Shown here in pieces: positions 1-64,000 of a stretch of DNA of 64,000 bases (positions are counted from its first letter, which is position 1; each line of letters begins with the position of its first letter). The DNA comes from Lachnospiraceae bacterium (GTDB lineage Bacteria; Bacillota; Clostridia; Lachnospirales; Lachnospiraceae), in assembly GCA_024403455.1 (NCBI GenBank), contig JAKSRR010000018.1, positions 1-64,000 of the forward strand, read 5' to 3'. The notes beneath the pieces are model-generated. The model worked only from the letters and a program-made list of their open reading frames with translations. It did no database searches and was not told the origin of the DNA. The position numbers were made by a program, and so were the translations under genes.

Positions 1-147
1 TTCAGTCAGAAAAGATATAGTTACGCCCCCAAACAAATTGCCCTTCAGTCAGAAAAGATATAGTTACGCCCCCAAACAAATTGCCCTTCAGTCAGAAATT
101 GATATAGTCCCCCATTATTACTCCTCTTCGGTCAGAAAAGAATATTC
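1..147. repeat. 43-bp tandem repeat, two perfect copies plus two degenerate copies
   Basis: Two identical 43-bp units lie head to tail at 1-43 and 44-86. A diverged third copy (87-126) and a partial fourth (from 127) keep only the start, TTCRGTCAGAAA followed by an A/T stretch. The array runs off the left edge, so its full copy number is unknown. The unit length is not a multiple of three, so this is unlikely to be a coding repeat. There are no spacers, so it is not a CRISPR array. No gene is visible in 1-267. Confidence 0.85.
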
Positions 148-170
148 CCTCAGAGAAGTAATAATGGGGG
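109..170. repeat. 14-bp perfect inverted repeat with 34-bp loop
   Basis: CCCCCATTATTACT at 109-122 is perfectly complementary to AGTAATAATGGGGG at 157-170. The left arm sits in the degenerate third copy of the tandem repeat; the loop carries the fourth. It could be a long-loop transcript hairpin, a terminator remnant of a gene beyond the left edge, or the end of a small non-autonomous element. No run of T follows either arm, so a simple terminator is doubtful. Confidence 0.6.
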
Positions 171-224
171 GGCTTGTTTAATGTTGTTGGAGGCTTGCTC
201 ACGAATGCACTCATTATATGCATA

Positions 225-256
225 AAAAAGACGGTTCGGATATGAACCGTCTTTTT
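225..256 (-). terminator. Rho-independent terminator after the DUF362 gene (bidirectional shape)
   Basis: AAAAAGACGGTTC (225-237) pairs with GAACCGTCTTTTT (244-256) around a 6-nt loop, giving a GC-rich core flanked by A and T runs on both sides. It lies just downstream of the minus-strand gene at 268-1389 and would also work for a plus-strand transcript arriving from the left. Confidence 0.85.
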
Positions 257-267
257 ATCTTTTGATT

Positions 268-1389
268 TTACAGTTTGATTAACTCGTAGTCTCTGGTGCC
301 GATGCCAATCTTTTCTGCGTGTTCCAGGGTTTCCTTGTAACGCACATTGGGATTAGAATCCATGAAATTATCATTTTGACGTTTCCAGTCGATTTTCTTA
401 ATATTATCGGACAACTGGGAGTTCGGCATAGGATCTGCCTTTAAGCAGGCATCTACACAGGCCTGATCAAGGGCTACCGGGTCAAAGCTCGCATACATAC
501 CGATATTAGGAAGAATCGGCGCATCATTTTCTCCGTGGCAGTCACAGTTCGGGGATACATCCACAATGAGGCTGATATGGAAATTAGGTCTGCCGTCTAC
601 AACAGCTTTGGTATATTCCGCAATTTTACAGCCTAATACTTCATTGGCATTATCGTTCGGATTAGAGATAGCATCAAAGGAGCAAGCGCCAATACATCTT
701 CCGCATCCCTTACAAATTTCCGGATCAATCTTCGCCTTACCGCCTTCGTAACTTATAGCATTAGAGCCACACTCTTTTCCACACCGTTTGCAGTTCTTGC
801 AAAGTTCTGCATTCACTACTGGCTTACCATGGTTATGCTGGTGCATCTTTCCTGCACGACTTCCGCAGCCCATACCAATATTCTTTAAAGCCCCACCAAA
901 GCCAGTACATTCATGGCCTTTAAAGTGATTGAGAGAAATAAATACATCCGCATCCATAACGGCACGCCCAATGTAGGCTTCTTTGCAATACTCTCCGCCT
1001 TCTACTGGAACCGCAATATCATCGGTTCCACGAAGTCCGTCTCCGATGATTATATGACATCCCGTTGTTGTCTCATTAAATCCATTTTCCTGGGCGCAAC
1101 TAATATGATCCAACGCGTTTTTTCTAGAGCCTGGGTATAGGGTATTACAATCTGTCAGGAAAGGCATACCACCTGCTTCTTTGACAAGGTCTGCAACTGC
1201 TTTCGCATAATTCGGACGAAGGTACGCAATATTCCCTAGTTCTCCAAAGTGGATTTTAATGGCAACAAACTTGTTGTCCATATCCATTTCCATAATCCCT
1301 GCTTTTCTGCAGAGTCTCTTTAGTTTCTCTGGGAGACCAACGCCTATGGTTGTACGAAAATCTGTATAGTATACTTTTGCTTTTTCCAT
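268..1389 (-). CDS. DUF362-family protein with two 4Fe-4S ferredoxin motifs
   Basis: The 373-aa product has an N-terminal DUF362-type region, including the Gly/Cys-rich stretch GFGGALKNIGMGCGSRAGK. Two classic ferredoxin motifs follow in the second half, CKNCKRCGKEC and CKGCGRCIGAC, each with the trailing Cys needed for a 4Fe-4S cluster. DUF362 proteins are cytoplasmic iron-sulfur proteins of unknown electron-transfer role. The ATG is preceded by AGGAGG at good spacing. A strong terminator follows the gene. It is 30 nt downstream of the response-regulator gene, so it may be the last gene of that unit. The exact reaction cannot be read from the sequence. Confidence 0.8.
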   Translation of the reverse strand: MEKAKVYYTDFRTTIGVGLPEKLKRLCRKAGIMEMDMDNKFVAIKIHFGELGNIAYLRPNYAKAVADLVKEAGGMPFLTDCNTLYPGSRKNALDHISCAQENGFNETTTGCHIIIGDGLRGTDDIAVPVEGGEYCKEAYIGRAVMDADVFISLNHFKGHECTGFGGALKNIGMGCGSRAGKMHQHNHGKPVVNAELCKNCKRCGKECGSNAISYEGGKAKIDPEICKGCGRCIGACSFDAISNPNDNANEVLGCKIAEYTKAVVDGRPNFHISLIVDVSPNCDCHGENDAPILPNIGMYASFDPVALDQACVDACLKADPMPNSQLSDNIKKIDWKRQNDNFMDSNPNVRYKETLEHAEKIGIGTRDYELIKL

Positions 1390-1419
1390 GCTACCTCCTG
1401 TGTTTTCGGAGAAAACTTT

Positions 1420-2178
1420 TTACTTTTCAAAAAACTGACGAATCATTTTAAGGATTTCATTACTGGGTGTCGTTTTTAACAGATATCCTTCTGGCTTTAA
1501 TCCAAGCACGGACTTCACCGTCTCTGGATCGCCTTTACTAGTTAAGAAGAATACCGGCAAATCTCGCATGCTCTCTTCTGCACGAATCATTTCTAACAGC
1601 TTCGCTCCAGAAATCACTGGCATCTCATAATCCAGAAGAACCAAATCCGGACTATGCTTACTAATCGCAGCTAACGCGGTTGTTGCGGAATTCGCCAAGG
1701 ACACATTATATTCCTTTTCTAAAAGTGTCATCATAGAACGTAACACCATTCCTGAGTCATCTACCACCAAAACAGATTTTCTATCCTTCATCTGTTCTAA
1801 TTTGTCCAGATGCGCCTTCGTAAGTTCAGCAACTTCTGCCGGAACAATGGGACGAATCAATTTTTCAATAACAAGTTCCTGGGCAAAAGTTCTATTAAAG
1901 GTATCCATTTCATCGATGTCTGTTGCTACAAACATCACCTTTGTTCTTTGATCCAGACACATATCACGCAGTCTAATAAGCTGCGCCATAGCTCCATCAT
2001 TATCAAAACCTCCACCATTCACAATACAAATGGGTGGCAGCTTATCAATTGTTGCAAAATCTTCTTTCGTTGCGGAAACAGCACGTGCCTGTACTTCGCC
2101 CGCTTCAAGAGCAGATATTAGTGCAACCGTTGTAAAGCTCTTACTATTACTTGCTACAATTAAAATGTTCTCTCCCAT
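1420..2178 (-). CDS. Two-domain response regulator (pseudo-receiver plus CheY-like receiver)
   Basis: The 252-aa protein ends in a complete receiver domain (about residues 135-250), with acidic pair D140/D141, phosphoacceptor D183 in LLDYEMP, a Thr at LTSK and the conserved Lys in YLLK. Residues 1-125 look like a second, degenerate receiver without the acidic pair or a clear phosphoacceptor. There is no DNA-binding output domain, so it probably acts through protein contacts or as a phosphorelay intermediate. It starts 20 nt after the hybrid kinase gene, which makes that kinase the likely partner. The partner assignment is inference from adjacency. Confidence 0.8.
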   Translation of the reverse strand: MGENILIVASNSKSFTTVALISALEAGEVQARAVSATKEDFATIDKLPPICIVNGGGFDNDGAMAQLIRLRDMCLDQRTKVMFVATDIDEMDTFNRTFAQELVIEKLIRPIVPAEVAELTKAHLDKLEQMKDRKSVLVVDDSGMVLRSMMTLLEKEYNVSLANSATTALAAISKHSPDLVLLDYEMPVISGAKLLEMIRAEESMRDLPVFFLTSKGDPETVKSVLGLKPEGYLLKTTPSNEILKMIRQFFEK

Positions 2179-2198
2179 GTTCTGTATCTCTACCCTTC

Positions 2199-4595
2199 TT
2201 ACAACTTGCTAATCATCTCATCCCCGAGGGAACGCACCTTATCGGCATCAAAGTTCATCACAGCGCCTGCCATCTCCTCCAGAAGGGCCTCTACTTCTTC
2301 AGAGAAGGCATATCCCTTCAGTTCCTCCATGAGGGCATCCCCTGCATGCATATCAAAGGCTTCTATGGCTTCCTGCAAGGCATGTACCTTTTGTACAATT
2401 TCCTGCTTGTCAGTAACTTCCACCTTATCAGATGCATCACCATCTGCCACCAACGCTTTTAGTTTCTCCTTATATGCTCTCCACCTCACAAGAAAATACG
2501 GCGTGGTGGTCAGGATGTAATCTAAATCCTCGTCTCTTGCGGCAAACTCCAAGGTTGCTGCCATACCGGCAATCGGAAAAGCGCCAAACATATAGGAGGT
2601 ACTCTTCATAGCATGAACCTTAATGCGATAGGAACTCAGCGCTTCCTCATCCATCTGGCTTGTAACCAACCTTTGATACATCGTCTCCAAATAATCTGCT
2701 TCGTCATCAACGGTGTAATAAAAGGCTTTGACAATTTCCAGAATCATCTCGTCATCAGGAAGATGGAGCCTAGCAGCTGCCCAGTCCACACCCTCGATTA
2801 ACGGAAATTCTATCGTCTCCTCCTGCTTCTCACTCTGTGCCTGCTCCGTCTTGCTACCAGCCTGTGCCTTCTGTTTCAGCTCTGCTGGGAGCACTTCATC
2901 CAACAAATCTTCTAGTTTTGCTGCATCAATGGGTTTGGATAAATAATTTTGGAAGCCCGCCTCCAAATACATCTCCTTTGCACCACCAATCGCGTTAGCC
3001 GTAAGCGCAACGACATAGGTTTCCTGATTCTTTCCTTCTTCCTGCTGCCGCATCCGCTGCAGTGTTTCTATACCATCCATTTCCGGCATCATATGATCCA
3101 GGAATATCAAATCATACTTTGTATTTTCGGTTAAGGCAAGAGCCTTTGCTCCGCCATCTGCTTCCTCTATCTGCAACTGCAAAGGCCTAAGCAATCCCTT
3201 AAATACCTGCCTATTAATATCATTATCATCCACCACCAGAACCTTTGCCTGCGGCGCAATGAACTTCTCTTTATAGGTGTACTTTTCTTTGCTTTCTTTA
3301 ATTCGTTTCTTTAAATCACCAATGGGTGCCTCATTTACAATCTTCTGCACCAGTGTAAAGCGGAATGTCGAACCTTCTCCATAAACACTATCTACTTCCA
3401 GTTCAGAGTTCATTAGCGCAAGCAGGTTCGTTGTAATACTCATTCCCAGACCGGTACCTTCAATCTGGTGATTCCTCTTTTCATCAATTCGAGAAAAACT
3501 ATCAAAGAGTTTATCCATATCTTCCTCTTTGATACCAACACCTGTATCTGCAATTGCAAACTTCAGGCGAGCACTGCTACCCTCACACTCTCCTGCAATC
3601 TGAAGGGTGATACTTCCCTTTGGCGTATACTTCACTGCATTATTCAGAATATTTATCAGAATCTGTTTTATACGAACATCGTCTCCAATGAGTTCTGATG
3701 GTAAGGTTTCTTCCACGTCCACCTGCAGTGCAAGTCCCTTGTCTTCCGCCTTGATTGAAATCATATTAATAACATCGTTCAGCAAGCTAGGAAGCCTATA
3801 TTTCTGTTCAATGATTTCCATCTTACCGGACTCAATTTTGGAGATATCCAAAATATCATTAATGAGAGACAAAAGAGTCTTACTGGATCCATCGATATCC
3901 TGTGCATAGGTTTTAATACTATCTTCTTCGCTTTCGCGCATAATCATAGTATTTAATCCCAAAATCGCATTGATTGGTGTTCGAATTTCATGACTCATAT
4001 TGGCAAGGAACTGGCTCTTCGCCTTGGTTGCCTGACTGGCTTCCTCATACTTCTCATCTACCAGCTGTAGCATATCGTCCAGACTTTGTCTGTGATTCTT
4101 ACTGATATTGGCTTGCTTCTCGAAAATATCCAGGTATCTCACAAAAAGCCATCCTGCAATCAAAAAGAACACAACAAAACCAATGATGCCTATGATAGAA
4201 GGATGCACCACCAACATGGCATAAATAGACAACGCAACCATCTGAAATGCAAGCAATATATAAATGACAACTTTATCAAAGTACAGGAAGGATTGCACTC
4301 CTACTAAGACGCAAAGACCATAAAACAATGTATCACTCTGAAAGAGTACACTAATTGTCGCTACCTGTGCCAGATAAATCGCATCATATAAAATGCAAAA
4401 CAGATACTTTGGCGCTTTCTCATCAGCCTTTACAGCCCGCAGAATCACATATCCTATAATCCAAATACATCCGAAGGGCAGCATAATCTCTGGGTGGGGA
4501 ACCTGCCAGAAATACGTAAAAATCGTCGCTATCAGTCCAACAATAAAATGGTTTAAAACGGAATAGTACTTGGCAACTTTAAAATAATTATTCAT
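2199..4595 (-). CDS. Membrane hybrid sensor histidine kinase (TM - HisKA - HATPase - REC - HPt)
   Basis: I place the start at the ATG ending at 4595, because GGGGTGGA lies upstream; an in-frame codon 16 residues earlier has no support. The 798-aa protein has about five or six membrane segments (residues 10-155) with no large outside domain. HisKA follows with H202 in SHEIRTP, then the HATPase N and G boxes (NILNNAVKY, DTGVG, GTGLG), a receiver with D500 in [10 protein letters not shown] and an HPt domain with H661 in KVHAMKST. This is a full phosphorelay in one chain. It overlaps the upstream lipid-kinase-like gene by 8 nt and precedes a response regulator by 20 nt. The signal sensed is unknown. 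Confidence 0.9.
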   Translation of the reverse strand: MNNYFKVAKYYSVLNHFIVGLIATIFTYFWQVPHPEIMLPFGCIWIIGYVILRAVKADEKAPKYLFCILYDAIYLAQVATISVLFQSDTLFYGLCVLVGVQSFLYFDKVVIYILLAFQMVALSIYAMLVVHPSIIGIIGFVVFFLIAGWLFVRYLDIFEKQANISKNHRQSLDDMLQLVDEKYEEASQATKAKSQFLANMSHEIRTPINAILGLNTMIMRESEEDSIKTYAQDIDGSSKTLLSLINDILDISKIESGKMEIIEQKYRLPSLLNDVINMISIKAEDKGLALQVDVEETLPSELIGDDVRIKQILINILNNAVKYTPKGSITLQIAGECEGSSARLKFAIADTGVGIKEEDMDKLFDSFSRIDEKRNHQIEGTGLGMSITTNLLALMNSELEVDSVYGEGSTFRFTLVQKIVNEAPIGDLKKRIKESKEKYTYKEKFIAPQAKVLVVDDNDINRQVFKGLLRPLQLQIEEADGGAKALALTENTKYDLIFLDHMMPEMDGIETLQRMRQQEEGKNQETYVVALTANAIGGAKEMYLEAGFQNYLSKPIDAAKLEDLLDEVLPAELKQKAQAGSKTEQAQSEKQEETIEFPLIEGVDWAAARLHLPDDEMILEIVKAFYYTVDDEADYLETMYQRLVTSQMDEEALSSYRIKVHAMKSTSYMFGAFPIAGMAATLEFAARDEDLDYILTTTPYFLVRWRAYKEKLKALVADGDASDKVEVTDKQEIVQKVHALQEAIEAFDMHAGDALMEELKGYAFSEEVEALLEEMAGAVMNFDADKVRSLGDEMISKL

Positions 4596-5535
4596 TATTT
4601 CCACCCCTTTCCGCCTCATACTGCATTCCTTTGGGCAGAACAAAAGGTAGTCCCTTCTGTACTATTTCAATATCCCATGTTTCCTTTGCGTCTAGAATCT
4701 CTCCATCTAAGTTAAAGGCAATCCCCTCCCCGCTAAGATCCTCCACCTTTATTTTCGAGAACTTCTTCATATAGCAGTTCTTCTGCTTTTTAAACGATTC
4801 AAAATCCCCTTTAATCAACATGGACAGCGTGGGAAGAACGCGGATTCCACTTCTTCTGGCCATTAAAATTACAGAGCCTCTTCCATCTGTTATATTCTTA
4901 TCCTCGGCTACCTTGATGTTTGCCCCCAAAACCGGACCGTTCGCAAAAAAAACCTCCCCAAAATCATCTTCCAGTACTTCCCCATCCACAGTAACCCGAA
5001 ATCTTTTATTCTTCGCAAGAAATGCTGCTTTCAAAGTTCCAATCAAATAGGGAAGTCGCTCGTTAATCATGGCATAGGATTTATTTTCCTCTGTATACCT
5101 AGACATAGCAACATCCACACCGGCAGATGCGGAGTTAACACAGTTCCCACCATTTGTTCTTATATAATCCAAATATACAACCTTACCATCAATGAGATTA
5201 TCAATCGAACGAAAAGGAGCCTCTCCTTCTGGAAAAGCCTTTAGAAAATCATTAGACATACCACAGGGATAGAATGCAAATTCCATGTTCGTTAGATCAT
5301 CCCCTGCACCCTGCACTACATTACGAAAGGTTCCAGAGCCACCGCAGGCATATACTCTTATCTTCTCATTTGCGAAATACTTCTTTACACGCCACATTAC
5401 TTTAAACTCACTGCCAGCTTCCAGCGTGTTAAAAATGAAATACTTCATATCTTTTTGCGATGCCAAATATTCTCGGATCGCACCAACACGATCCTTGTTG
5501 CCTGCATAATTATTCAGAACGAAAACATGAATCAT
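4588..5535 (-). CDS. Diacylglycerol/sphingosine kinase-family lipid kinase with GGSGT loop
   Basis: I choose ATG at 5535, giving 315 aa, because GGGAG sits 8-9 nt upstream; the longer frame would need a TTG. The fold signature is the nucleotide loop CGGSGTFRNVVQGA near residue 65-78 and the C-terminal NLDGE motif, which are typical of the DAGK/YegS/LCB5 family of lipid kinases. The usual GGDGT has Ser in place of Asp, which could alter ATP binding or activity. The gene overlaps the start of the hybrid kinase gene, so the two are probably co-expressed. Substrate is unknown; diacylglycerol is the default guess for this family. Confidence 0.75.
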   Translation of the reverse strand: MIHVFVLNNYAGNKDRVGAIREYLASQKDMKYFIFNTLEAGSEFKVMWRVKKYFANEKIRVYACGGSGTFRNVVQGAGDDLTNMEFAFYPCGMSNDFLKAFPEGEAPFRSIDNLIDGKVVYLDYIRTNGGNCVNSASAGVDVAMSRYTEENKSYAMINERLPYLIGTLKAAFLAKNKRFRVTVDGEVLEDDFGEVFFANGPVLGANIKVAEDKNITDGRGSVILMARRSGIRVLPTLSMLIKGDFESFKKQKNCYMKKFSKIKVEDLSGEGIAFNLDGEILDAKETWDIEIVQKGLPFVLPKGMQYEAERGGNNE

Positions 5536-5660
5536 TTTATTATCTCCCAACTGTTCTTAATTATAATATATTTCCGCCGTTTTTACGCTAGTAACCTGTG
5601 ATGTAAACATGTTTTTTCAGCAATTTATATGCAAAAGCAAGAAGAACATCTTTTGCAAAC

Positions 5661-5685
5661 AAAAAAGGAACAGGTTTGTTCCTTT
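5661..5685 (-). terminator. Terminator after the HD-GYP gene
   Basis: AAAGGAACA (5664-5672) pairs with TGTTCCTTT (5677-5685) over a 4-nt loop. Read on the minus strand the stem is followed by a run of T, directly past the stop of the gene at 5719-7620. Confidence 0.75.
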
Positions 5686-5718
5686 CTTGTAATCTTAGTT
5701 TTTCAATTTCCACTTTAT

Positions 5719-7620
5719 TTAGTCTTTAAATTTCAAATCCGATATGGTACAGCGTTCACCAGTGATAGAAATATAAATATCTTTATCGTATCCCTCTGGC
5801 AGATTCAGTACCCCTTCCACTTTAAGAAGCTCATTCTGTGTAACAAGGTGAAGCGTTGCTCCCTCTTTTCTGACAGAAACCTGATATTTCATGCCTTCTC
5901 TGTTCCTATCCACCCAATGGTCCCAGCTCTCAAACTGATTCGTTTTTGTTAGTGTCGACAATTCACTAATTGCCTCTCCAGATCTCCAGCTGTATCCATA
6001 GGCTATAAAAACACCCAATTCATCGTAACTGTCACTATCTACCGTTCCATCTTCCGAATGATAAACAACAATCGCTGGCACATACCACAAATACTTGGTA
6101 TTTGTCTCCATCTTTGCAGTAAATGTTGCTTCTACGCCTTCACTTCCAACAAAAACACCCTTTGACGGATTCATCCAGTTATCCACGATAGCTGCAAATC
6201 GTCCCAGCATAAACGCATTCGTTTCATTCATCAGCTGATTTTCTACTTTGATGCCCTCAGGAACAACAGTTTCCCAAACAATTTCCGCCTTGTCTGTTTC
6301 AAGGAAACCTGCATCATCAATGTCAGCCTTTTCACGCATGTTATAATCCACGTCAGAATCAATAAGAGACAGCATCAGTTTCGCATAGATAGGATCAAAC
6401 TGCGTCCCCACACCTTTCCATATCTCTTGCTTTACATCCGCCTGGGCCATAACATTTCTGTAGCTTCTATGGGAAGTCATGGCATCATAAGAATCTGCAA
6501 CGGCTATAATCCTTGCAATATTAGGGATGTCTTCCCCCTTCAGTCCATTGGGGTAGCCTTTCCCGTCATATCTCTCATGATGATAAGCCGCTCCATCCTG
6601 TAGAAATGGATAATCCTTCATTTTCTCCAGAATCTTGGCTCCATTTGCTGAATGGGTCTTTATGACTTCAAACTCTTCCGCCGTTAGTCTTCCCTTTTTA
6701 TTTATAATTGCATCATCAATGGAGATCTTTCCAATATCATGAAGAAGCCCCGTTAAGTAAATCTGTCTGCACTCCTCATCATCGCGAGCATCCAGCTGCG
6801 CTATCATTTTTGCGTACTTTGCTACGCGGAAGGAATGGCCTCTTGTATACTGATCTTTGGCATCAATGGTATATGCTAAAGTCTCTATGGATTGATCAAG
6901 CATTTTCTTGGTCAGCAAATCTTCATTTTTCTGTTTTTCTTCATGAAATTCAATTACCTCATCGATATGCTGTTCAGAAATGAAATACATGAAATATGTC
7001 AATATAGTAACCGCCATGGTTACCTCTCTGGCATTCTGTAATACTCCAAACTCCACTTCATCCAGATAGTCAAGGGCAATAAGAACGGCTCCAAGCAAAA
7101 CGGCAACGCATTCCCGCTTGCTTCTTCTGACATAGATTATGGAGACAACGATATCGATTACCAAATATACAATAATGGATCCCCTTGGCACACCGATAAG
7201 AGGTCCCACCATAAAGTGATTAATTTCCTTGTCAAAGGAAAAACACCATGGTCCAACAAACGCGGTACTTGTAACCAAAACATTAATCATCTCTGGTATC
7301 GCTATCAACCAGCGTTTCCAGGGTTTAGCATTGCGCATAATCGTTTCTGCTACAGATAATAATATTCCTGGTCCCACGATATAGCATACCCAGGAAAGAA
7401 CCAGTCGCATTGGATGATATGCAGGGCCATTTGCAATAGCACGCTCTATAGAACCTGATACGCTCTCTATCAGTGTCAAAAGCACCGTAACTTCAAATAA
7501 AATAATAACTTTATGATTATATTTTTTTCGGTTTATAATCAGTGTACATATGATAATAATCGTACATAATATCGTCGCATAACTATCACGTAACACTGTT
7601 ACAAACATATTCATATTCAT
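5719..7620 (-). CDS. Membrane HD-GYP domain protein, putative cyclic-di-GMP phosphodiesterase
   Basis: The 633-aa protein has about seven hydrophobic segments in residues 10-215, then an HD-GYP domain. The metal-binding HD pair is at 294-295 (LLHDIGK), HH at 347-348 (AAYHHERYDGKGYP) and GYP at 355-357; the rest of the family pattern (IIAVADSYDAMTS) is intact. HD-GYP enzymes hydrolyse cyclic di-GMP. Residues after about 424 form a C-terminal extension of roughly 210 aa that I do not recognise; it is rich in aromatic residues and beta-type sequence. The ATG has AGGAAAGG upstream. A GGDEF protein at 34544-36526 could supply the opposing activity. Confidence 0.85.
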   Translation of the reverse strand: MNMNMFVTVLRDSYATILCTIIIICTLIINRKKYNHKVIILFEVTVLLTLIESVSGSIERAIANGPAYHPMRLVLSWVCYIVGPGILLSVAETIMRNAKPWKRWLIAIPEMINVLVTSTAFVGPWCFSFDKEINHFMVGPLIGVPRGSIIVYLVIDIVVSIIYVRRSKRECVAVLLGAVLIALDYLDEVEFGVLQNAREVTMAVTILTYFMYFISEQHIDEVIEFHEEKQKNEDLLTKKMLDQSIETLAYTIDAKDQYTRGHSFRVAKYAKMIAQLDARDDEECRQIYLTGLLHDIGKISIDDAIINKKGRLTAEEFEVIKTHSANGAKILEKMKDYPFLQDGAAYHHERYDGKGYPNGLKGEDIPNIARIIAVADSYDAMTSHRSYRNVMAQADVKQEIWKGVGTQFDPIYAKLMLSLIDSDVDYNMREKADIDDAGFLETDKAEIVWETVVPEGIKVENQLMNETNAFMLGRFAAIVDNWMNPSKGVFVGSEGVEATFTAKMETNTKYLWYVPAIVVYHSEDGTVDSDSYDELGVFIAYGYSWRSGEAISELSTLTKTNQFESWDHWVDRNREGMKYQVSVRKEGATLHLVTQNELLKVEGVLNLPEGYDKDIYISITGERCTISDLKFKD

Positions 7621-7670
7621 TATCCTTTCCTAAATATTTGAACCCCCAAATGTAGCAAAATCATTTCCAC

Positions 7671-7698
7671 AAAAAAAGTGGCTCCATCGAACCACTTT
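7671..7698 (-). terminator. Terminator of the tRNA transcript
   Basis: AAAGTGG (7675-7681) pairs with CCACTTT (7692-7698). On the minus strand the stem is followed by seven T, about 20 nt past the 3' end of tRNA-Gly. Confidence 0.8.
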
Positions 7699-7717
7699 CA
7701 CTTTTTGCTCATCAGAG

Positions 7718-7788
7718 AGCGGGTGATGGGAATCGAACCCACGTGTACAGCTTGGAAGGCTGTCATTCTACCATTGAACTACACCCGC
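7718..7788 (-). tRNA. tRNA-Gly (anticodon TCC)
   Basis: The acceptor stem GCGGGTG/CACCCGC, D-arm, TTCGATT T-loop and anticodon loop CTTCCAA give a complete cloverleaf with anticodon TCC. The discriminator base is U, as expected for bacterial tRNA-Gly. CCA is not encoded, so it must be added after transcription. It is co-transcribed behind tRNA-Pro, 18 nt downstream. Confidence 0.97.
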
Positions 7789-7806
7789 ATATGTTTTGTG
7801 AAGATA

Positions 7807-7881
7807 TCGGGGTGACAGGATTCGAACCTGCGACCCCCTGGTCCCAAACCAGGTACTCTAGCCAAACTGAGCCACACCCCG
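7807..7881 (-). tRNA. tRNA-Pro (anticodon TGG)
   Basis: The acceptor stem CGGGGTG/CACCCCG with discriminator A, the TTCGAAT T-loop and the anticodon arm CTGGTTTGGGACCAG identify tRNA-Pro with anticodon TGG, which can read most Pro codons. CCA is not encoded. It is the first gene after a consensus promoter at 7899-7927. Confidence 0.97.
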
Positions 7882-7898
7882 TTATGAGCACAAGGGTT

Positions 7899-7927
7899 AT
7901 TATAAAAAAACCTGTGCTTTTTGTCAA
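7899..7927 (-). promoter_or_regulatory. Consensus sigma-A promoter for the tRNA-Pro/tRNA-Gly unit
   Basis: On the minus strand TTGACA (7922-7927) and TATAAT (7899-7904) are both perfect and separated by exactly 17 bp, as expected for a strongly expressed stable-RNA promoter. The start point would fall a few bases before the tRNA-Pro 5' end. Confidence 0.93.
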
Positions 7928-7951
7928 CAACTTTTTTAATTTTCTTTGCTT

Positions 7952-9925
7952 TTAAAAAATCCGAAGTTCCCAGGACTCTTTTAAGCTTAGATTAATATTG
8001 TAGTAAGGATCGCCCTTAGCAAGAACTTCCTTGTATCTCTCCTTAAAGAGATCACACTCCTTCTGGTATCGCTCTGCGCTTTCCCCTTTATCATCTTTTC
8101 CTCTAGAGGCGGACTCAAAATGATACAGTTCCGCAAAAGGCGTGAAGATATTGAGAAGACCTTTCTCTCGAAGCCGCAGGCAGAAATCAACATCATTTAG
8201 CGATACAGCAAAAGTTTCATCGAAACCGCCCACTTCATCAAAATACGCTTTGCGTACCATCATGCAGGCACCGGTGACAGCAGACACATCCTGCACATAG
8301 CAAAGCTTACCCATGTATCCAATCTCATGACATGCATGTCCATAGAAACTGTGACCCGCCGTGCCGTGCGCACCAAGTCCTAAGATGACACCAGCATGCT
8401 GCACCTCTTCATTCGCCATAAATAATTTCGCACCAACGGCTCCCACATCTTCCCTTTGGGCAAACATGAGCATTTCCTGCATCCAATCCGTAGTGCGTAC
8501 CTTTGTATCATTATTAAGAAGAAGCAGGTATTCTCCCTCTGCATAGGCGGCACCAAAGTTAATAATCTTCGAGTAGTTGAACTCACCTTCATAAGTTACC
8601 ACACGGATATTCTTGTTTTCCTTTAGTTTCTCGTAATAAGCAAAGGTCTCCGGCTGCGTTGAATTATTCTCAATAATGATAATCTCATAGTTTGCATGGG
8701 TTGTCTTATCTAGGATAGAAGATACACAATTCTCCAAATCCTTCACATGATCCTTATTAGGAATCAATACAGAAACTTTTAGTCCAGGGTCAACTTTATA
8801 TACTACCCTGAAGATCGTCGCAAAGGCACGGGTAGATTCTACCGCAAGCACCTCTCTGCCAAGTCCAGTTAGGTAATCACGTACCGCATTTTTTGCAGCG
8901 TCGATGGCATAACTTTTTGCATTAATATCTGATGCTACAGAACCCTTATGCGCTCTCCAATAGTAAAGCATCTTCGGAACGTGAACGATTTTCTTTGCGC
9001 GAGAAGTCAGCCGTAAAATAGCATCATGATCCTGACTGCCATCATAACGAGTGCGGAACAAATCCGGTCCATCTAATAATTCTTTACTAAATACAGAGAA
9101 ATGACAAATATAATTATTTGCACATAAATTATCCGGAGAAAAATCCGGTTTAAAATGCAGGGTCACCATATCGTCGATGTCATCCCCTAGGAAGGTTACT
9201 TCATCGCAATAGATGTAGTCGGCACCCTCATCACAGATGGCATGCATGTAATGATAAAGTGCTTCCGGATGCAGAATATCATCATGGTCAAACAGGCCTA
9301 TATACTGTCCTGTTGCCATCTTCATACATTCATTGGTATTGCCGGAAATACCATAATTCTTTTGCAAACGCTCGTATTTGATACGGCTATCCTTCGTCGC
9401 ATATTCTTTTACAATGCGTTCCACTTCCGGATGTTTTTCATCAGAACCATCTGCAAGACATAGTTCCCATCCGCCATAGGTTTGGTTCACGCAGGACTCA
9501 ATCATATCCCGCAAAAATTTTTCCGGTGTATTAAAGAGAGGCACTAAAATAGAAACCACTATATCCTGAGAGAATTTCTCCTGCTGCTGACGAAGTATCT
9601 CCTCCGCTGTAGGGAAACTCTTCTTACCATGCTGTGCCATCCCAATTCGCTCAATTCGTTTGGAACGAATCTTCTTGGCAAGTCCTTTAGGCCCACCATA
9701 GTTTTTCACGCGGCGATAGGCACCTCTGGCTTTTCTTAGCACAAATCTAGCTGGCTTTGATGCCTTATAGATAAAGCTCTCCTGATACATTGGCATCTCT
9801 TTTTCCAGCTCTGCCTGTTGTGCTAAAAGTTGCTGCTTTTGATGATCTAAGGCAGCTGCTCTTTTTCGTTCTTCCTCATAAGCCGCTCTGGCTTCTTTGT
9901 CGGCTTTTATTTCTTCCGGGGTCAT
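7952..9925 (-). CDS. Two-domain family 2 glycosyltransferase (rhamnosyltransferase-like)
   Basis: The 657-aa protein begins with a charged coiled-coil stretch (residues 1-45). Two GT-A type domains follow. The first carries VVSILVPLFN and a GLFDHDD metal-binding motif; the second carries VSVLIPNKD, LLLNNDTKV, the VTGACMMVRK acceptor-side segment and NDVDFCLRLREKG. This layout matches GT2 proteins that extend cell-surface polysaccharides. AGGAAAG precedes the ATG. The transglutaminase-like gene lies 18 nt upstream and probably shares its transcript. Sugar donor and acceptor are unknown. Confidence 0.85.
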   Translation of the reverse strand: MTPEEIKADKEARAAYEEERKRAAALDHQKQQLLAQQAELEKEMPMYQESFIYKASKPARFVLRKARGAYRRVKNYGGPKGLAKKIRSKRIERIGMAQHGKKSFPTAEEILRQQQEKFSQDIVVSILVPLFNTPEKFLRDMIESCVNQTYGGWELCLADGSDEKHPEVERIVKEYATKDSRIKYERLQKNYGISGNTNECMKMATGQYIGLFDHDDILHPEALYHYMHAICDEGADYIYCDEVTFLGDDIDDMVTLHFKPDFSPDNLCANNYICHFSVFSKELLDGPDLFRTRYDGSQDHDAILRLTSRAKKIVHVPKMLYYWRAHKGSVASDINAKSYAIDAAKNAVRDYLTGLGREVLAVESTRAFATIFRVVYKVDPGLKVSVLIPNKDHVKDLENCVSSILDKTTHANYEIIIIENNSTQPETFAYYEKLKENKNIRVVTYEGEFNYSKIINFGAAYAEGEYLLLLNNDTKVRTTDWMQEMLMFAQREDVGAVGAKLFMANEEVQHAGVILGLGAHGTAGHSFYGHACHEIGYMGKLCYVQDVSAVTGACMMVRKAYFDEVGGFDETFAVSLNDVDFCLRLREKGLLNIFTPFAELYHFESASRGKDDKGESAERYQKECDLFKERYKEVLAKGDPYYNINLSLKESWELRIF

Positions 9926-9943
9926 TATTCTTTCCTACTATCC

Positions 9944-10801
9944 TTAATATAAGTCCTCAGTAATCCACCAGCTCATCTGGTATGCATTCATGCCACCGCC
10001 ATGGCGTTTCTTTAAGAGATAATAGCCATTGCTTCTGCTACCAGCATCATTCCAGGTAGAATCTACTACATACCACTGGCCATCCTCTGTCTGTACTGCA
10101 TTCCAAATATGGTTGGGTCCCACCATAACACCTGCATTGATACCACTCATGGATGCCATGGCATCAAACATTCCTGCGTAAGCATTACAAACACCTGTGC
10201 CTGTTAACATCATTGTTTGGAAATCATACACACTATAGGAGTAATCATAGCAGTAAGCTTGGCAAAGGAAATTGTCAATAATCTTTGTTCGCTCTGCTAC
10301 TGGCAATGTGTTTCCAGCCCAGTTATAGGTACCAAGAATGATGCACCAGTCACGAAGAATACAATAAAATTCCTCATCCATATTTGTAGAATGAATGATT
10401 AAAGGGCATAAACTGTCGTTCGCACAAAGCCAAGCCCATATGGTATCTCGATCTGTAATTCCAAGTTCTACAAAGATGGGATTATCCGCTAAGAACTGAG
10501 GAAGATTTAACGTCTCTTTCGTACAGTATGTGCTCATACCATTTTGCTGAATATAAAGTGTTCCCGGCATAGTAGTCGTCTTCAGTTCTCCTTTCGTAGA
10601 AGAAGAGTAATAGCTAATCCAACTATCGTGTGCTGCGGGCGTAGTACTTCCATCAAACATGTAGTACCACATAGGGAGGAAGGATGCTAGTGGAGTCTCT
10701 GAAACTGGAGCCGCCAAAACCTCTCCGCCTGCCATCATAAAGCAAAGAATAATCGCCAGCAAAAGGGATGCACATTTTTTGACTATCTTATTTCGTTTCA
10801 T
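9944..10801 (-). CDS. Secreted transglutaminase-like cysteine protease-fold protein
   Basis: The 285-aa precursor has a clear signal peptide: basic start MKRNKIVKK, hydrophobic core LLLAIILCFMMAGG and a likely cut after VLAAP. The catalytic triad pattern of the transglutaminase-like (CYL3) fold is visible: Cys in GVCNAYAGMFDAMAS, His in NHIWNAV, Asp in YVVDSTWND. Such exported proteins usually act on cell-wall or surface peptides. SD AGAGAGG lies upstream of the ATG. An extended -10 (TGGTATAAT, 10858-10866) is a plausible promoter. Confidence 0.8.
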   Translation of the reverse strand: MKRNKIVKKCASLLLAIILCFMMAGGEVLAAPVSETPLASFLPMWYYMFDGSTTPAAHDSWISYYSSSTKGELKTTTMPGTLYIQQNGMSTYCTKETLNLPQFLADNPIFVELGITDRDTIWAWLCANDSLCPLIIHSTNMDEEFYCILRDWCIILGTYNWAGNTLPVAERTKIIDNFLCQAYCYDYSYSVYDFQTMMLTGTGVCNAYAGMFDAMASMSGINAGVMVGPNHIWNAVQTEDGQWYVVDSTWNDAGSRSNGYYLLKKRHGGGMNAYQMSWWITEDLY

Positions 10802-10857
10802 ACTTCTACCTCTCTCCTTTTTGCTGCCTGCATTTTATAAAGCCATTATTATTTATA

Positions 10858-10866
10858 ATTATACCA
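10858..10866 (-). promoter_or_regulatory. Extended -10 element, putative promoter of the transglutaminase-like gene
   Basis: The minus strand reads TGGTATAAT, an extended -10 without a good -35. The 305-bp gap 10802-11106 between two divergent genes holds this element, a plus-strand extended -10 at 10936-10944, a GC-rich stretch, a dispersed repeat at about 11010-11064 and a questionable short reading frame at 10976. Nothing else is visible in the gap. Confidence 0.5.
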
Positions 10867-10935
10867 CAAATCGTCTTCTCCCGCCCTTCCGCTGTTTCCT
10901 CCGTTCTCCTGTTGTTCGCCTTTTTTCACGGCTTT

Positions 10936-10944
10936 TGCTATAAT
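10936..10944 (+). promoter_or_regulatory. Extended -10 element, putative promoter of the GH25 gene
   Basis: TGCTATAAT is a perfect extended -10. No good -35 is found at 16-18 bp, which extended -10 promoters tolerate. Transcription from here would give the GH25 gene a leader of about 155 nt that contains a dispersed repeat. Confidence 0.55.
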
Positions 10945-10975
10945 GTTTACATAATAGGATACAAGGGGCAAAAAT

Positions 10976-11215
10976 ATGAGAAAGGAGCTATTTTCGCAAG
11001 AAAATGAGCGGATTTCGAATATTTTTAGAGAGTTCGAGAGTGCGCAGCACGAAGAAATCTCGTGTATCCATGCCGCCAACATCGCACTAAAAAATAGGAG
11101 AACTATATGTCCACTGAAGAAATTATGGATTTTGATAGAGAACCAAAGAAAAAAAGAAGAGTTGAGGAAGAGACTCCTGCTCCCAAGAGCCGCAAGAAAA
11201 AGAAGAATCCTTTAA
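10976..11215 (+). other. Questionable small ORF in the GH25 leader
   Basis: A 79-codon frame starts with ATG 8 nt after AGGGG and runs 109 nt into the GH25 gene in another frame. The first half has a plausible composition but most of it is the dispersed repeat described at 11010-11064, and the second half is only the shifted reading of the Lys/Arg-rich GH25 start. It could be a translated leader that affects GH25 expression, but I consider an accidental frame more likely. Confidence 0.15.
11010..11064. repeat. Dispersed hairpin-type repeat, copy 1 (diverged)
   Basis: Read on the minus strand this segment contains AGATTTCTTCGTGCTGCG followed by CACTCTCGAA, and later a second TTCGAAATC. It resembles the compact hairpin at 47463-47494 and the half-copy at 50858-50880. 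The shared core is AGATTTC - CTTCG/CTGCGC - CTCTCGAA. Confidence 0.45.
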
Positions 11216-12243
11216 CTGCCGTAACCATCTTTTTATCAGTGATTACGCTGCTTTCTCTCTTCTTATGCCTCTATCTTTTAAAGATGTACAAAGACAAGAC
11301 TGTCACAGAAGAAACAAAAACGCCTGCAGTTTCTGAAGCCACCTACACCCAGGAAGAGCTGGACTTAAAAGTGATGCAGGCTACCGAAGAAGGACGTAAT
11401 CTCGGTTCTGCCGATGTCAAGGATTTCATCCGCGATATTATCACTACCCGTGGAGCCGGCTTATACGAGATTCTTCGTAAACTCTATCCCGATGAAGCAG
11501 TATACAGTGATGCAACAGGTTATCACTTTGTTCCCCTCTCCCCTGCCATTCCTAAAAATCCAGTCAAGGACGAGGGCTTAATGTATGCCCCCAACGGCGA
11601 AATCAGCTATGTATTAAACGGAGAAACCCGCTCCGTAAAGGGCATTGATGTTTCTGCTTTCCAGGGTGATATCGATTGGACCAAGGTTGCTCAGTCCGGC
11701 GTAAAGTTCGCCTTTATCCGTGTTGGATACAGAGGCTATGGCTCTGGTGCCATGGTAGAAGATGAAAAATTCAGGCAGAATATTGAAGGAGCCTTAGCGA
11801 ATGGTATTGATGTTGGTGTGTACTTCTTTGACCAGGCTATCAATGCTGCGGAAGCATTAGAAGAAGCACAGTTCGTACTGGAACGTATTGCTGGTTACAA
11901 CATCACCTATCCTATAGCTATCGATATTGAGACCGTGGATGACAAGGTTGCCAGAGGCATGACTATCTCTTCTGCTGAAAGAACCATCATCTGTCGAACC
12001 TTCTGCGATGCCATCTCTAATGCGGGCTATAAGCCCATGATTTACGGCAACAATTACTCCTTCTTTGCGATGTTAGACATGAACCAGTTATCGGATGTTC
12101 CTATGTGGTATGCCTTCTTTAATACCTATCTGTACAATCCTTATCAATGTGGTATCTGGCAGTACTCTTCCACTGGTTCCGTAAATGGCATTAATGGGGC
12201 AGTTGACATGAACATTGCCTTTCCCTTAGATGCCCCCTTCTAA
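11107..12243 (+). CDS. Membrane-anchored GH25 family lysozyme-like muramidase
   Basis: The 378-aa protein has a Lys/Arg-rich cytoplasmic tail (residues 1-35), one membrane segment (36-59), a linker of about 115 aa and a GH25 domain (about 178-378). Family marks are KGIDVSAFQGDIDW at the start of the barrel, IAIDIET with the catalytic Asp/Glu pair, and the closing GIWQYSSTG. GH25 enzymes cut the MurNAc-GlcNAc bond of peptidoglycan. The topology puts the enzyme outside the membrane. AGGAG precedes the ATG. It is convergent with ispD with only 7 nt between the stops. Confidence 0.9.
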   Translation: MSTEEIMDFDREPKKKRRVEEETPAPKSRKKKKNPLTAVTIFLSVITLLSLFLCLYLLKMYKDKTVTEETKTPAVSEATYTQEELDLKVMQATEEGRNLGSADVKDFIRDIITTRGAGLYEILRKLYPDEAVYSDATGYHFVPLSPAIPKNPVKDEGLMYAPNGEISYVLNGETRSVKGIDVSAFQGDIDWTKVAQSGVKFAFIRVGYRGYGSGAMVEDEKFRQNIEGALANGIDVGVYFFDQAINAAEALEEAQFVLERIAGYNITYPIAIDIETVDDKVARGMTISSAERTIICRTFCDAISNAGYKPMIYGNNYSFFAMLDMNQLSDVPMWYAFFNTYLYNPYQCGIWQYSSTGSVNGINGAVDMNIAFPLDAPF

Positions 12244-12250
12244 ACGAATC

Positions 12251-12964
12251 CTATAGAATGCTTTTTAAAATCATTTCTCCCATCACCAGATCTTCCGGTG
12301 TGGTCACCTTAATATTCGTATATGCCCCCGCAGACATCTTTATTTTCTTTTCACAATATAATTCCGCAATTTGCGCATCATCTGTAATCTGCACACCTTT
12401 TTCCAAAAGGAACGTCTCTTCTGTCTCCAATCGTTCATAGGCTGCTTTAATTACAGCGAGCTGGAAGGTCTGGGGCGTTTGCACGATGTAAAGGCTGCTT
12501 CTTGCCGGCGTATCTTTTACAAAGCCATCCGTATCCACAACCTTGATGGTATCCTTCGATGCAACAGCAGCCACACCGGAACCATAGGTAACTGCATCCT
12601 TATAACAATTCGTGATGGTTGCCTGATCCACAAAAGCTCTGGCTCCATCATGAATCATAACTATCCCTTCCCCGTAGGGAATCACCGAAAGTCCGTGCAT
12701 AACAGAATGATATCGCTGCTTTCCACCAACAACTATCTGCGTAATCTGCGTAAATCCATACTTCTCAACGAAGGTTTCCCTGCAGTAGTTTTCGTCTCCT
12801 TCTCCGCATACCAGGACAATTTCATCCACGCCCCAATCAGCAAAGGCTTTTATCGAATAAAAAAGAAGGGGCCTGCCAAGAAGATCCAGATACTGTTTGG
12901 GTGTATCTGTCTGCATACGGCTACCTCTTCCACCTGCAAGAATGATTGCATAAGTTTTCATCAT
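12251..12964 (-). CDS. ispD: 2-C-methyl-D-erythritol 4-phosphate cytidylyltransferase
   Basis: The 237-aa protein has the nucleotidyltransferase signature LAGGRGSRMQTDTPKQYL, a HDGARAFV segment and the DTIKVVD...RSSLYIVQTPQTF region typical of IspD. It makes CDP-ME in the non-mevalonate isoprenoid pathway. The first of two adjacent ATG codons overlaps the tsaD stop by one base (TAATG), so translation is probably coupled; GGGAG lies 7 nt upstream. It is the last gene of the t6A operon. Confidence 0.93.
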   Translation of the reverse strand: MMKTYAIILAGGRGSRMQTDTPKQYLDLLGRPLLFYSIKAFADWGVDEIVLVCGEGDENYCRETFVEKYGFTQITQIVVGGKQRYHSVMHGLSVIPYGEGIVMIHDGARAFVDQATITNCYKDAVTYGSGVAAVASKDTIKVVDTDGFVKDTPARSSLYIVQTPQTFQLAVIKAAYERLETEETFLLEKGVQITDDAQIAELYCEKKIKMSAGAYTNIKVTTPEDLVMGEMILKSIL

Positions 12965-13986
12965 TATCTTTCTCCCAGTCGTAATCCTGGAACAGCATTC
13001 AAATCATAGCCACTGCGCACACCTTTAATAAATTCATAGTATGCTGCAGCACCAATCATTGCTGCATTATCGGTACATAAAATAGGGCTAGGGTGATAGA
13101 ATGCTATCCCACGCTCTCTGCAAGCCGCCTCCATGGCTTCTCGCAAATGTTTATTGCTAGCAACACCACCAGCTATCGCAAGACGTGTTCCACCACATCG
13201 TTTCAGTGCTTCCATCGAATGCCCAACTAGCACATCAATCACTGCCTGCTGGAAAGAAGCAGCGACATCTGCTGGAACTACCGTCTCCCCTTTCATCTCA
13301 CAAGAGTTCAGATAATTTAGTACCGCACTCTTTAATCCGCTAAAAGAAAAATCATATACGCTATCTTCGAACTTCGCTCTTGGAAATGCAATCGCCTGAG
13401 GATTACCTTCATAAGAGAGCTTATCAATCTTAGGACCACCGGGATAACCAAGGCCAATGGCTCTGGCAACCTTATCAAAAGCTTCGCCGGCAGCATCATC
13501 TCTGGTTCTTCCCAAAATCTCATACTCACCATAATCCTTAACATGCACAAGATGGGTATGACCGCCACTAACCACCAAACAGTGAAAGGGAGGCTTCAAA
13601 TCCGGATTTTCTATGTAATTTGCCGAGATATGTCCCTCGATATGGTGAATCCCAAGTAACGGCTTATCTGCTCCATAAGCAATGGCCTTCGCTGCAGAAA
13701 CGCCAACTAACAATGCCCCCACCAATCCCGGTCCATAAGTGACAGCCACTGCATCCACATCCTGCAAGGATAAAGACGCATCCACGAGTGCTTTCTCTAC
13801 CACCTGATTGATTTTTTCGATGTGCTGTCTGGAAGCAATCTCTGGCACCACGCCGCCATATAATGTATGCAAATCAATCTGCGAATGGATCACATTCGAT
13901 AAAACTTCTCTGCCATTACGAACCACAGCTGCAGCTGTTTCATCACAGGAAGATTCAATTGCTAATATTGTAACGTCTTTGCTCAT
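12964..13986 (-). CDS. tsaD: tRNA N6-adenosine threonylcarbamoyltransferase catalytic subunit
   Basis: The 340-aa protein begins with [14 protein letters not shown], carries the metal-binding HHIEGH motif and the [20 protein letters not shown] segments of the Kae1/TsaD family. With TsaB and TsaE it transfers threonylcarbamoyl to A37 of tRNAs that read ANN codons. tsaB and tsaE are in the same operon upstream. The SD is weak (AGAG). Length is normal for the family. Confidence 0.97.
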
Positions 13987-14008
13987 CTCTTATTCAACCG
14001 ATTTATCA

Positions 14009-14623
14009 CTAATTATCAATTTGGTCTACTAGCTGGAAGCCATAAATTTTCCAATGACCATCACCATCTTTTCGCATAATATACACTTCTCTGGAACTCT
14101 GATATACCGTTCCACTCTTTAATGTATACATGCAGTATAGCTTTGCACATTCATAACCATTATGGGTGAAATATTCTACATCCGTTGCCGGTGTAACCTC
14201 AGACTTATACACCGTAATATTTCCATCGTGGAAGGTCTGAATATCATTTTTTAAGTTGGAAATATATGCATCCCAAGTCTGGTTCGCGATAAGTTCTGTA
14301 TCATACAGTCCCTGGGCCAGATGCGCCAGTCCTTCCAGCTCCTCGTTGGAATATTCTTCGTTATAAAAGCAAGCCGAGATTTCATTATAATACTTTAATA
14401 CCTGCACCGGTGTAGCAGGGTATTCCTTGTAGGGTGCTCTGGCAATCATCTCCTGCACAGTAGTCATCTCCTGCTGTACGTTTTCCTCCATAGCAGCCGA
14501 AGAATTTGCCTTTGCCCCTTTATTTCGGAGATAGAAAAAGTAACCCAAAATTAGGGCCATCATAACGATCATTAAGATTGTGGCTTTTGCTCCATTCCGT
14601 GGAGCCTTCTTTGTTGCCAACAC
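14009..14623 (-). CDS. Single-pass membrane protein of unknown function
   Basis: The 204-aa protein has a basic N-terminus, one membrane segment (about residues 15-32) and an outside domain of about 170 aa with a conserved-looking mix of aromatic residues (ALYCMYTLKSG, YIMRKDGDGHWKIYGFQ). It resembles small Lachnospiraceae proteins of a domain of unknown function, possibly DUF6715, from memory only. The start is GTG (5 nt after GAGG) or the TTG just behind it; there is no ATG nearby. It sits between rnz and tsaD in a tight operon, but nothing links it to tRNA modification except position. Confidence 0.7.
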   Translation of the reverse strand: MLATKKAPRNGAKATILMIVMMALILGYFFYLRNKGAKANSSAAMEENVQQEMTTVQEMIARAPYKEYPATPVQVLKYYNEISACFYNEEYSNEELEGLAHLAQGLYDTELIANQTWDAYISNLKNDIQTFHDGNITVYKSEVTPATDVEYFTHNGYECAKLYCMYTLKSGTVYQSSREVYIMRKDGDGHWKIYGFQLVDQIDN

Positions 14624-15538
14624 CTAGTCCTCATCAAATAGAAGCGTTACCGTTTTACCATCCTTGCCGGGATACGCATTCTCAAATATCTTTCTTACTT
14701 CTTTCATGTATGGTTCAGGCTTGGGAAGAGAGGGACTGTAATGGGTCAGCCATAATTCCTTTACTCCATCTGCCTGGGCTGCCAGCTCTGCAGCCTCCAA
14801 AAATGTCATATGCTTATGGCTCTTCGCTTTGGTAATCATTTCAGCTTCGCCATACATACCTTCACAAATAAACAAATCGGAGCCCTTTGCATTTTCCACA
14901 ATGGACTGGGTCGGTCTAGTATCTGTTGTGTAGGTTACCTTAAGGCCTCTTCTATCCGCTCCCATGACCATGTCCGGCGTATAAACCATACCATCCATAG
15001 AAACGGTCTCGCCGTGCTGCAATTTATTCCAGCACTTTAATGGAATATTCTGTTCCTTTGCTGCCTGTGCATCAAAACGGCCTTTTCTCTTAATTTCAAT
15101 ACTATAGCCATAGCAGACAATGTTATGCTGCACACGAAAAGCATGAATCAGCAAATCGCCAAATTCTAGGCATTCCTGCTTTTCATTTAACTCTCTGTAT
15201 TCGATAGAAAATGGTAATTCCGGGGCAATGGTAAGTAGTGCCTTCACCGTCTTTTCCAAGCCTTTAGGGCCAATAAGTAACAGTGGTTCCTTCCGTTCTG
15301 CATTGCCCATAGTCAGAAGCATCCCCGGTAGCCCCGAAATATGATCTGCATGGAAATGGGTAAAACAGATAATCCCAATAGGGTTCGGACTCCACCCCTT
15401 TTCTCTAAGAGCAATCTGGGTGCCCTCCCCGCAATCAATCAATATGTTATTGCCATTGTATCTAGCCATCATACTGGTCAGATAACGGTAAGGCAGCGGC
15501 ATCATACCACCACAGCCTAACAAGCAAATATCAAGCAT
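14624..15538 (-). CDS. rnz: Ribonuclease Z
   Basis: The 304-aa MBL-fold protein has FTHFHADHISGLPG, the zinc motif HxHxDH, near residue 60. It also has the later LLIHAFRVQH, TYTTDTRPT and KSHKHMTFLEAAELA segments seen in the tRNase Z family. It cuts the 3' trailer of tRNA precursors that lack encoded CCA; both tRNAs in this window lack CCA, which fits. AGGAG stands 7 nt before the ATG. The gene sits in the t6A operon directly after rimI. Confidence 0.93.
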   Translation of the reverse strand: MLDICLLGCGGMMPLPYRYLTSMMARYNGNNILIDCGEGTQIALREKGWSPNPIGIICFTHFHADHISGLPGMLLTMGNAERKEPLLLIGPKGLEKTVKALLTIAPELPFSIEYRELNEKQECLEFGDLLIHAFRVQHNIVCYGYSIEIKRKGRFDAQAAKEQNIPLKCWNKLQHGETVSMDGMVYTPDMVMGADRRGLKVTYTTDTRPTQSIVENAKGSDLFICEGMYGEAEMITKAKSHKHMTFLEAAELAAQADGVKELWLTHYSPSLPKPEPYMKEVRKIFENAYPGKDGKTVTLLFDED

Positions 15539-15568
15539 TTATCTTCTCCTGGTGTATCCACACCATTT

Positions 15569-16009
15569 CTATAAAAGTTCTTTATGCATCAGCACGGCAT
15601 GTTCCACAGGACTTGTATAATAGTTCTTACGAATCCCATCTTCCACAAATCCCACCTTCTCATAAAGTCTTCTGGCAGGCGCATTCCCTTCCCGCACTTC
15701 CAGAAACAACTTTTCCAGTTTCCTCTCTTTTGCCGCCTCTATAAGGGACTCCATCAGTTTTAATGCAATCCCTTTCCCTCTATAGGATGGTTTCACTGCC
15801 ACGCAGGTAACATCAGCTTCTGCCGGTCCCAAAATAAGTCCAGCCGTACCAATATATTCGTCTTCCTTTTTCGCACTTAGAAATAAATAGCATTCTTTGG
15901 AAACGGCATCCATGAAGAACTTCTCACTCCAGGGAGCTGCAAAGCATTCCTTTTCTAATGCTGCTGCCATAGGAACATCTTCTACCTGCAGGCATCCAAC
16001 TTCTATCAT
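15569..16009 (-). CDS. rimI: Ribosomal-protein-alanine N-acetyltransferase (GNAT family)
   Basis: The 146-aa protein has the GNAT acetyl-CoA binding motif VKPSYRGKGIALKLMESLIEAA and the C-terminal LEVREGNAPARRLYEKVGF pattern that is specific to the RimI group. RimI acetylates the N-terminus of ribosomal protein S18. It follows tsaB with 2 nt between the genes, and GAGAGG overlaps the tsaB end; tsaB-rimI pairing is common in Firmicutes. Confidence 0.92.
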   Translation of the reverse strand: MIEVGCLQVEDVPMAAALEKECFAAPWSEKFFMDAVSKECYLFLSAKKEDEYIGTAGLILGPAEADVTCVAVKPSYRGKGIALKLMESLIEAAKERKLEKLFLEVREGNAPARRLYEKVGFVEDGIRKNYYTSPVEHAVLMHKELL

Positions 16010-16011
16010 TC

Positions 16012-16773
16012 CTAGGCCTCTCCCATCTTTTCTGCACGTTCTCGTTCTGCCTGGGAAGGTCTTAAATAATTCGGCTTCATATCTGCCGCAGAGGTGTTAA
16101 CACCATTCTTTAATAGGCTCTCTCCCACCTGTGCAATATGGGCCGCGCGCTGTCTGGACAGTGGCGCAGGTGCTATCTGATAGGGCACATCACATAAAGC
16201 AATACTTCCTGTATTTGGCTGCACACCATCCCCTAAGAAAATGATTTGTTTAGCCTTTCCTTCCTTCACAAGTGCTGCAGCTTTCTGTACCAGCATCTCT
16301 GCTGGAAGAGCATCTGTCTCAACAAACGCTTGCAGACCTTTCCCGTTTCCATCCACAAACAGAAGATTCTCTACCTGCTCTGCATTTGCAAACTGGAACG
16401 CACCACCATATACCTGGTTTCTTCTGGCATCCATCATAGGAACGACTAACGCTTCACTATCATAGTAGTTATAAGCCATTGCCTCCACCGTAGGCACGCC
16501 AATCACAGGCTTTCCAAGCGCTAGCCCCAGTCCCTTGGCTGTTGCTACGCCAATACGAAGTCCCGTAAATGATCCCGGTCCCTCGGCCACGCAGATAGCA
16601 TCAATGGCATTCTTCTCCGTCCCAGAAATCTTCATCAGATTCTCAATCATAGGAAGTAAGGTTTCCGAATGCGTCAGTTTTGTATTTAACGTATATTCCC
16701 CCAGCAGCTGTCCTTCCTCATACAGAGCGACAGAAGCAACTAATCCAGAAGAATCAATCGCAAGTATTTTCAT
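16012..16773 (-). CDS. tsaB: tRNA t6A synthesis scaffold protein TsaB
   Basis: The 253-aa protein begins ILAIDSSGLVASVAL and has the diagnostic EGPGSFTGLRIGVATAKGL motif and GVPTVEAMAY. It is an inactive relative of TsaD that forms the TsaB-TsaD core of the threonylcarbamoyl transferase. The order tsaE-tsaB-rimI is the standard Firmicute arrangement and supports the call. Confidence 0.95.
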   Translation of the reverse strand: MKILAIDSSGLVASVALYEEGQLLGEYTLNTKLTHSETLLPMIENLMKISGTEKNAIDAICVAEGPGSFTGLRIGVATAKGLGLALGKPVIGVPTVEAMAYNYYDSEALVVPMMDARRNQVYGGAFQFANAEQVENLLFVDGNGKGLQAFVETDALPAEMLVQKAAALVKEGKAKQIIFLGDGVQPNTGSIALCDVPYQIAPAPLSRQRAAHIAQVGESLLKNGVNTSAADMKPNYLRPSQAERERAEKMGEA

Positions 16774-16792
16774 CGTTTTCTTTCCGTCTATC

Positions 16793-17236
16793 TTATCGAT
16801 AATCTTTCAGGGTAATTTTTCGATAGTCAAACCCTTTTTCCAGATCTTTCTCTATCTCAATCCGCAGGTGCTTTTCGGGAATCAGTTCCTCTATCTGATC
16901 GGCCCATTCAATCAGACACACGCCATCTCCATAGAGATACTCATCAACCCCAATAACTTCTGCTTCTTCAGGATCTTCCAACCGATAGGTATCCATATGG
17001 TAAAAGGGAAGCCTTCCCTCCTGGTACTCGCAAACCACGGTAAAGGTAGGCGATGCAATCGGCTCTGTAATCCCTAGGCCCTTCGCAAACCCACTGGCAA
17101 ACTGTGTCTTTCCCACACCTAAATCACCAATGAGCGTTACCACATCACCAGGCTTCGTTTCTTCTGCAATTGTTGTTGCCAGCTGCACCGTTTCTTCCGG
17201 GCTGCGGCTTTCCATAACTTTTTCTATCATACACAT
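16793..17236 (-). CDS. tsaE: tRNA t6A synthesis ATPase TsaE
   Basis: The 147-aa protein has a Walker A motif GDLGVGKTQF, the SPTFTVVCEY segment, and HMDTYRLEDPEEAEVIGVDEY typical of TsaE. It powers turnover of the TsaB-TsaD complex. The start is uncertain: ATG codons at 17236, 17230 and further in all lack a strong SD, and the gene begins 4 nt after the upstream stop, so coupled translation is likely. Confidence 0.93.
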   Translation of the reverse strand: MCMIEKVMESRSPEETVQLATTIAEETKPGDVVTLIGDLGVGKTQFASGFAKGLGITEPIASPTFTVVCEYQEGRLPFYHMDTYRLEDPEEAEVIGVDEYLYGDGVCLIEWADQIEELIPEKHLRIEIEKDLEKGFDYRKITLKDYR

Positions 17237-17240
17237 GTAC

Positions 17241-17873
17241 TTACAAAGTAATATTGGTATTAATCTTCACTCTGGAAGGCTGCATGTTTTCTGCGATTAC
17301 GGCAATCAGCGCAGGCAGATTTTCTCCCAAATCCTTCTTCGGAAAAACGCAGGCATTCTTCCTTCCACTGTAAACTACAATGGACTTGGGCGTTGTTACT
17401 GCTTTGGTACAGTTCTCCCAGGGAAGTGTCTGGGTAACCTCTTCCTGTGATACCGTGATGCCCTTTTTATTAATCTCATAGTGCAGCGGTTTTCTATAGA
17501 CAGTATTTAACTTTGCAGCCATGAAGGTTCTATATTTTAGAATAATCGGCGTATATAGCACCAACATAATTCCTATGATTAGAAACAACAGCTGCTCTCT
17601 ATAGCGAAGATAAAGCATAATTCCTAACAGTCCAAAGCAGGTTCCTAAAATACCGGATGCACTGGTATAGGCATAATACATCTGATAATCATACAGAACG
17701 GCGGAACTCATATGCACATCAAAGGTTACCGATTTCCCAGGATCTTCATCCACTTCCACAGAATCTTCTGTGTCTGCTTCTACGTTCTCATCCAGAGTCT
17801 CCTCTGTAGCATTCTCCATAGTCCCTTCGGTTTCCATAACCTGCTTCTCATTTTCTTTTGTCATTTCTTCCAT
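17241..17873 (-). CDS. YcxB-like membrane protein
   Basis: The 210-aa protein has an acidic, low-complexity N-terminus of about 50 residues. Two adjacent membrane segments lie in about 70-110, and the C-terminal domain carries YEINKKGITVSQEEVTQTLPW and the KSIVVYSGRKNACVFPKK strand pattern, both typical of the YcxB-like family. Function is unknown. It is the first gene of the run that continues with tsaE 4 nt downstream. Confidence 0.65.
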   Translation of the reverse strand: MEEMTKENEKQVMETEGTMENATEETLDENVEADTEDSVEVDEDPGKSVTFDVHMSSAVLYDYQMYYAYTSASGILGTCFGLLGIMLYLRYREQLLFLIIGIMLVLYTPIILKYRTFMAAKLNTVYRKPLHYEINKKGITVSQEEVTQTLPWENCTKAVTTPKSIVVYSGRKNACVFPKKDLGENLPALIAVIAENMQPSRVKINTNITL

Positions 17874-18033
17874 GCTAGAAATCCTTTTTCACAAAAATGC
17901 AACATTTTGTTATCTGTCCCCCTGCAAAATACAACATCTATATCATTTTGCATAAGAAACCAACCTAGATTATACCATTTCCAGGAAGACTATACAAACA
18001 ACTACCACGAATTACACTTCCTTTTCACAAAGC

Positions 18034-18066
18034 AAAAAAAATCCACTGACATCTTTCGTCAGTGGA
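18034..18066 (-). terminator. Terminator after the [FeFe] hydrogenase gene
   Basis: TCCACTGAC (18042-18050) pairs with GTCAGTGGA (18058-18066). On the minus strand the stem is followed by eight T. It lies about 30 nt past the hydrogenase stop and separates that gene from the YcxB-like gene. Confidence 0.88.
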
Positions 18067-18094
18067 ACTTTTTATTTTCATCTTATGCATCTAT

Positions 18095-19687
18095 TTATTC
18101 ATTCTCGTCAGGCTGTTTGAGCACATTACCAGCATAGTTCTGGGAAGCTTCGTCTAACTTTCTCTCCTCCAGATTCTCTAGCCAATCACCATAGGGCGTC
18201 TCGTAAGAATGCGCACGGGTAGATACACTCTTATGAAGTTTTACAGCCGCCAAAGATTTATTTACTGGCTGTACTGTTCCTGCACCGGCAATACAACCAC
18301 CGGGACATGCCATACCCTCCAACAGATATCCATCATACTTTCCGGCTTTGGCCATCTGCAATAACTTTCTGCAATCTCTTAGTCCATCTGCCTTTTCTAC
18401 CTTAATCTCCCTATCAGGTTCCATGTTCTTAATAACATTAACCACGGCCTCTGCTACACCACCACTATAAGCAAAGGCGCGACCGTCTCCGGAGCCACCA
18501 TGCATACAGTCGATTTCCGGTAAGGCATCGAAGTCTACCTTCTTTGCCTGCAGCATACCCAGCACTTCCTCAAAGGTAAGTACAAAATCCACATCACTTC
18601 GGATAGTCTTTCGACTTGCTTCCAACTTCTTTGCCGCGCAGGGACCAATAAAAGCCACCTTACAGCCAGGATGTTCTTTTTTAACAAGACGGGCTGTTAA
18701 TACCATTGGTGTCAGTGCCATGGAAATACATTCTGCCTGTTCTGGGAACAGCTTCTTTGCCATAGCCGCCCAAGCAGGACAGCAGGATGTTGCCATAAAG
18801 GGAAGCTTGGAAGGCACTTCCTTTAAATAATCTTTTGCTTCTTCAATAGCGCAGAGGTCTGCTCCAATGGCTACCTCGAAGGAATCTTCAAAGCCTAATG
18901 CCTTAAACATGGAACGGAGCTTACCTGGAATAATGGACTTACCAAACTGACCGGCAACAGCTGGTGCAATAACCGCATAAACAGGAGCATCACCCTTGAT
19001 AGCCTGAATACACTGGAAGATTTGCGCTTTATCTGCAATAGCACCAAAAGGACAGTTTGCCAAACACATACCGCAGGACACACATTTCTCCTGATCAATC
19101 TCAGCTCTTCCATACTCATCAGAATGAATTGCATCCATACCACAGGCTTTTGCGCAAGGACGTTCCTGCTTATTAATGGCGCTGTAAGGACACACATTTA
19201 CACACTGTCCGCACTTAACACACTTCTCCTGATCAATAAATGCCTTTCCTTCCACAAAGCTGATGGCACCCTTAGGACATACCTCCATACAGGGATGCGC
19301 CAAACAGCCCTGACAGGTATTGGTCACCTTCACAATATTATCGGGGCACTTATGGCATGCAAATTTAATAATATTAATAAGGGGCGGCTGATAATACTTT
19401 TCTGGCTGTGCACACTCTAATGCGCCAAAAGATACCGCAGTCTCTTCATCTGCATTACGCATGGGAAGTCCCATAGCAAGACGCATACGTTCACGAACAA
19501 TTGCTCTTTCCACAAACACAGAATCTCTGTATACAGCCTCTTCTCCCGGAATGATACGGTAGGGAACCTTTTCCATTTCAGAAAGGTCTCCATCCTTATA
19601 TTCGTAAGAAAGCCTTGCTACTTCTGCATATACCTTCTGTCTGATTTCATTAATGGATGTGTAAATACCTCGAATACTTCCAGCCAT
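18095..19687 (-). CDS. Monomeric [FeFe] hydrogenase, group B type
   Basis: The 530-aa protein has several ferredoxin-like clusters: CHKC (111-114), CQGC/CMEVC (125-137), CVKCGQCVNVC (156-166) and CVSCGMCLANC (202-212). An H-cluster domain follows, with TSCCPAW (300-306), GPCAAKK (349-354) and MACPGGC (459-465). The spacing and N-terminal Cys pattern match the group B monomeric [FeFe] hydrogenases of anaerobes. The usual GGGQP after the last motif reads GAGTVQP. It would exchange electrons between ferredoxin and protons; its in-cell role in group B is not settled. GGGAGAG precedes the ATG. Maturases (HydEFG) are not in the window. Confidence 0.88.
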   Translation of the reverse strand: MAGSIRGIYTSINEIRQKVYAEVARLSYEYKDGDLSEMEKVPYRIIPGEEAVYRDSVFVERAIVRERMRLAMGLPMRNADEETAVSFGALECAQPEKYYQPPLINIIKFACHKCPDNIVKVTNTCQGCLAHPCMEVCPKGAISFVEGKAFIDQEKCVKCGQCVNVCPYSAINKQERPCAKACGMDAIHSDEYGRAEIDQEKCVSCGMCLANCPFGAIADKAQIFQCIQAIKGDAPVYAVIAPAVAGQFGKSIIPGKLRSMFKALGFEDSFEVAIGADLCAIEEAKDYLKEVPSKLPFMATSCCPAWAAMAKKLFPEQAECISMALTPMVLTARLVKKEHPGCKVAFIGPCAAKKLEASRKTIRSDVDFVLTFEEVLGMLQAKKVDFDALPEIDCMHGGSGDGRAFAYSGGVAEAVVNVIKNMEPDREIKVEKADGLRDCRKLLQMAKAGKYDGYLLEGMACPGGCIAGAGTVQPVNKSLAAVKLHKSVSTRAHSYETPYGDWLENLEERKLDEASQNYAGNVLKQPDENE

Positions 19688-19733
19688 TATACTCTCTCCC
19701 TTTTATTGTCATTGGTTCCATTATACTATACGT

Positions 19734-20450
19734 TCATAATTTCTCTATAACGAATGTTTTGCCCGGTGCATCCGGACGCATAATTTTGACACTCTCTGGC
19801 AAAGATTCCTCCTGCAGGGCATCAATGAATTCATATTCCTTCCACATATGCATCGGAAAAATATACGATGTCTTTGTCACACCTGTAAATGCATGGATTC
19901 CATCAAAGATGTGGGTACCAAGTCCTGGATCCGCAGGCAGAAATGCTACATCAACGGCACAGTCCTTAATCTTTTCCATCTCCTTGTCAAACAGCGCCTT
20001 ACAATTGTTGTTAATGGCTTTGCTGGCGCCTTCTTTCATCCACAGATTCAAATCACCTGCATGGTAGAGAACCATTCCATCCACTTCCACAAGGTAGGCC
20101 ACGCCCCTGTCATTAGACTTTAATGTGCGAATCCATAGTGGGCCTTCCCCAAACGCTTCATCGTAGCGCACAAATCGAATCTGCTCCATCGTTGCCACCG
20201 CATACTGCAGAATATGGCGCTGCTTTATTTTTTTCTCTGTATCATAGGACAGCAGGTAATAAATTTTCTCTCCCTTTAGATTGAAAATATCCGGATTAAA
20301 ATGGTCCGCATGGGCATGACTGACAAACACATAAAGTGGCTTTCCTTCTGCTCTTGCCGGAACGTCTTCTTCAAAATAATCAAACAAGAGATAGGCACTA
20401 TCTGTTTCCACGAAAAAACCAGAGTGTGCCAGATAGGTAATCGTCATCAT
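19734..20450 (-). CDS. MBL-fold metallohydrolase
   Basis: The 238-aa protein has the metallo-beta-lactamase zinc motif SHAHADHFN near residue 48, a central YHAGDLN and a late FPMHMW histidine. These mark the UlaG-like/L-ascorbate-lactonase-like branch of MBL hydrolases. The substrate is unknown. It overlaps the glycosyltransferase gene upstream by 4 nt (ATGA); two adjacent ATG codons could serve as start and neither has a strong SD, so translation is likely coupled. Confidence 0.75.
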   Translation of the reverse strand: MMTITYLAHSGFFVETDSAYLLFDYFEEDVPARAEGKPLYVFVSHAHADHFNPDIFNLKGEKIYYLLSYDTEKKIKQRHILQYAVATMEQIRFVRYDEAFGEGPLWIRTLKSNDRGVAYLVEVDGMVLYHAGDLNLWMKEGASKAINNNCKALFDKEMEKIKDCAVDVAFLPADPGLGTHIFDGIHAFTGVTKTSYIFPMHMWKEYEFIDALQEESLPESVKIMRPDAPGKTFVIEKL

Positions 20451-21595
20451 TTCTTTATTTCCATTTCCTGATAAAGATCCTCAATCTTCTGGGTCATTCG
20501 GTCCCAGGAAAATTCTTCTTGATGCACCTTTATATTTTCACGGAAGTTTTCTGCAAGGTTCTCTTCAAAAAACTTGGTGATTCCTTCAGCTAGTGCCACT
20601 GGGCTCTCCGGCTCCACAATAAGCCCGGTTTCTCCATCACTTACGGCTTCTGGCAAACCACCGACCCGGGTTGCTAATACCGGCAGACCAGAGCCAAAAG
20701 AAATCTGCACGATTCCACTCTGGGTTGCTGATGCGTAGGGACATACACATAGGTCCGCTGCTGCAAAATAAGGCTCCACTTCTCCATCCGGCACATAACC
20801 ATCACGAATCACCAGATGATCCATGATTTTAAGGCTTTCCATTTTTTGCAAATACTCTTCCTTGGCAGATCCAAAATCCCCTACTACATACAGTTTCATC
20901 TCAGGGTATGTCTGCACCAGCCTCGGCATAGCCTCTAACAAAAACATAAGCCCTTTATAAGGTCGTACGAATCCAAAGAACAGAAGCATCTTTTCGTTCT
21001 CACCAATCCCCAGTTCTTTCCTTGCCTCCGACCTATTTAACCCACGCATGCAAAAGGCACTGTAAGTAGGATGCATTGCTCTTCTGTATTTATGTTCCGG
21101 CAAAATAGAAAGCAAGTCTTTTTCATCTTCTGCAGACTGCACGATACATGCAGCCTTTTTCAGTGTCCCTTTACTTAATTTTCGATCCATAGGGAATCGC
21201 TCATGAGGAAACACATTGTGACAGATATATATCACAGGAATCGTCTTGGAAAGCCGGCCTAAAATACTCTGATAACAGGGTGCAAAATAAGGATGCCACC
21301 ACTGGGCCACAATTAGGTCAGGCTGCATCTCCTTGATTTGCTTAACAACCTTTCCCCAGTTAAAAGGATTGGCAGTATTAATCAAGTATTTTGTATTCTC
21401 CACAGCAAAGGATTTATTAGAATAGTCCCTCTGCTCCCTGCGCATCATAATTTTAGGATACTGCATGGAGTAACTTACCATCTCCACCTCGTATTTCGCC
21501 GCAAGGGACTTTGCGAGAAGGCTTGTATAATGTGCAATCCCACCTTTATAGGGATATACCGGACCTAAGACGACTATCTTCTTCAGTTCTTTCAT
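20447..21595 (-). CDS. Family 4 glycosyltransferase
   Basis: I use the ATG at 21595, giving 382 aa; the codon before it is TTG. The N-terminus KIVVLGPVYPYKGGIAHYT is the donor-side loop of GT4/GT-B enzymes. The C-terminal half has MLLFFGFVRPYKG, YVVGDFG, VCPYASATQSGIVQISFGSGLPV and GLIVEPESP, which is the nucleotide-sugar site with the E-x7-E-like pattern. It likely builds a surface polysaccharide or glycolipid together with the polytopic membrane protein encoded 14 nt upstream. The sugar is unknown. Confidence 0.88.
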   Translation of the reverse strand: MKELKKIVVLGPVYPYKGGIAHYTSLLAKSLAAKYEVEMVSYSMQYPKIMMRREQRDYSNKSFAVENTKYLINTANPFNWGKVVKQIKEMQPDLIVAQWWHPYFAPCYQSILGRLSKTIPVIYICHNVFPHERFPMDRKLSKGTLKKAACIVQSAEDEKDLLSILPEHKYRRAMHPTYSAFCMRGLNRSEARKELGIGENEKMLLFFGFVRPYKGLMFLLEAMPRLVQTYPEMKLYVVGDFGSAKEEYLQKMESLKIMDHLVIRDGYVPDGEVEPYFAAADLCVCPYASATQSGIVQISFGSGLPVLATRVGGLPEAVSDGETGLIVEPESPVALAEGITKFFEENLAENFRENIKVHQEEFSWDRMTQKIEDLYQEMEIKK

Positions 21596-21609
21596 CAAAT
21601 TCCCATCCC

Positions 21610-23352
21610 CTATTTCTTTATACGATACATTTCGAATTCTATACTGTCAGCATTTAGTCGGCCAAGCACTGCCTCCGGAACCTGGTAAGCATATGTATCT
21701 ACCTGGTCTAGTGTGATATCCAAATACGCCTCCACAATCGGCTGCGTCGGACCAAGCTGCGTATCTTTTCTGGTAACAAACACAGCGTCACCTGCCAGTA
21801 ATTTTTCGGCCGCGCTGACACCCTCTGTAAGATTCTCCATCTTCTCCGTAAGTAGCGGGCTTCCTGGGAGCCACCCCCCAAGGAAGAGTATATTCTCCGG
21901 CTTTTCCTGATGATTCGTCAAATGAAATGCTTTCTCCGTAGCATGACAGAATGCATAGGTGTCTAGTAAATATAATGTATCCGGATGCTCCTGCATTTTT
22001 TTCATAACGTCTTCAAAAGGCTTATTTACTTCTGCCTGCATACGATATTCAGGGAGTGCTCGTAGTCCTGCAAACATTCCTGCAAAGACACAACTGCATC
22101 CCAAGAGAATCCAGGCCGGCAAATCTTTCCGAAGACTTTTCTCCTCTGCCACCGGAAATACATCTACTACCAGTTTTAGCGCCAGCAGTGCCTCCCAGAA
22201 ATATAACGGTGTCACAACGCGCTCCGGGTATCTACCGGTTCCCATAAGATACAAAATAATGATGGAACGTCCCACTACCAGAAGCAGAAAAGTTACCAGG
22301 CCTCGCCAGAAGGGAACCATTTTTCGATAGCGAATCCCTTGCACCAAATAGGTGACAAGCAGAAGCAAAATGAAAATATTGTAATACAGATATATTCCTT
22401 CTTTTGCTTCCCTAAGGTATCTGGGCACAGCCCATTTCATGGCTGACAGAGTCGAATAGTTTCTCATAGCCCTACCATAGGAGGCATACACTTCCAAAGA
22501 CTTCGTATTTAAATCATCCTTCAGAAGCCATAACTGGCTGGCATCCATTTTCACTTCTTCCGTTGGTATGCCCATAGAATTGTAGTATCCTACTACCTCT
22601 CCCTCTGCATAGATGGCATAGTAGTCCAACACTTCTGTACGCAGTTCATTAAACTTTTTATATTCATTTCTCTCTGGCGTAAGAATCGCCTGGCAGTGAT
22701 CCAGCCAAGCCATCCCGCCCATCAGAAGAGCAAACACCAAAATAAAGATACCAAGACTTTTGGTTGGCTTACACTCCTTTCGTGGCGTTGTCATCAATCT
22801 ATATAGAATCGCTAACACCAGAAAAGGCGTACTCATCAGAAATACTTGAGCACGGGTTTCGTAAGACAAGAAGAGGAAAAATCCGATTAGTATATAATCT
22901 TTCCACTTTTTCTCTTCTCTCGGAAACAGGATTGGAAGCAGTCCGCCACCAACTAAAATACCAGCCGTAATGGTATAGGTAGGGAGCAAAAGATTTCTAA
23001 GTCCATAGGAAAGAAAGATAAAACAGCTGGTCAGTGCCCAAAATAAGATACTCCCCCTGCTCCTTTGCCTACAGAAAATTCTTTTTGAAAGTAGAGCAAA
23101 CACGCCTATGATAGCGATGCTTTGAAAAACACCAAACCAGGGAACAAAAGGAAGTAGACTATATAAACCGGATAGGATTCCCGAAAGCACCAACCCCATG
23201 TATACCGTATCCGCACTAGGGGTTCCAGAAATACGACCATCTAAAATAGAGGCCACAAACACATCATCAATCGTTGCAAATACAGGTGCAAACACCAAAA
23301 GAAGCACTAGCGAGATGAGAATCACAGGAAATGGTGATTTATTTTTCGTCAT
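21610..23352 (-). CDS. Polytopic membrane protein, possible glycan-assembly enzyme
   Basis: The 580-aa protein has roughly 11-12 hydrophobic segments spread over residues 8-440 and a soluble C-terminal region of about 140 aa that contains PENILFLGGWLPGSPLL. The length and topology fit GT-C-like or O-antigen-ligase-like membrane proteins, but I see no diagnostic motif. AGAGG lies 6 nt upstream of the ATG. Its place directly before a GT4 gene suggests a role in surface glycan synthesis; this is inference only. Confidence 0.6.
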   Translation of the reverse strand: MTKNKSPFPVILISLVLLLVFAPVFATIDDVFVASILDGRISGTPSADTVYMGLVLSGILSGLYSLLPFVPWFGVFQSIAIIGVFALLSKRIFCRQRSRGSILFWALTSCFIFLSYGLRNLLLPTYTITAGILVGGGLLPILFPREEKKWKDYILIGFFLFLSYETRAQVFLMSTPFLVLAILYRLMTTPRKECKPTKSLGIFILVFALLMGGMAWLDHCQAILTPERNEYKKFNELRTEVLDYYAIYAEGEVVGYYNSMGIPTEEVKMDASQLWLLKDDLNTKSLEVYASYGRAMRNYSTLSAMKWAVPRYLREAKEGIYLYYNIFILLLLVTYLVQGIRYRKMVPFWRGLVTFLLLVVGRSIIILYLMGTGRYPERVVTPLYFWEALLALKLVVDVFPVAEEKSLRKDLPAWILLGCSCVFAGMFAGLRALPEYRMQAEVNKPFEDVMKKMQEHPDTLYLLDTYAFCHATEKAFHLTNHQEKPENILFLGGWLPGSPLLTEKMENLTEGVSAAEKLLAGDAVFVTRKDTQLGPTQPIVEAYLDITLDQVDTYAYQVPEAVLGRLNADSIEFEMYRIKK

Positions 23353-23421
23353 AGTTAGCCTCTTTCCTTTCTAACAAAATCTGCAGCACTTCTATTATAC
23401 CTTTTTTGAATCCTTAGACGC

Positions 23422-23447
23422 AAAAAATACCCCGCCAGATGGCGGGG
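23422..23447 (-). terminator. Terminator after the PolC-like gene
   Basis: CCCCGCC (23430-23436) pairs with GGCGGGG (23441-23447) over a 4-nt loop; on the minus strand TATTTTTTG follows. It starts about 10 nt past the stop of the gene at 23457-24035. Confidence 0.88.
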
Positions 23448-23456
23448 CATAATGCA

Positions 23457-24035
23457 TCATTCTAATTCTGCGCTTTCTTTTACAGCCAGTGCACTTCCGA
23501 TAATTTCAATCATAATATCTACAATTTCCTTACGAGAAGGCAATACTCTGCAATGTAAGATAGCTTCTTCTAAATCTTCCGGAACATTATATAGTTCCAA
23601 GAACTCGCGGCGACCAAGCTTCAGTGTCTTACACTTTCCTCGACGGACAAATTCCATAATGCGAATGGCATCTTCCTGTTGGAACTCCGCATCCATCAAA
23701 TGTTCAAAAACATCCTCTCGCGTAAACAAAGGCGTCTTTACAAACCACTTACTGCGATAAATCTTACGTATATCTTTTTCATCATAGGTGGCCATAGACA
23801 GCGCTAACGTATCACACATCTGCCAGAAGTTCTTTGGTTTTAACGTCATAAAGAGAGCTCTGGTGTAATCCGACGGAATCGCTTTTGCAATATCCTGATA
23901 AGAAAGGGCTCTAAAGTCTCTGGGGACAATTCCCTTATCTTTCAACATCAGATTAATCCAGGTGGCATTGATACATAGCAGTAAATAACCCTGATTACTG
24001 CTGTTAATCATGTATTTATAGCCTCGGTTTCTCAC
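23457..24035 (-). CDS. Stand-alone protein related to the C-terminal region of PolC DNA polymerase
   Basis: The 192-aa protein starts at GTG, with AGGAG 6 nt upstream. Along its length it follows the order of conserved segments found in the C-terminal region of Gram-positive PolC. IPSDYTRALFMTLKPKNF corresponds to IP..T..M...TKP..F. TREDVFEHLMDAEFQQEDA and IRIMEFVRRGK correspond to TRDDIM.YL....L....AF.IME.VRKGK. NVPEDLEEAI then aligns with NVPEWYIES. No palm catalytic motif or exonuclease is present, so it cannot be a polymerase. It may bind DNA or a replication partner, or be a domesticated fragment. A -10 element is at 24077-24082. The alignment is by eye from memory of PolC. Confidence 0.5.
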   Translation of the reverse strand: MRNRGYKYMINSSNQGYLLLCINATWINLMLKDKGIVPRDFRALSYQDIAKAIPSDYTRALFMTLKPKNFWQMCDTLALSMATYDEKDIRKIYRSKWFVKTPLFTREDVFEHLMDAEFQQEDAIRIMEFVRRGKCKTLKLGRREFLELYNVPEDLEEAILHCRVLPSRKEIVDIMIEIIGSALAVKESAELE

Positions 24036-24076
24036 ATCTCTCTCCTAACGTGGTAATAAGTAAAACCACAAGGCTT

Positions 24077-24082
24077 ATTATA
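24077..24082 (-). promoter_or_regulatory. Putative -10 of the PolC-like gene
   Basis: The minus strand has TATAAT 40 nt before the GTG start. No convincing -35 is found at 16-18 bp. The surrounding 270-bp gap (24036-24308) is AT-rich and also holds a CCACAA/TTGTGG palindrome at 24224-24239. Confidence 0.45.
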
Positions 24083-24255
24083 CACAATGCCTTTCTAAAA
24101 AACCACCCCGAACACCATATATTTTGTGTTTTTTGTTTTTAATATGCACATTTTATTGTGGTTATAGGCTTTTCTCGTTTTTATCAAATTTTCTTTTATC
24201 GAACACCCAACTTATGTCACCTACCACAAGATATTGTGGTTCGCTTCACGTGAAA

Positions 24256-24297
24256 AGTCCCGTAAAATACGTCTTTTTTAACCTATCTCACGGGACT
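24256..24297 (-). terminator. Long-loop hairpin after the HD hydrolase gene
   Basis: AGTCCCGT (24256-24263) pairs with ACGGGACT (24290-24297) over a 26-nt loop; TTTTC follows on the minus strand. It lies just past the stop of the gene at 24309-25079. The loop is long for a classical terminator. Confidence 0.55.
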
Positions 24298-24308
24298 ATC
24301 AAAATCTT

Positions 24309-25079
24309 TTATGCCAGGAATTCTTGCATAATTTCTCGAATGACTGCAAACTGCTGCCTTGTTATTTCATTTTCGGATGGAAAGTTCATCATCTTTGTCA
24401 GCCAGCCCTGCTCCTTCATGATCTGAAGACTTCTTGGGTATTCCAGTTCGAAGGTTAGGGAGATATGTCCCACCACATGATCCACTGCTGCCTTCTTTAA
24501 AGCTCTCGGAATGGCACTATGGGTTTTAAACTGCTCCAATACTTCCTTCGTTACTTCTGCCCCATATAGTTCTTCATGGGTTACATTGTAAATGTCCGTT
24601 AGCGGTGTTTCCATATTAGCGCGAATGATATCAATTTTATCCGCATCCCGCAGGATTTTAGCGTAGGGTAGAATCTCGTCTGGAACAGTCTCCGGAATAC
24701 GATACATACTATGTACACTAACTGCTGTTTCCACGATAGCGTCTAACGCACGCTCCTCGTACATAGTTTCACACAATCTGTCCTGAAATAATAATTCACA
24801 TCCAAATGCTGCATGATCCACACTCTGGGAATCAATAAAGGTGTCATATTTTCTAAGCTGCTCAAAACGCCCAATATCATGCATCATCCCAATGAGCCAG
24901 GCAACTTCCGGATGCACATTCTTTACTGTCTTTGCAATATCTTCTGACAGTTCTGCTACCTTTGTAGTATGCCTAATTTTCAAATCCACCTTAGGATTTG
25001 TCGCATCATACCCCTGCACATAAGATGCAAATGCTTCTCTGGTTTTCTGCTTATTTACTACAATCTGCTGCATATCCAT
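24309..25079 (-). CDS. HD-domain phosphohydrolase
   Basis: The 256-aa protein has an HD domain with H in RHTTKVAELS, the metal pair in LIGMMHDIGRFEQ, a further His/Asp segment (AFGCELLF, VSVHSMYRIP) and ILRDADKIDIIRANMETP, all of which fit the HD metal-dependent phosphohydrolase superfamily. No GYP signature is present. Substrates of such stand-alone HD proteins are mostly nucleotides, but the sequence does not tell which. The start ATG has a weak AGGT SD; a second ATG two codons later is possible. Confidence 0.8.
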   Translation of the reverse strand: MDMQQIVVNKQKTREAFASYVQGYDATNPKVDLKIRHTTKVAELSEDIAKTVKNVHPEVAWLIGMMHDIGRFEQLRKYDTFIDSQSVDHAAFGCELLFQDRLCETMYEERALDAIVETAVSVHSMYRIPETVPDEILPYAKILRDADKIDIIRANMETPLTDIYNVTHEELYGAEVTKEVLEQFKTHSAIPRALKKAAVDHVVGHISLTFELEYPRSLQIMKEQGWLTKMMNFPSENEITRQQFAVIREIMQEFLA

Positions 25080-25130
25080 ATCTACCTAATCTTTCCTCTC
25101 ACTGTGGCCGCCACCTAACGCTGGTTCTAC

Positions 25131-25164
25131 AAAAAAAGCCCCATATGCTTCCATACAGGGCCTT
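25131..25164 (-). terminator. Terminator after mscL
   Basis: An imperfect stem joins GCCCC near 25138-25142 with GGGCCTT ending at 25164; on the minus strand seven T follow (25131-25137). It lies just past the mscL stop. Confidence 0.7.
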
Positions 25165-25180
25165 TCTCTAAAACGTTTTC

Positions 25181-25627
25181 TTATGCTTCTTCAGGTTCTA
25201 CATCAGAAGTACAGCTAGGGCACTTGCAAGCCTTCTTGGAGATTTCGCTCTGGCAGAAAGGACAGATACGGGTGGTCTTTGCTGCAGGCTCTTCCTTCTT
25301 CTTTCCGATGCTCATCAATTTATTCATACCCTTGATTAAAAGGAACAGAATAAGAGCCATGATAATGAAATTAATTACTGCGGAAAGGAACGCACCGTAA
25401 TCAAAGTCAACGCCATTGATGGTCCACTTTCCACCAACAAAAATTGGATTTCCTGCTTCATCAGTCTTTGCGCCACCGGTTACTAATGCGATTAAAGGAT
25501 TAATGAAACTGTTGGTCAGTGAGGTAACGATGGACTGGAACGCGCCACCGATGATTACGCCGACTGCAAGGCTCATTACATTGCCCTTTAATGCAAACTC
25601 TTTAAATTCCTTCATAAATTTTTTCAT
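25181..25627 (-). CDS. mscL: Large-conductance mechanosensitive channel with C-terminal zinc ribbon
   Basis: The 148-aa protein starts MKKFMKEFKEFALKGNVMS followed by the pore helix LAVGVIIGGAFQSIVTS, the standard MscL N-terminus, and has a second membrane helix around residues 80-100 (FIIMALILFLLIKGMNKL). The final 30 residues carry CPFCQSEISKKACKCPSC, two CxxC knuckles of a zinc ribbon, which the classic MscL lacks. MscL opens under membrane tension to release solutes on osmotic downshock. AAAGGAG precedes the ATG. It stands alone, with its own terminator. Confidence 0.95.
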   Translation of the reverse strand: MKKFMKEFKEFALKGNVMSLAVGVIIGGAFQSIVTSLTNSFINPLIALVTGGAKTDEAGNPIFVGGKWTINGVDFDYGAFLSAVINFIIMALILFLLIKGMNKLMSIGKKKEEPAAKTTRICPFCQSEISKKACKCPSCTSDVEPEEA

Positions 25628-25691
25628 TTTGGTTCTCCTTTACCATATATATTTTCTTCCACAATCCTGCTGGAAGATTATGTTCCTCATC

Positions 25692-26126
25692 CTATGCTTC
25701 TTCAGCATTCTGTGCAAAAATCTCATGCATTCTGGGATACTGTCTCTTTAAAGAAGCGATAGACGCATCGCTTTTATTTAAAAAGCAATGACTACTTTCC
25801 CCAGTAGCACGCAATTGTCCAGTTTTTTTATCGGTCAATTCATAAGAAATATTTAGTCTCAGTCCATCGTACTTCTCCACAACCATCTTTACCAAAATGG
25901 TATCTTCGAAGTAGCTCATAGCCTTATAGGTGCAATTTACGGAAAGTACCGGTATCATAACACCTTCTTTTTCCATTTCGCTATAAGGAAGCCCTAAAGC
26001 ACCTAGCATATAGCATCTTGCCTCTTCCATCCACCGGATATAGTTGGAATGGTGCACAATCCCCATCTGATCTGTTTCATAGTACTGTACACTGTGCTCG
26101 TAGGGTGGGACATTCGTAATACGCAT
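25692..26126 (-). CDS. Acyl-CoA thioesterase, hot-dog fold (YbgC/FadM type)
   Basis: The 144-aa protein has the 4HBT family active-site segment YYETDQMGIVHHSNYIRWMEE, in which Asp and the HHSNY stretch are diagnostic, and a short hot-dog fold length. Such enzymes hydrolyse short- or medium-chain acyl-CoA; the substrate is unknown. It precedes mscL by 64 nt and could be transcribed with it. Confidence 0.85.
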   Translation of the reverse strand: MRITNVPPYEHSVQYYETDQMGIVHHSNYIRWMEEARCYMLGALGLPYSEMEKEGVMIPVLSVNCTYKAMSYFEDTILVKMVVEKYDGLRLNISYELTDKKTGQLRATGESSHCFLNKSDASIASLKRQYPRMHEIFAQNAEEA

Positions 26127-26303
26127 TGCCTTACTTTCCTGTCAACTTATTTTGTTTGGGATTTCAAAAGAAAATCTCTGCCACAATGATTTTAGTTTAC
26201 ACAAAACACCCCTTCTTCGCAAGTCAGGAAATCCCTCCTTTGATTGCATTTCACGGGTAAAATCAGTATATTTATAAGAGACATTTATGCGTAGGAGAAA
26301 ACC

Positions 26304-27698
26304 ATGGTTTTTTCTAGTTTAGAGTTCCTTTACTGGTTCTTTCCAATCTTCTTTTTCCTATATTTTATTCTTCCGGCGAAGGCTAGAAGTTTTGTCATTC
26401 TGGCTGGCAGCCTTGTTTTTTATGCTTCCGGAGAACCGCTTTACGTATTTGTAATGGTTGGTTCCATACTGATCAATCACTTTTTGGCACAGGGCATCCA
26501 CAGAGGTACCCACGATGGTAGACGCAAGGCCCTCTTAGTCCTTGCTCTACTTCTTAACTTTGGCTGCTTATTTTTCTTTAAATACCTTGGATTCATCAGT
26601 CAGATATTTACTTCCCTGACCAAAATAGAACTTCCCGTTCCTTCCCTGGCGCTTCCGTTAGGCATTAGTTTCTACACTTTTCAGATTACTTCCTATCTGA
26701 TTGACATCTATCGACGCAAATACGATGCAGAAAAGAACTTTATTCACTTTGCTGCCTATGTGTCCATGTTCCCCCAGCTAATTGCTGGCCCCATCGTCAG
26801 TTACGATGAAGTAAGCCAGGATATGAAGAATCGCAAGAGTTCTTTGCAGGACATTGAACAGGGAGCCATGACTTTCACATTAGGATTAGCTTATAAGGTT
26901 CTTCTTGCAAACAAAATTGCTTCCCTGTGGACGGACGTATCCTCTGTCGGTCCCATGGGTATCAATGCAGCAACAGCCTGGTTAGGCGCCTGGGGGTATT
27001 CCATGCAGATCTACTTCGATTTCTTTGGATATTCCCTAATGGCTATTGGCCTTGGACGGATGATGCATTTCAAATTCCCTGAAAACTTTGACAGTCCGTA
27101 TATCTCCACTTCTGCCACAGAATTTTGGCGTCGCTGGCATATCACCTTAGGCAGATGGTTTCGCAATTATGTCTATATCCCCCTAGGAGGCAATAAGAAG
27201 GGCAAAGCCCGCATGCTCTTAAATACCTTCATCGTTTGGTTTCTCACCGGTCTCTGGCACGGTGCTGACTGGAATTTTATCTTTTGGGGACTTTTCTTTT
27301 TCCTACTGCTAATGATTGAAAAACTCGGACTCAAAAAGGTCTTTGACAAAGTAAAACCACTAGGTCATCTTTATGTTCTTTTTTGGATTCCTATTTCCTG
27401 GCTTATTTTTAACGTATCCGATCTCCCGCTTCTCTGGCAGTATCTGAAAACCCTATTCGGTATTTCTTTGCCCGGCAAACCTGCTTTTGATGGCTGGGTA
27501 AAATTTCAGGGACTTCTGGCAACCTACTGGTGGCTCCTGCTTATCTGTATCATTTGCGCCACACCACTTCCCAGATGGCTGATTAAAAAGTTTAATAATG
27601 CACTGCTCACCAAACTAATTCTATTTGCACTCTTTGGTTACTGCATATATCAGATTGCTATCAGCACCAACAATCCATTCCTGTACTTCCGATTCTAA
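26304..27698 (+). CDS. MBOAT-family O-acyltransferase (AlgI/DltB-like)
   Basis: The 464-aa polytopic protein starts MVFSSLEFLYWFFPIFF, the usual AlgI-like N-terminus. It has WRRWHITLGRWFRNYVYIPL and the catalytic-His segment TGLWHGADWNFIFWG. MBOAT proteins of this branch move acyl groups (often acetyl) across the membrane to extracellular polysaccharide. GTAGGAG lies upstream of the ATG. The usual SGNH/DHHW partner gene is not next to it; the neighbouring genes are on the other strand. Confidence 0.92.
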   Translation: MVFSSLEFLYWFFPIFFFLYFILPAKARSFVILAGSLVFYASGEPLYVFVMVGSILINHFLAQGIHRGTHDGRRKALLVLALLLNFGCLFFFKYLGFISQIFTSLTKIELPVPSLALPLGISFYTFQITSYLIDIYRRKYDAEKNFIHFAAYVSMFPQLIAGPIVSYDEVSQDMKNRKSSLQDIEQGAMTFTLGLAYKVLLANKIASLWTDVSSVGPMGINAATAWLGAWGYSMQIYFDFFGYSLMAIGLGRMMHFKFPENFDSPYISTSATEFWRRWHITLGRWFRNYVYIPLGGNKKGKARMLLNTFIVWFLTGLWHGADWNFIFWGLFFFLLLMIEKLGLKKVFDKVKPLGHLYVLFWIPISWLIFNVSDLPLLWQYLKTLFGISLPGKPAFDGWVKFQGLLATYWWLLLICIICATPLPRWLIKKFNNALLTKLILFALFGYCIYQIAISTNNPFLYFRF

Positions 27699-27762
27699 GA
27701 AAGCTTTTCGCTGTGCAATGATGTTGCAGTTCAAAGCCTGTCCCCTAGTATCCTTCATATAA

Positions 27763-27793
27763 AAAAGAGGCAAGTGCCGTACGTGCATTTGCC
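27763..27793 (-). terminator. Terminator after the 972-aa hybrid kinase gene
   Basis: GGCAAGTGC (27769-27777) pairs with GCATTTGCC (27785-27793) with one G-U pair. On the minus strand TCTTTTTT follows. It lies between the convergent MBOAT and kinase genes. Confidence 0.75.
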
Positions 27794-27818
27794 CCGTTTC
27801 ATTAGAAAGTAGTTGTAT

Positions 27819-30737
27819 CTACAGTTTTCCTAAAAGATCTTTTAGCATCTTTTCCAGTTTCTCAACCTTATCTCTTGCAGAATAGATATTGCCTGCCTTT
27901 CCCATGACTTCCAGAATTCTAGCCTGTTCTGAAATCTCTCTGGCACCAATCATCTTGGCTGTGCTCTTGATAGAGTGCGCTTGGATTGTGAAATTTTCAA
28001 TATCTGCTGCCGCCAAAAATCCCTGTAAGGATGCTAGCATTGCCGGCGCATCATTTCTAAATTCATCAATCACTTCATAAGCGAATTCCAGACTTCCACA
28101 ATAATTCACCGCATCATCAATATAAATCTCTGGCGGCAATTCCCGCAGATAGTCTCCATCCTCTGGGTACTCTTCATAAACAACGGAACTCGTCTCTACT
28201 TCTTCATAAGCCGCTTCTTCCTCAAAGCCTGCAGCTCCCTTAATGGCATCACGAATACTCATTTTAACTGGCGCTGGCTGCTTAATAACAGAAGCTACAC
28301 GAACCTTCTTCGCCTTTTCTTTTTCTGCCTCCGCTTTCCAAGCTGCTTCCTGTTCTGCTGCTTCTTTCATTGCAGCTTCTTCTCTCTCTGCAGCCTCTCT
28401 CTCCTTCATGGCAGCTATTTTTTCCTGGGCAATACGAATATTCTCTGGTGCTAACACCTGTTCTTTCTTTAGGATTCTATGATTTTCAGAGATAGCATCT
28501 GCCCCTTCCGCTGCTGACTTATCAAGCACTTTCTTTTCCGGCAAATACATCCCAATAGCCTTTTCCAGATGTTCAGCATCAATAGGCTTTCCGAGGAAGT
28601 CCGTAAAGCCTTCCTTCTGATAACTTTCCTTTGCACCAGCAACAACATTCGCTGTTAAGGCAATTACCGGTGTATCTCCATTGAGCCCTTCCTGCTTCTG
28701 CAGTGCATGCAGTGTTTCAATACCATCCATACCCGGCATACGATGATCCAAAAGAATCAGATCATATTTTTTGACCTTTGTCATCTGCAGACAATGCTGC
28801 CCGTCACTGGCTGTATCAACACTGATTCCCGTTTGCTTTAACAGACCGGTGACTACCTTTAGGTTTAGAGTCACATCGTCCACAACCAAAATCTTTGCTT
28901 CCGGAGCATACAGCGTGGACTGGTAAATTTGTACCTTACCCCTTTGTTCAAAATCAACCTTTCCAAGAGGCGAAGCATCCACGATTTTTTGTGAGATAGT
29001 GAAGGCAAAAGTAGAACCTTCGCCATAAGCACTATGTACTTCTAATTTGCTTCCCATCATATCGAGAAGTCTTACTACCAAAGGAAGTCCTAGCCCTGTT
29101 CCCTCGATAGAACGATTTCGTTTGGTATCTAATCTCTCATAAGGAACCAGAAGTTTATCCATCTCCTCTTCCTTCATACCAATACCGGTATCCTGCACCT
29201 CCACCCGAATCTTTGCCTCGTCACCTTCACATGCACACTGGATGGTGAATCGTACGGTACCCTTCTCGGTATACTTCACTGCATTGGTAAGTAAATTCAC
29301 AATGCACTGCTTCAGACGAATATCGTCGCCGTAAAGCAAGGACGGAATATCCTCTGCAATCTGCACCTCAAAAGTAAGATATTTACTCTGTGCGCGAAGG
29401 GCGATCATACGATAGACATCCTTAACAACCTCTTCTATAGAATATTCTGCCGGATTAATCTCCAGCTTGCCGGATTCAATCTTGGAGAAATCAAGAACAT
29501 CGTTGATAATTCCAAGAAGCGTCTTTCCTGATCGCTGTATATCCGTCGCATATCCCAGAATCGCTTCATCCTGACACTCTCTCAAAATCATCTCATCCAA
29601 TCCTAAAACCGCATTAATCGGCGTTCTGACCTCATGAGACATATTGGAAACAAAGACACTCTTTGCCGCATTTGCTCTCTTTAGTTCTTCATTCTGCTCA
29701 TCCACAACAGAGATATACCTGCGAAGGCTACGGCTATAAATACTGAAAATAACCAGTTCCAAAATAACCCAGCAGCCCATGAAGGAGATGGTAAAGATAA
29801 TCATCATCAAAATAGAATCTGATGCTTTATTAAAACCAGAGGCATCTACATGGTACACATAAATCCAGCCTTCATTACCAGGAACCTTGTGAATAAAGGT
29901 GGCAAAGGTTTTGTCTAAGCGCTCCTCATAAAGTTCCAAATAAGCCTCTCCCGTTTCTTCTAAGGAGTAAATAGCCTCCGCAACCTCATCCTGTCCAATA
30001 TAGCGAGCTACATCCGCAAAATAGTCTTTTCCAGCCGCATCTTCTCCTGGCACTAGAGTTCCTTCCAACAGTTTGTATTCCCTGTCAAGCAGCACTCCCG
30101 TACTAGTTTCCATACCTTCCACATTGATGGCGGCAATCTCCATATCCTTAAAGGTACTTGCAAATACAATCAAGTACGCTTTCCCTTCAATGGCTACTTT
30201 GCAGAAAATACCAAAAGCATTCTCACCATCTTCTGTTTTGAACAGACTGGAGACATGAGAATTACTGTCGTTATAGGTATCTTTTATATTTTGCAGATAC
30301 TGCGCATCTGCCAACGAACACGGAAACAGAGAATCACTTTCTGGAAGCAGTTTGTATACACCATCCCCTTCCAGTTCTACCAGAGCAATTTCCTCATAAA
30401 AACTTTTCCAGTGTTCCAGATAATCTACCGTCTCATCAAAAGTTAGACCATCCTCTGTAATATAGCTTCCATAACTGGAAATAATCATATCCTGGGTCTG
30501 AATATGAGAACCTATTTGATTTGCCATCGTCGATACGATATTGGACTGGGTCAGCTTAGCATCCTTATATTCTTCATTTCGCATCAACTTCGACATCAGA
30601 AAAAAGGAGGTCAGAAAAGCCACTGCAATGACCATATTTAAAATCACCATGAAGGTGGTCATACGGTGCTTTTTCGTTCCATCCTTTTGAATTTCCTGTA
30701 TATTATTTAGGATTTCTCTCATCGTTTTCTTTTTCAT
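27819..30737 (-). CDS. Hybrid sensor histidine kinase with extracellular sensor and HPt
   Basis: The 972-aa protein has a membrane segment (30-48), an outside sensor of about 255 aa with Cache-like layout, and a second membrane segment (308-332). HisKA has H367 in SHEVRTP, the HATPase boxes follow (NLLTNAVKY, DTGIG, GTGLGL), and the receiver has D663 in LLDHRMPGMDG. Residues 765-812 are an Ala/Glu/Lys-rich coiled-coil linker, followed by an HPt domain with H920 in QAHSIKST. The receiver-HPt order suggests that phosphate is passed on to a separate regulator. The gene follows the serine acetyltransferase gene by 6 nt and is the last gene of that operon. The signal is unknown. Confidence 0.9.
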   Translation of the reverse strand: MKKKTMREILNNIQEIQKDGTKKHRMTTFMVILNMVIAVAFLTSFFLMSKLMRNEEYKDAKLTQSNIVSTMANQIGSHIQTQDMIISSYGSYITEDGLTFDETVDYLEHWKSFYEEIALVELEGDGVYKLLPESDSLFPCSLADAQYLQNIKDTYNDSNSHVSSLFKTEDGENAFGIFCKVAIEGKAYLIVFASTFKDMEIAAINVEGMETSTGVLLDREYKLLEGTLVPGEDAAGKDYFADVARYIGQDEVAEAIYSLEETGEAYLELYEERLDKTFATFIHKVPGNEGWIYVYHVDASGFNKASDSILMMIIFTISFMGCWVILELVIFSIYSRSLRRYISVVDEQNEELKRANAAKSVFVSNMSHEVRTPINAVLGLDEMILRECQDEAILGYATDIQRSGKTLLGIINDVLDFSKIESGKLEINPAEYSIEEVVKDVYRMIALRAQSKYLTFEVQIAEDIPSLLYGDDIRLKQCIVNLLTNAVKYTEKGTVRFTIQCACEGDEAKIRVEVQDTGIGMKEEEMDKLLVPYERLDTKRNRSIEGTGLGLPLVVRLLDMMGSKLEVHSAYGEGSTFAFTISQKIVDASPLGKVDFEQRGKVQIYQSTLYAPEAKILVVDDVTLNLKVVTGLLKQTGISVDTASDGQHCLQMTKVKKYDLILLDHRMPGMDGIETLHALQKQEGLNGDTPVIALTANVVAGAKESYQKEGFTDFLGKPIDAEHLEKAIGMYLPEKKVLDKSAAEGADAISENHRILKKEQVLAPENIRIAQEKIAAMKEREAAEREEAAMKEAAEQEAAWKAEAEKEKAKKVRVASVIKQPAPVKMSIRDAIKGAAGFEEEAAYEEVETSSVVYEEYPEDGDYLRELPPEIYIDDAVNYCGSLEFAYEVIDEFRNDAPAMLASLQGFLAAADIENFTIQAHSIKSTAKMIGAREISEQARILEVMGKAGNIYSARDKVEKLEKMLKDLLGKL

Positions 30738-30743
30738 GAATCC

Positions 30744-31628
30744 CTACTCCGCAATGGTTCGCATCTTTAAATCAGGCATCAGCGCACTGACCTTTGTATT
30801 CTTGGGAACAGACTTCGTAACAAAAGTATTGCCGGCGATTACCGAATTTTCCCCAACCACCGTCTCTCCACCAAGAATGGATGTATTGGAATAAATCACT
30901 ACATTATCCTCAATAGTAGGGTGACGTTTCACGCCGCTTAAGCTCTGTCCCCCCTGGGTAGAAAGTGCACCTAGGGTAACCCCCTGATAAATCTTTACAT
31001 GGTTTCCAATGACTGTTGTTTCACCAATAACAATCCCCGTACCATGGTCAATAAAGAAGTACTCACCAATGGTTGCTCCAGGATTGATATCAATACCAGT
31101 TTTTCCATGTGCATATTCTGTCATAACACGAGGGATTAACGGAATCTGCTGCACATATAACTCATGGGCCACACGGTATACGAAAATTGCAAAGATACCA
31201 GGATACGAAAAGATGATTTCTTCTTTGCTGTTGGCTGCGGGATCTCCCAAAAGTTCTGCTTCCACATCCTTCATCAGCATATTTTGAATCTCCGGTAACT
31301 TCTGCAGGAGGGTAAGGGTCTCACGTTTTGCTAAATCATTCGCTTCCTCTTCTTTTGCTTTTCCTGCAAACAAAAGGCTATTGCGAATCTCTTTATAAAG
31401 CATCTCATAGATGCCCGCTAAAGTATTTCCCGCAAAATTTTCCGGTGCCACTAGTGCTGTATTTTCAGAGCCAAAAAAGCCCGGAAACATCAGTCTTCGA
31501 ATCTCTTCCAAAATAGAAATAATCCTTGCTCTATCCGGCATATGTTCGCCACGATTCATCTGCTGCCCGTAAGCTTTTCCTAGTTCTTCTCCGATTAAAC
31601 GAAGTGTATCTCTAATTTCTTCAGCCAT
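30744..31628 (-). CDS. epsC: Serine O-acetyltransferase (EpsC/CysE type)
   Basis: The 294-aa protein has a helical N-terminal region and a C-terminal left-handed beta-helix of hexapeptide repeats. The diagnostic segments are GIDINPGATIGEYFFIDHGTG, VIGNHVKIYQGVTLGA and KRHPTIEDNVVIYSNTSILGG. It makes O-acetylserine for cysteine synthesis by CysK, which is encoded about 18 kb away (49853). Here it is 24 nt downstream of the radical SAM gene and 6 nt before a hybrid kinase gene. The N-terminal part is longer than in E. coli CysE, as in the EpsC group. Confidence 0.92.
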   Translation of the reverse strand: MAEEIRDTLRLIGEELGKAYGQQMNRGEHMPDRARIISILEEIRRLMFPGFFGSENTALVAPENFAGNTLAGIYEMLYKEIRNSLLFAGKAKEEEANDLAKRETLTLLQKLPEIQNMLMKDVEAELLGDPAANSKEEIIFSYPGIFAIFVYRVAHELYVQQIPLIPRVMTEYAHGKTGIDINPGATIGEYFFIDHGTGIVIGETTVIGNHVKIYQGVTLGALSTQGGQSLSGVKRHPTIEDNVVIYSNTSILGGETVVGENSVIAGNTFVTKSVPKNTKVSALMPDLKMRTIAE

Positions 31629-31652
31629 GTTTTTCTCTTTTCATCAAACGAT

Positions 31653-32744
31653 TTAAAATAAAATTCCTTTAAAGCACATATTCTGCTTATGTTCTTCAAA
31701 GTTCCAGGTATGAAATGCGCCGCCGGCACAAAATGCAAAATCTTTGCAGTCCTTACAGCCTTCTTCACACCGCCAATCTGTGCGGTACTGTGAAAACTTC
31801 TTCAGCCAAACTTCTTTAAAATCATCCTGTCTGATATTACCCTGGATTAACTCCGGTCTTCTTTCCACATCCAGACACGCTGCTATATCACCATTCCACA
31901 TGATACTAGCCGTATATATGCCTGCATTACACAGGAAATACCACTTACGAACTTCCCTTTCATAATCAAGTCCCAAATAATGTGCGCAGCCATAAACAGT
32001 GGGAAGCAATGAATCATCATAATGCGTCCGGATATAGTCCATCATATACTTATAATCTTCTGGCTCCAGTTTTAAATCAGGGTTATCCTTCGCTCGTCCA
32101 ATGGGATCCATATTTATCACACGCCAGGACTTTAAGATATTCTCCTTTTTTAACAGCTCATGTAATGCCGGAATTTCTTCAATGTTTTTCTTATGCACAA
32201 CAGTGGTTACCTGAAGATGCTTTACCCCACTATAATCGTGCAGGGCATGAAGTCCCGCCATGGCCCTGTCAAAGCCACCCTCTGTCTGTCTAAACCAATC
32301 ATGGGTCTTTGGCAGTCCATCAATACTAACGGAAATCGTTCCAAGACCAACGCGCTTTAGCTCCTTTGCAACCTTCTCATCAATAAGGGTTGCATTGCTG
32401 GTCATTCCCCAGTGATATCCCAGACTGTGGGCATACTCCATAATTTCAAAAAAGTCCTTTCGAAGAAGTGGTTCTCCTCCCGTAATACACAACTGCATAT
32501 CACCGATATCAAACTGTTCTTTTGTTTTTTTCAGGAATGCCTTGATCTCAGCCGCCGACAGTTGTCCCTCTGGTTCTGTCTCACCGCATCGACTGCCGCA
32601 ATGTCTGCAACGCTCATTGCAAAGATTGGTCATCTCAATAAACAGAAAGCGAAGGCGGGGGTTCTTTCGAAGTTCCCCACGAAACTCTGCAAGACTGGTC
32701 ATATGTTGTTTTTTTGTTCTTCTAGACAGTACAGGTATTGCCAT
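31653..32744 (-). CDS. Radical SAM/SPASM enzyme coupled to a repeat lipoprotein
   Basis: The 363-aa protein has the radical SAM motif CNERCRHC (residues 42-49), the GGEPLLR segment that binds SAM and SVSIDGLP. The C-terminal SPASM-type region has Cys in WNGDIAACLD, then CEEGCKDC, FCAGG and a final Cys near the end. SPASM enzymes with this make-up modify ribosomal peptides or proteins using auxiliary Fe-S clusters. The ATG overlaps the stop of the small repeat lipoprotein gene (TAATG), so the two are translated together. From memory this resembles the enzyme of the described rSAM/lipoprotein systems of Bacteroidetes. The modification made is unknown. Confidence 0.85.
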   Translation of the reverse strand: MAIPVLSRRTKKQHMTSLAEFRGELRKNPRLRFLFIEMTNLCNERCRHCGSRCGETEPEGQLSAAEIKAFLKKTKEQFDIGDMQLCITGGEPLLRKDFFEIMEYAHSLGYHWGMTSNATLIDEKVAKELKRVGLGTISVSIDGLPKTHDWFRQTEGGFDRAMAGLHALHDYSGVKHLQVTTVVHKKNIEEIPALHELLKKENILKSWRVINMDPIGRAKDNPDLKLEPEDYKYMMDYIRTHYDDSLLPTVYGCAHYLGLDYEREVRKWYFLCNAGIYTASIMWNGDIAACLDVERRPELIQGNIRQDDFKEVWLKKFSQYRTDWRCEEGCKDCKDFAFCAGGAFHTWNFEEHKQNMCFKGILF

Positions 32745-33094
32745 TACATATCCTCAGGTGGTCCATATACACACACATCCATATTCTCCTCGGGATGAAA
32801 ATCAGGAATGATTTCTTCCTCTGGATTCTTCCTGGAATCTTCCTCAGATTCTTCCTCATCAAACAAATCCTCCGGAGGGCCATATACATCAACGTTCAGA
32901 TTCTCGGAAGGATCATAATCGTCAACAATATCCTCCGGGGGGCCATATACTGCCACTGGCACATTCTCTTCGCTATTAAACTTACATCCTGTACAAAGCA
33001 TGGTCAGCAAAACAGCGCCCAGACATACACCATATTTTTTCTTATGGCCTTTGAAACCAAAAGCATTTTTCCAGGCATTCAAAAACGACTTCAT
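32744..33094 (-). CDS. Small lipoprotein-like protein with three VYGPPED repeats, candidate radical SAM substrate
   Basis: The 116-aa protein has a positively charged N-terminus (residues 1-20), a hydrophobic stretch YGVCLGAVLLTMLCTGC and a candidate lipobox Cys37 (CTGC, not the canonical LxGC). The mature part holds three copies of a 14-residue repeat with pattern [ES]EN-x-x-V-x-VYGPPED at 42-55, 63-76 and 102-115; Tyr50, Tyr71 and Tyr110 are in register. Acidic spacers separate the repeats. AAAGGAG lies 6 nt before the ATG. The stop overlaps the start of the radical SAM gene. I infer that the repeats are the target of that enzyme, as in multi-core peptide precursors. Confidence 0.75.
   Translation of the reverse strand: MKSFLNAWKNAFGFKGHKKKYGVCLGAVLLTMLCTGCKFNSEENVPVAVYGPPEDIVDDYDPSENLNVDVYGPPEDLFDEEESEEDSRKNPEEEIIPDFHPEENMDVCVYGPPEDM
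32750..32971 (-). repeat. Three in-frame copies of a 42-bp coding repeat
   Basis: The copies are at 32930-32971, 32867-32908 and 32750-32791. The best kept DNA part is GGVCCATATAC with TCCTC next to it; third positions vary between copies while the VYGPPED residues do not, which points to selection on the protein sequence rather than a recent duplication. Confidence 0.85.
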
Positions 33095-33121
33095 GGGTAC
33101 TCCTTTCTAAATCCAAAAGAT

Positions 33122-34525
33122 TTATTCTTCACCATTCCAACAATAGGTACAAAGTTTACAAGGTTCGATTCCAACAGCTTCCACCATATCATCTAATCGG
33201 TGGAAACGAAGGGAAGTGAATTTTAGTTTTTCACAAATTCTTTCTACCATGGTTTCATATTCCTTAGTATCTGGATCACAGTATTTCTTTATGGTTTCCT
33301 CAGATACATCCTCCCCCTCTAATTCCTTAATAACCACGCGAGTGATTAATTCCATTTCGGAATTGGAGCGGCTGAAATTTAAGTATTTACAGCCGTATAC
33401 AAGCGGAGGGCAGGCAGGACGGATGTGAACTTCCTTGGCTCCATTTTCATATAAGTATTCTGTAGTTTCTCTAAGCTGGGTTCCACGTACAATCGAATCA
33501 TCAATGAGCAATAAGCTCTTGTCCTTAATCAGTTCAGGTACAGCAATCAGTTTCATCTTCGCAATCAAGTTACGCTGGGTCTGGATGGTAGGCATAAAGG
33601 AACGAGGCCAGGTTGGTGTATACTTAATAAACGGTCTGGAGAAGGGTACACCAGATTCGTTAGCATATCCAACTGCATGAGCAACACCAGAGTCAGGAAC
33701 ACCTGCAACGATATCAGGCTTCACATGATCTCTTTTTGCCAGAGCCTGACCACAGCGATAACGCATCTCTTCTACAGAGACACCTTCGTAGCTAGCAGAA
33801 GGATATCCATAGTAAATCCAAAGGAAGGTACAAATCTTCATCTTGTCCCCAGGAAGTACTAAGGTCTTCACTTCATTTTCGTTCATGACACAGATTTCCC
33901 CGGGGCCAAGTTCTTTTATCTTTTCATAGCCCAAATTTCTGAAGGAAAAATCTTCAAATGCTGCACAAAGACCATCCTCTTTCTTTCCTACAGCAATCGG
34001 AGTACGTCCATATTTATCTCTTGCAAGGTATACACCCATGGGTGTCAAAATCATCATAGAGATAGAGCCTTCAATCACATCCAAGGCATATTTGATACCC
34101 TCAATAAAATTCTCTTTTTGGTTGATGAGTGATGTAACTAATTCCGTCTGATTAATCTCACCATTACTCATTTCAAAGAAGTGGGTATTATTTTTCAAAA
34201 TATCTTCAATCAACGCTTCTGCATTGTTTACCTTACCAACCGATACCACAGCAAAAGAACCGTGATGAGAACGAACAAATACAGGCTGCGCCTCATAGTC
34301 TGAAATAACACCAATACCATATTTTCCCTTCATGGTATTTGCTTCTTTGTCAAATTTGGTTCTGAAAGGTGCATTATCAATCTTATGAATTGCTCTATCA
34401 AAACCATTTTCTCCATAGACAGCAAGACCAGCTCTTCTTGTTCCTAAATGTGAATGGTAATCTGTTCCAAAAAACAAATCAAATACGCAATCATTCTTGT
34501 GTGCTACACCGAAAAATCCGCCCAT
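33122..34525 (-). CDS. PurF-family amidophosphoribosyltransferase paralogue lacking the N-terminal Cys
   Basis: The 467-aa protein has the PurF layout: an N-terminal Ntn-glutaminase-like region, then a type I PRTase domain with the PRPP loop LLIDDSIVRGTQL. The protein starts MGGFFGV, where active PurF has a Cys directly after Met, so the glutamine-hydrolysing nucleophile is missing; the following segment (GTDYHSHLGTRRAG) also departs from ALQHRGQESAG. CKLCTYCWNG near the C-terminus matches the Cys pair that holds the 4Fe-4S cluster in Bacillus-type PurF. It may use ammonia, another acceptor, or act as a regulator. AGGAGG precedes the ATG. It lies 18 nt after the GGDEF gene and 27 nt before the lipoprotein gene. 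Confidence 0.8.
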   Translation of the reverse strand: MGGFFGVAHKNDCVFDLFFGTDYHSHLGTRRAGLAVYGENGFDRAIHKIDNAPFRTKFDKEANTMKGKYGIGVISDYEAQPVFVRSHHGSFAVVSVGKVNNAEALIEDILKNNTHFFEMSNGEINQTELVTSLINQKENFIEGIKYALDVIEGSISMMILTPMGVYLARDKYGRTPIAVGKKEDGLCAAFEDFSFRNLGYEKIKELGPGEICVMNENEVKTLVLPGDKMKICTFLWIYYGYPSASYEGVSVEEMRYRCGQALAKRDHVKPDIVAGVPDSGVAHAVGYANESGVPFSRPFIKYTPTWPRSFMPTIQTQRNLIAKMKLIAVPELIKDKSLLLIDDSIVRGTQLRETTEYLYENGAKEVHIRPACPPLVYGCKYLNFSRSNSEMELITRVVIKELEGEDVSEETIKKYCDPDTKEYETMVERICEKLKFTSLRFHRLDDMVEAVGIEPCKLCTYCWNGEE

Positions 34526-34543
34526 AATCGGGACCTCCTATCA

Positions 34544-36526
34544 TTATTTTTTCTTTTTGTTATAATATTCTTTTTTCATAGAGTACATATTTTCATCTGC
34601 AATGTGAATCTGCTTTTCAATATCGCTACATTCAGCAATCCATATTTTCCCAATAGAAAACAGTTCTTTTCCCTGCAATTTATCCACCAATTTCTGATAC
34701 GCTAATCCAAACTCAGCTTCTGAAATATCCATGCAGAAAACAACAAATTCATCTCCGCCAATTCTATATACCTTATCAAGGGGGAAATGCACCTTTAGTA
34801 AATCTGCCGCTTCTATCAGCAACTCATCACCCTTTTCATGCCCGTAGGTGTCATTTGTCTTCTTTAATCCATTTACATCCGCAAAAATCACTCCAACAGA
34901 CTCCGCTGCCTTGCGATTCAACGCAGCAATTGTTTCGTGATATGCATAACGATTAAGGCAGCCTGTCATCATATCCTTGTGACTTAACTCATATAGCTGC
35001 TTCTTATGCCTTTCCTCTCGCATTTCCGTTTCTACAAATGCAGAAATAGATTTCATAAGCATTTCGGACTCCCCTCTTTCAGAAGGGTTATCAACACCTA
35101 TAAAGCCTGTAATTTTTCCACCGGCATCCAATGTAGGTACAGCAAGAAGACGATCTATTCCCTGCCGTTCCAGAATTCTTGCCTCAAAAGAATCAGTAGT
35201 GAACTCTTCTCGGCGATTGACAATTAGAATCATCCCCTGTTTCTTAAATCCCTCAATCCAACGATACCAGTCCCCCAGTTCAACATTCTGCATTTCATCA
35301 ATTACAGGTGCAACACCATCTTTGCACCACTCATAGGTATTGGTCATTTTATTGTTTTCAAGATCAATACTGTAAATATAGCATCGTTCGGCACCATAAT
35401 AATCCCCAACCGTTGCAAGTAGCCTGTTGATTGCATCATCGAAATCACTGGTTTGGGTAACAATATTCACACACTGGACAACTGTTTCTTCCAACACAAG
35501 CTGCTCCTGCAGAGTTAAAAGTTCCTTAGAAATATTCTGTACGGTATAAAGAATCTCCGCTACCTCACCCTCTTCATCATAAGAAATTGGCAGGAGGCTC
35601 GCACGGCACTTGCCCATTCGATCACCGACAAAATCAATGGAAATAATATTTTTCCCCTTCAATCTTTCCTGCATGGTAGAGCAGTCTAAAAATTCACGAA
35701 GTTTCGGTTTGAATATATTATCCGTAAATGCTTCAACAGTTGCATCCAGGCAGTCTCTGGCGCTACTGTATTTTTCTATCACCTTATTCACATAAGGCAT
35801 CGCATAAACCATTCGGAAGTCATCCTCTTTCAGTCTGAAGACACCACAAGACAGGAAGTTCTTCGTCATAGCTTCTGTTACCTTTGTTTTTAAGAGCATC
35901 TCTTCGTTTAAGGTATTTAGCTCCACAATACTCATGGTCTTGTAGAGAGAAGCAAACCCCAGTTTTTGAGCAAAGAAACTCATGATTGCAAGCACCACTA
36001 CCCACACTGCATCAATGGGAACAAAGATAAACTGGGACAATTTCTCCTGTCCCACCTTCGAACCAGCAACGCACAGAATCACACAGGCACAAATCAAATA
36101 CACTGCAGTAACACATGCCATAATATTCTGCATTCTATGGTGCTTTTTATACACGAGAGTAGACATCAGTTCCTTAGACATCTTCGTCATTCCAGAGAGA
36201 ACCGAATAGGACAGAACAGCCCCCATAATTCCGGCAGATGCCAAAAATACAACCGCCATAGACGGGATAACACGTTGCATAATCAGTAGAATAATATATA
36301 CAGACAACACGATGGTAGAGAGATAGAATCTTCTGGAAAACATTGTGAAACGGCTTAATACCATGACACTGGGAACCATCAAAGCAAAGGTTCCCCACAA
36401 AATTACATCATTTCCAACCTTTACAGAAATGACGTCCGCAAGAACCAAACTTCTACATACGACATTAATCAGCAGAAGGGCGAGAATGGATAGAAATAAA
36501 TATAAAACATTCTTTTTTACATTCAT
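34544..36526 (-). CDS. Membrane GGDEF diguanylate cyclase with GAF-like region
   Basis: The 660-aa protein has about six membrane segments in residues 8-190, a PAS/GAF-like middle (about 220-490, with ERCYIYSIDLENN and LLAVPTLDAGGKITGFIGVDN) and a C-terminal GGDEF domain with intact YRIGGDEFVVF (GGDEF from 590). The inhibitory RxxD site is absent; the equivalent residues are FPLD. It should make cyclic di-GMP without classical product inhibition. AGGGG precedes the ATG. It is the first gene of the run that continues with the PurF paralogue. Confidence 0.88.
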   Translation of the reverse strand: MNVKKNVLYLFLSILALLLINVVCRSLVLADVISVKVGNDVILWGTFALMVPSVMVLSRFTMFSRRFYLSTIVLSVYIILLIMQRVIPSMAVVFLASAGIMGAVLSYSVLSGMTKMSKELMSTLVYKKHHRMQNIMACVTAVYLICACVILCVAGSKVGQEKLSQFIFVPIDAVWVVVLAIMSFFAQKLGFASLYKTMSIVELNTLNEEMLLKTKVTEAMTKNFLSCGVFRLKEDDFRMVYAMPYVNKVIEKYSSARDCLDATVEAFTDNIFKPKLREFLDCSTMQERLKGKNIISIDFVGDRMGKCRASLLPISYDEEGEVAEILYTVQNISKELLTLQEQLVLEETVVQCVNIVTQTSDFDDAINRLLATVGDYYGAERCYIYSIDLENNKMTNTYEWCKDGVAPVIDEMQNVELGDWYRWIEGFKKQGMILIVNRREEFTTDSFEARILERQGIDRLLAVPTLDAGGKITGFIGVDNPSERGESEMLMKSISAFVETEMREERHKKQLYELSHKDMMTGCLNRYAYHETIAALNRKAAESVGVIFADVNGLKKTNDTYGHEKGDELLIEAADLLKVHFPLDKVYRIGGDEFVVFCMDISEAEFGLAYQKLVDKLQGKELFSIGKIWIAECSDIEKQIHIADENMYSMKKEYYNKKKK

Positions 36527-36564
36527 TTTAAACCCCTATCAAAAAGTGAAAACACACACGATAT

Positions 36565-36592
36565 ATTATACCCCTTTTCCCATCGTTGATAA
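36565..36592 (-). promoter_or_regulatory. Putative sigma-A promoter of the GGDEF-led operon
   Basis: On the minus strand TTATCA and TATAAT (36565-36570) are 16 bp apart, with the -10 about 39 nt before the GGDEF start codon. The -35 matches 4 of 6 consensus bases. Confidence 0.55.
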
Positions 36593-36593
36593 A

Positions 36594-36632
36594 GAAAAAA
36601 GGTCTTTGAAATCTCTTTCAAAGACCTTTTTA
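36594..36632 (-). terminator. Terminator after the cellobiose phosphorylase gene
   Basis: GGTCTTTGAAA (36601-36611) pairs perfectly with TTTCAAAGACC (36616-36626) over a 4-nt loop, with A/T runs on both sides. It lies 25 nt past the stop of the minus-strand gene and just before the promoter of the next operon. Confidence 0.9.
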
Positions 36633-36657
36633 TAAGATATTTTATGTATTGACTAAA

Positions 36658-39132
36658 TTATCCAAGAACAACTTCTACAACGTGCTCACCAGCTGCCTGT
36701 GCAGGGATTACATTACCTTCGATAGCAGCGCCATCAACGGTAACACTCTTAACACCCTTGCATACATGATTAGGGTTCTTAACGGTAATCTTGTAGGTAG
36801 CTCCTCTGAACTCTCTGGTTGCAGTGAATCCATCCCATGCAGCAGGGATAGAAGGATCAACCTTTAAGCCATCGAAGTCAGCTGCAATACCAAGAATATA
36901 CTGGGAAATTGCTACCATGTTCCATGCAGCGGTACCAGTAAGCCAAGAGTTCTTACCCTGACCAAAGTTCTTACCGGTCTGACCAATATCAGAACCAGCA
37001 TCCTTACCACCAATCATCTGACCATATACATAAGGCTCAGTCTTATGAAGATCGGAAGTCTCTTCGGTAAATGCAGGTGCGATTTCAGAGTAATACTTGA
37101 ATGCCTGATCACCTTCTCCAGCATGTGCAGCAGCACAGATAATCCATGCGTTGTTGTGTGTGAAGATACCAGCATTCTCCTTGTATCCGCCAGGATAGGT
37201 GGAAATCTCACCATACTGTACATAGTACTTTGTAAATGCAGGGTTGTTAAGTACAAGACCGTGCTTGGTATTTAATCTCTCATCAATTGCGGCCAAGGTC
37301 TTCTTGGTTGCTTCAGCATCAATATCAGACATGATTGCAAAGCCCTGAGGCTCGATGAAGATCTGACCTTCTTCGCATTCCTTAGATCCCATCTTCTTAC
37401 CTTCTGCATCATATGCACGAAGGAACCAATCACCATCCCATGCAGATTCCATCATGTTTGCTTTCATCTTGTCGATTTCAGCCTGTGCCTTTGCAGCTTC
37501 AGCATCCATACCAAGATGCTTAAGAATTGCTACGTAGCTAGGACCAGCATAAGTAAAGAGCGCTGCTACCATAACAGACTCAGCTACCTTAGAGTAGCCA
37601 CCTTCTGCAGCAAACTTAGGATTGGTGTAGGTCTGGAAGGACTCACCAGGTGTATCAGAATAGCAGGAAAGGTTCACACAGTCATTCCAGTCAGCACGCA
37701 TTGCTAAAGGAAGGCCATGAGGTCCTAAATTGTTAACGATGTGGTAGAAGGATACCTCAAGGTGTCTTAACATCGTTTCTGCCTTGGACATATCATTGTC
37801 ATAAGGAACCATGGTATTTAAGAAATCCCAATCACCGGTTTCCTTAATGTAAGCAGCAACGGAAAGGATGAGCCATAAAGGATCATCAGAGAAATCACCA
37901 CCGATGTCAGCGTTACCCTTCTTGGTAAGAGGCTGATACTGATGATAGCATCCACCATCAGGGAACTGGGTAGAAGCGATATCAAAGATTCTTTCTCTAG
38001 CTCTATCAGGAATCTGATGTACAAAACCAAGAACATCCTGGTTAGAATCACGGAATCCCATACCACGACCGATACCAGACTCAAAGTAGGATGCAGATCT
38101 ACTAAGGTTGAAGGTAACCATACACTGATACTGGTTCCAAATATTAACCATACGGTTAACCTTGTCATCAGGGGTCTCAACATTGAGGATGCCCAGTAAT
38201 CTATCCCAGTATGCACGAAGTTCAGCCATACCTGCAGCAAACTTCTCAGGAGTACCAAACTTCTCAATCATTGCATTTGCTTTTACCTTATTGATGGTCT
38301 TTCCATCTGCCTCAAACTTCTCAGCAACAGGCATCTCAACATAACCAAGAATAAATACAAGGGTCTTGGTCTCGCCAGGCTGTAAGGTAATCTTCTTGTA
38401 GTGAGAAGCAATAGGAGCCCAACCATCTGCTAAAGAATTGGTTGCCTTGTTATCAATAACAGCCTGAGGGTTGTGGAATCCGTTATAGAGTCCGATGAAG
38501 GAATCTCTATCGGTATCATAACCATCAATAGGCTCATTTACAGAATAGAATGCATAGTGATCACGACGATCTCTATACTCTGTCTTATGATAAATTACAG
38601 AATCCTTAATCTCTACACGACCAGTGGAGAAGTTACGCTGGAAGTTGTTGCTGTCATCCTGCGCATCCCATAAACACCACTCTGCGAAAGAGAATAGGGA
38701 GAATTCCTTTGCTGCAGAACCTTCGTTGGTAAGTACAACCTGCTGTACTTCCCCATCATAGTCCTGAGGAACAAAGAAGGTAACTTCTGCCTTCAAATCA
38801 TTCTTCTTACCGGTAATTACGGTATAGCCCATACCGTGACGGCACTCGTAAAAATCAAGCTCTGTCTTTACAGGAGACCAACCAGGGTTCCAAATAGTAC
38901 CATTTTCGTTGATGTAGAAATAACGACCGCCCATATCGATAGGCACGTTGTTATAACGATATCTCGTAATTCTACGAAGGCGTGCATCCTTGTAGAAAGA
39001 ATAACCACCTGCAGTGTTAGAGATCAGTGAGAAGAATCCCTGGGTTCCAAGGTAGTTAATCCATGGATAAGGGGTTCTGGGGGATGTGATGACGTACTCA
39101 CGGTTGGCATCATCAAAGTGTCCGAACTTCAT
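36658..39132 (-). CDS. Cellobiose phosphorylase (GH94)
   Basis: The 824-aa protein has the N-terminus [20 protein letters not shown] and the [15 protein letters not shown] segment shared by known clostridial cellobiose phosphorylases. The catalytic region follows, with [22 protein letters not shown] and the late [12 protein letters not shown]. It splits cellobiose with phosphate to glucose 1-phosphate and glucose in the cytoplasm, saving ATP. Length is normal for the family. The ATG has AGGAGG at 8 nt. A strong promoter lies at 39206-39234, so it is probably transcribed alone. No sugar transporter is adjacent. Confidence 0.93.
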
Positions 39133-39205
39133 TGTATAACCCTCCTAAAATAAAATAGTTTTCGCGTCATCCCAGCGACTTCCCAGGTGCACGCAGTTAC
39201 CCAAA

Positions 39206-39234
39206 ATTATAGCAAAGAAAAAGGGGCTTGTAAA
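39206..39234 (-). promoter_or_regulatory. Strong sigma-A promoter of cellobiose phosphorylase
   Basis: The minus strand has TTTACA (39229-39234), 17 bp, TATAAT (39206-39211), leaving a 5' leader of about 65 nt. The -35 lies inside the loop of the terminator of the upstream gene, so the two signals share the same bases. Confidence 0.85.
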
Positions 39235-39247
39235 TTGAAACAGCCCC
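39215..39247 (-). terminator. Terminator after the GT-C-like gene
   Basis: GGGGCT (39223-39228) pairs with AGCCCC (39242-39247), followed on the minus strand by TTTTTCTTT. It overlaps the promoter of the next gene. Confidence 0.75.
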
Positions 39248-39273
39248 GAAAACTAAAGTAAAATAATTTATTT

Positions 39274-40941
39274 TTAGCGATAAAACACAGTTGCCCCACA
39301 AGGCGCGGTTACGCACTCATAATCTTCCAGCTGCATCGCCATTTCCCAAAAATCCGGGGTCATTTCTGACGATAGCCAAAGGACATCTGCCTTCTTCTCT
39401 GGAAACAGAACATAGTATGCCGATAGCATCGCTGCCAGATATCCCTCATCTCCTTCATAATAACTGGTAAAACTGCCATTTCTGCGATCATCGGCCAGAA
39501 ACAATTCTGCGCTATGCTTTTCATCGATATAGCAAACAGATTCTCCTGGAATGGTTCTCATAAAGGTAGCATCTGCTTCTCTCGCAGTAATTTCCTCGGC
39601 TCTTTCCGTAGGTACTTTTAATCCCTTCTGTACCCCCGCTTCTATTCTTGTAGTTAAGGGAGCCACTTCCCAAAAGGAAACCGTTGCTCGGTAATATACT
39701 GTCGTACATACGCAAGTCGCAATGCCCACCAGTACAGCTGCTCCGCAAAGCGCACGGCTAAATGTCTTTTCTTCTTTCGTTTCAGCAAATAACTGTAGCA
39801 AAAACAGAATAGAAGCAAAGGATGCTATCACTAGTACAGAGGCAATATTATAGTCTTTTTGGTTCGATGAAAGACTAATGCAGAAGGTATAAAGCACACT
39901 GGGAAGGTAGATAAAGCCAAATAATTTCCAATCTTTCTTCTTCGTAAACAAAAACGCCACAATTCCAAGATAGGCTAAGGGCATCACACAAAAATTCACA
40001 TGTTTCTTCATAACAAAGTAAAGATACGTGCTATAAATAAGCGCTATAATCAACGCCGGATATTTCCCTTTTTCCTTCACAATCACCTTCAATGTCACTA
40101 CAGAAACCACAAAAAGAATACTTGCTACAACCAGTGGCATCGTGTGATAAATCGACTGAAAATAGACCCTAATGGACCAGATGCCAATCGGATCATGGGT
40201 CGGATTCGTAAAAACATATGCCAGACATGTCTTTAGATTTTCCATCGAGAAATTGGGAGAGGTCACTATGCTTATCAGAACCAGTAGTGCCAACGTCCCC
40301 GCACCCAGAATAAAGAAGAGTAGTGCCTTAACGCTTCTTCCATTCTTTTTCTTCACTGCGTAAATTACTACACCTAATACGTAGAGGATATACACAGCTA
40401 ATAAATAGGGGCAGCACAACACAGATGCTGCAAAGAATACGCCGGCAAGAATCTGCCACAGCACCTTTCCCTTTGTCTCCGCTTCTATCGTCACTAGTGT
40501 TACCCCGGCCATTAGCAAAAAGGTAATTCCCATACTGTTATAGGAGAAGCTCATAATATTAAAAGGCACATACACCAGAAACAGGAAGGATGCATATAAT
40601 GCTTTTGCCTGGTACTTCTTCCACATGCGCCATATCAGATAAGCCGTCGCTAGCAAATGAAGCGCAACATAAAAATAGCGGAAGGTAAGAATTATTCCTT
40701 CCGTTTTCCCGGAAACCAGCATATAGAATTTCATTAAGGGAATCAGCAGAAAGCCAAAGGGCTGAGAAATAAACCACTCGTCGATAAGCAGTCTGTCCCC
40801 CTGCGCAAATCGCTTTGCCAAAGAAAGATAAAAGCACTCATCCATGTAGGCAGAACCTCTGGGTGCCTTCCAAAGCAGAAGCAGAATTCCCACTGCCAGC
40901 AAGGTGACCCCCGCCCATATGTCAAGTCTGACTTTTTTCAT
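39274..40941 (-). CDS. Polytopic membrane protein, GT-C glycosyltransferase-like
   Basis: I use the ATG at 40941 (555 aa), which overlaps the LytTR stop by one base (TGATG). The protein has about ten membrane segments. Its first outside loop has YMDECFYLSLAKRF, an Asp-Glu pair in the place where PMT/ArnT-type GT-C enzymes keep their acidic catalytic residues. The C-terminal soluble part is about 130 aa. It may add a lipid-linked sugar to a surface polymer. The coupling with a LytTR regulator suggests joint expression. Substrates are unknown. Confidence 0.6.
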   Translation of the reverse strand: MKKVRLDIWAGVTLLAVGILLLLWKAPRGSAYMDECFYLSLAKRFAQGDRLLIDEWFISQPFGFLLIPLMKFYMLVSGKTEGIILTFRYFYVALHLLATAYLIWRMWKKYQAKALYASFLFLVYVPFNIMSFSYNSMGITFLLMAGVTLVTIEAETKGKVLWQILAGVFFAASVLCCPYLLAVYILYVLGVVIYAVKKKNGRSVKALLFFILGAGTLALLVLISIVTSPNFSMENLKTCLAYVFTNPTHDPIGIWSIRVYFQSIYHTMPLVVASILFVVSVVTLKVIVKEKGKYPALIIALIYSTYLYFVMKKHVNFCVMPLAYLGIVAFLFTKKKDWKLFGFIYLPSVLYTFCISLSSNQKDYNIASVLVIASFASILFLLQLFAETKEEKTFSRALCGAAVLVGIATCVCTTVYYRATVSFWEVAPLTTRIEAGVQKGLKVPTERAEEITAREADATFMRTIPGESVCYIDEKHSAELFLADDRRNGSFTSYYEGDEGYLAAMLSAYYVLFPEKKADVLWLSSEMTPDFWEMAMQLEDYECVTAPCGATVFYR

Positions 40942-41672
40942 CACTTGTTACCTGTTTGAAATTTATAATCTAACCACTTTTGCTGCAATTGTTTTGCAGT
41001 ACGTACCTTTGCCTGAAAATGATAGCCATCTTTCATCACGCAGACACCGTCTTCAAAGGTAGCAATATAATCCATATTTACAAGGACGCCGCGGTTAAGC
41101 AGCAATATATTTTCCCAATCTCCAATCTTTTCTTCCAGAGAGGAAAAACTTTGTTTTGCCATATATACATTCTGCTCATCATCGCAAACATAAATTGCAT
41201 GACCACGAACAGAAACAGAAACCAATTTGGCCTGGGAAATTTTCACACTCATTCGATCGGAAATCACTTCCAGATACTTTGAATCCGCCAGGGAACTCTT
41301 TCCCAGCATCTTGATACACTCATCCATCACCCGATATACTTCCGCAGGTTCTGCTGGTTTTACCAGATAGTCAAAGGCATGACAAGATAGCGCCTTCTTC
41401 ATATGATCTTCTGAGGCAGTCAGGAAAACAACGGCCACAGAGGGATCCATCTCGCGAAGCTTCAATACAGTCTCGATACCATCCATCCCCGGCATATACA
41501 CATCCATAAAGATTAAATCATATCGTCCCGTCTCATAGTTTTCCAAAAACATATCTCCAGTGATAAACTCACTGGTTTTAATGTCAATACTACGTTCTTG
41601 GCTATAAGCTTTCAGTGTAGATCCAATCAGCATCAATAGCGTTGGTTCGTCATCTACAATTGCAATTCTCAC
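40941..41672 (-). CDS. LytTR-family response regulator
   Basis: The 243-aa protein has a receiver domain (1-120) with D7/D8, phosphoacceptor D57 in FMDVYMPGMDG and Lys in YLVKP. A LytTR DNA-binding domain follows (about 135-240) with LLLNRGVLVNMDYI, the family's hallmark beta-strand segment. It starts at GTG with AGGAG 6 nt upstream. No sensor kinase is adjacent; the downstream gene is a GT-C-like membrane protein with which it is translationally coupled. LytTR regulators often control cell-surface or peptide genes. Confidence 0.9.
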   Translation of the reverse strand: MRIAIVDDEPTLLMLIGSTLKAYSQERSIDIKTSEFITGDMFLENYETGRYDLIFMDVYMPGMDGIETVLKLREMDPSVAVVFLTASEDHMKKALSCHAFDYLVKPAEPAEVYRVMDECIKMLGKSSLADSKYLEVISDRMSVKISQAKLVSVSVRGHAIYVCDDEQNVYMAKQSFSSLEEKIGDWENILLLNRGVLVNMDYIATFEDGVCVMKDGYHFQAKVRTAKQLQQKWLDYKFQTGNK

Positions 41673-41764
41673 GTAAATCTCCTATCCTTCACGGAAATTC
41701 TCCCCACTAACATTATACAAAAAACCTTACGATTGGAAAACCCACCTTCTCCGGTGCCTACAAT

Positions 41765-41792
41765 AAAAAAGCTGCCACGAATTCGTGGCAGC
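41765..41792 (-). terminator. Terminator after pfp
   Basis: Positions 41771-41792 form a perfect 22-bp palindrome (GCTGCCACGAA and its complement with an EcoRI-type centre). On the minus strand six T follow. It lies 20 nt past the pfp stop. Confidence 0.9.
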
Positions 41793-41811
41793 CATAAATA
41801 ATTTTTATAGC

Positions 41812-43473
41812 TTAGCAACCTTTCTCAAGTGCTAAGGTTCTGGTAGTAATGTCACATACTTCAGAAGGTCCGTAGTACTGAATTGCACCAGGATAGGTGT
41901 AAGCAGTTTCTACTGCCCACTTCTCGCGGTTTGCAGCGAAGAACTTGAAAGGTGCTCCATCAAGTTCAACAAGTGCCTTACGGATAACTGGCTTATCTTC
42001 GCCATTTCTTCTTTCCATGTTCATCATCTTGGTGATAGGCATACCACCTGCAACCCACTCTTCAGCAGGCTTAGAGATGTTAGAAACCTTGGAAAGATAT
42101 CCGGTATAACCATAGGAGATCAACATAAATGCATTGTATCCTAAGGAATAGCAATAGTCAGCGTCGAAGTTACTAGGGAATGCGCAACGTCCTTCATAAC
42201 CGAAGAAGTGATGAAGAGCACTGAATTTACCCTTGTAGGTTCCTGCTGCCTTACGCTTAGCAAGTTCACCCTTTACAAGTTCAGAGAAAAGCTTCTCGGA
42301 CTCGATTAAGGATACCTGAACGTTACCGTGAGGATCTCTCTCAAGGAAGAGCTGCTGCTGGATACCCTGAGGAAGAAGATCAAATACTGCAAAGGATTCT
42401 GCAGTTAAGCCCTTCTTAATGAACTCATACTTATCATTCCAGGAAGGAAGCGCATTAAATGCATCTGTCTTCTCGCCAGCAAGGAGTTCGTTGATTTCGG
42501 CAATCAGTACAGAGAATTCAGGAACGAATTCTACAATACCTTCAGGGATGATAGCAACACCGAAGTTATCTCCATTTGCTGCTCTCTTCTCAACAGAATC
42601 AGCGATATAGCTGGTAATCTGGGAAAGAGTCATCTTCTTTTCTTTTACTTCCTCACCGATTAAGCAGATGTTAGGCTGGGTCTCAAGAGCGCACTCCAAA
42701 GCTACGTGAGAAGCACTACGTCCCATAACCTTAACGAAGTGCCAGTACTTCTTAGCGGAGTTTGCGTCACGCTCGATGTTACCAATTACTTCGGAGTAGG
42801 TCTTTGTTGCGGTATCGAAACCAAAGGATGCTTCGATATCTTCATTCTTAAGGTCACCATCAATGGTCTTAGGGCAACCAATAACCTGGATACCGGTGTT
42901 GTTAGCAGCCATGTACTCTGCAAGGGTAGCAGCGTTGGTATTGGAGTCATCACCACCGATGATTACGATAGCGGTAAGGCCATTAACCTTTGCGTTCTCT
43001 GCTACAGTAGCGAACTGTTCCTTGGTCTCTAACTTAGTACGACCGGAGCCGATAATATCAAAACCACCAGTATTTCTGAAGGCATCGATGAATGCGTCAT
43101 CAAAAGTTACATAGTCATTCTTAAGAAGACCATCAGGACCGCCCTTGAAACCAAGAAGTTCGTTATCCTTGCTTGCAGCCTTTAATGCATCATAAAGGCC
43201 AGTAATAACATTGTGTCCACCAGGTGCCTGACCACCGGAGAGGATAACACCTACAACCTGCTTCTTCTGAGGAGCGGTATTTGCGCCCTTAACAAAGGTA
43301 ATTTCCTTCTTACCATAGGTGTTAGGGAATAAAGCTTTAATCTTGTCCTGGTCTGCTACAGACTGGGTATCAGCACCTTCCTGAACACAGATTTCTGCTA
43401 CACCGTTTCTGAGCATGCCAGGAAGCTTAGGGCTATACTCATATCTTGCTTTCTGAAGTGGTGAAAGATTCAT
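41812..43473 (-). CDS. pfp: Diphosphate-fructose-6-phosphate 1-phosphotransferase (PPi-PFK, long type)
   Basis: The 553-aa protein has [20 protein letters not shown] (173-181) and PKTIDGDL. The Asp in GGDDS, where ATP-dependent enzymes have Gly, marks use of pyrophosphate. The length and sequence fit the long, plant-beta-like PPi-PFK subfamily. The enzyme interconverts fructose 6-phosphate and fructose 1,6-bisphosphate reversibly, saving ATP in fermenting cells. AAAGGAG precedes the ATG. Its promoter is divergent from that of pgi, the preceding step of glycolysis. Confidence 0.95.
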
Positions 43474-43524
43474 GATTTTTCTCCTTTTATATAAATATTT
43501 GGGTTACAAAACTCACTAATCTAT

Positions 43525-43553
43525 ATAGTAAAATATTTAACGCAAATTGTAAA
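43525..43553 (-). promoter_or_regulatory. Sigma-A promoter of pfp
   Basis: On the minus strand TTTACA (43548-43553), 17 bp, TACTAT (43525-43530). It faces away from the pgi promoter; the two -35 boxes are only 25 bp apart. Confidence 0.75.
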
Positions 43554-43578
43554 CTTATTTAATAAGTGACCCATTTGC

Positions 43579-43607
43579 TTGAAAATCCATGGCATATCCA
43601 CTATTAT
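43579..43607 (+). promoter_or_regulatory. Sigma-A promoter of pgi
   Basis: TTGAAA (43579-43584), 17 bp, TATTAT (43602-43607), about 42 bp before the pgi start codon. Divergent from the pfp promoter in the same 175-bp gap. Confidence 0.75.
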
Positions 43608-43648
43608 TTATTGTGACTTTATTATAAATAAGAAAGGTGATTTTAATC

Positions 43649-45229
43649 ATGGCTGAATGGAAAAATTTTGATTGTCTCGCTGCAACCAAGGAACTTGAAG
43701 CTGCAGCAAAAGTAGACCTCACTACCGCTATGGCTGGCGAAGCTGGTGCTACCAGAGCAAAGACTTACTGCGTACCTATGGCTGAAGGTCTTGCTTTTAA
43801 CTATGCTTCCAGACCTGTAGATGACGCAATCATGGCATCTTTACAGAAGTTCGCTGATGAAGCTGAATTAACCGATAAGTTCGCTGAACTTTACAATGGT
43901 GCTGTTGTAAACACCGGCGAGAAGAGACTTGTTCTTCACCAGCTTACCCGTGGTCAGCTCGGCAATACTGTAACGGCTGATGGCGTTGATAAAAGAGCAT
44001 TCTATGTAGAGCAGCAGACCAGAATTGCTGACTTCGCAAAGAAGGTTCATAGCGGTGAAATCGCAAATGCAAATGGTGAAAAGTTTACCACCGTAGTGCA
44101 GATTGGTATCGGCGGTTCTGACCTTGGTCCTAGAGCAATGTATCTTGCACTGGAGAACTGGGCCAAGAAAAATAATGCATTCAAGATGGAAGCTAAGTTC
44201 ATCTCCAATGTTGATCCTGATGATGCAGCAGGCGTATTAAACTCTATCGATGTTGCACATTCCTTATTCATTTTAGTATCCAAATCTGGTACTACTTTAG
44301 AGACTCTTACCAATGAATCCTTCGTAAAGGACGCTTTAAAGAATGCTGGTTTAGACGCAAGCAAGCACATGATTGCTGTTACCAGCGAGACCTCTCCTAT
44401 CGCTCATAGCAGTGATTATTTGGATGCATTCTTCATGGATGACTACATCGGCGGACGTTTCTCCTCCTGCTCTGCAGTAGGTGGCGCTGTTCTTTCCCTT
44501 GCATTCGGTCCTGAAGTATTCGCTGCCTTCTTAGATGGTGCTGCTGCAGAAGACAAGACTGCATTAAATAAAGACATCACCAAGAACCCTGCTCTGTTAG
44601 ATGCACTAATTGGCGTTTACGAGAGAAACATCTTAGGCTATCCTGCAACTGCAGTACTTCCTTACTCTCAGGCGCTTTCTCGTTTCCCTGCACACTTACA
44701 GCAGCTTGATATGGAGTCCAATGGTAAGAGCGTTAACCGTTTTGGCGAACCCATCAGCTATGTGACCGGCCCTATCATCTTTGGTGAGCCAGGCACCAAT
44801 GGTCAGCACTCCTTCTATCAGCTTCTTCACCAGGGAACCGACATCGTTCCTCTGCAGTTCATCGGTTTCAAGAATAACCAGGCAGAAATGGATGTCGATA
44901 TCCAGGGAAGCACCAGCCAGCAGAAGCTTTGCGCAAACGTTGCTGCACAGATCGTAGCTTTCGCTCTTGGAAAGAAAGACGATAACAACAATAAGGCATT
45001 TGCTGGTAATCGTCCTTCTTCCATCATCGTTGGTGATAAGCTTACTCCTGCAACTCTTGGTGCTCTTCTCTCTCATTTCGAGAACAAGGTTATGTTCCAG
45101 GGCTTTGCATGGAACATCAACAGCTTTGACCAGGAAGGTGTACAGCTCGGTAAGGTTCTTGCAAAGAAGGTTCTTGCAAAAGAAACCGATGGCGCACTTA
45201 CCGTATATGCACAGATGCTTGGTATCTAA
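43649..45229 (+). CDS. pgi: Glucose-6-phosphate isomerase
   Basis: I use the ATG at 43649 (526 aa) because AAAGGTGA lies 8 nt before it; the longer frame would need a GTG inside that SD. The two SIS domains are evident from IGGSDLGPRAMYLAL, SKSGTTLETLTN, GGRFSSCSAVGG and NGQHSFYQLLHQGTD, the last carrying the catalytic His. It interconverts glucose 6-phosphate and fructose 6-phosphate, feeding PPi-PFK encoded divergently. The gene ends in a strong terminator. Confidence 0.96.
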   Translation: MAEWKNFDCLAATKELEAAAKVDLTTAMAGEAGATRAKTYCVPMAEGLAFNYASRPVDDAIMASLQKFADEAELTDKFAELYNGAVVNTGEKRLVLHQLTRGQLGNTVTADGVDKRAFYVEQQTRIADFAKKVHSGEIANANGEKFTTVVQIGIGGSDLGPRAMYLALENWAKKNNAFKMEAKFISNVDPDDAAGVLNSIDVAHSLFILVSKSGTTLETLTNESFVKDALKNAGLDASKHMIAVTSETSPIAHSSDYLDAFFMDDYIGGRFSSCSAVGGAVLSLAFGPEVFAAFLDGAAAEDKTALNKDITKNPALLDALIGVYERNILGYPATAVLPYSQALSRFPAHLQQLDMESNGKSVNRFGEPISYVTGPIIFGEPGTNGQHSFYQLLHQGTDIVPLQFIGFKNNQAEMDVDIQGSTSQQKLCANVAAQIVAFALGKKDDNNNKAFAGNRPSSIIVGDKLTPATLGALLSHFENKVMFQGFAWNINSFDQEGVQLGKVLAKKVLAKETDGALTVYAQMLGI

Positions 45230-45251
45230 ATTTACGAAAGATATGCTAACT

Positions 45252-45284
45252 AAAAAGCACCGGCTCAATTGCCGGTGTTTTTTT
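45252..45284. terminator. Bidirectional terminator between pgi and the CgeB-like gene
   Basis: CACCGGC (45258-45264) pairs with GCCGGTG (45271-45277), with AAAAA before and TTTTTTT after, so it can end the plus-strand pgi transcript and the minus-strand transcript ending at 45283. Confidence 0.9.
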
Positions 45285-46443
45285 ATGCAAAAGCCATTTC
45301 AAACAACTTTGCTAACTGCATTTCATAAGTGAAATATTTTTCAATTTTTTCTTTTCCCTTTTTCGCAATCTCCCGTCGGACCTCTGGTCTTTCCATATAG
45401 TAATCTACCTTATCCAGTAGCTCATCCCAGCTTTCAAACACAGAAAGCTCTTCTTCCGGAACAAAGGCATCCACCAGATCCTGCTGATAATTTGTGAGCA
45501 AGAAGCCCTCACAGGCTAAGATATCCATTACCCGCAATGGCATACCCGTTCGAATACTGCGCAGTGTAAAATTCAGATTGATCGCGCTCTTATGATAAAT
45601 AACTGGCATCTGGGTCTCATAATCAGCATACCCCTTATAAATTATACCAGGATGTTTCCAGTCATCGCTTCCAGAGTAGATTACCACCGGATACTTTTCG
45701 GCAATCTTTGGAAGCATTTGCAATCTATTGTCAGAAGACATCTTCTGCTCCAAAATATAGGTTGCCAGTTCCACTTCTGTCATTAAATAATCCTCTGGCC
45801 TTGGCACCTGACACCTTTCAAGAAGTGCTTTCGCCTTTTCCGGCAAAAGAACCTCCTCTATAATGGAGCAGCCAAAAAGATTACTTCCTGCTGCCATTAG
45901 GCCTTCATAATAGCCTTTCTCGTAGGGCGATAATGACGCCTCTGCCCGGTCATAATACTTTCCTTTATAGGAAGTCCCCAAAAAACAAACTTTGTTTTCT
46001 ACCTCCATTGCACTTGCTGCAATACATTTTTCAAAATACTTAGGCGAAGAGGCCAGAGGTAAATAATAAATGTTTGCGCCTGTTTTGTTTCTTACTTTCA
46101 TGCATTCTGCAGAATCAAAAGAAAAAATACGGTTCGTTTCATAAGCCACGCAGGGATAATACAAGGTCAAGTTTGGAGAGTCCTGTAACCAGCTAATATA
46201 GAGAATTCCTGCTGTCTTTGCAATCTCGGCAAGCATCGGAACAAAATTCACAGAAAACAGACAGTCACTTTTCTGCTCATGGATTTTAAAGAGTAATTCC
46301 TGGGCCAGCACGGCATCCATCTTATAGTCGCGAAACTGACAGAGATAGCGCTCTGTCTCAAAGGAACCTAGGTTCCGAAGTGCATCCTCTATTCTTTTTT
46401 CTATGTGGGTATCCCATCCACAGAATAAAACCTTTGTTTTCAT
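45283..46443 (-). CDS. CgeB-like glycosyltransferase family protein
   Basis: The 386-aa protein has an N-terminal Rossmann-like half (VLFCGWDTHIEKRIEDAL, SWLQDSPNLTLYY) and a C-terminal half with YSGSDDWKHPGIIYKGYADYETQMP, SAINLNFTLRSIRTGMPLRVMDILACEGFLLT, the pattern of the CgeB/DUF3880 group of GT-B-like proteins. These are linked to spore-coat or flagellin glycosylation and related surface sugars; the substrate here is unknown. Its start overlaps the stop of the sugar-kinase gene by 4 nt (ATGA). Confidence 0.75.
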   Translation of the reverse strand: MKTKVLFCGWDTHIEKRIEDALRNLGSFETERYLCQFRDYKMDAVLAQELLFKIHEQKSDCLFSVNFVPMLAEIAKTAGILYISWLQDSPNLTLYYPCVAYETNRIFSFDSAECMKVRNKTGANIYYLPLASSPKYFEKCIAASAMEVENKVCFLGTSYKGKYYDRAEASLSPYEKGYYEGLMAAGSNLFGCSIIEEVLLPEKAKALLERCQVPRPEDYLMTEVELATYILEQKMSSDNRLQMLPKIAEKYPVVIYSGSDDWKHPGIIYKGYADYETQMPVIYHKSAINLNFTLRSIRTGMPLRVMDILACEGFLLTNYQQDLVDAFVPEEELSVFESWDELLDKVDYYMERPEVRREIAKKGKEKIEKYFTYEMQLAKLFEMAFA

Positions 46444-47384
46444 AGTCGTTGATAACTTTCTCGAATCACTTCGATTTCCTCCGCTTTCGCAAGTCCTTCC
46501 GAAAACGCCGTGGCGCTTCCCGCAAAAACGCCCTCATAAAACGCCTCTTCATAATCTCCATTTTGCAGATATCCATACAAGAAACCTGCCACCATGGAGT
46601 CTCCTGCTCCTACAGAATTCCTGACAACGCCTTCTGGCGCTTTGGCTCGATAAATATTACCATCCTCCGCCACAAGCACTGCACCATTCGCTGCCATAGA
46701 AACCAGAACATTTCTTGCCCCAGCCTCCTGCAATCTTCTTGCATATAAAGCAGCATCCTCATAGGTTTTCACCTCCGCGGCGTATAGTTCTCCCAGTTCT
46801 ACATGGTTGGGTTTAATGAGAAACGGCCTTTGAGGCAAAACGCTCTTGAGTAGCTCCCTAGACGCATCAACAATCACTTTTGCTCCCTTGTTCGTAGCAA
46901 GCGCACATAACTTACTATAGATATAAGGTGGCAGAGAATTCGGGATGCTTCCAGAAAGAACCAAATAGTCGCCCTCTGTCAGTTTCTCTAGTTTTTCCTC
47001 AAAGGCATCTAGCGCGCTTTCGCCAATACATGGTCCCTGGCCATTAATCTCCGTTTCTTCTATCTTCCCTGGCCTCTCGGTATCCTCGCCTGCAAAGTTT
47101 TGCAATTTAACATTAATGCGGGACAATCCCTCCGGAAGTTCTATAAAATCCTGCTTTATCCCCAGTACATCCAGTCTTGCCTTTATTTCCCGTCCTGTAA
47201 ACCCTGCGATAAATCCTAACGCCTGGCTTTCGATCCCCAGATTGTTCAGCACAATTGAGACATTAATCCCTTTTCCACCAGGAAACATTTCTTCCTTTAT
47301 TGTTCGATTCAATTTCCCTTCCTGAAACCTTGCCACACCTGCAACATAATCCAGAGAAGGATTAAAAGTTACTGTATATATCAT
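46440..47384 (-). CDS. 1-phosphofructokinase-like PfkB-family kinase
   Basis: The 314-aa protein begins MIYTVTFNPSLDYVAGV, the standard FruK/LacC start, with FPGGKGINVS and the C-terminal anion-hole motif SVGAGDSMVAGF. It phosphorylates a sugar phosphate, most likely fructose 1-phosphate; tagatose 6-phosphate is the alternative. No PTS or fruR gene is adjacent, which leaves the substrate open. AGGATT precedes the ATG. Confidence 0.85.
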   Translation of the reverse strand: MIYTVTFNPSLDYVAGVARFQEGKLNRTIKEEMFPGGKGINVSIVLNNLGIESQALGFIAGFTGREIKARLDVLGIKQDFIELPEGLSRINVKLQNFAGEDTERPGKIEETEINGQGPCIGESALDAFEEKLEKLTEGDYLVLSGSIPNSLPPYIYSKLCALATNKGAKVIVDASRELLKSVLPQRPFLIKPNHVELGELYAAEVKTYEDAALYARRLQEAGARNVLVSMAANGAVLVAEDGNIYRAKAPEGVVRNSVGAGDSMVAGFLYGYLQNGDYEEAFYEGVFAGSATAFSEGLAKAEEIEVIRESYQRL

Positions 47385-47462
47385 AATGAATCCTGTCTAT
47401 ACGCTTTCCTTTGTTGTAATCCATAAATCATCCGTAGTTTTGCAAGCCTAAGTAGCTACACT

Positions 47463-47494
47463 AGATTTCGACCTACTTCGCGCTCTCGAAATCT
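47463..47494. repeat. Dispersed hairpin-type repeat, copy 2 (complete)
   Basis: AGATTTCGA (47463-47471) and TCGAAATCT (47486-47494) are perfect inverted arms around a 14-nt loop CCTACTTCGCGCTC. It lies in the gap between the sugar kinase promoter side and the chemoreceptor terminator. Related sequences are at 11010-11064 and 50858-50880. Confidence 0.6.
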
Positions 47495-47522
47495 CTATCT
47501 TTATTATACCATCAACCACAGT

Positions 47523-47549
47523 AAAAAAGCCCCCAGACACGCTGGGGGC
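47523..47549 (-). terminator. Terminator after the chemoreceptor gene
   Basis: GCCCCCAG (47529-47536) pairs with CTGGGGGC (47542-47549) over 5 nt; on the minus strand TTTTTT follows. About 20 nt past the stop. Confidence 0.92.
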
Positions 47550-47567
47550 TTCCTTGCTACGTTATTC

Positions 47568-49604
47568 TTACAGTTTGAAGTATTCGATATCAGACTTCAG
47601 CTGGTTAGAAATCTCAAGGGTATTCTTGGATTCTACGTTAACCGTCTCCATGGTTGCATTGATTTCCTGGATGGAAGCAGTTGTTTCTTCACAGCTTGCT
47701 GCGTTTTCTTCAGAGATAGAAGAAAGTGTAGACACATCTTCCAGAACAGAGTTCTTGGTTGTATTCAGAAGTTCGGACTTCTCTGCAATCGCAACAATGT
47801 TATCAGAGGTAATGTTGATGTTCTCGTTTACTTCGTTGAAGCTTGCATTTACGCTCTTCAGTACAGTACCTTCATTACCGATAGAGTCCTGAATATTTCT
47901 TACCAGCTTGGTGTTCATAGAGGACTTCTCAATAATGCTATCGATGACAGTCTTAATCTCTGTAGCAGAGATATTGGACTGCTCTGCAAGTTTGGAAATT
48001 TCCTGTGCTACTACCGCGAAACCTCTTCCTGCTTCTCCGGCTCTTGCAGCCTCGATACTTGCGTTCAAGCTAAGGAGGTTGGTCTGGCTTGCAATATCGG
48101 TAATAACACCTGCAGCCTTGCTGATTTCATCAACAACCTTAGCGGTCTCGTTGATGCCATCTGCAACTTCTTCGGAAATCTTAATAGTCTTTTCATTTGC
48201 TTCGATCAGTTCAGCAAGATTCTTCTTTGCAAGTGCGGAAATGCTAATGACATTATCGGCATTCTTCTTTGCGTCATCTGCAAGACCCTTAATCTCATCA
48301 ATGCTGTTTCCAACATCAGTCATATTTGCTGCAGTGTTCTGTACAGACTCAGCCATTTCGACTGCACCCTTTGCAATGCCATCGATAGCAGATGTAACAC
48401 CACTGATTGCATCAGAACAAGTATCTACAGAGTTGATGATCTTGTTCATATCAGCATCCAGACCATCCATGTTGGTATTGATATTGCCGGTAATACCTGC
48501 CAAGGACTCCTTCAAAGACTTAGCGGAAACAATAATGGATGCAATCTCATTGATATGAGAGGTTGCATATAAATCTTTGGTAAGATCACCCTGTACCAAA
48601 TCATTGGTATAGCGGTCAATCTGGCGTAAAGGATTTGCAATCAGTCTTGCAATCAACATAACAATCACAGTGAATACTGCCACAAGTGCAACAGCAACAA
48701 TGATAGAGATGGTAAGCAGATTTCTAGTCATTGCTGTAACATCCGTCTTATCAGCAGTAACAACGGCGATATAGGCTTCATTGGCACCAACATAGTATGC
48801 CGCATATTTCATGGCACCCTTGTATTTATATTCAACACATTCCGGTGCAGGATGCTTTCCTGCCTGCATCTTCTCTACAAGGCCTTTAACAACTTCATTT
48901 TCTACAGGATTACCAATCTTGGATTCATCCTTGTGGTAAATCATATTGCCATTTGCATCTACTGCATAAAGGTATGCAGAATCAAGTTCCAAGCTGGATA
49001 CATCAGCGTATTTCTCCACCTCAGGTTGTAAGAAAGTAGCACCGCCAACATAACCAATGGGCTTATCGCCATCCATAACGGCAATATACATAGAAACGGT
49101 AAGCTGTCCAGATGCAGGAGAAGTGATGATACCTGCATTGTAAAGACCATTTTCAGAACCTAACATAAGGTTACGAAGTTCGGTAAGTCTATCTCCCTCA
49201 CGCATAACTCTTCCAACAACAGCCTCAGAGGGGTGGGTAAGAACCTTGGAGTCCCAATCTGCAATGTAGATGCCTTCCCAGCCTTCCAAAGAGCCAAAGA
49301 AGTCAACCGTATATGCCTGAGCCTTCTTCTGAAGAAGTGGGTCATTAGGATTTGCTAACAACTCCTTAACGATTGGTGCAGTAGTGAATGAAGCCAGAAC
49401 CTCTTCACAAGCCCCAAAATGATCATCGATACCCTCACCAGTACCTTCTGCAAGGGCAAGCATTGCATTGCTTGTCTCTACCTGCAATTCCTTGCCAGCC
49501 TTAGATAAGTTAATCAACAGTGTGACTACAATTGCTAATACCATCGGGATTAAAGCAATCATAATCATGGTAGCGTAAATGTTTAATTTACTTTTCTTTG
49601 CCAT
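47568..49604 (-). CDS. Methyl-accepting chemotaxis protein with dCache-type sensor
   Basis: I use the ATG at 49604 (678 aa), with AAGGAGAG upstream; the longer frame needs a TTG. The protein has a membrane segment near residues 10-32, an outside domain of about 250 aa with dCache features ([28 protein letters not shown]) and a second membrane segment near 300-325. A HAMP region follows, then the signalling hairpin with tip [19 protein letters not shown]. It would signal to CheA/CheW, which are not in the window. The ligand is unknown; small organic acids or amino acids are typical for dCache. Confidence 0.92.
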
Positions 49605-49668
49605 TTCCAATTCTCTCCTTCTCTTTTTTTGTTGTTTTCTGCCAAACAACAGGATGCAATTAGTAAAA

Positions 49669-49697
49669 ATTATATCACCTTTTACTATAATTTTCTA
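49669..49697 (-). promoter_or_regulatory. Putative sigma-A promoter of the chemoreceptor gene
   Basis: On the minus strand TAGAAA (49692-49697), 17 bp, TATAAT (49669-49674), 65 nt before the start codon. The -35 matches 4 of 6 bases. No sigma-28 type motif was seen. Confidence 0.5.
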
Positions 49698-49772
49698 TGA
49701 AATTTTGAATTTTCTGTGTTCAAATTCACGCTAAATACTACTGCCAGAATGAATTGGCCCCCAGATGAGCAC

Positions 49773-49806
49773 AAGAGGTGCTACACACCCTCGTATAGCA
49801 CCTCTT
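49773..49806 (-). terminator. Hairpin after cysK
   Basis: AAGAGGTGCTA (49773-49783) and TAGCACCTCTT (49796-49806) are perfect 11-bp arms. The trailing T run on the minus strand is short (TTGTG), so termination may be incomplete. It lies about 45 nt past the cysK stop. Confidence 0.7.
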
Positions 49807-49852
49807 CAAGTTCTTATCTTTGTTCTTTCCTATTAGTTCATTTATATCTTAC

Positions 49853-50791
49853 TTATGCCTCTGCAAATAATGGAGTAGATAAATATCTGTCACCGGAGTC
49901 AGGCAGTAAAACAACGATGTTCTTTCCCTTATTTTCAGGTCTCTTTGCAAGAATCTCAGCAGCCTTTAATGCTGCACCGGAGGAAATACCTACTAAGATA
50001 CCTTCTGATACAGCAAATGCCTTGCCTTCTGCAAATGCATCTTCGTTCTCAATGGTGATAATTTCATCATAAATCTTAGTATTTAATACCTCAGGAACAA
50101 ATCCTGCACCGATTCCCTGAATCTTGTGTGCACCAGGCTGACCAGTAGATAAAACGGCACTGGTCGCAGGCTCCACAGCTACAACCTTCACATTAGGATT
50201 CTTTTCCTTTAAATATTCACCAACACCAGTAACGGTTCCGCCGGTACCAACACCTGCTACGAAGATGTCTACCTTACCGTCTGTCTGCTCCCAGATTTCA
50301 GGACCAGTGGTGGTCTTGTGTGCCTTAGGATTTGCAGGATTTACAAACTGGCCAAGGATAACAGAGCCTTCAATTTCCTTATTTAACTCCTCTGCCTTTG
50401 CAATGGCACCCTTCATACCCTTTGCGCCTTCTGTTAAAACCAGTTCAGCACCATATGCCTTTAAAAGATTTCTTCTTTCTACACTCATGGTCTCGGGAAG
50501 AGTCAAAATAGCTTTATAACCCTTTGCTGCTGCAACTGCGGCTAGACCAATACCAGTATTACCACTGGTAGGCTCGATAATGGTTGCGCCAGGCTTTAAA
50601 ATTCCCTTTTCTTCTGCATCCTGAATCATTGCCAGAGCAATTCTATCCTTGACAGATCCTGCGGGGTTGAGATACTCAAGCTTCGCAAGTACCGTAGCTT
50701 CTGTAATCTCTCTTTTCTTTGCATAACCATTTAACTGTAATAAGGGGGTCTTTCCAACTAACTCTAGTGCACTCTGCTTAATATCGCTCAT
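49853..50791 (-). CDS. cysK: Cysteine synthase (O-acetylserine sulfhydrylase)
   Basis: The 312-aa protein has the PLP-lysine segment [14 protein letters not shown], the [12 protein letters not shown] loop, the [15 protein letters not shown] phosphate-binding loop and [10 protein letters not shown]. It makes cysteine from O-acetylserine and sulfide; the acetylserine is supplied by EpsC at 30744. AAAGGAG precedes the ATG. It follows metY by 88 nt, so it is probably on the metY transcript and under the same leader control. Confidence 0.96.
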
Positions 50792-50857
50792 TTTCTTTTC
50801 TCCTTTTTATCTTATATATTATATTATGTGATGTTTATTTCTTAAGGTGAACACGCG

Positions 50858-50880
50858 AGATTTCGACTTGCTTCACGCCC
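50858..50880. repeat. Dispersed repeat, copy 3 (half copy)
   Basis: AGATTTCGACTTGCTTCACG followed by CCC resembles the left half of the hairpin at 47463-47494. It abuts the last base of the metY stop codon and lacks the inverted right arm. Confidence 0.4.
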
Positions 50881-52163
50881 TACTTTACTGCTGCAAAACC
50901 ATTCTGAAGGTCTGCAATAATATCATCAATATGCTCTGTACCGATAGATAAACGAATGGTATTCTGATAGATTCCAACATCGCTTAATTCTTCATCGGAA
51001 AGCTGGCTGTGGGTTGTGGATGCCGGATGGATTACAAGGCTCTTTACATCTGCAACATTTGCAAGCAGGGAGAAAATCTTAAGGTTATCAATAAACTTGA
51101 AGGCTTCCTCTCTTCCGCCCTTAATTTCAAAAGTAAAGATAGATGCACCACCATTAGGGAAGTACTTCGTATAAAGCGCATGATCCGGATGATCTTCTAA
51201 GGAAGGATGATTTACCTTCTCTACCAGAGGATGATGCTTTAAAAATTCTACCACCTTCTTAGTATTTTCTGCATGTCTTTCCAAACGAAGGCTGAGGGTT
51301 TCTGTTCCCTGCAGCAGTAAGAATGCTGCAAACGGAGAAATGGTTGCTCCAGTATCTCTTAAAAGGATTGCTCTAATATAGGTAGCAAATGCTGCTTTAC
51401 CTGCTGCCTCGGTAAACTTCACGCCGTGATAACTGGGGTTCGGCTCGGAAATCCAAGGATATCTTCCAGATGCTGCCCAGTCAAAAGTACCACCATCAAC
51501 AATCACACCGCCTAAGGTTGTACCATGACCGCCAATGAACTTGGTTGCAGAATGTACTACGATGTCTGCGCCATGCTCTAAAGGTCTGATGAGGTAAGGG
51601 GTTCCAAAGGTGTTATCTATGACCAAAGGAAGGCCATGCTTGTGTGCAATGGCTGCAATGGCATCGATATCAGGAATATCACTGTTGGGATTACCAAGGG
51701 TCTCAATATAGATGAGCTTGGTGTTATCCTGGATTGCATTTTCTACTTCTTCCAAATCGTGTGCATTTACGAAGGTCGCTGTAATACCGTATAAGGGAAG
51801 GGTATTTGCAATCAGGTTGCTGCTTCCGCCGTAGATGGTCTTCTGGGCTACGATATGCTCCCCAGCTTTTGCAAGAGCCTGCAGCGTGTAGGTAATAGCG
51901 GCTGCTCCTGATGCTACTGCAAGTCCCGCAACACCGCCCTCTAATGCAGCGATTCTGTCTTCGAATACGCCCTGGGTACTATTGGTTAATCTGCCGTAAA
52001 TATTGCCGGCATCTGCTAAGCCAAATCTGTCTGCTGCATGCTGGCTATTGTGGAATACGTAACTGGTGGTCGCATAAATAGGAACTGCTCTTGCATCGGT
52101 GGTAGGATCAGGATTCTCCTGTCCAACGTGTAACTGTAATGTTTCAAACTTGTAATTTGCCAT
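50880..52163 (-). CDS. metY: O-acetylhomoserine sulfhydrylase (aminocarboxypropyltransferase)
   Basis: I use the ATG at 52163 (427 aa), with GAGGA 8-9 nt upstream; the longer frame would start at a TTG inside the SD. The Cys/Met-metabolism PLP fold is shown by ETLQLHVGQENPDPTTDARAV-type N-terminus, YGRLTNSTQ, VDNTFGTPYL, HSATKFIGGHG with the PLP Lys, and the MetY-specific WISEPNPSYHGV. It makes homocysteine from O-acetylhomoserine and sulfide. It is preceded by a 35-codon leader peptide, an attenuator and an Rrf2-type operator. cysK follows. Confidence 0.95.
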   Translation of the reverse strand: MANYKFETLQLHVGQENPDPTTDARAVPIYATTSYVFHNSQHAADRFGLADAGNIYGRLTNSTQGVFEDRIAALEGGVAGLAVASGAAAITYTLQALAKAGEHIVAQKTIYGGSSNLIANTLPLYGITATFVNAHDLEEVENAIQDNTKLIYIETLGNPNSDIPDIDAIAAIAHKHGLPLVIDNTFGTPYLIRPLEHGADIVVHSATKFIGGHGTTLGGVIVDGGTFDWAASGRYPWISEPNPSYHGVKFTEAAGKAAFATYIRAILLRDTGATISPFAAFLLLQGTETLSLRLERHAENTKKVVEFLKHHPLVEKVNHPSLEDHPDHALYTKYFPNGGASIFTFEIKGGREEAFKFIDNLKIFSLLANVADVKSLVIHPASTTHSQLSDEELSDVGIYQNTIRLSIGTEHIDDIIADLQNGFAAVK

Positions 52164-52232
52164 AATCTTTATCCTCAACTTTCTGTTTGTTTAGTTTGTA
52201 ATATTCTCTATATGTTTCTCTAACCAGGTAAT

Positions 52233-52263
52233 AAAAATGCCTGGGATGGTGAACTCCCAGGCA
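52233..52263 (-). terminator. Attenuator terminator in the metY leader
   Basis: On the minus strand GCCTGGGA (52255-52262) pairs with TCCCAGGC (52239-52246), followed by ATTTTTATT. It lies 40 nt after the stop of the leader peptide and about 75 nt before the metY start, so read-through is required to express metY. Confidence 0.88.
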
Positions 52264-52348
52264 AAGACCTTTCTATGTAAAACATCAGTCATTTACAAAG
52301 AATTAGTAACAACACATCTGTCGTACCTTAGCCTTCACTGCCTGGGAG
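52254..52348 (-). promoter_or_regulatory. Antiterminator pairing that excludes the metY attenuator
   Basis: CTCCCAGGCA of the minus strand, inside the leader reading frame (plus positions 52339-52348), is exactly complementary over 10 nt to TGCCTGGGAG at 52254-52263, the 5' arm of the terminator. A 6-bp hairpin TGTAAA/TTTACA (52276-52297) lies between them. The 10-bp antiterminator and the 8-bp terminator cannot form together. This is the classical shape of translation-linked attenuation. Confidence 0.75.
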
Positions 52349-52410
52349 AATTGCATTCGCCAAGGACACATGACTGCACCTGTTGTAAAACCATATGTAC
52401 GACCTTGCAT
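52303..52410 (-). CDS. metY leader peptide, 35 aa, ending Met-Cys-Cys-Tyr
   Basis: An ATG with AAAGGAG 7-8 nt upstream opens a 35-codon frame that starts MQGRTYGFTTGAVMC and ends RQMCCY-stop. Tandem Cys codons 33 and 34 lie just before the stop, with one more Cys at 15. The antiterminator strand covers codons 21-24, 24 nt upstream of the Cys pair, and so is free when a ribosome waits at those codons. A weak hairpin CCTTGGC/GCTAAGG (codons 16-18 with 27-29) encloses that strand, and a stalled ribosome would mask its 3' arm. I infer that cysteine shortage promotes metY-cysK expression. Confidence 0.72.
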   Translation of the reverse strand: MQGRTYGFTTGAVMCPWRMQFSQAVKAKVRQMCCY

Positions 52411-52457
52411 CTTACTAACTCCTTTCTAAACATTTCTGTTCGTTGTTTGTTGTGATT

Positions 52458-52491
52458 ATATTACACCCACTCACCCACCATGTCAATAGGT
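52458..52491 (-). promoter_or_regulatory. metY promoter overlapped by an Rrf2-type operator
   Basis: On the minus strand TTGACA (52481-52486), 17 bp, TAATAT (52458-52463) gives a promoter about 48 nt before the leader ATG. A TATAAT overlaps at 20-bp spacing. The 29-bp element 52463-52491 matches 26 of 29 bases of the one at 54219-54247 next to the rrf2 gene and covers the -35 and spacer. Its core is ACCCA-N9-TAGGT on the plus strand, one base from the perfect dyad of the other copy. The gap 52164-52503 (340 bp) is thus filled by promoter, leader peptide and attenuator. Confidence 0.75.
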
Positions 52492-52503
52492 TTATAAAAA
52501 ATT

Positions 52504-52959
52504 TTATTCTCCCATTTTGTAGTATTCTTCGGTCTCTTCAATGTCTGCTACTGGCGGCTTTAATCCTTCTACCGTAATACCATTTTTCTGTGCATAATCC
52601 CAAAGTGCTGCATGGATTGCTTCCTCTGCAAGTAGGGAACAATGTACCTTTACCGGCGGAAGACCATCTAACGCTTCCATCACCGCTTTATTGGTAACCT
52701 TCAGAGCCTCTTCCACAGTTTTCCCGATGACAAGCTCCGTTGCCATACTGCTGGTTGCCACGGCCGCACCGCATCCAAAGGTTTTGAATTTTGCATCTTT
52801 TACGATGCCATCCTCAATATCCAAATACATGCGCATGATATCACCGCACTTTGCATTACCCACAGTACCAACACCCGCTGCATTCTCAATCTCACCAACA
52901 TTTCTCGGGTTGGTAAAATGGTCCATAACCTTTTCACTATATTCTATAACCTGACTCAT
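52504..52959 (-). CDS. iscU: Iron-sulfur cluster scaffold protein IscU/NifU-like
   Basis: I use the ATG at 52959 (151 aa), with AGAAAGG 8 nt upstream. The three cluster-binding cysteines are present at 38 (KCGD, with Asp40), 63 (FGCGAA) and 107 (VHCSLL), as in IscU/NifU N-terminal domains. The first bases overlap the iscS region closely: the iscS stop is 14 nt upstream of the start. It receives sulfur from IscS and assembles Fe-S clusters. The C-terminal tail of about 20 aa is longer than in E. coli IscU, as in clostridial forms. Confidence 0.94.
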   Translation of the reverse strand: MSQVIEYSEKVMDHFTNPRNVGEIENAAGVGTVGNAKCGDIMRMYLDIEDGIVKDAKFKTFGCGAAVATSSMATELVIGKTVEEALKVTNKAVMEALDGLPPVKVHCSLLAEEAIHAALWDYAQKNGITVEGLKPPVADIEETEEYYKMGE

Positions 52960-52972
52960 TTTCTTTTCCTTT

Positions 52973-54157
52973 CTAGCCATTCTGCTTCTTTACAAAATCT
53001 TCATACAATGGAGACATATTTCTTAACCAGGTAACAATGCCCTTTAAATCCTCTACCACCTTATCAATTTCTTCTCTGGTCGTCTGATGGGAAAGGGTTA
53101 ATCGCAGAGAACCATGGGCAATCTCATGAGGAAGACCAATGGCTAGCAGCACATGGGATGGATCCAAAGATCCCGATGTACAAGCGGAACCGCTGGAACC
53201 GCAGATTCCTTTTTGGTCTAGCATAATGAGTAGCGCCTCTCCTTCGATAAAGCGAAAGCTAAAATTCGTATTATTAGATAGTCTGTTCTCCGGATGACCA
53301 TTGAGCTTCGTATAGGGAATCTCCTCTAATACCCGCTTTATGAGATAGTTTCGTAGTTCAGTCTCATAATGGTTTCTGGCTTCCATCTGCTCTTTTGCAA
53401 TCTCCGTTGCCTTTGCAAAACCAACAATTCCAGGAGTATTGTGTGTACCTGCTCTTCTGCCCCGTTCCTGTCCGCCGCCATGGATGAAGGCTCCAATCTT
53501 CACCGTATCTCGAAGGTACATGATACCAACGCCCTTCGGGCCGCCTAACTTATGTCCGCTGGCACTTAAGATATCAATATTCATCTCATCCACATGAATC
53601 GGCACATGTCCATAAGCCTGTACGGCATCGGTATGGAAAATGATACCATGCTCGTGCGCAATCCTTCCAATCTCCTTCACTGGCTCAATGGTTCCAATTT
53701 CATTATTCGCAAACATAATAGAAATTAGAATCGTATCCTCGCGAATCGCTTTCTCCAGTTCATCCAGTTTGATGACACCATTCTCGTCAACATCCAGATA
53801 CGTAACTTCAAAGCCAAGTTTCTCAAGATACTCACAGGTATGCAAAATTGCATGATGCTCAATCTTTGAGGTAATAATATGTTTTCCTTTTTCTTTCTTT
53901 GCGAAGGCAACTCCTTTTAATGCCCAGTTGTCTGATTCGCTTCCGCCGGCAGTAAAGTAGATTTCTTTCGTCTTGGCACCAAGAAATTCAGCCACAGTGG
54001 TTCTCGCATCATCTACCGCTTTGGTAGACTTCCCAGCGAACTTATAGATACTGGCTGCGTTTCCATAATACACTTCAAAGTAAGGCAGCATTGCTTCGAA
54101 GACCGCAGGTTCCACTTGTGTTGTGGCAGCATTATCCAGATAAATTATTTCGTTCAT
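52973..54157 (-). CDS. iscS: Cysteine desulfurase (IscS/NifS)
   Basis: The 394-aa protein has YLDNAATTQV at the N-terminus, SASGHKLGGPKGVG with the PLP lysine, AGTHNTPGIVG, and the mobile-loop cysteine in GSSGSACTSGSLDPSH. It takes sulfur from cysteine as a persulfide for IscU and for tRNA thiolation by MnmA, encoded 2 kb away. CGGAG precedes the ATG. Its promoter on the minus strand (TTGACA 54237-54242) is overlapped by the Rrf2-type operator. Confidence 0.95.
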   Translation of the reverse strand: MNEIIYLDNAATTQVEPAVFEAMLPYFEVYYGNAASIYKFAGKSTKAVDDARTTVAEFLGAKTKEIYFTAGGSESDNWALKGVAFAKKEKGKHIITSKIEHHAILHTCEYLEKLGFEVTYLDVDENGVIKLDELEKAIREDTILISIMFANNEIGTIEPVKEIGRIAHEHGIIFHTDAVQAYGHVPIHVDEMNIDILSASGHKLGGPKGVGIMYLRDTVKIGAFIHGGGQERGRRAGTHNTPGIVGFAKATEIAKEQMEARNHYETELRNYLIKRVLEEIPYTKLNGHPENRLSNNTNFSFRFIEGEALLIMLDQKGICGSSGSACTSGSLDPSHVLLAIGLPHEIAHGSLRLTLSHQTTREEIDKVVEDLKGIVTWLRNMSPLYEDFVKKQNG

Positions 54158-54176
54158 AAATCTTCTCCGTTTCTAT

Positions 54177-54205
54177 TTGCATTTCATTTTGTTTCGTGTT
54201 ATATT
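54177..54205 (+). promoter_or_regulatory. Putative promoter of the rrf2 gene
   Basis: TTGCAT (54177-54182), 17 bp, TATATT (54200-54205). Transcription would start near 54212, so the operator at 54219-54247 lies just downstream of the start, a position that would allow autorepression. Confidence 0.5.
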
Positions 54206-54218
54206 TCAAATACAAACT

Positions 54219-54247
54219 ACACCCATTCACCTACCGTGTCAATAGGT
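54219..54247. promoter_or_regulatory. Rrf2-type operator with perfect ACCTA-N9-TAGGT dyad, over the iscS -35 box
   Basis: The dyad arms are 54229-54233 and 54243-54247. The minus-strand TTGACA (54237-54242) inside it serves as iscS -35, with a weak -10 TAGTTT at 54214-54219. The whole 29-bp element recurs at 52463-52491 before metY with three differences. Binding by the adjacent Rrf2 protein is inferred. Confidence 0.7.
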
Positions 54248-54262
54248 ATAAAGGAGCGTGTT

Positions 54263-54658
54263 ATGATTTCAACAAAAGGAAGATATGCAATCAGACTCAT
54301 GATTGACCTCGCAGAACAAAATGCTGGTACGCCTGTACCCTTAGATACCATCGCTGCTCGTCAGGATATTTCAAAAAAATATTTAGAAAGCATCGTAAAG
54401 CTGTTAGTTACTGGCAAGCTCGTCAAAGGAGCCAGCGGGAAAAATGGTGGTTACTACTTAACAAGAGAACCTAAAGATTACACAATCTTGGAAATTCTTT
54501 TGCTTACAGAAGGATCTATGGCTACCGTTGCCTGCCTAGAAAAGAATGCAGAAAAATGCCCGCGCCAAAAGAAGTGCAAGACCGTATCTATGTGGCGCGA
54601 TTATGACAAAATGGTAAAGGATTACTTTTCAAAGATTACCATTCAGGATTTACTGTAA
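54263..54658 (+). CDS. Rrf2-family regulator with Fe-S type cysteines (IscR/CymR-like)
   Basis: I use the ATG at 54263 (131 aa), with AAGGAG 6-7 nt upstream; the longer frame begins inside iscS. The N-terminal winged helix has MISTKGRYAIRLMIDLA, the IDTIAARQDIS-type recognition helix region and KGASGKNGGYYL, all Rrf2 hallmarks. Cysteines at 91, 99 and 105 match the place of the cluster ligands in IscR, which CymR lacks. It is divergent from iscS-iscU and probably represses them and metY through the shared operator. Confidence 0.9.
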   Translation: MISTKGRYAIRLMIDLAEQNAGTPVPLDTIAARQDISKKYLESIVKLLVTGKLVKGASGKNGGYYLTREPKDYTILEILLLTEGSMATVACLEKNAEKCPRQKKCKTVSMWRDYDKMVKDYFSKITIQDLL

Positions 54659-54685
54659 AATGATTCTTTCGTAATTACCCATAAG

Positions 54686-54718
54686 AAAAAAGGTGAAGCA
54701 ACACGCTTCACCTTTTTT
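54686..54718. terminator. Bidirectional terminator between rrf2 and the formate/nitrite channel gene
   Basis: GGTGAAGC (54692-54699) pairs with GCTTCACC (54705-54712), flanked by AAAAAA and TTTTTT, so it can end both convergent transcripts. Confidence 0.92.
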
Positions 54719-54739
54719 ATAAATACATTTTCTAACAAG

Positions 54740-55579
54740 CTATTGATTCGTCTTTAAATTGTTCTTGTGAATCAGATAGAGCGGAAGGGCAATGAAAACC
54801 ATTCCACCCACAATATTTCCCAAAGTAACAGGAATCAAGTTATTCACAAAGAAACCACCAAGGTTCATGGAATCAATCTGCTCTGCAGTCATACCAGCAT
54901 CAATGGCAGCTGCACAGTATGCTTCATTTGTCTTTGCCAGAAGTCCAGCAGGGATGTAATACATATTTGCAACACAGTGCTCATATCCGCCAATAACAAA
55001 AGCCCAAATGGTAAAGAAGATTCCCAGAATCTTTCCTGCTGCATCATGGCATACACCAGCAATCAGTACACCAAGACAAACCAAAACATTGCAAAGAATA
55101 CCGGAAGTAAAGGCCTTCATAAACGACAGATTCATCTTATTGTATGCCGTCTTAATGGTTGCTGCGCCTAAGGCACCATTACCAAAATTCAGCTGTCCAC
55201 ACTGATTCACTAAAACGACAACAATGAGGGAACCAACCATATTGAAGATAAAGACAACGCACAGCACTCTGATGACATCAATAACTTTAACGCGCTTACC
55301 AAATACACCAAAAATCATAAGACAGTCGCCGGTAAACAATTCGCCACCAATCAAAACCACAAGAATTAAACCAACCGGGAAGATTGCTCCTGCAAGTGTT
55401 TTGGCAAGACCCGTATTCGCAATCCCATAGGTCGCTGCACTACTGCTAGATCCACCAATTGCAATAAACATTCCCGCAAATATCGCAAGAAGAACAAGTT
55501 TTCCAAAAGACAACTTTGCCTTTCCTTCGTACACTGCCATATTACCAGCAATTAACTCTGAAATCTTTTTTGTTCCCAC
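54740..55579 (-). CDS. Formate/nitrite transporter family channel
   Basis: The 279-aa protein has six membrane helices. FNT family marks are the N-terminal AVYEGKAKLSFGK, FIAIGGSSSSAATYG, GGELFTGDCLM and GGYEHCVANMYYIPAGL, the last with the central His that gates anion passage. It moves formate, nitrite or hydrosulfide; formate is likely in a fermenter, but hydrosulfide would fit the sulfur genes around it. It starts at GTG after GGAGG. Promoter at 55688-55716, leader about 100 nt. Confidence 0.92.
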   Translation of the reverse strand: MGTKKISELIAGNMAVYEGKAKLSFGKLVLLAIFAGMFIAIGGSSSSAATYGIANTGLAKTLAGAIFPVGLILVVLIGGELFTGDCLMIFGVFGKRVKVIDVIRVLCVVFIFNMVGSLIVVVLVNQCGQLNFGNGALGAATIKTAYNKMNLSFMKAFTSGILCNVLVCLGVLIAGVCHDAAGKILGIFFTIWAFVIGGYEHCVANMYYIPAGLLAKTNEAYCAAAIDAGMTAEQIDSMNLGGFFVNNLIPVTLGNIVGGMVFIALPLYLIHKNNLKTNQ

Positions 55580-55687
55580 TGTACAATTCCTCCGAAATCA
55601 AAATCAAAATGATGTTAGAGTCATAAAGTCGCTTCCAGGCTCTTGTACATAAGTTCACCAAGTCTTCAAAGCGCCTAGCCCCTGTAC

Positions 55688-55716
55688 ATCATAATGAAAA
55701 TCACGCTAAAAATCAA
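55688..55716 (-). promoter_or_regulatory. Sigma-A promoter of the formate/nitrite channel gene
   Basis: On the minus strand TTGATT (55711-55716), 17 bp, TATGAT (55688-55693). It lies in the 180-bp gap after mnmA. Confidence 0.75.
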
Positions 55717-55759
55717 CATTACGCTGGCCTTGCTATAGGATGCCATATGCACCGTCTTC

Positions 55760-56833
55760 TTACAAAACCACCTCTATAGTTCCTCCCCCAAGAACAGTAT
55801 CCCCCTCATAGAGTACTGCTGCCTGTCCAGCGGTTATCGCTCTCTGGGGTTTTTCAAAGACGACCTTCACTCTGCCGTCAGAAAGCGGATACACCTTCGC
55901 TGGCTGTTCCACCTGACGGTAACGAATCTTTACATTGCAGGGAAATTCCTGCGTTGGCGTTTTCCCACTAATCCAGTTGAAATCCCCAGCAACAAAGGAT
56001 GTACCAAACAAATCCTGATTTTCCCCAAGGGTTACCGTGTTCTCTTCTAAATTTAATGCGGTCACATACAAGCGCTTATCTGCAGAAACCCCTAGGCCCT
56101 TTCTTTGTCCAATGGTATAACGCACAATACCCCTATGGGTTCCTAGTACATTGCCTTCCGTATCCACAAAATTTCCTGTCTCGTAAACCTTCCCTGTCTC
56201 CCGCTCCAAAAAGGCACCATAGTCTCCATCCGGCACAAAACAAATATCCTGGCTATCCGGTTTTTCAGCATTAACAAACTGACTATCCTGCGCCAGTTTC
56301 CGCACCTCTGACTTTTTTAAGGCCCCCAGTGGAAACTGCACATGTGCTAACTGTTGCTGGGTAAGGGAATACAAAACATAGCTCTGATCCTTAGTATCAT
56401 CCAGGGCTTTTTTCAATTTATATTCGCCATCCTCGAATTCTATTCTGACATAGTGTCCCGTAACAATACACTCACAGCCTAATGCTTCCGCTCTCTGAAA
56501 AAGTTTTTCAAACTTCATAAAACGGTTGCAGTCAATACAGGGATTAGGTGTTCTGCCCGCCTCATAGGCATCCACAAATCGCTTGATAACACACTCATGA
56601 AATCCGTCCTTGAAATTAAAGACATAATGCTCCATGCCAAGGTCGCCTGCAACGCGTCTGGCATCCTCCACATCATCTAAGCTACAGCAGGTATGTCCAT
56701 TGTCCAATCCGATATCATCATTATCATATAACTTCATGGTACAACCAACACAGTCATACCCTGCATCCTTCATCAGCTTTGCTGCCAACGAGGAATCCAC
56801 TCCTCCACTCATGGCAATAAGCGCTTTCTTCAT
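55760..56833 (-). CDS. mnmA: tRNA-specific 2-thiouridylase MnmA
   Basis: I use the ATG at 56833 (357 aa), with AAAGGAAG upstream, so that the protein starts MKKALIAMSGGVDSS, with the PP-loop at the very N-terminus as usual. The catalytic cysteines are in TPNPCIDCNRFMKF and SQDICFVPDGDY. It adds sulfur to U34 of tRNAs for Lys, Glu and Gln, using sulfur from a cysteine desulfurase; iscS is encoded close by. The gene upstream, 49 nt away, is another tRNA-thiolation-like PP-loop protein. Confidence 0.95.
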   Translation of the reverse strand: MKKALIAMSGGVDSSLAAKLMKDAGYDCVGCTMKLYDNDDIGLDNGHTCCSLDDVEDARRVAGDLGMEHYVFNFKDGFHECVIKRFVDAYEAGRTPNPCIDCNRFMKFEKLFQRAEALGCECIVTGHYVRIEFEDGEYKLKKALDDTKDQSYVLYSLTQQQLAHVQFPLGALKKSEVRKLAQDSQFVNAEKPDSQDICFVPDGDYGAFLERETGKVYETGNFVDTEGNVLGTHRGIVRYTIGQRKGLGVSADKRLYVTALNLEENTVTLGENQDLFGTSFVAGDFNWISGKTPTQEFPCNVKIRYRQVEQPAKVYPLSDGRVKVVFEKPQRAITAGQAAVLYEGDTVLGGGTIEVVL

Positions 56834-56882
56834 ACTGCTTCCTTTCCATCTTTTGGCATAGAATTCTTCCAAACTCTACACT

Positions 56883-58034
56883 CTATTCTTTATCATACGT
56901 ATCTAAGAAATGATGTCTGACGCCCTTTTCTTTGTAAGCAATAATGGTACTCAGACTTACATTCTCCACGCTTTTAAAAATATTCGACTCCACAAAGGGA
57001 TTCACCTTTTTCAGGTCTGCTATCAGTTTCTTAATCTCCAATCGTTTGGAATTACTGGTTCCATCATCCCTGCAGCTGGAACATGTCTCCGTAAAATGGC
57101 ATGCACACTGCAGAAAATGTAAATCATTATAATCTCTCCAGTGCTTGATGTCCTCTTCACGAATGAGGTACAGCGGTCTGATGAGTTCCATCCCTGCAAA
57201 GTTGGTACTATGGAGTTTTGGCATCATGGTCTGCATCTGTCCGCCATAAAGCATTCCCATTAAAATGGTTTCAATCACGTCATCATAGTGGTGCCCTAAT
57301 GCAATTTTATTACATCCCAAATCCTGGGCATGTTTATAGAGATGGCCTCTTCGCATCCTTGCACACAGATAGCAAGGCGACTTTTCAATGGTATCCACCG
57401 CATCAAAAATATCCGATTCAAAAATCGTGATGGGGATATTCATTAGTTTTGCATTCTGTTCAATAATCTTTCTGTTCGCCGAACTGTACCCCGGGTCCAT
57501 CACAAGAAAGGTTAGTTCAAAGGCAAACTTATTGTGCCGCTTAAGTTCCTGGAATAATTTTGCCATCAGCATGGAATCTTTTCCGCCGGAAATACAAACC
57601 GCAATGTGGTCATTTTCCTTGACCAGTTCATACTCATTAATCGCCTTTGCAAATTTCGTGAACAATTCCTTATGGAATTTTTTTCGAATGCTTAATTCAA
57701 TCTGCGCATTGCGCTCTGTTCCGTTTACGGTGTCTTCTTCCATCTTCAAAGACAAGTAACTGTAGTATCCCCCCGCTAGTGAGTATGCTTCATAGCCGTC
57801 TTTCCTAAGCTGTACGGCAGCCTCAGTGCTAACCACTCCGCGAGCACAGTAAAGGACGATTCGCTTGTCTATAGGGAGTTCTTTTTTTCTTTCCGCAAGG
57901 TTACTGTTTGGAATCCAGCGTGCACCGCTAATGCCACCATAGGATACAGATCCCTCATCTCGAAGATCCACCCACAGGTATTCTGTGTCCTTCCAGTTTT
58001 TCACTTCTTCATAGGAAATTTCCACTTTTTCCAT
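56883..58034 (-). CDS. Rhodanese - TtcA-like PP-loop fusion protein
   Basis: I use the ATG at 58034 (383 aa); the longer frame begins at TTG without SD. Residues 5-95 are a rhodanese domain with the active Cys63 in YCARGVV, which would carry a persulfide. The rest is a TtcA-type PP-loop ATPase with SGGKDS (149-154), the CYLC pair (221, 224), GHHYDDVIET and a second Cys group in CACHFTETCSSC. TtcA proteins thiolate C32 of tRNA through an Fe-S cluster; the fused rhodanese would deliver sulfur. The tRNA target is not proven. mnmA follows 49 nt downstream. Confidence 0.82.
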   Translation of the reverse strand: MEKVEISYEEVKNWKDTEYLWVDLRDEGSVSYGGISGARWIPNSNLAERKKELPIDKRIVLYCARGVVSTEAAVQLRKDGYEAYSLAGGYYSYLSLKMEEDTVNGTERNAQIELSIRKKFHKELFTKFAKAINEYELVKENDHIAVCISGGKDSMLMAKLFQELKRHNKFAFELTFLVMDPGYSSANRKIIEQNAKLMNIPITIFESDIFDAVDTIEKSPCYLCARMRRGHLYKHAQDLGCNKIALGHHYDDVIETILMGMLYGGQMQTMMPKLHSTNFAGMELIRPLYLIREEDIKHWRDYNDLHFLQCACHFTETCSSCRDDGTSNSKRLEIKKLIADLKKVNPFVESNIFKSVENVSLSTIIAYKEKGVRHHFLDTYDKE

Positions 58035-58100
58035 TTCACGTTTTCCTAACTCAAATATATTCCCCGCGTCACCATCCGCTCGCGGTCCTGGCAAGAGTGC

Positions 58101-60311
58101 CTATCTTCTTAAACAATAGGTTTCAATAAGTTCTTCCATTGCCTTCGGATTAATTGGCTTACTTAAATAATCATCAAAACCTTCCGCTATGTACGTTTCC
58201 CGAATGCCCGAAATTGCATTCGCCGTCAGCGCAACGAAAATTACATTTTCTGTAGAAATATCCGGATGATCTTTCACTGCATGTAGCGTTTCGATACCAT
58301 CCATTTCCGGCATCATATGATCTAAGAACACAAGGTCAAAGGCCTGCTTCTTCATCAGTTCGATACACTCCTGCCCACTACTGCAGATAGTCACATTTGC
58401 ATGGGTTGGTTTTAATAATCCTCTTGCAACCTTTAGGTTAATCTGTGTATCGTCCACTATCAGAATGTTTACCCCTGTTGCATCAATGTGATTCATATCT
58501 TTCTTTTCCGTCTTAGCGCTGGTTCTAAAATCTCCCAAGGGCTTGTCATCCATTACGCGCTGCGGCAGAAGAACAGAGAATGTTGATCCCTTGCCATAGG
58601 TACTCTCAACCTGTACAGAACCCTGCATCATTTCAATCAGTCGTTTCGTAATCGCCAGACCTAAACCCGTTCCCTCAATATTCTTATTTTTCTTTTCATC
58701 TACACGAGAGAAACTTTCAAATAGTTGTGAAAGATCTTCCTCTTTGATACCAATACCCGTATCTTTTACGACAATCTCTAACTCCACCATCTCTTTTTCT
58801 GTCATTTTTGCGCCCACATGAAGTTCCACTGTTCCTTCATGGGTATACTTCACAGCATTATTAAGCAGATTAATGATTACCTGACGAACACGATTCACAT
58901 CTCCGTATAACACCGACGGAAGATTCTCCGCAGCCGTCACAAGTAGTGTAAGCCCTTTGTCCTTTGCTTTAATATCGATTAGATCTACCACATCCTTAAT
59001 CAGTCTTGCAAGTTCATATTTATCCTCAATAATATCAATCTTTCCCGCTTCAATCTTGGAGAAGTCTAAAATATCATTGATAATAGATAACAGGTTGTTA
59101 CCCGCGTTTCTTATATCCTGCATATAAGAAATCAGCGACTCATCCTGACACTCTCGCAGAGCGATCTCATTCATACCGATAATGGCATTAATCGGCGTAC
59201 GAATCTCGTGGGACATATTGGCAAGGAACTGGCTCTTTGCCACATTGGCAGCATTGGCAGAGTCCACCGCAATTGCCAGTTCTTCATTCATCTCATTCAA
59301 TGTTTCAATATACTTCTGTTGTTCCGTATCATCCCATATTTCTACAACATAACCATAGGAACGCTTCTTCCCGGAATCATAGGCCTTCATGCTGCAGCGT
59401 AAAGACCGCTCTTCTCTCTCATACCGTTTTACACTGGTATTCCCCTCTTCAAACTGATCGATCCAATTCACAAACTCTTTTACAACCCACGGATTCTTCA
59501 CCTCGCGGTCAATATCCAGTTCCTTCAGTTCTGGGAAATAGTATAATGCTGTTTCATCCGCTCCAACAAAACACCGCTTTGCATCAAAAATAATACATCC
59601 TCGGTCTTTACTGTTCTCACTAATATTCACTGCCATTTGAGAAACGTCATAAAGTCCAATGCGACGGATTACCCCCAGAATGACATATTCCATAAGCACG
59701 TATCCATAGGGCAGAATGTCGAATCCTAATCCGATAAACATTTCCACAAAATACATTAATATGATAGCCAGCAATAACGCTCCCAGTGCCATCGTGTATT
59801 TATAGGAAATCTTTCGTCTGTGAAATGCTGAATAACCAACGATTATCATCGGAATAAGCATCATTATGACAACATATATTACGAACGGAAGATATAGTGG
59901 TCCAAACTCCATTTGAAGATGTGCCGCTCCTGCATAGGTTGCACGCTTTACGCTGATATATAATAACTTGTTATACCCAGATGTGAATGCAACCCCTAAG
60001 AAAAATAAACCAACAGCGGTCATAGGTACTGCAATCCACCTAGTTACTTTAATATGACAGATATCTAGGATACATAGAATAAAAAACATCATAACAAAAG
60101 TAGCATCTAAATAGGTAAACTGGTTTGCTACTAATGCCATTCCCGTATCTAAAGCGATGCTATAGGCAGTATATGCAAGACACACAACGGAAATTAATGT
60201 AAATAACACTACGTAGTAACTCGCTCTCCGATTTGAAATATTCTTCATCAGAATACGAAGTGCCAAAACAGACAGTAGAAATAGAGTTGCATACATGATG
60301 GAAATAATCAT
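58101..60311 (-). CDS. Hybrid sensor histidine kinase with 7TM N-terminus
   Basis: The 736-aa protein has seven hydrophobic segments in residues 5-220 (histidine-kinase 7TM type) and a PAS-like region (about 230-330, ending [18 protein letters not shown]). A HisKA with H368 in SHEIRTP follows, then HATPase boxes ([20 protein letters not shown]) and a C-terminal receiver with D664 in [11 protein letters not shown]. Unlike the two other hybrid kinases here it lacks an HPt domain. AAGGA precedes the ATG by 11 nt. It is 66 nt upstream of the rhodanese-PP-loop gene. The signal is unknown. Confidence 0.9.
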
Positions 60312-60452
60312 TTTGCTTGTTTCCTTATCATTCCAATATATTATAAAGCCTCATAAGACCATACTTTCCATAATAGAATTTTACTCCATTTTCTGCACTG
60401 TTGACTAGTCTCCGCGCGGGTAAATTTATACGTAAGATAACCTTTCTTCAAG

Positions 60453-60480
60453 AAAAAATGCCACCCTGTTACGGTGGCAT
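60453..60480 (-). terminator. Terminator after the DUF1295 gene
   Basis: ATGCCACC (60459-60466) pairs with GGTGGCAT (60473-60480) over 7 nt; on the minus strand six T follow. About 28 nt past the stop. Confidence 0.88.
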
Positions 60481-60508
60481 TTCATAAAATCTCACTTCAT
60501 CATCAAAT

Positions 60509-61360
60509 CTATTTTCTAGGAAGCAGAAGCAGCCTAGAGGTGCATGCTTTATATACCTGATACTGCGGTCTTCTGGCAAGTTGTCTCTTTTCCATAAGGG
60601 GCACCGAAACTACATTAAAGAGAATCCCAACAGCTAGAAACCCAGTTCCATAATACCAATGCGACCACTCATATGGCAGCATCACTAGATACACTCCTAG
60701 CCAAAACGATATTTCTCCTAGGTAATTGGGATGGCGGGAATATTTCCAAAGGCCATGCTCACATACTTCTCCTGCATTTCCGTCTTTTAGGAATCTGTGC
60801 ATCTGCCGATCCGCAAACAGCTCCATTCCAATACCAAAGAGCATCACTAACAGTCCCGGAATCGACAGCCCGCCTAGTTTTGCTTTGGCGATTTCAAATA
60901 CGGGGAGCATGCCTGCAAAAACCACCAGCGTTGGCATCATATGAATCCCCCAAAAGTTAACAACGGGCCAGAAAATTCGCGGTGTTTCCTCCCGAAACTT
61001 TTTATATCTCCAGTCTTCATACGAAAAATCCGTGAACACCTCCATCCAATTTCCCGTAAGACGAAATGCCCAAAACAGAAATACCACCAGGAATGCAATC
61101 TGCATCACACTCCATGCACTATTTTTCAAATATATCCAGACCACCATTATAATGGGAGCCACCGACCAGTAAGCATCATATACACTTGAATTATGAGAAA
61201 TGACTGAAAATACAAAAACAATAATCGTTGCTACCACATCAAAAACAAACACTTTTAACATAAGAGACTGCACAGGAAGACTCGCTAGGTACCCTAGACC
61301 GAAAGCCAATATATAAATAAGGGCTATAATGAATAAATCTCTTGCTTTTTTCGTTTTCAT
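60509..61360 (-). CDS. DUF1295 / steroid 5-alpha-reductase-like membrane protein
   Basis: The 283-aa protein has about seven membrane segments and the family's C-terminal signature HGLWKYSRHPNYLGEISFWLG, together with FRLTGNWMEVFTDFSYEDWRYKKFR in the middle. This pattern is shared by DUF1295 proteins and isoprenylcysteine-methyltransferase-like enzymes; the NADPH- or SAM-dependent reaction cannot be decided. It stands between two terminators and looks monocistronic. Confidence 0.82.
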   Translation of the reverse strand: MKTKKARDLFIIALIYILAFGLGYLASLPVQSLMLKVFVFDVVATIIVFVFSVISHNSSVYDAYWSVAPIIMVVWIYLKNSAWSVMQIAFLVVFLFWAFRLTGNWMEVFTDFSYEDWRYKKFREETPRIFWPVVNFWGIHMMPTLVVFAGMLPVFEIAKAKLGGLSIPGLLVMLFGIGMELFADRQMHRFLKDGNAGEVCEHGLWKYSRHPNYLGEISFWLGVYLVMLPYEWSHWYYGTGFLAVGILFNVVSVPLMEKRQLARRPQYQVYKACTSRLLLLPRK

Positions 61361-61462
61361 CGGTTACCTCGTAATCACTATTTTTATGTATTTTATCACA
61401 GATGAATAGTCACTTTGCGGAACATCCCCTCATCCTATGTAAAGAACGCACTTTTTCCCAAA

Positions 61463-61494
61463 TAAAAAAGTGCCTGGCTTCATTCAGACACTTT
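61463..61494 (-). terminator. Terminator after larE
   Basis: AAAGTGCCTG (61467-61476) pairs with CAGACACTTT (61485-61494) with one G-U pair; on the minus strand TTTTTTATTT follows. Confidence 0.85.
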
Positions 61495-61516
61495 CAACTC
61501 GTTTTTTGTCATTTTT

Positions 61517-62263
61517 CTATGGTCTGCCGTTTGTATCAAATACAACCGTTCCAAAGTATTCTTTCAGTTCTGCCTCTATCTCTTCTCTGCGCTCGTAAAA
61601 CATCTCAAACTGTTCTTTAGGAAGCTGCAATTTCGCCTCTTCCCCAGAAACTCGAACCCGCAAATCACTAAACCCTAGTGACATGAGATAGTTCTCTGCT
61701 TTTTCAATCCGCACAAGTACCTCTGCAGTAATCCTCTCACCGCTACGAACCCTTGTTGCGAGACAGGCATATGCCGGCTTGTCCCAAGTGAACAATCCCG
61801 CTTCCTTTGATAATCTGCGGACATCACTTTTACACAACCCACAAATCTTCAGCGGAGACAATACGGATAATTCCCGAAGAGCCCTCATCCCCGGTCTGTC
61901 ACCCTCATCATCTGAGGCATTGGTACCATCCAGAAGGACTTCGTATCCATCCAAAGCAGCAGCCTCTCTGATTGCAGTAAAAATACGATTCTTACAATAG
62001 TAGCAACGATTCTGCGGATTCTTTATGATGTCTTCCTCGGCCAGCACATCCAGTGAAATCACTTTCATTGGAACAGATAGTTCCTCCGCTAGCCTTACTG
62101 CATCATCAAGTTCAAACTGCGGCTGAAACTGACTCTTTACGTAATACGCCGTTACTATAGCGTCTGCCGTTTTTGCCGCATACAATAGATATGCGGAGTC
62201 CACGCCACCCGAAAAAGCAATAGCGGCACGAGGATATTCCTTAAAAAAAGCAACTAAATCCAT
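61517..62263 (-). CDS. larE: Pyridinium-dinucleotide sulfurtransferase LarE
   Basis: The 248-aa protein has a PP-loop SGGVDS (18-23), CYYC (87-90), DGTNASDDEGDRPGMRAL and PAYACLATRVRSGERI, in which C167 matches the sacrificial cysteine of LarE. LarE adds sulfur to the nicotinic-acid-derived precursor of the nickel pincer cofactor of lactate racemase and related enzymes. It ends an apparent operon that runs from larC through two small membrane proteins. LarA and LarB are not in the window and may lie beyond the right edge or elsewhere. Confidence 0.93.
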   Translation of the reverse strand: MDLVAFFKEYPRAAIAFSGGVDSAYLLYAAKTADAIVTAYYVKSQFQPQFELDDAVRLAEELSVPMKVISLDVLAEEDIIKNPQNRCYYCKNRIFTAIREAAALDGYEVLLDGTNASDDEGDRPGMRALRELSVLSPLKICGLCKSDVRRLSKEAGLFTWDKPAYACLATRVRSGERITAEVLVRIEKAENYLMSLGFSDLRVRVSGEEAKLQLPKEQFEMFYERREEIEAELKEYFGTVVFDTNGRP

Positions 62264-62271
62264 GCGCTTGC

Positions 62272-62580
62272 TTAAGCCTTCTTACGATTTGCGATAACCT
62301 TCTTCGGATCTTTAATCAGAAGATATACCACCCAAACAATGAGTGCAAATGCAATTACAGAAAGTCCTAGGAAACTATCATTCACCATATCCTCCAGGGC
62401 AGGTGTAAAATATGCTTCCCTAAGTTCAATATATTCTGCGATAGCATCTACAAGCCACATAATGGATGCTCCCCAGAACATATAGCAAAGCAAACCCACT
62501 TTCATTTCTCTGGCTTTTTCGCTAGCATACCAAATTACTGTTACAACCACTGCAGCAATAATTGTAATTAATAATGTCAT
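62272..62580 (-). CDS. Small membrane protein in the lar cluster
   Basis: The 102-aa protein has three predicted membrane segments (about residues 3-20, 27-45 and 68-92) and a basic C-terminus. I do not recognise a family. AGGAG precedes the ATG, and larE starts 8 nt downstream. Position between the two lar genes suggests a shared task, perhaps membrane transport for the cofactor or its metal, but nothing in the sequence (no metal-binding His/Cys cluster) proves it. Confidence 0.7.
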   Translation of the reverse strand: MTLLITIIAAVVVTVIWYASEKAREMKVGLLCYMFWGASIMWLVDAIAEYIELREAYFTPALEDMVNDSFLGLSVIAFALIVWVVYLLIKDPKKVIANRKKA

Positions 62581-62640
62581 ACTAGTCTTCTCTCCTTGGT
62601 CTGCACGGTTTCAAAATGTTCAACCTTTATTTATTATGCA

Positions 62641-63048
62641 TTATACTGTTGCTGAGTTTTCTGCTTCTCTCGCCAGTTTCTTATCCTTTGCATGTAAAAC
62701 AGCTGTCATAATTCCCCAAATACCTGTTACTAAAACAGCCATACCTACACCAACGGTAGACATTTCATGTAAAACCCCAGCCATGCTATCAGCATTCTCT
62801 GCAGCTGTCAGGAAAGGGAAGAACGGCTGAATCTCTCCATGCCAGAAATGCTCAAATGCAAGTAATGCAGTACCACCATAAAGAAGAAGATTCAGTCTCT
62901 TTAACTTGGTAGAAACTTTTTCCTTTGCAACAGCCGCTGCTTCAGCAGCCTCCGCTGCATCTCCATGCTTTAACTCATGATGCTCCACAATCTTGGTTGC
63001 AATCGTTGTTACAATAGCCTCCGCTCCCGGTACTACAAAACATGCCAT
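62641..63048 (-). CDS. Conserved-looking small membrane protein in the lar cluster
   Basis: The 135-aa protein starts MACFVVPGAEAIVTTIATKIV, followed by an Ala/Glu-rich charged stretch (24-50) and three hydrophobic segments (about 52-66, 78-86, 98-118). HFWHGEIQPFFPFL and LHEMSTVGVGMAVLV look like conserved blocks; I recall similar proteins in other Clostridia near lar-type genes, but cannot confirm this. AGGAGG precedes the ATG. The second small membrane gene follows 60 nt on. Confidence 0.72.
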   Translation of the reverse strand: MACFVVPGAEAIVTTIATKIVEHHELKHGDAAEAAEAAAVAKEKVSTKLKRLNLLLYGGTALLAFEHFWHGEIQPFFPFLTAAENADSMAGVLHEMSTVGVGMAVLVTGIWGIMTAVLHAKDKKLAREAENSATV

Positions 63049-63115
63049 GGGGTAATCCTCCTTAAAAATAATTTCCTATACTTTATATTATACCTATATT
63101 TTACAGCATTGCCAC

Positions 63116-64000
63116 CTAGGCAATTATGAATGCCCGAAGAATGCTTGGTCTCTCATACTGCCTTTTTCCCGCCCCCAGTCCTACTGCCTGAATGGTGTAG
63201 GATTCCGGCAAGTCTTTCGTTGTACAAATAGCTGCCACAGCTGCCGCGCCGGTGGGCGTAACCATCTCTCCAACCTGGCTAACCCTTTTTAGTGCAATCC
63301 CATTTTCGCAAGCAATATTTACTACTGCCGGTACTGGTACTGGCAAAATTCCGTGCTGGCATCTGACAGAGCCAGTGCCCTCACATAGATGCGGTACAAT
63401 CACCTGCTCTATGGAATACTTTTTCATCAAATCATCCACGCAGTAAGCAATCGCAATCACATCCACAATAGAATCGATGGCACCTACCTCATGGAAATGT
63501 ACATTTTCCAATGCTTCACCATGAGCCTTCGCTTCGGCTCTGGCAATAATCTCAAAAATCTTTACAGCAATAGCTTTTGCCCCATCAGAAATTTCTGTCT
63601 GTGCAATAATTGCCTCTATATCCTTTAAGCCTCTATGACTGTGGTGATGTCCATGTTCATGATGATGTTCATGGGAATGCTCATGGTGGCGCTCACCTTC
63701 ATGATCGTGGTGATGGTGATGTTCACCCTCATGGTGATCATCATGGGTGTGGTGATGATGGTGTTCATCCATATCGGCCATCTTTCCATCTAGGTGACCA
63801 TACAGATATGCCATATCGTGGTCGTGATTCTCTTCCTCCAGAACCACATCAAAATCCAAACAGCGTAGCCCTGCTTTCTTCACAGAAGAAATCTGAATCT
63901 TATAGCCATCGGCTGGTATGGTTGCAAGGGCCTTTAATAAGCCTTCTTGATCTGCCCCCAAATCCAAAAGTGCGGCAACAGTCATATCTCCGCTGATTCC
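63116..64000 (-). CDS. larC: Nickel-pincer cofactor synthesis protein LarC, N-terminal part (cut by window edge)
   Basis: The frame is open through the right edge; the last codons give GISGDMTVAALLDLGAD, the usual LarC start a few residues after the N-terminus. A His-rich insertion (about 63610-63790) contains more than 30 His and is typical of this nickel-handling family. NVHFHEVGAIDSIVDVIA, CEGTGSV and GEMVTPTGAAAVAAI are LarC1 blocks. The frame stops after RPSILRAFIIA, where the LarC2 part should begin; none of the three frames downstream continues it. LarC inserts nickel into the pincer cofactor. Either LarC2 is encoded elsewhere or this is a LarC1-only form. Confidence 0.9.
   Translation of the reverse strand, partial: GISGDMTVAALLDLGADQEGLLKALATIPADGYKIQISSVKKAGLRCLDFDVVLEEENHDHDMAYLYGHLDGKMADMDEHHHHHTHDDHHEGEHHHHHDHEGERHHEHSHEHHHEHGHHHSHRGLKDIEAIIAQTEISDGAKAIAVKIFEIIARAEAKAHGEALENVHFHEVGAIDSIVDVIAIAYCVDDLMKKYSIEQVIVPHLCEGTGSVRCQHGILPVPVPAVVNIACENGIALKRVSQVGEMVTPTGAAAVAAICTTKDLPESYTIQAVGLGAGKRQYERPSILRAFIIA

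Follow-up and report, generated by a model that had tools for sequence, protein, structure and literature searches.

A repeated YGPP tag and its radical SAM/SPASM enzyme in Clostridia: a probable protein-modification pair with possible links to spliceases

The window analysed here is a 64,000-nucleotide stretch of a Lachnospiraceae genome (assembly GCA_024403455.1, contig JAKSRR010000018.1, positions 1 to 64,000), on the minus strand of which a gene for a small exported protein with three VYGPPED repeats runs into a gene for a SPASM-type radical SAM enzyme. Two questions are raised by this arrangement: whether the small protein is the substrate of the enzyme, as an earlier note made from the letters alone had suggested, and, if so, what is done to the repeats.

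The gene pair in the window

The small protein (32744..33094; minus strand, as are all features given here) has 116 residues, by its open reading frame and translation, and is probably a lipoprotein. It is laid out as MKSF...LLTMLCTGC, followed by EENVPVAVYGPPEDI, SENLNVDVYGPPEDL and EENMDVCVYGPPEDM. Residues 1–36 read as an N-terminal signal region (32987..33094), after which Cys37 (32984..32986) is the predicted lipid-anchor residue; by inspection, its lipobox LCTGC is atypical, with Cys at −3 and Leu at −4. The three VYGPPED cores were found as first described, at residues 49–55 (32930..32950), 70–76 (32867..32887) and 109–115 (32750..32770), in wider units of the form [ES]EN-x-x-V-x-VYGPPED with acidic spacers. 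Their third codon positions do vary, as had been remarked: 7 of 21 pairwise codon comparisons differ, all synonymously, so that it is the peptide that has been kept, not the DNA. At least one VYGPP occurred in 2 of 20,000 shuffles of the protein. Pfam and NCBIfam scans of the 116 residues gave no match.

The TAA stop of this gene overlaps the ATG start of the enzyme gene (ATGTAATGG), which confirms the TAATG junction. The enzyme (31653..32744; 363 residues), TIGR04133-related by profile scores and trees, contains the Pfam domains Radical_SAM (8.1e-24) and SPASM (2e-8). According to the alignments, a CX3CX2CX3C stretch (C42, C46, C49 and C53; 32586..32621) supplies the SAM-cluster cysteines and a fourth conserved Cys, and the SPASM region (31674..31988) holds C253, C272, C290, C330, C333, C339 and C357. 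With the CX3CX2C motif and the SPASM cysteines it qualifies as a radical SAM/SPASM enzyme, its CX2CX5CX3C motif being without the last Cys. C42, C46, C49, C272, C290, C330, C333, C339 and C357 are invariant in alignment A2, as is H345. The AlphaFold2 model (pLDDT 89.5, pTM 0.89) has a SPASM-enzyme fold, for which the top Foldseek matches were SkfB, SuiB and anSME (TM-scores to the query of 0.65 to 0.71 among ranks 1 to 7), and a sequence search of solved structures returned 12 distant radical SAM sequences. The predicted fold would fit a peptide- or protein-modifying enzyme; the reaction is not told by it.

On the same strand, the pair is flanked by a purF-like gene upstream (27 bases) and a cysE-like gene downstream (24 bases), both scoring below the curated cutoffs. 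We compared 27 stretches, namely 24 enzyme loci including the window and three with unlinked tags, several of which end at contig ends. The families found in at least three of them were the enzyme, the tagged proteins, a response-regulator-type family (four) and a GGDEF-like family (three), these two named by inspection, and the gene surroundings common to L022–L024, which are close relatives. Since the recurring families exclude the purF-like and cysE-like genes, these neighbours seem to lie outside the system. An empty-site comparison was uninformative: genomes G004, G335 and G002 have both flanking genes, on different contigs. No protease, exporter, leader or oxidoreductase recurred beside the pair in the 27 stretches, nor did a small RRE-like neighbour among the gene families compared beside the pair. 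A promoter/terminator scan was uninformative, with 4 promoter-like sites and thus fewer than the shuffle mean of 11.8.

A portable tag that accompanies the enzyme

A search with the window enzyme matched 19 of 397 same-family genomes at 1e-60 and 2 of 398 across the phylum at 1e-40; both same-genus genomes among those listed in the family-level search lacked the enzyme. An order-level search with an enzyme profile found 7 of 246 genomes (1e-60), and a class-level search with TIGR04133 found 12 of 291 (1e-50), none of the 291 exceeding the cutoff. Five further loci lie on genome contigs titled Oscillospiraceae, Lachnospiraceae or Lachnoclostridium; goat colon and roe deer rectum are the sources of two. 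In a 48-row tree the enzymes of a second family (f200) nest inside the branches of the first, which suggests transfer. No relatives were detected in viral contigs with two queries, or in phages with a Nostoc enzyme (described below) as query.

A 21-position profile of the tag matched 17 of the 397 same-family genomes at E 0.05, and 16 of these were among the 19 enzyme genomes. Sixteen genomes therefore hold both, three the enzyme only, one the tag only and 377 neither (Fisher p 1.2e-24; the enzyme and tag searches, of 397 genomes each, are treated as one set because the genomes named in their listed rows agree), which supports the proposed pairing of enzyme and substrate. The profile draws in part on genomes of this set (profile A1 was made of 38 of the 60 units), so that the 16 say nothing independent about its sensitivity; the weight lies with the 377 that have neither. 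Wide occurrence of the small protein without the enzyme, which would have spoken against the pairing, was looked for in these 397 genomes and not seen; the one tag-only case (G158, E 0.013) is a 60-codon frame that is probably spurious, although it was counted as a miss. The three enzyme genomes without a tag match are G266, whose two YYGCPN lipoproteins carry a variant tag, and G041 and G189, which are considered below.

In 33 of the 37 TIGR04133-like loci examined, the enzyme gene has an X-Y-G partner next to it. These comprise 24 from the family and the named contigs, four from the order-level search (G912, G927, G846, G991), six from the class-level search (G1208, G1073, G1237, G1198, G1092, G1067) and three from plasmids; G1117 and G1197, which score higher with TIGR04103, were left out. 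Of the remaining four, G120 lacks a partner in its stretch of 18.6 kb and has two tagged proteins elsewhere (a DUF805 and a zinc-ribbon protein), G041 and G189 are decayed, and no partner was seen at G991, whose enzyme is partial and has an internal stop. G180 carries, besides its adjacent partner, one extra unlinked tagged zinc-ribbon protein and, G158 apart, unlinked tagged genes occur only in enzyme-bearing genomes.

The tag is portable rather than a lipoprotein feature, and it is sometimes encoded far from the enzyme gene. It occurs on proteins of unrelated kinds, namely lipoproteins with signal peptides, membrane proteins of the DUF805 type and zinc-ribbon proteins. Counting the repeats in homologues, as had been advised, gave one to seven copies in tagged lipoproteins; G007 has two such lipoproteins in tandem and, some 5 kb further along, another small protein with the tag. 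DUF805 carriers were identified by Pfam in L022 (2.9e-21) and G238 (4.5e-16) and by inspection in L023, L024, L026 and G120. The zinc-ribbon carriers (by Pfam in G248; by inspection in G092, G029 and, unlinked, G120 and G180) hold one tag copy between ribbons. The nearest relatives of the window enzyme in the trees have DUF805 carriers, whose N-termini are resembled by residues 1–17 of the 116-residue protein (8.0 bits, with 1 of 2000 shuffles higher; the profile was made of five relatives, L026 having come out empty among six N-termini). This is suggestive only, in that the small protein may be a cut-down descendant of a DUF805-type partner.

Two of the subjects treated here go beyond the earlier note, namely the portability of the tag, on DUF805 and zinc-ribbon proteins, and X-Y-G splicing of the PlpX/TIGR04103 kind as the likely chemistry.

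In 60 units from 25 ORFs, the upstream side shows [FY] at −11 (43/60), Pro at −9 (34/60), Asn at −6 (40/60) and Val at −1 (50/60), and the downstream side Pro at +3 (56/60) and Glu or Pro at +4 (52/60); YGP is found in 60/60 by construction, because the unit pattern demanded it and left the other positions free. One YGVP (G238) and two YGCP (G266) were missed by the pattern, and SGPP (G041) and YAPP (G189) lie outside the 25 ORFs. Between branches the residue at +2 after Tyr varies (P; S, T, M, V, C), and the Gly at +1 is constant. Cys is infrequent throughout the units (maximum 7/60, at −2); lacking a constant Cys donor in the core, thioether chemistry of the sactipeptide/ranthipeptide type was rejected.

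Two decayed loci bear on the site of modification. The G041 enzyme lacks its entire CX3CX2C stretch and has GAEP in place of GGEP, and the partner reads NINQPRSGPPEMAG, with the tag in register and Val and Tyr replaced (SGPPE). In G189, the enzyme is frameshifted, which could be an assembly error, and the neighbour reads CGGLYAPPPDF, with a YAPPP core. The core is broken in 2/2 broken-enzyme loci and 0/22 intact ones (p 0.0036), in classes of small numbers that were set after looking and that count as intact both L020, cut by a contig end, and G266, whose matched stretch has one stop in front of the open frame holding the cysteines. Enzyme loss and loss of the tag Tyr or Gly go together in these 2 of 24 loci. 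With X-Y-G constant across partners, this favours the Tyr-Gly core as the likely target, in line with the original suggestion. By co-occurrence, co-location and conservation, the 116-residue protein and the enzyme are very probably a substrate and its modifier.

Relatives of the pair and the reaction they suggest

Of all NCBIfam models that match the window enzyme, TIGR04133 (rSAM_w_lipo) is the best, with 269.3 bits (E 4.3e-80); as 425 bits are required, the enzyme is a relative of TIGR04133 and not a member. In a 35-row tree it forms the sister branch of true TIGR04133 members (99/99), and in the 48-row tree it lies on their side of a 98/97 branch, the joins within that side being open. The same 11 conserved cysteines are present in three plasmid TIGR04133 enzymes. 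The partner model TIGR04134 (lipo_with_rSAM; 39.8 bits) matched neither the window protein nor any other in its genome. In the broad sense of an exported YGxP partner adjoining a TIGR04133-like enzyme, the window pair is an rSAM/lipoprotein system.

The TIGR04133/TIGR04134 pair, catalogued in NCBIfam as hypothetical equivalogs, resembles that of the window in having a lipoprotein next to a SPASM enzyme and Y-G-x-P in the partner. The plasmid partners read SCYGMPENYY (Treponema), CEYGSPHANF (Parabacteroides) and CEYGTPSADY (Phocaeicola), and the Treponema and Parabacteroides loci pass both curated cutoffs. A YG-x-P-type tail had been named in the earlier note for the Bacteroidetes lipoproteins; the YGxP is present, but it is not a tail, since in the TIGR04134 lipoproteins fetched it either follows the predicted anchor Cys at once or lies 10 to 12 residues further on. 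Whereas these lipoproteins have one YGxP near the anchor and a carboxypeptidase-regulatory-like cargo domain, the window partner has three YGPP copies in acidic spacers and no such domain. These differences, and 269 bits against a cutoff of 425, agree with the idea of a distinct clostridial, multi-copy branch. The partner in G1208 bridges the two motifs: it scores over the TIGR04134 cutoff (52.3 bits) and reads GCGMYGPPPRSYY (MYGPPP). YGxP and YGPP therefore belong together, and the suspected link to the Bacteroidetes systems is upheld by this member and by the sister branch.

Less firmly, the window enzyme also appears related to the TIGR04103-like enzymes. PlpX of Pleurocapsa, a splicease, presumably falls in the TIGR04103 model. 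That model we take to be the IPR026482 of PMC11002830. The motif of the PlpXY splicease is X-Y-G (PMC10533398); PlpXY removes a tyramine equivalent (C8H9NO) to leave an alpha-keto-beta-amino residue, and PlpX was tested together with the RRE protein PlpY (PMC11002830). The spliceotide products are described as protease inhibitors in PMC11117315. Like the spliceases, the window pair combines a SPASM enzyme with X-Y-G, here VYG three times. The splicease substrates are leader-type RiPP precursors and PlpX was used with an RRE partner, unlike the leaderless exported protein of the window and its lack of a recurrent small neighbour. A YGLP context alone is insufficient for PlpXY, since only 2/16 FtsZ tag constructs built on PIRP(L or G)YGLPI were spliced, both of them GYG, and the LYG tags tried were not (PMC10533398, Table 1).

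With TIGR04103 itself, the window enzyme scores 106 bits, well under the cutoff of 725 and lower than with the AhbD, TIGR04053, NirJ, AhbC, MftC and ACGX models. After TIGR04133-like and Agathobacter enzymes, the lowest E-value among the best 60 of 301 plasmid records belonged to a Nostoc nif11-class maturase 3. This enzyme scores 853 bits with TIGR04103, and its Nif11 precursor ends GSIALYGLPPELF (ALYGLPPELF), the core LYGLPPELF resembling the tag units VYGPPEMF and VYGPPEWF. The unannotated frame upstream of the Agathobacter enzyme ends FGPVMYGTGVRM. At class level, TIGR04103 picked up 7 of 236 genomes (1e-50), all of them under the cutoff. At each of the seven loci, XYG-type partners lie no more than 3.5 kb away; they were recognised by eye, by their repeats or leaders and with no shuffled control, and one reads PIRPLYGIEPPVRPLYGIEP. 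The substrates of TIGR04103-like enzymes include LYGLPPELF and PIRPLYGIEPP.

Like the window, these loci (G1131, G1194, G1197, G1068, G1038, G1117, G1179) have multi-copy XYG or VY(A/G)GPEYF repeats by the enzyme, and some have zinc ribbons, as do some tag carriers; unlike it, their enzymes form a separate clade (100/100), and 4/7 have GG-leader peptides, two of these with an exporter. In G1131 and G1194 there are, in addition, numerous VYAGP repeats, where an Ala separates Tyr from Gly. The GDL-motif DUF1843 systems (TIGR03913), with enzymes about 48% identical to that of Nostoc, have short peptides, an N-terminal xYG being present in several; these are small and leaderless, without VYGPP repeats, and their YG is not constant (MYM and LYA occur).

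In the 48-row tree, TIGR04133-like and TIGR04103-like enzymes lie on one side of the 98/97 branch, with PqqE, MftC, NirJ, TIGR04053, TIGR04347 and one Paenibacillus enzyme on the other, and the 35-row tree has the same join at 76/80, ACGX enzyme included; both trees are limited by long branches and few outgroups (six, long-branched, in the 48-row tree), and PlpX is not among the rows. The 35-row tree left out L048, L002, L003, L015, L020 and L021, L048 being back as a family row, and the 48-row tree additionally left out the long-branched ACGX row, L011 and L023. Common to both clades are E262 (41/42) and R266 (40/42), against 1/6 and 0/6 in other SPASM enzymes, in columns picked after looking; fixed differences between the clades are R208/Q, R217/N and H345. 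Splicease chemistry is suggested by the X-Y-G core taken together with the TIGR04103-like relatives of the enzyme and the substrates that these have. On balance, we consider it somewhat more likely than not that a tyramine equivalent is excised at the X-Y-G of the repeats and that the carrier is held at the cell surface.

SPASM enzymes also form C–C cross-links on Tyr motifs, and Sugiyama et al. 2022, by its title, reportedly concerns such cross-linking. The same pair might then make a triceptide-like three-residue cyclophane, from the Tyr ring to the +2 residue (Pro in YGP), or join Tyr to a neighbour, and the first Foldseek matches, SkfB and SuiB, are cross-linking maturases. We nonetheless think this unlikely: it is the +1 Gly that is constant, while the +2 residue varies between branches; the related TIGR04103-like enzymes come with PlpA-like XYG precursors; and the cross-link models DynA (83.9 bits) and WgkB (101) fall far under TIGR04133 (269). 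Another change of Tyr or the backbone, such as epimerisation, or formation of a bound redox cofactor by oxidising or decarboxylating Tyr in the manner of PqqE or MftC, would make the carrier an electron carrier or ligand. This would suit tags on membrane-anchored proteins and between zinc ribbons, and the PqqE, MftC, NirJ and AhbD models do match the enzyme. It too is improbable in our view, since the PqqE, MftC, NirJ, TIGR04053 and TIGR04347 enzymes stand across the 98/97 branch (AhbD is not in the tree) and no oxidoreductase recurs beside the pair in the 27 stretches.

Repeats with acidic spacers resemble multi-core precursors, from which a released RiPP (bacteriocin or signal) could be cut, and two TIGR04103-like loci, G1117 and G1179, encode GG-leader peptides together with an ABC exporter whose C39-peptidase domain was named by inspection. 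As neither protease, exporter nor leader recurs beside the pair in the 27 stretches, and the tag is borne by signal-peptide, multi-TM or zinc-ribbon proteins, we set this reading aside as very improbable. Finally, acidic polyproline repeats can be protein-interaction motifs, but we give hardly any credence to VYGPPE as a binding or structural motif and an enzyme acting elsewhere, given the tight co-occurrence, unlinked tags limited to enzyme-bearing genomes (G158 apart), the same motif on unrelated carriers, the joint decay of enzyme and Tyr/Gly, and the YGxP partners of TIGR04133/TIGR04134 systems.

Proposed mechanism and its meaning

In the mechanism proposed, the enzyme would recognise [FY]xPxxN-x(4)-[VIL]-Y-G-P-P-[EP] repeats in the cytosol, and the X-Y-G core of each would be modified before export and anchoring on the outside of the membrane. 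Once a tyramine equivalent had been cut out of Tyr and the backbone closed again, the residue before Tyr (Val here) would be an alpha-keto-beta-amino residue, with Gly-Pro-Pro after it. As the pair comes without a protease, an exporter or a leader, the repeats would be expected to remain part of the anchored protein once modified. Ser and Cys in active sites react with alpha-ketoamides. The carrier might thus be a surface-held array of electrophilic ketoamides that traps proteases, with Val at P1; the residue at this position is Glu in two Bacteroidota members fetched. A hint at protease inhibition comes from G1197, of the TIGR04103-like clade, whose partner consists of a chagasin-type I42 inhibitor domain (6e-12) and then nine YGxP repeats. 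The zinc-ribbon partners look cytosolic and fit a surface trap poorly.

A wider proposal is that Clostridia use X-Y-G backbone splicing as a general protein modification, in which one enzyme per genome acts in trans on the portable tag [FY]xPxxNxxxx[VIL]YGPP[EP], borne by anchored and cytosolic carriers that would trap proteases multivalently, through alpha-ketoamides for which P1 is chosen. This we put forward tentatively, and as a whole it is rather to be doubted than expected.

The literature searched yielded no paper on VYGPP, YGPPEWF, YGPPED or TIGR04133 and no chemistry for YGxP lipoprotein systems; a prior description in Scott et al. 2022 (Chem 8:2659), Morinaka et al. 2018 or Haft and Basu 2011 is possible. 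Within that literature, and with the proviso that Scott et al. 2022 may hold a prior description, no earlier mention was found of a portable tag in several copies, of the joint decay of tag and enzyme, or of a tie to the spliceases.

By its motif, by the relatedness of its enzyme and through a bridging member, the branch ties the YGxP lipoprotein systems to the spliceases. The link gives one concrete prediction, namely that C8H9NO is lost per repeat. If true, backbone splicing would be a modification of proteins, not only of peptides, in many Clostridia and Bacteroidota, and a short natural tag would act in trans on unrelated carriers, with protease trapping as a possible role.

Candidate precursors of XYG chemistry

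On an Agathobacter rectalis plasmid (NZ_CP143948.1), a short frame lacking annotation (L048:3677-3889) lies immediately upstream of an enzyme related to nif11-class radical SAM maturase 3 (TIGR04103-like) and has the C-terminal end FGPVMYGTGVRM; it is likely a precursor overlooked in annotation. In GDL-type systems (loci L085, L092 and L095), the enzymes share about 48% identity with the splicease-like Nostoc enzyme, and a residue-Tyr-Gly (XYG) core sits close to the N-terminus of several DUF1843 peptides. These peptides may be substrates for similar chemistry.

Divergent enzyme–partner pairs

Genomes G1131 (L145) and G1194 (L147) have VYAGP-type and VYGG-type repeat proteins adjoining TIGR04103-like enzymes (for example, CVYAGPEYF and MMVYGGPEYF); several repeat copies carry an alanine between Tyr and Gly, and one repeat protein has a zinc ribbon. 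In G041 (L015/L038), the enzyme is an open frame of 347 codons in which the SPASM cysteines remain and those of the radical SAM cluster are gone, a predicted pseudo-enzyme, and its partner is missing the Tyr. The enzyme and zinc-ribbon partner of G029 (L040) are surrounded by WXG100-like, kinase-like and phosphatase-like proteins, so named by inspection, a setting that resembles a type VII secretion cluster.

Probable export and a possible tie to protease inhibition

In G1117 (L137) and G1179 (L144), TIGR04103-like enzymes adjoin GG-leader peptides with several XYG cores and an ABC exporter of C39-peptidase type; these peptides likely yield secreted products of the spliceotide type. In G1197, a 337-aa frame (L136:2727-3737) carries a protease-inhibitor domain, I42 (chagasin), and, C-terminal to it, nine repeats of the form YG[VIA]P; it adjoins a TIGR04103-like enzyme containing TPR repeats. 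This arrangement suggests that XYG repeats are connected with the inhibition of proteases.
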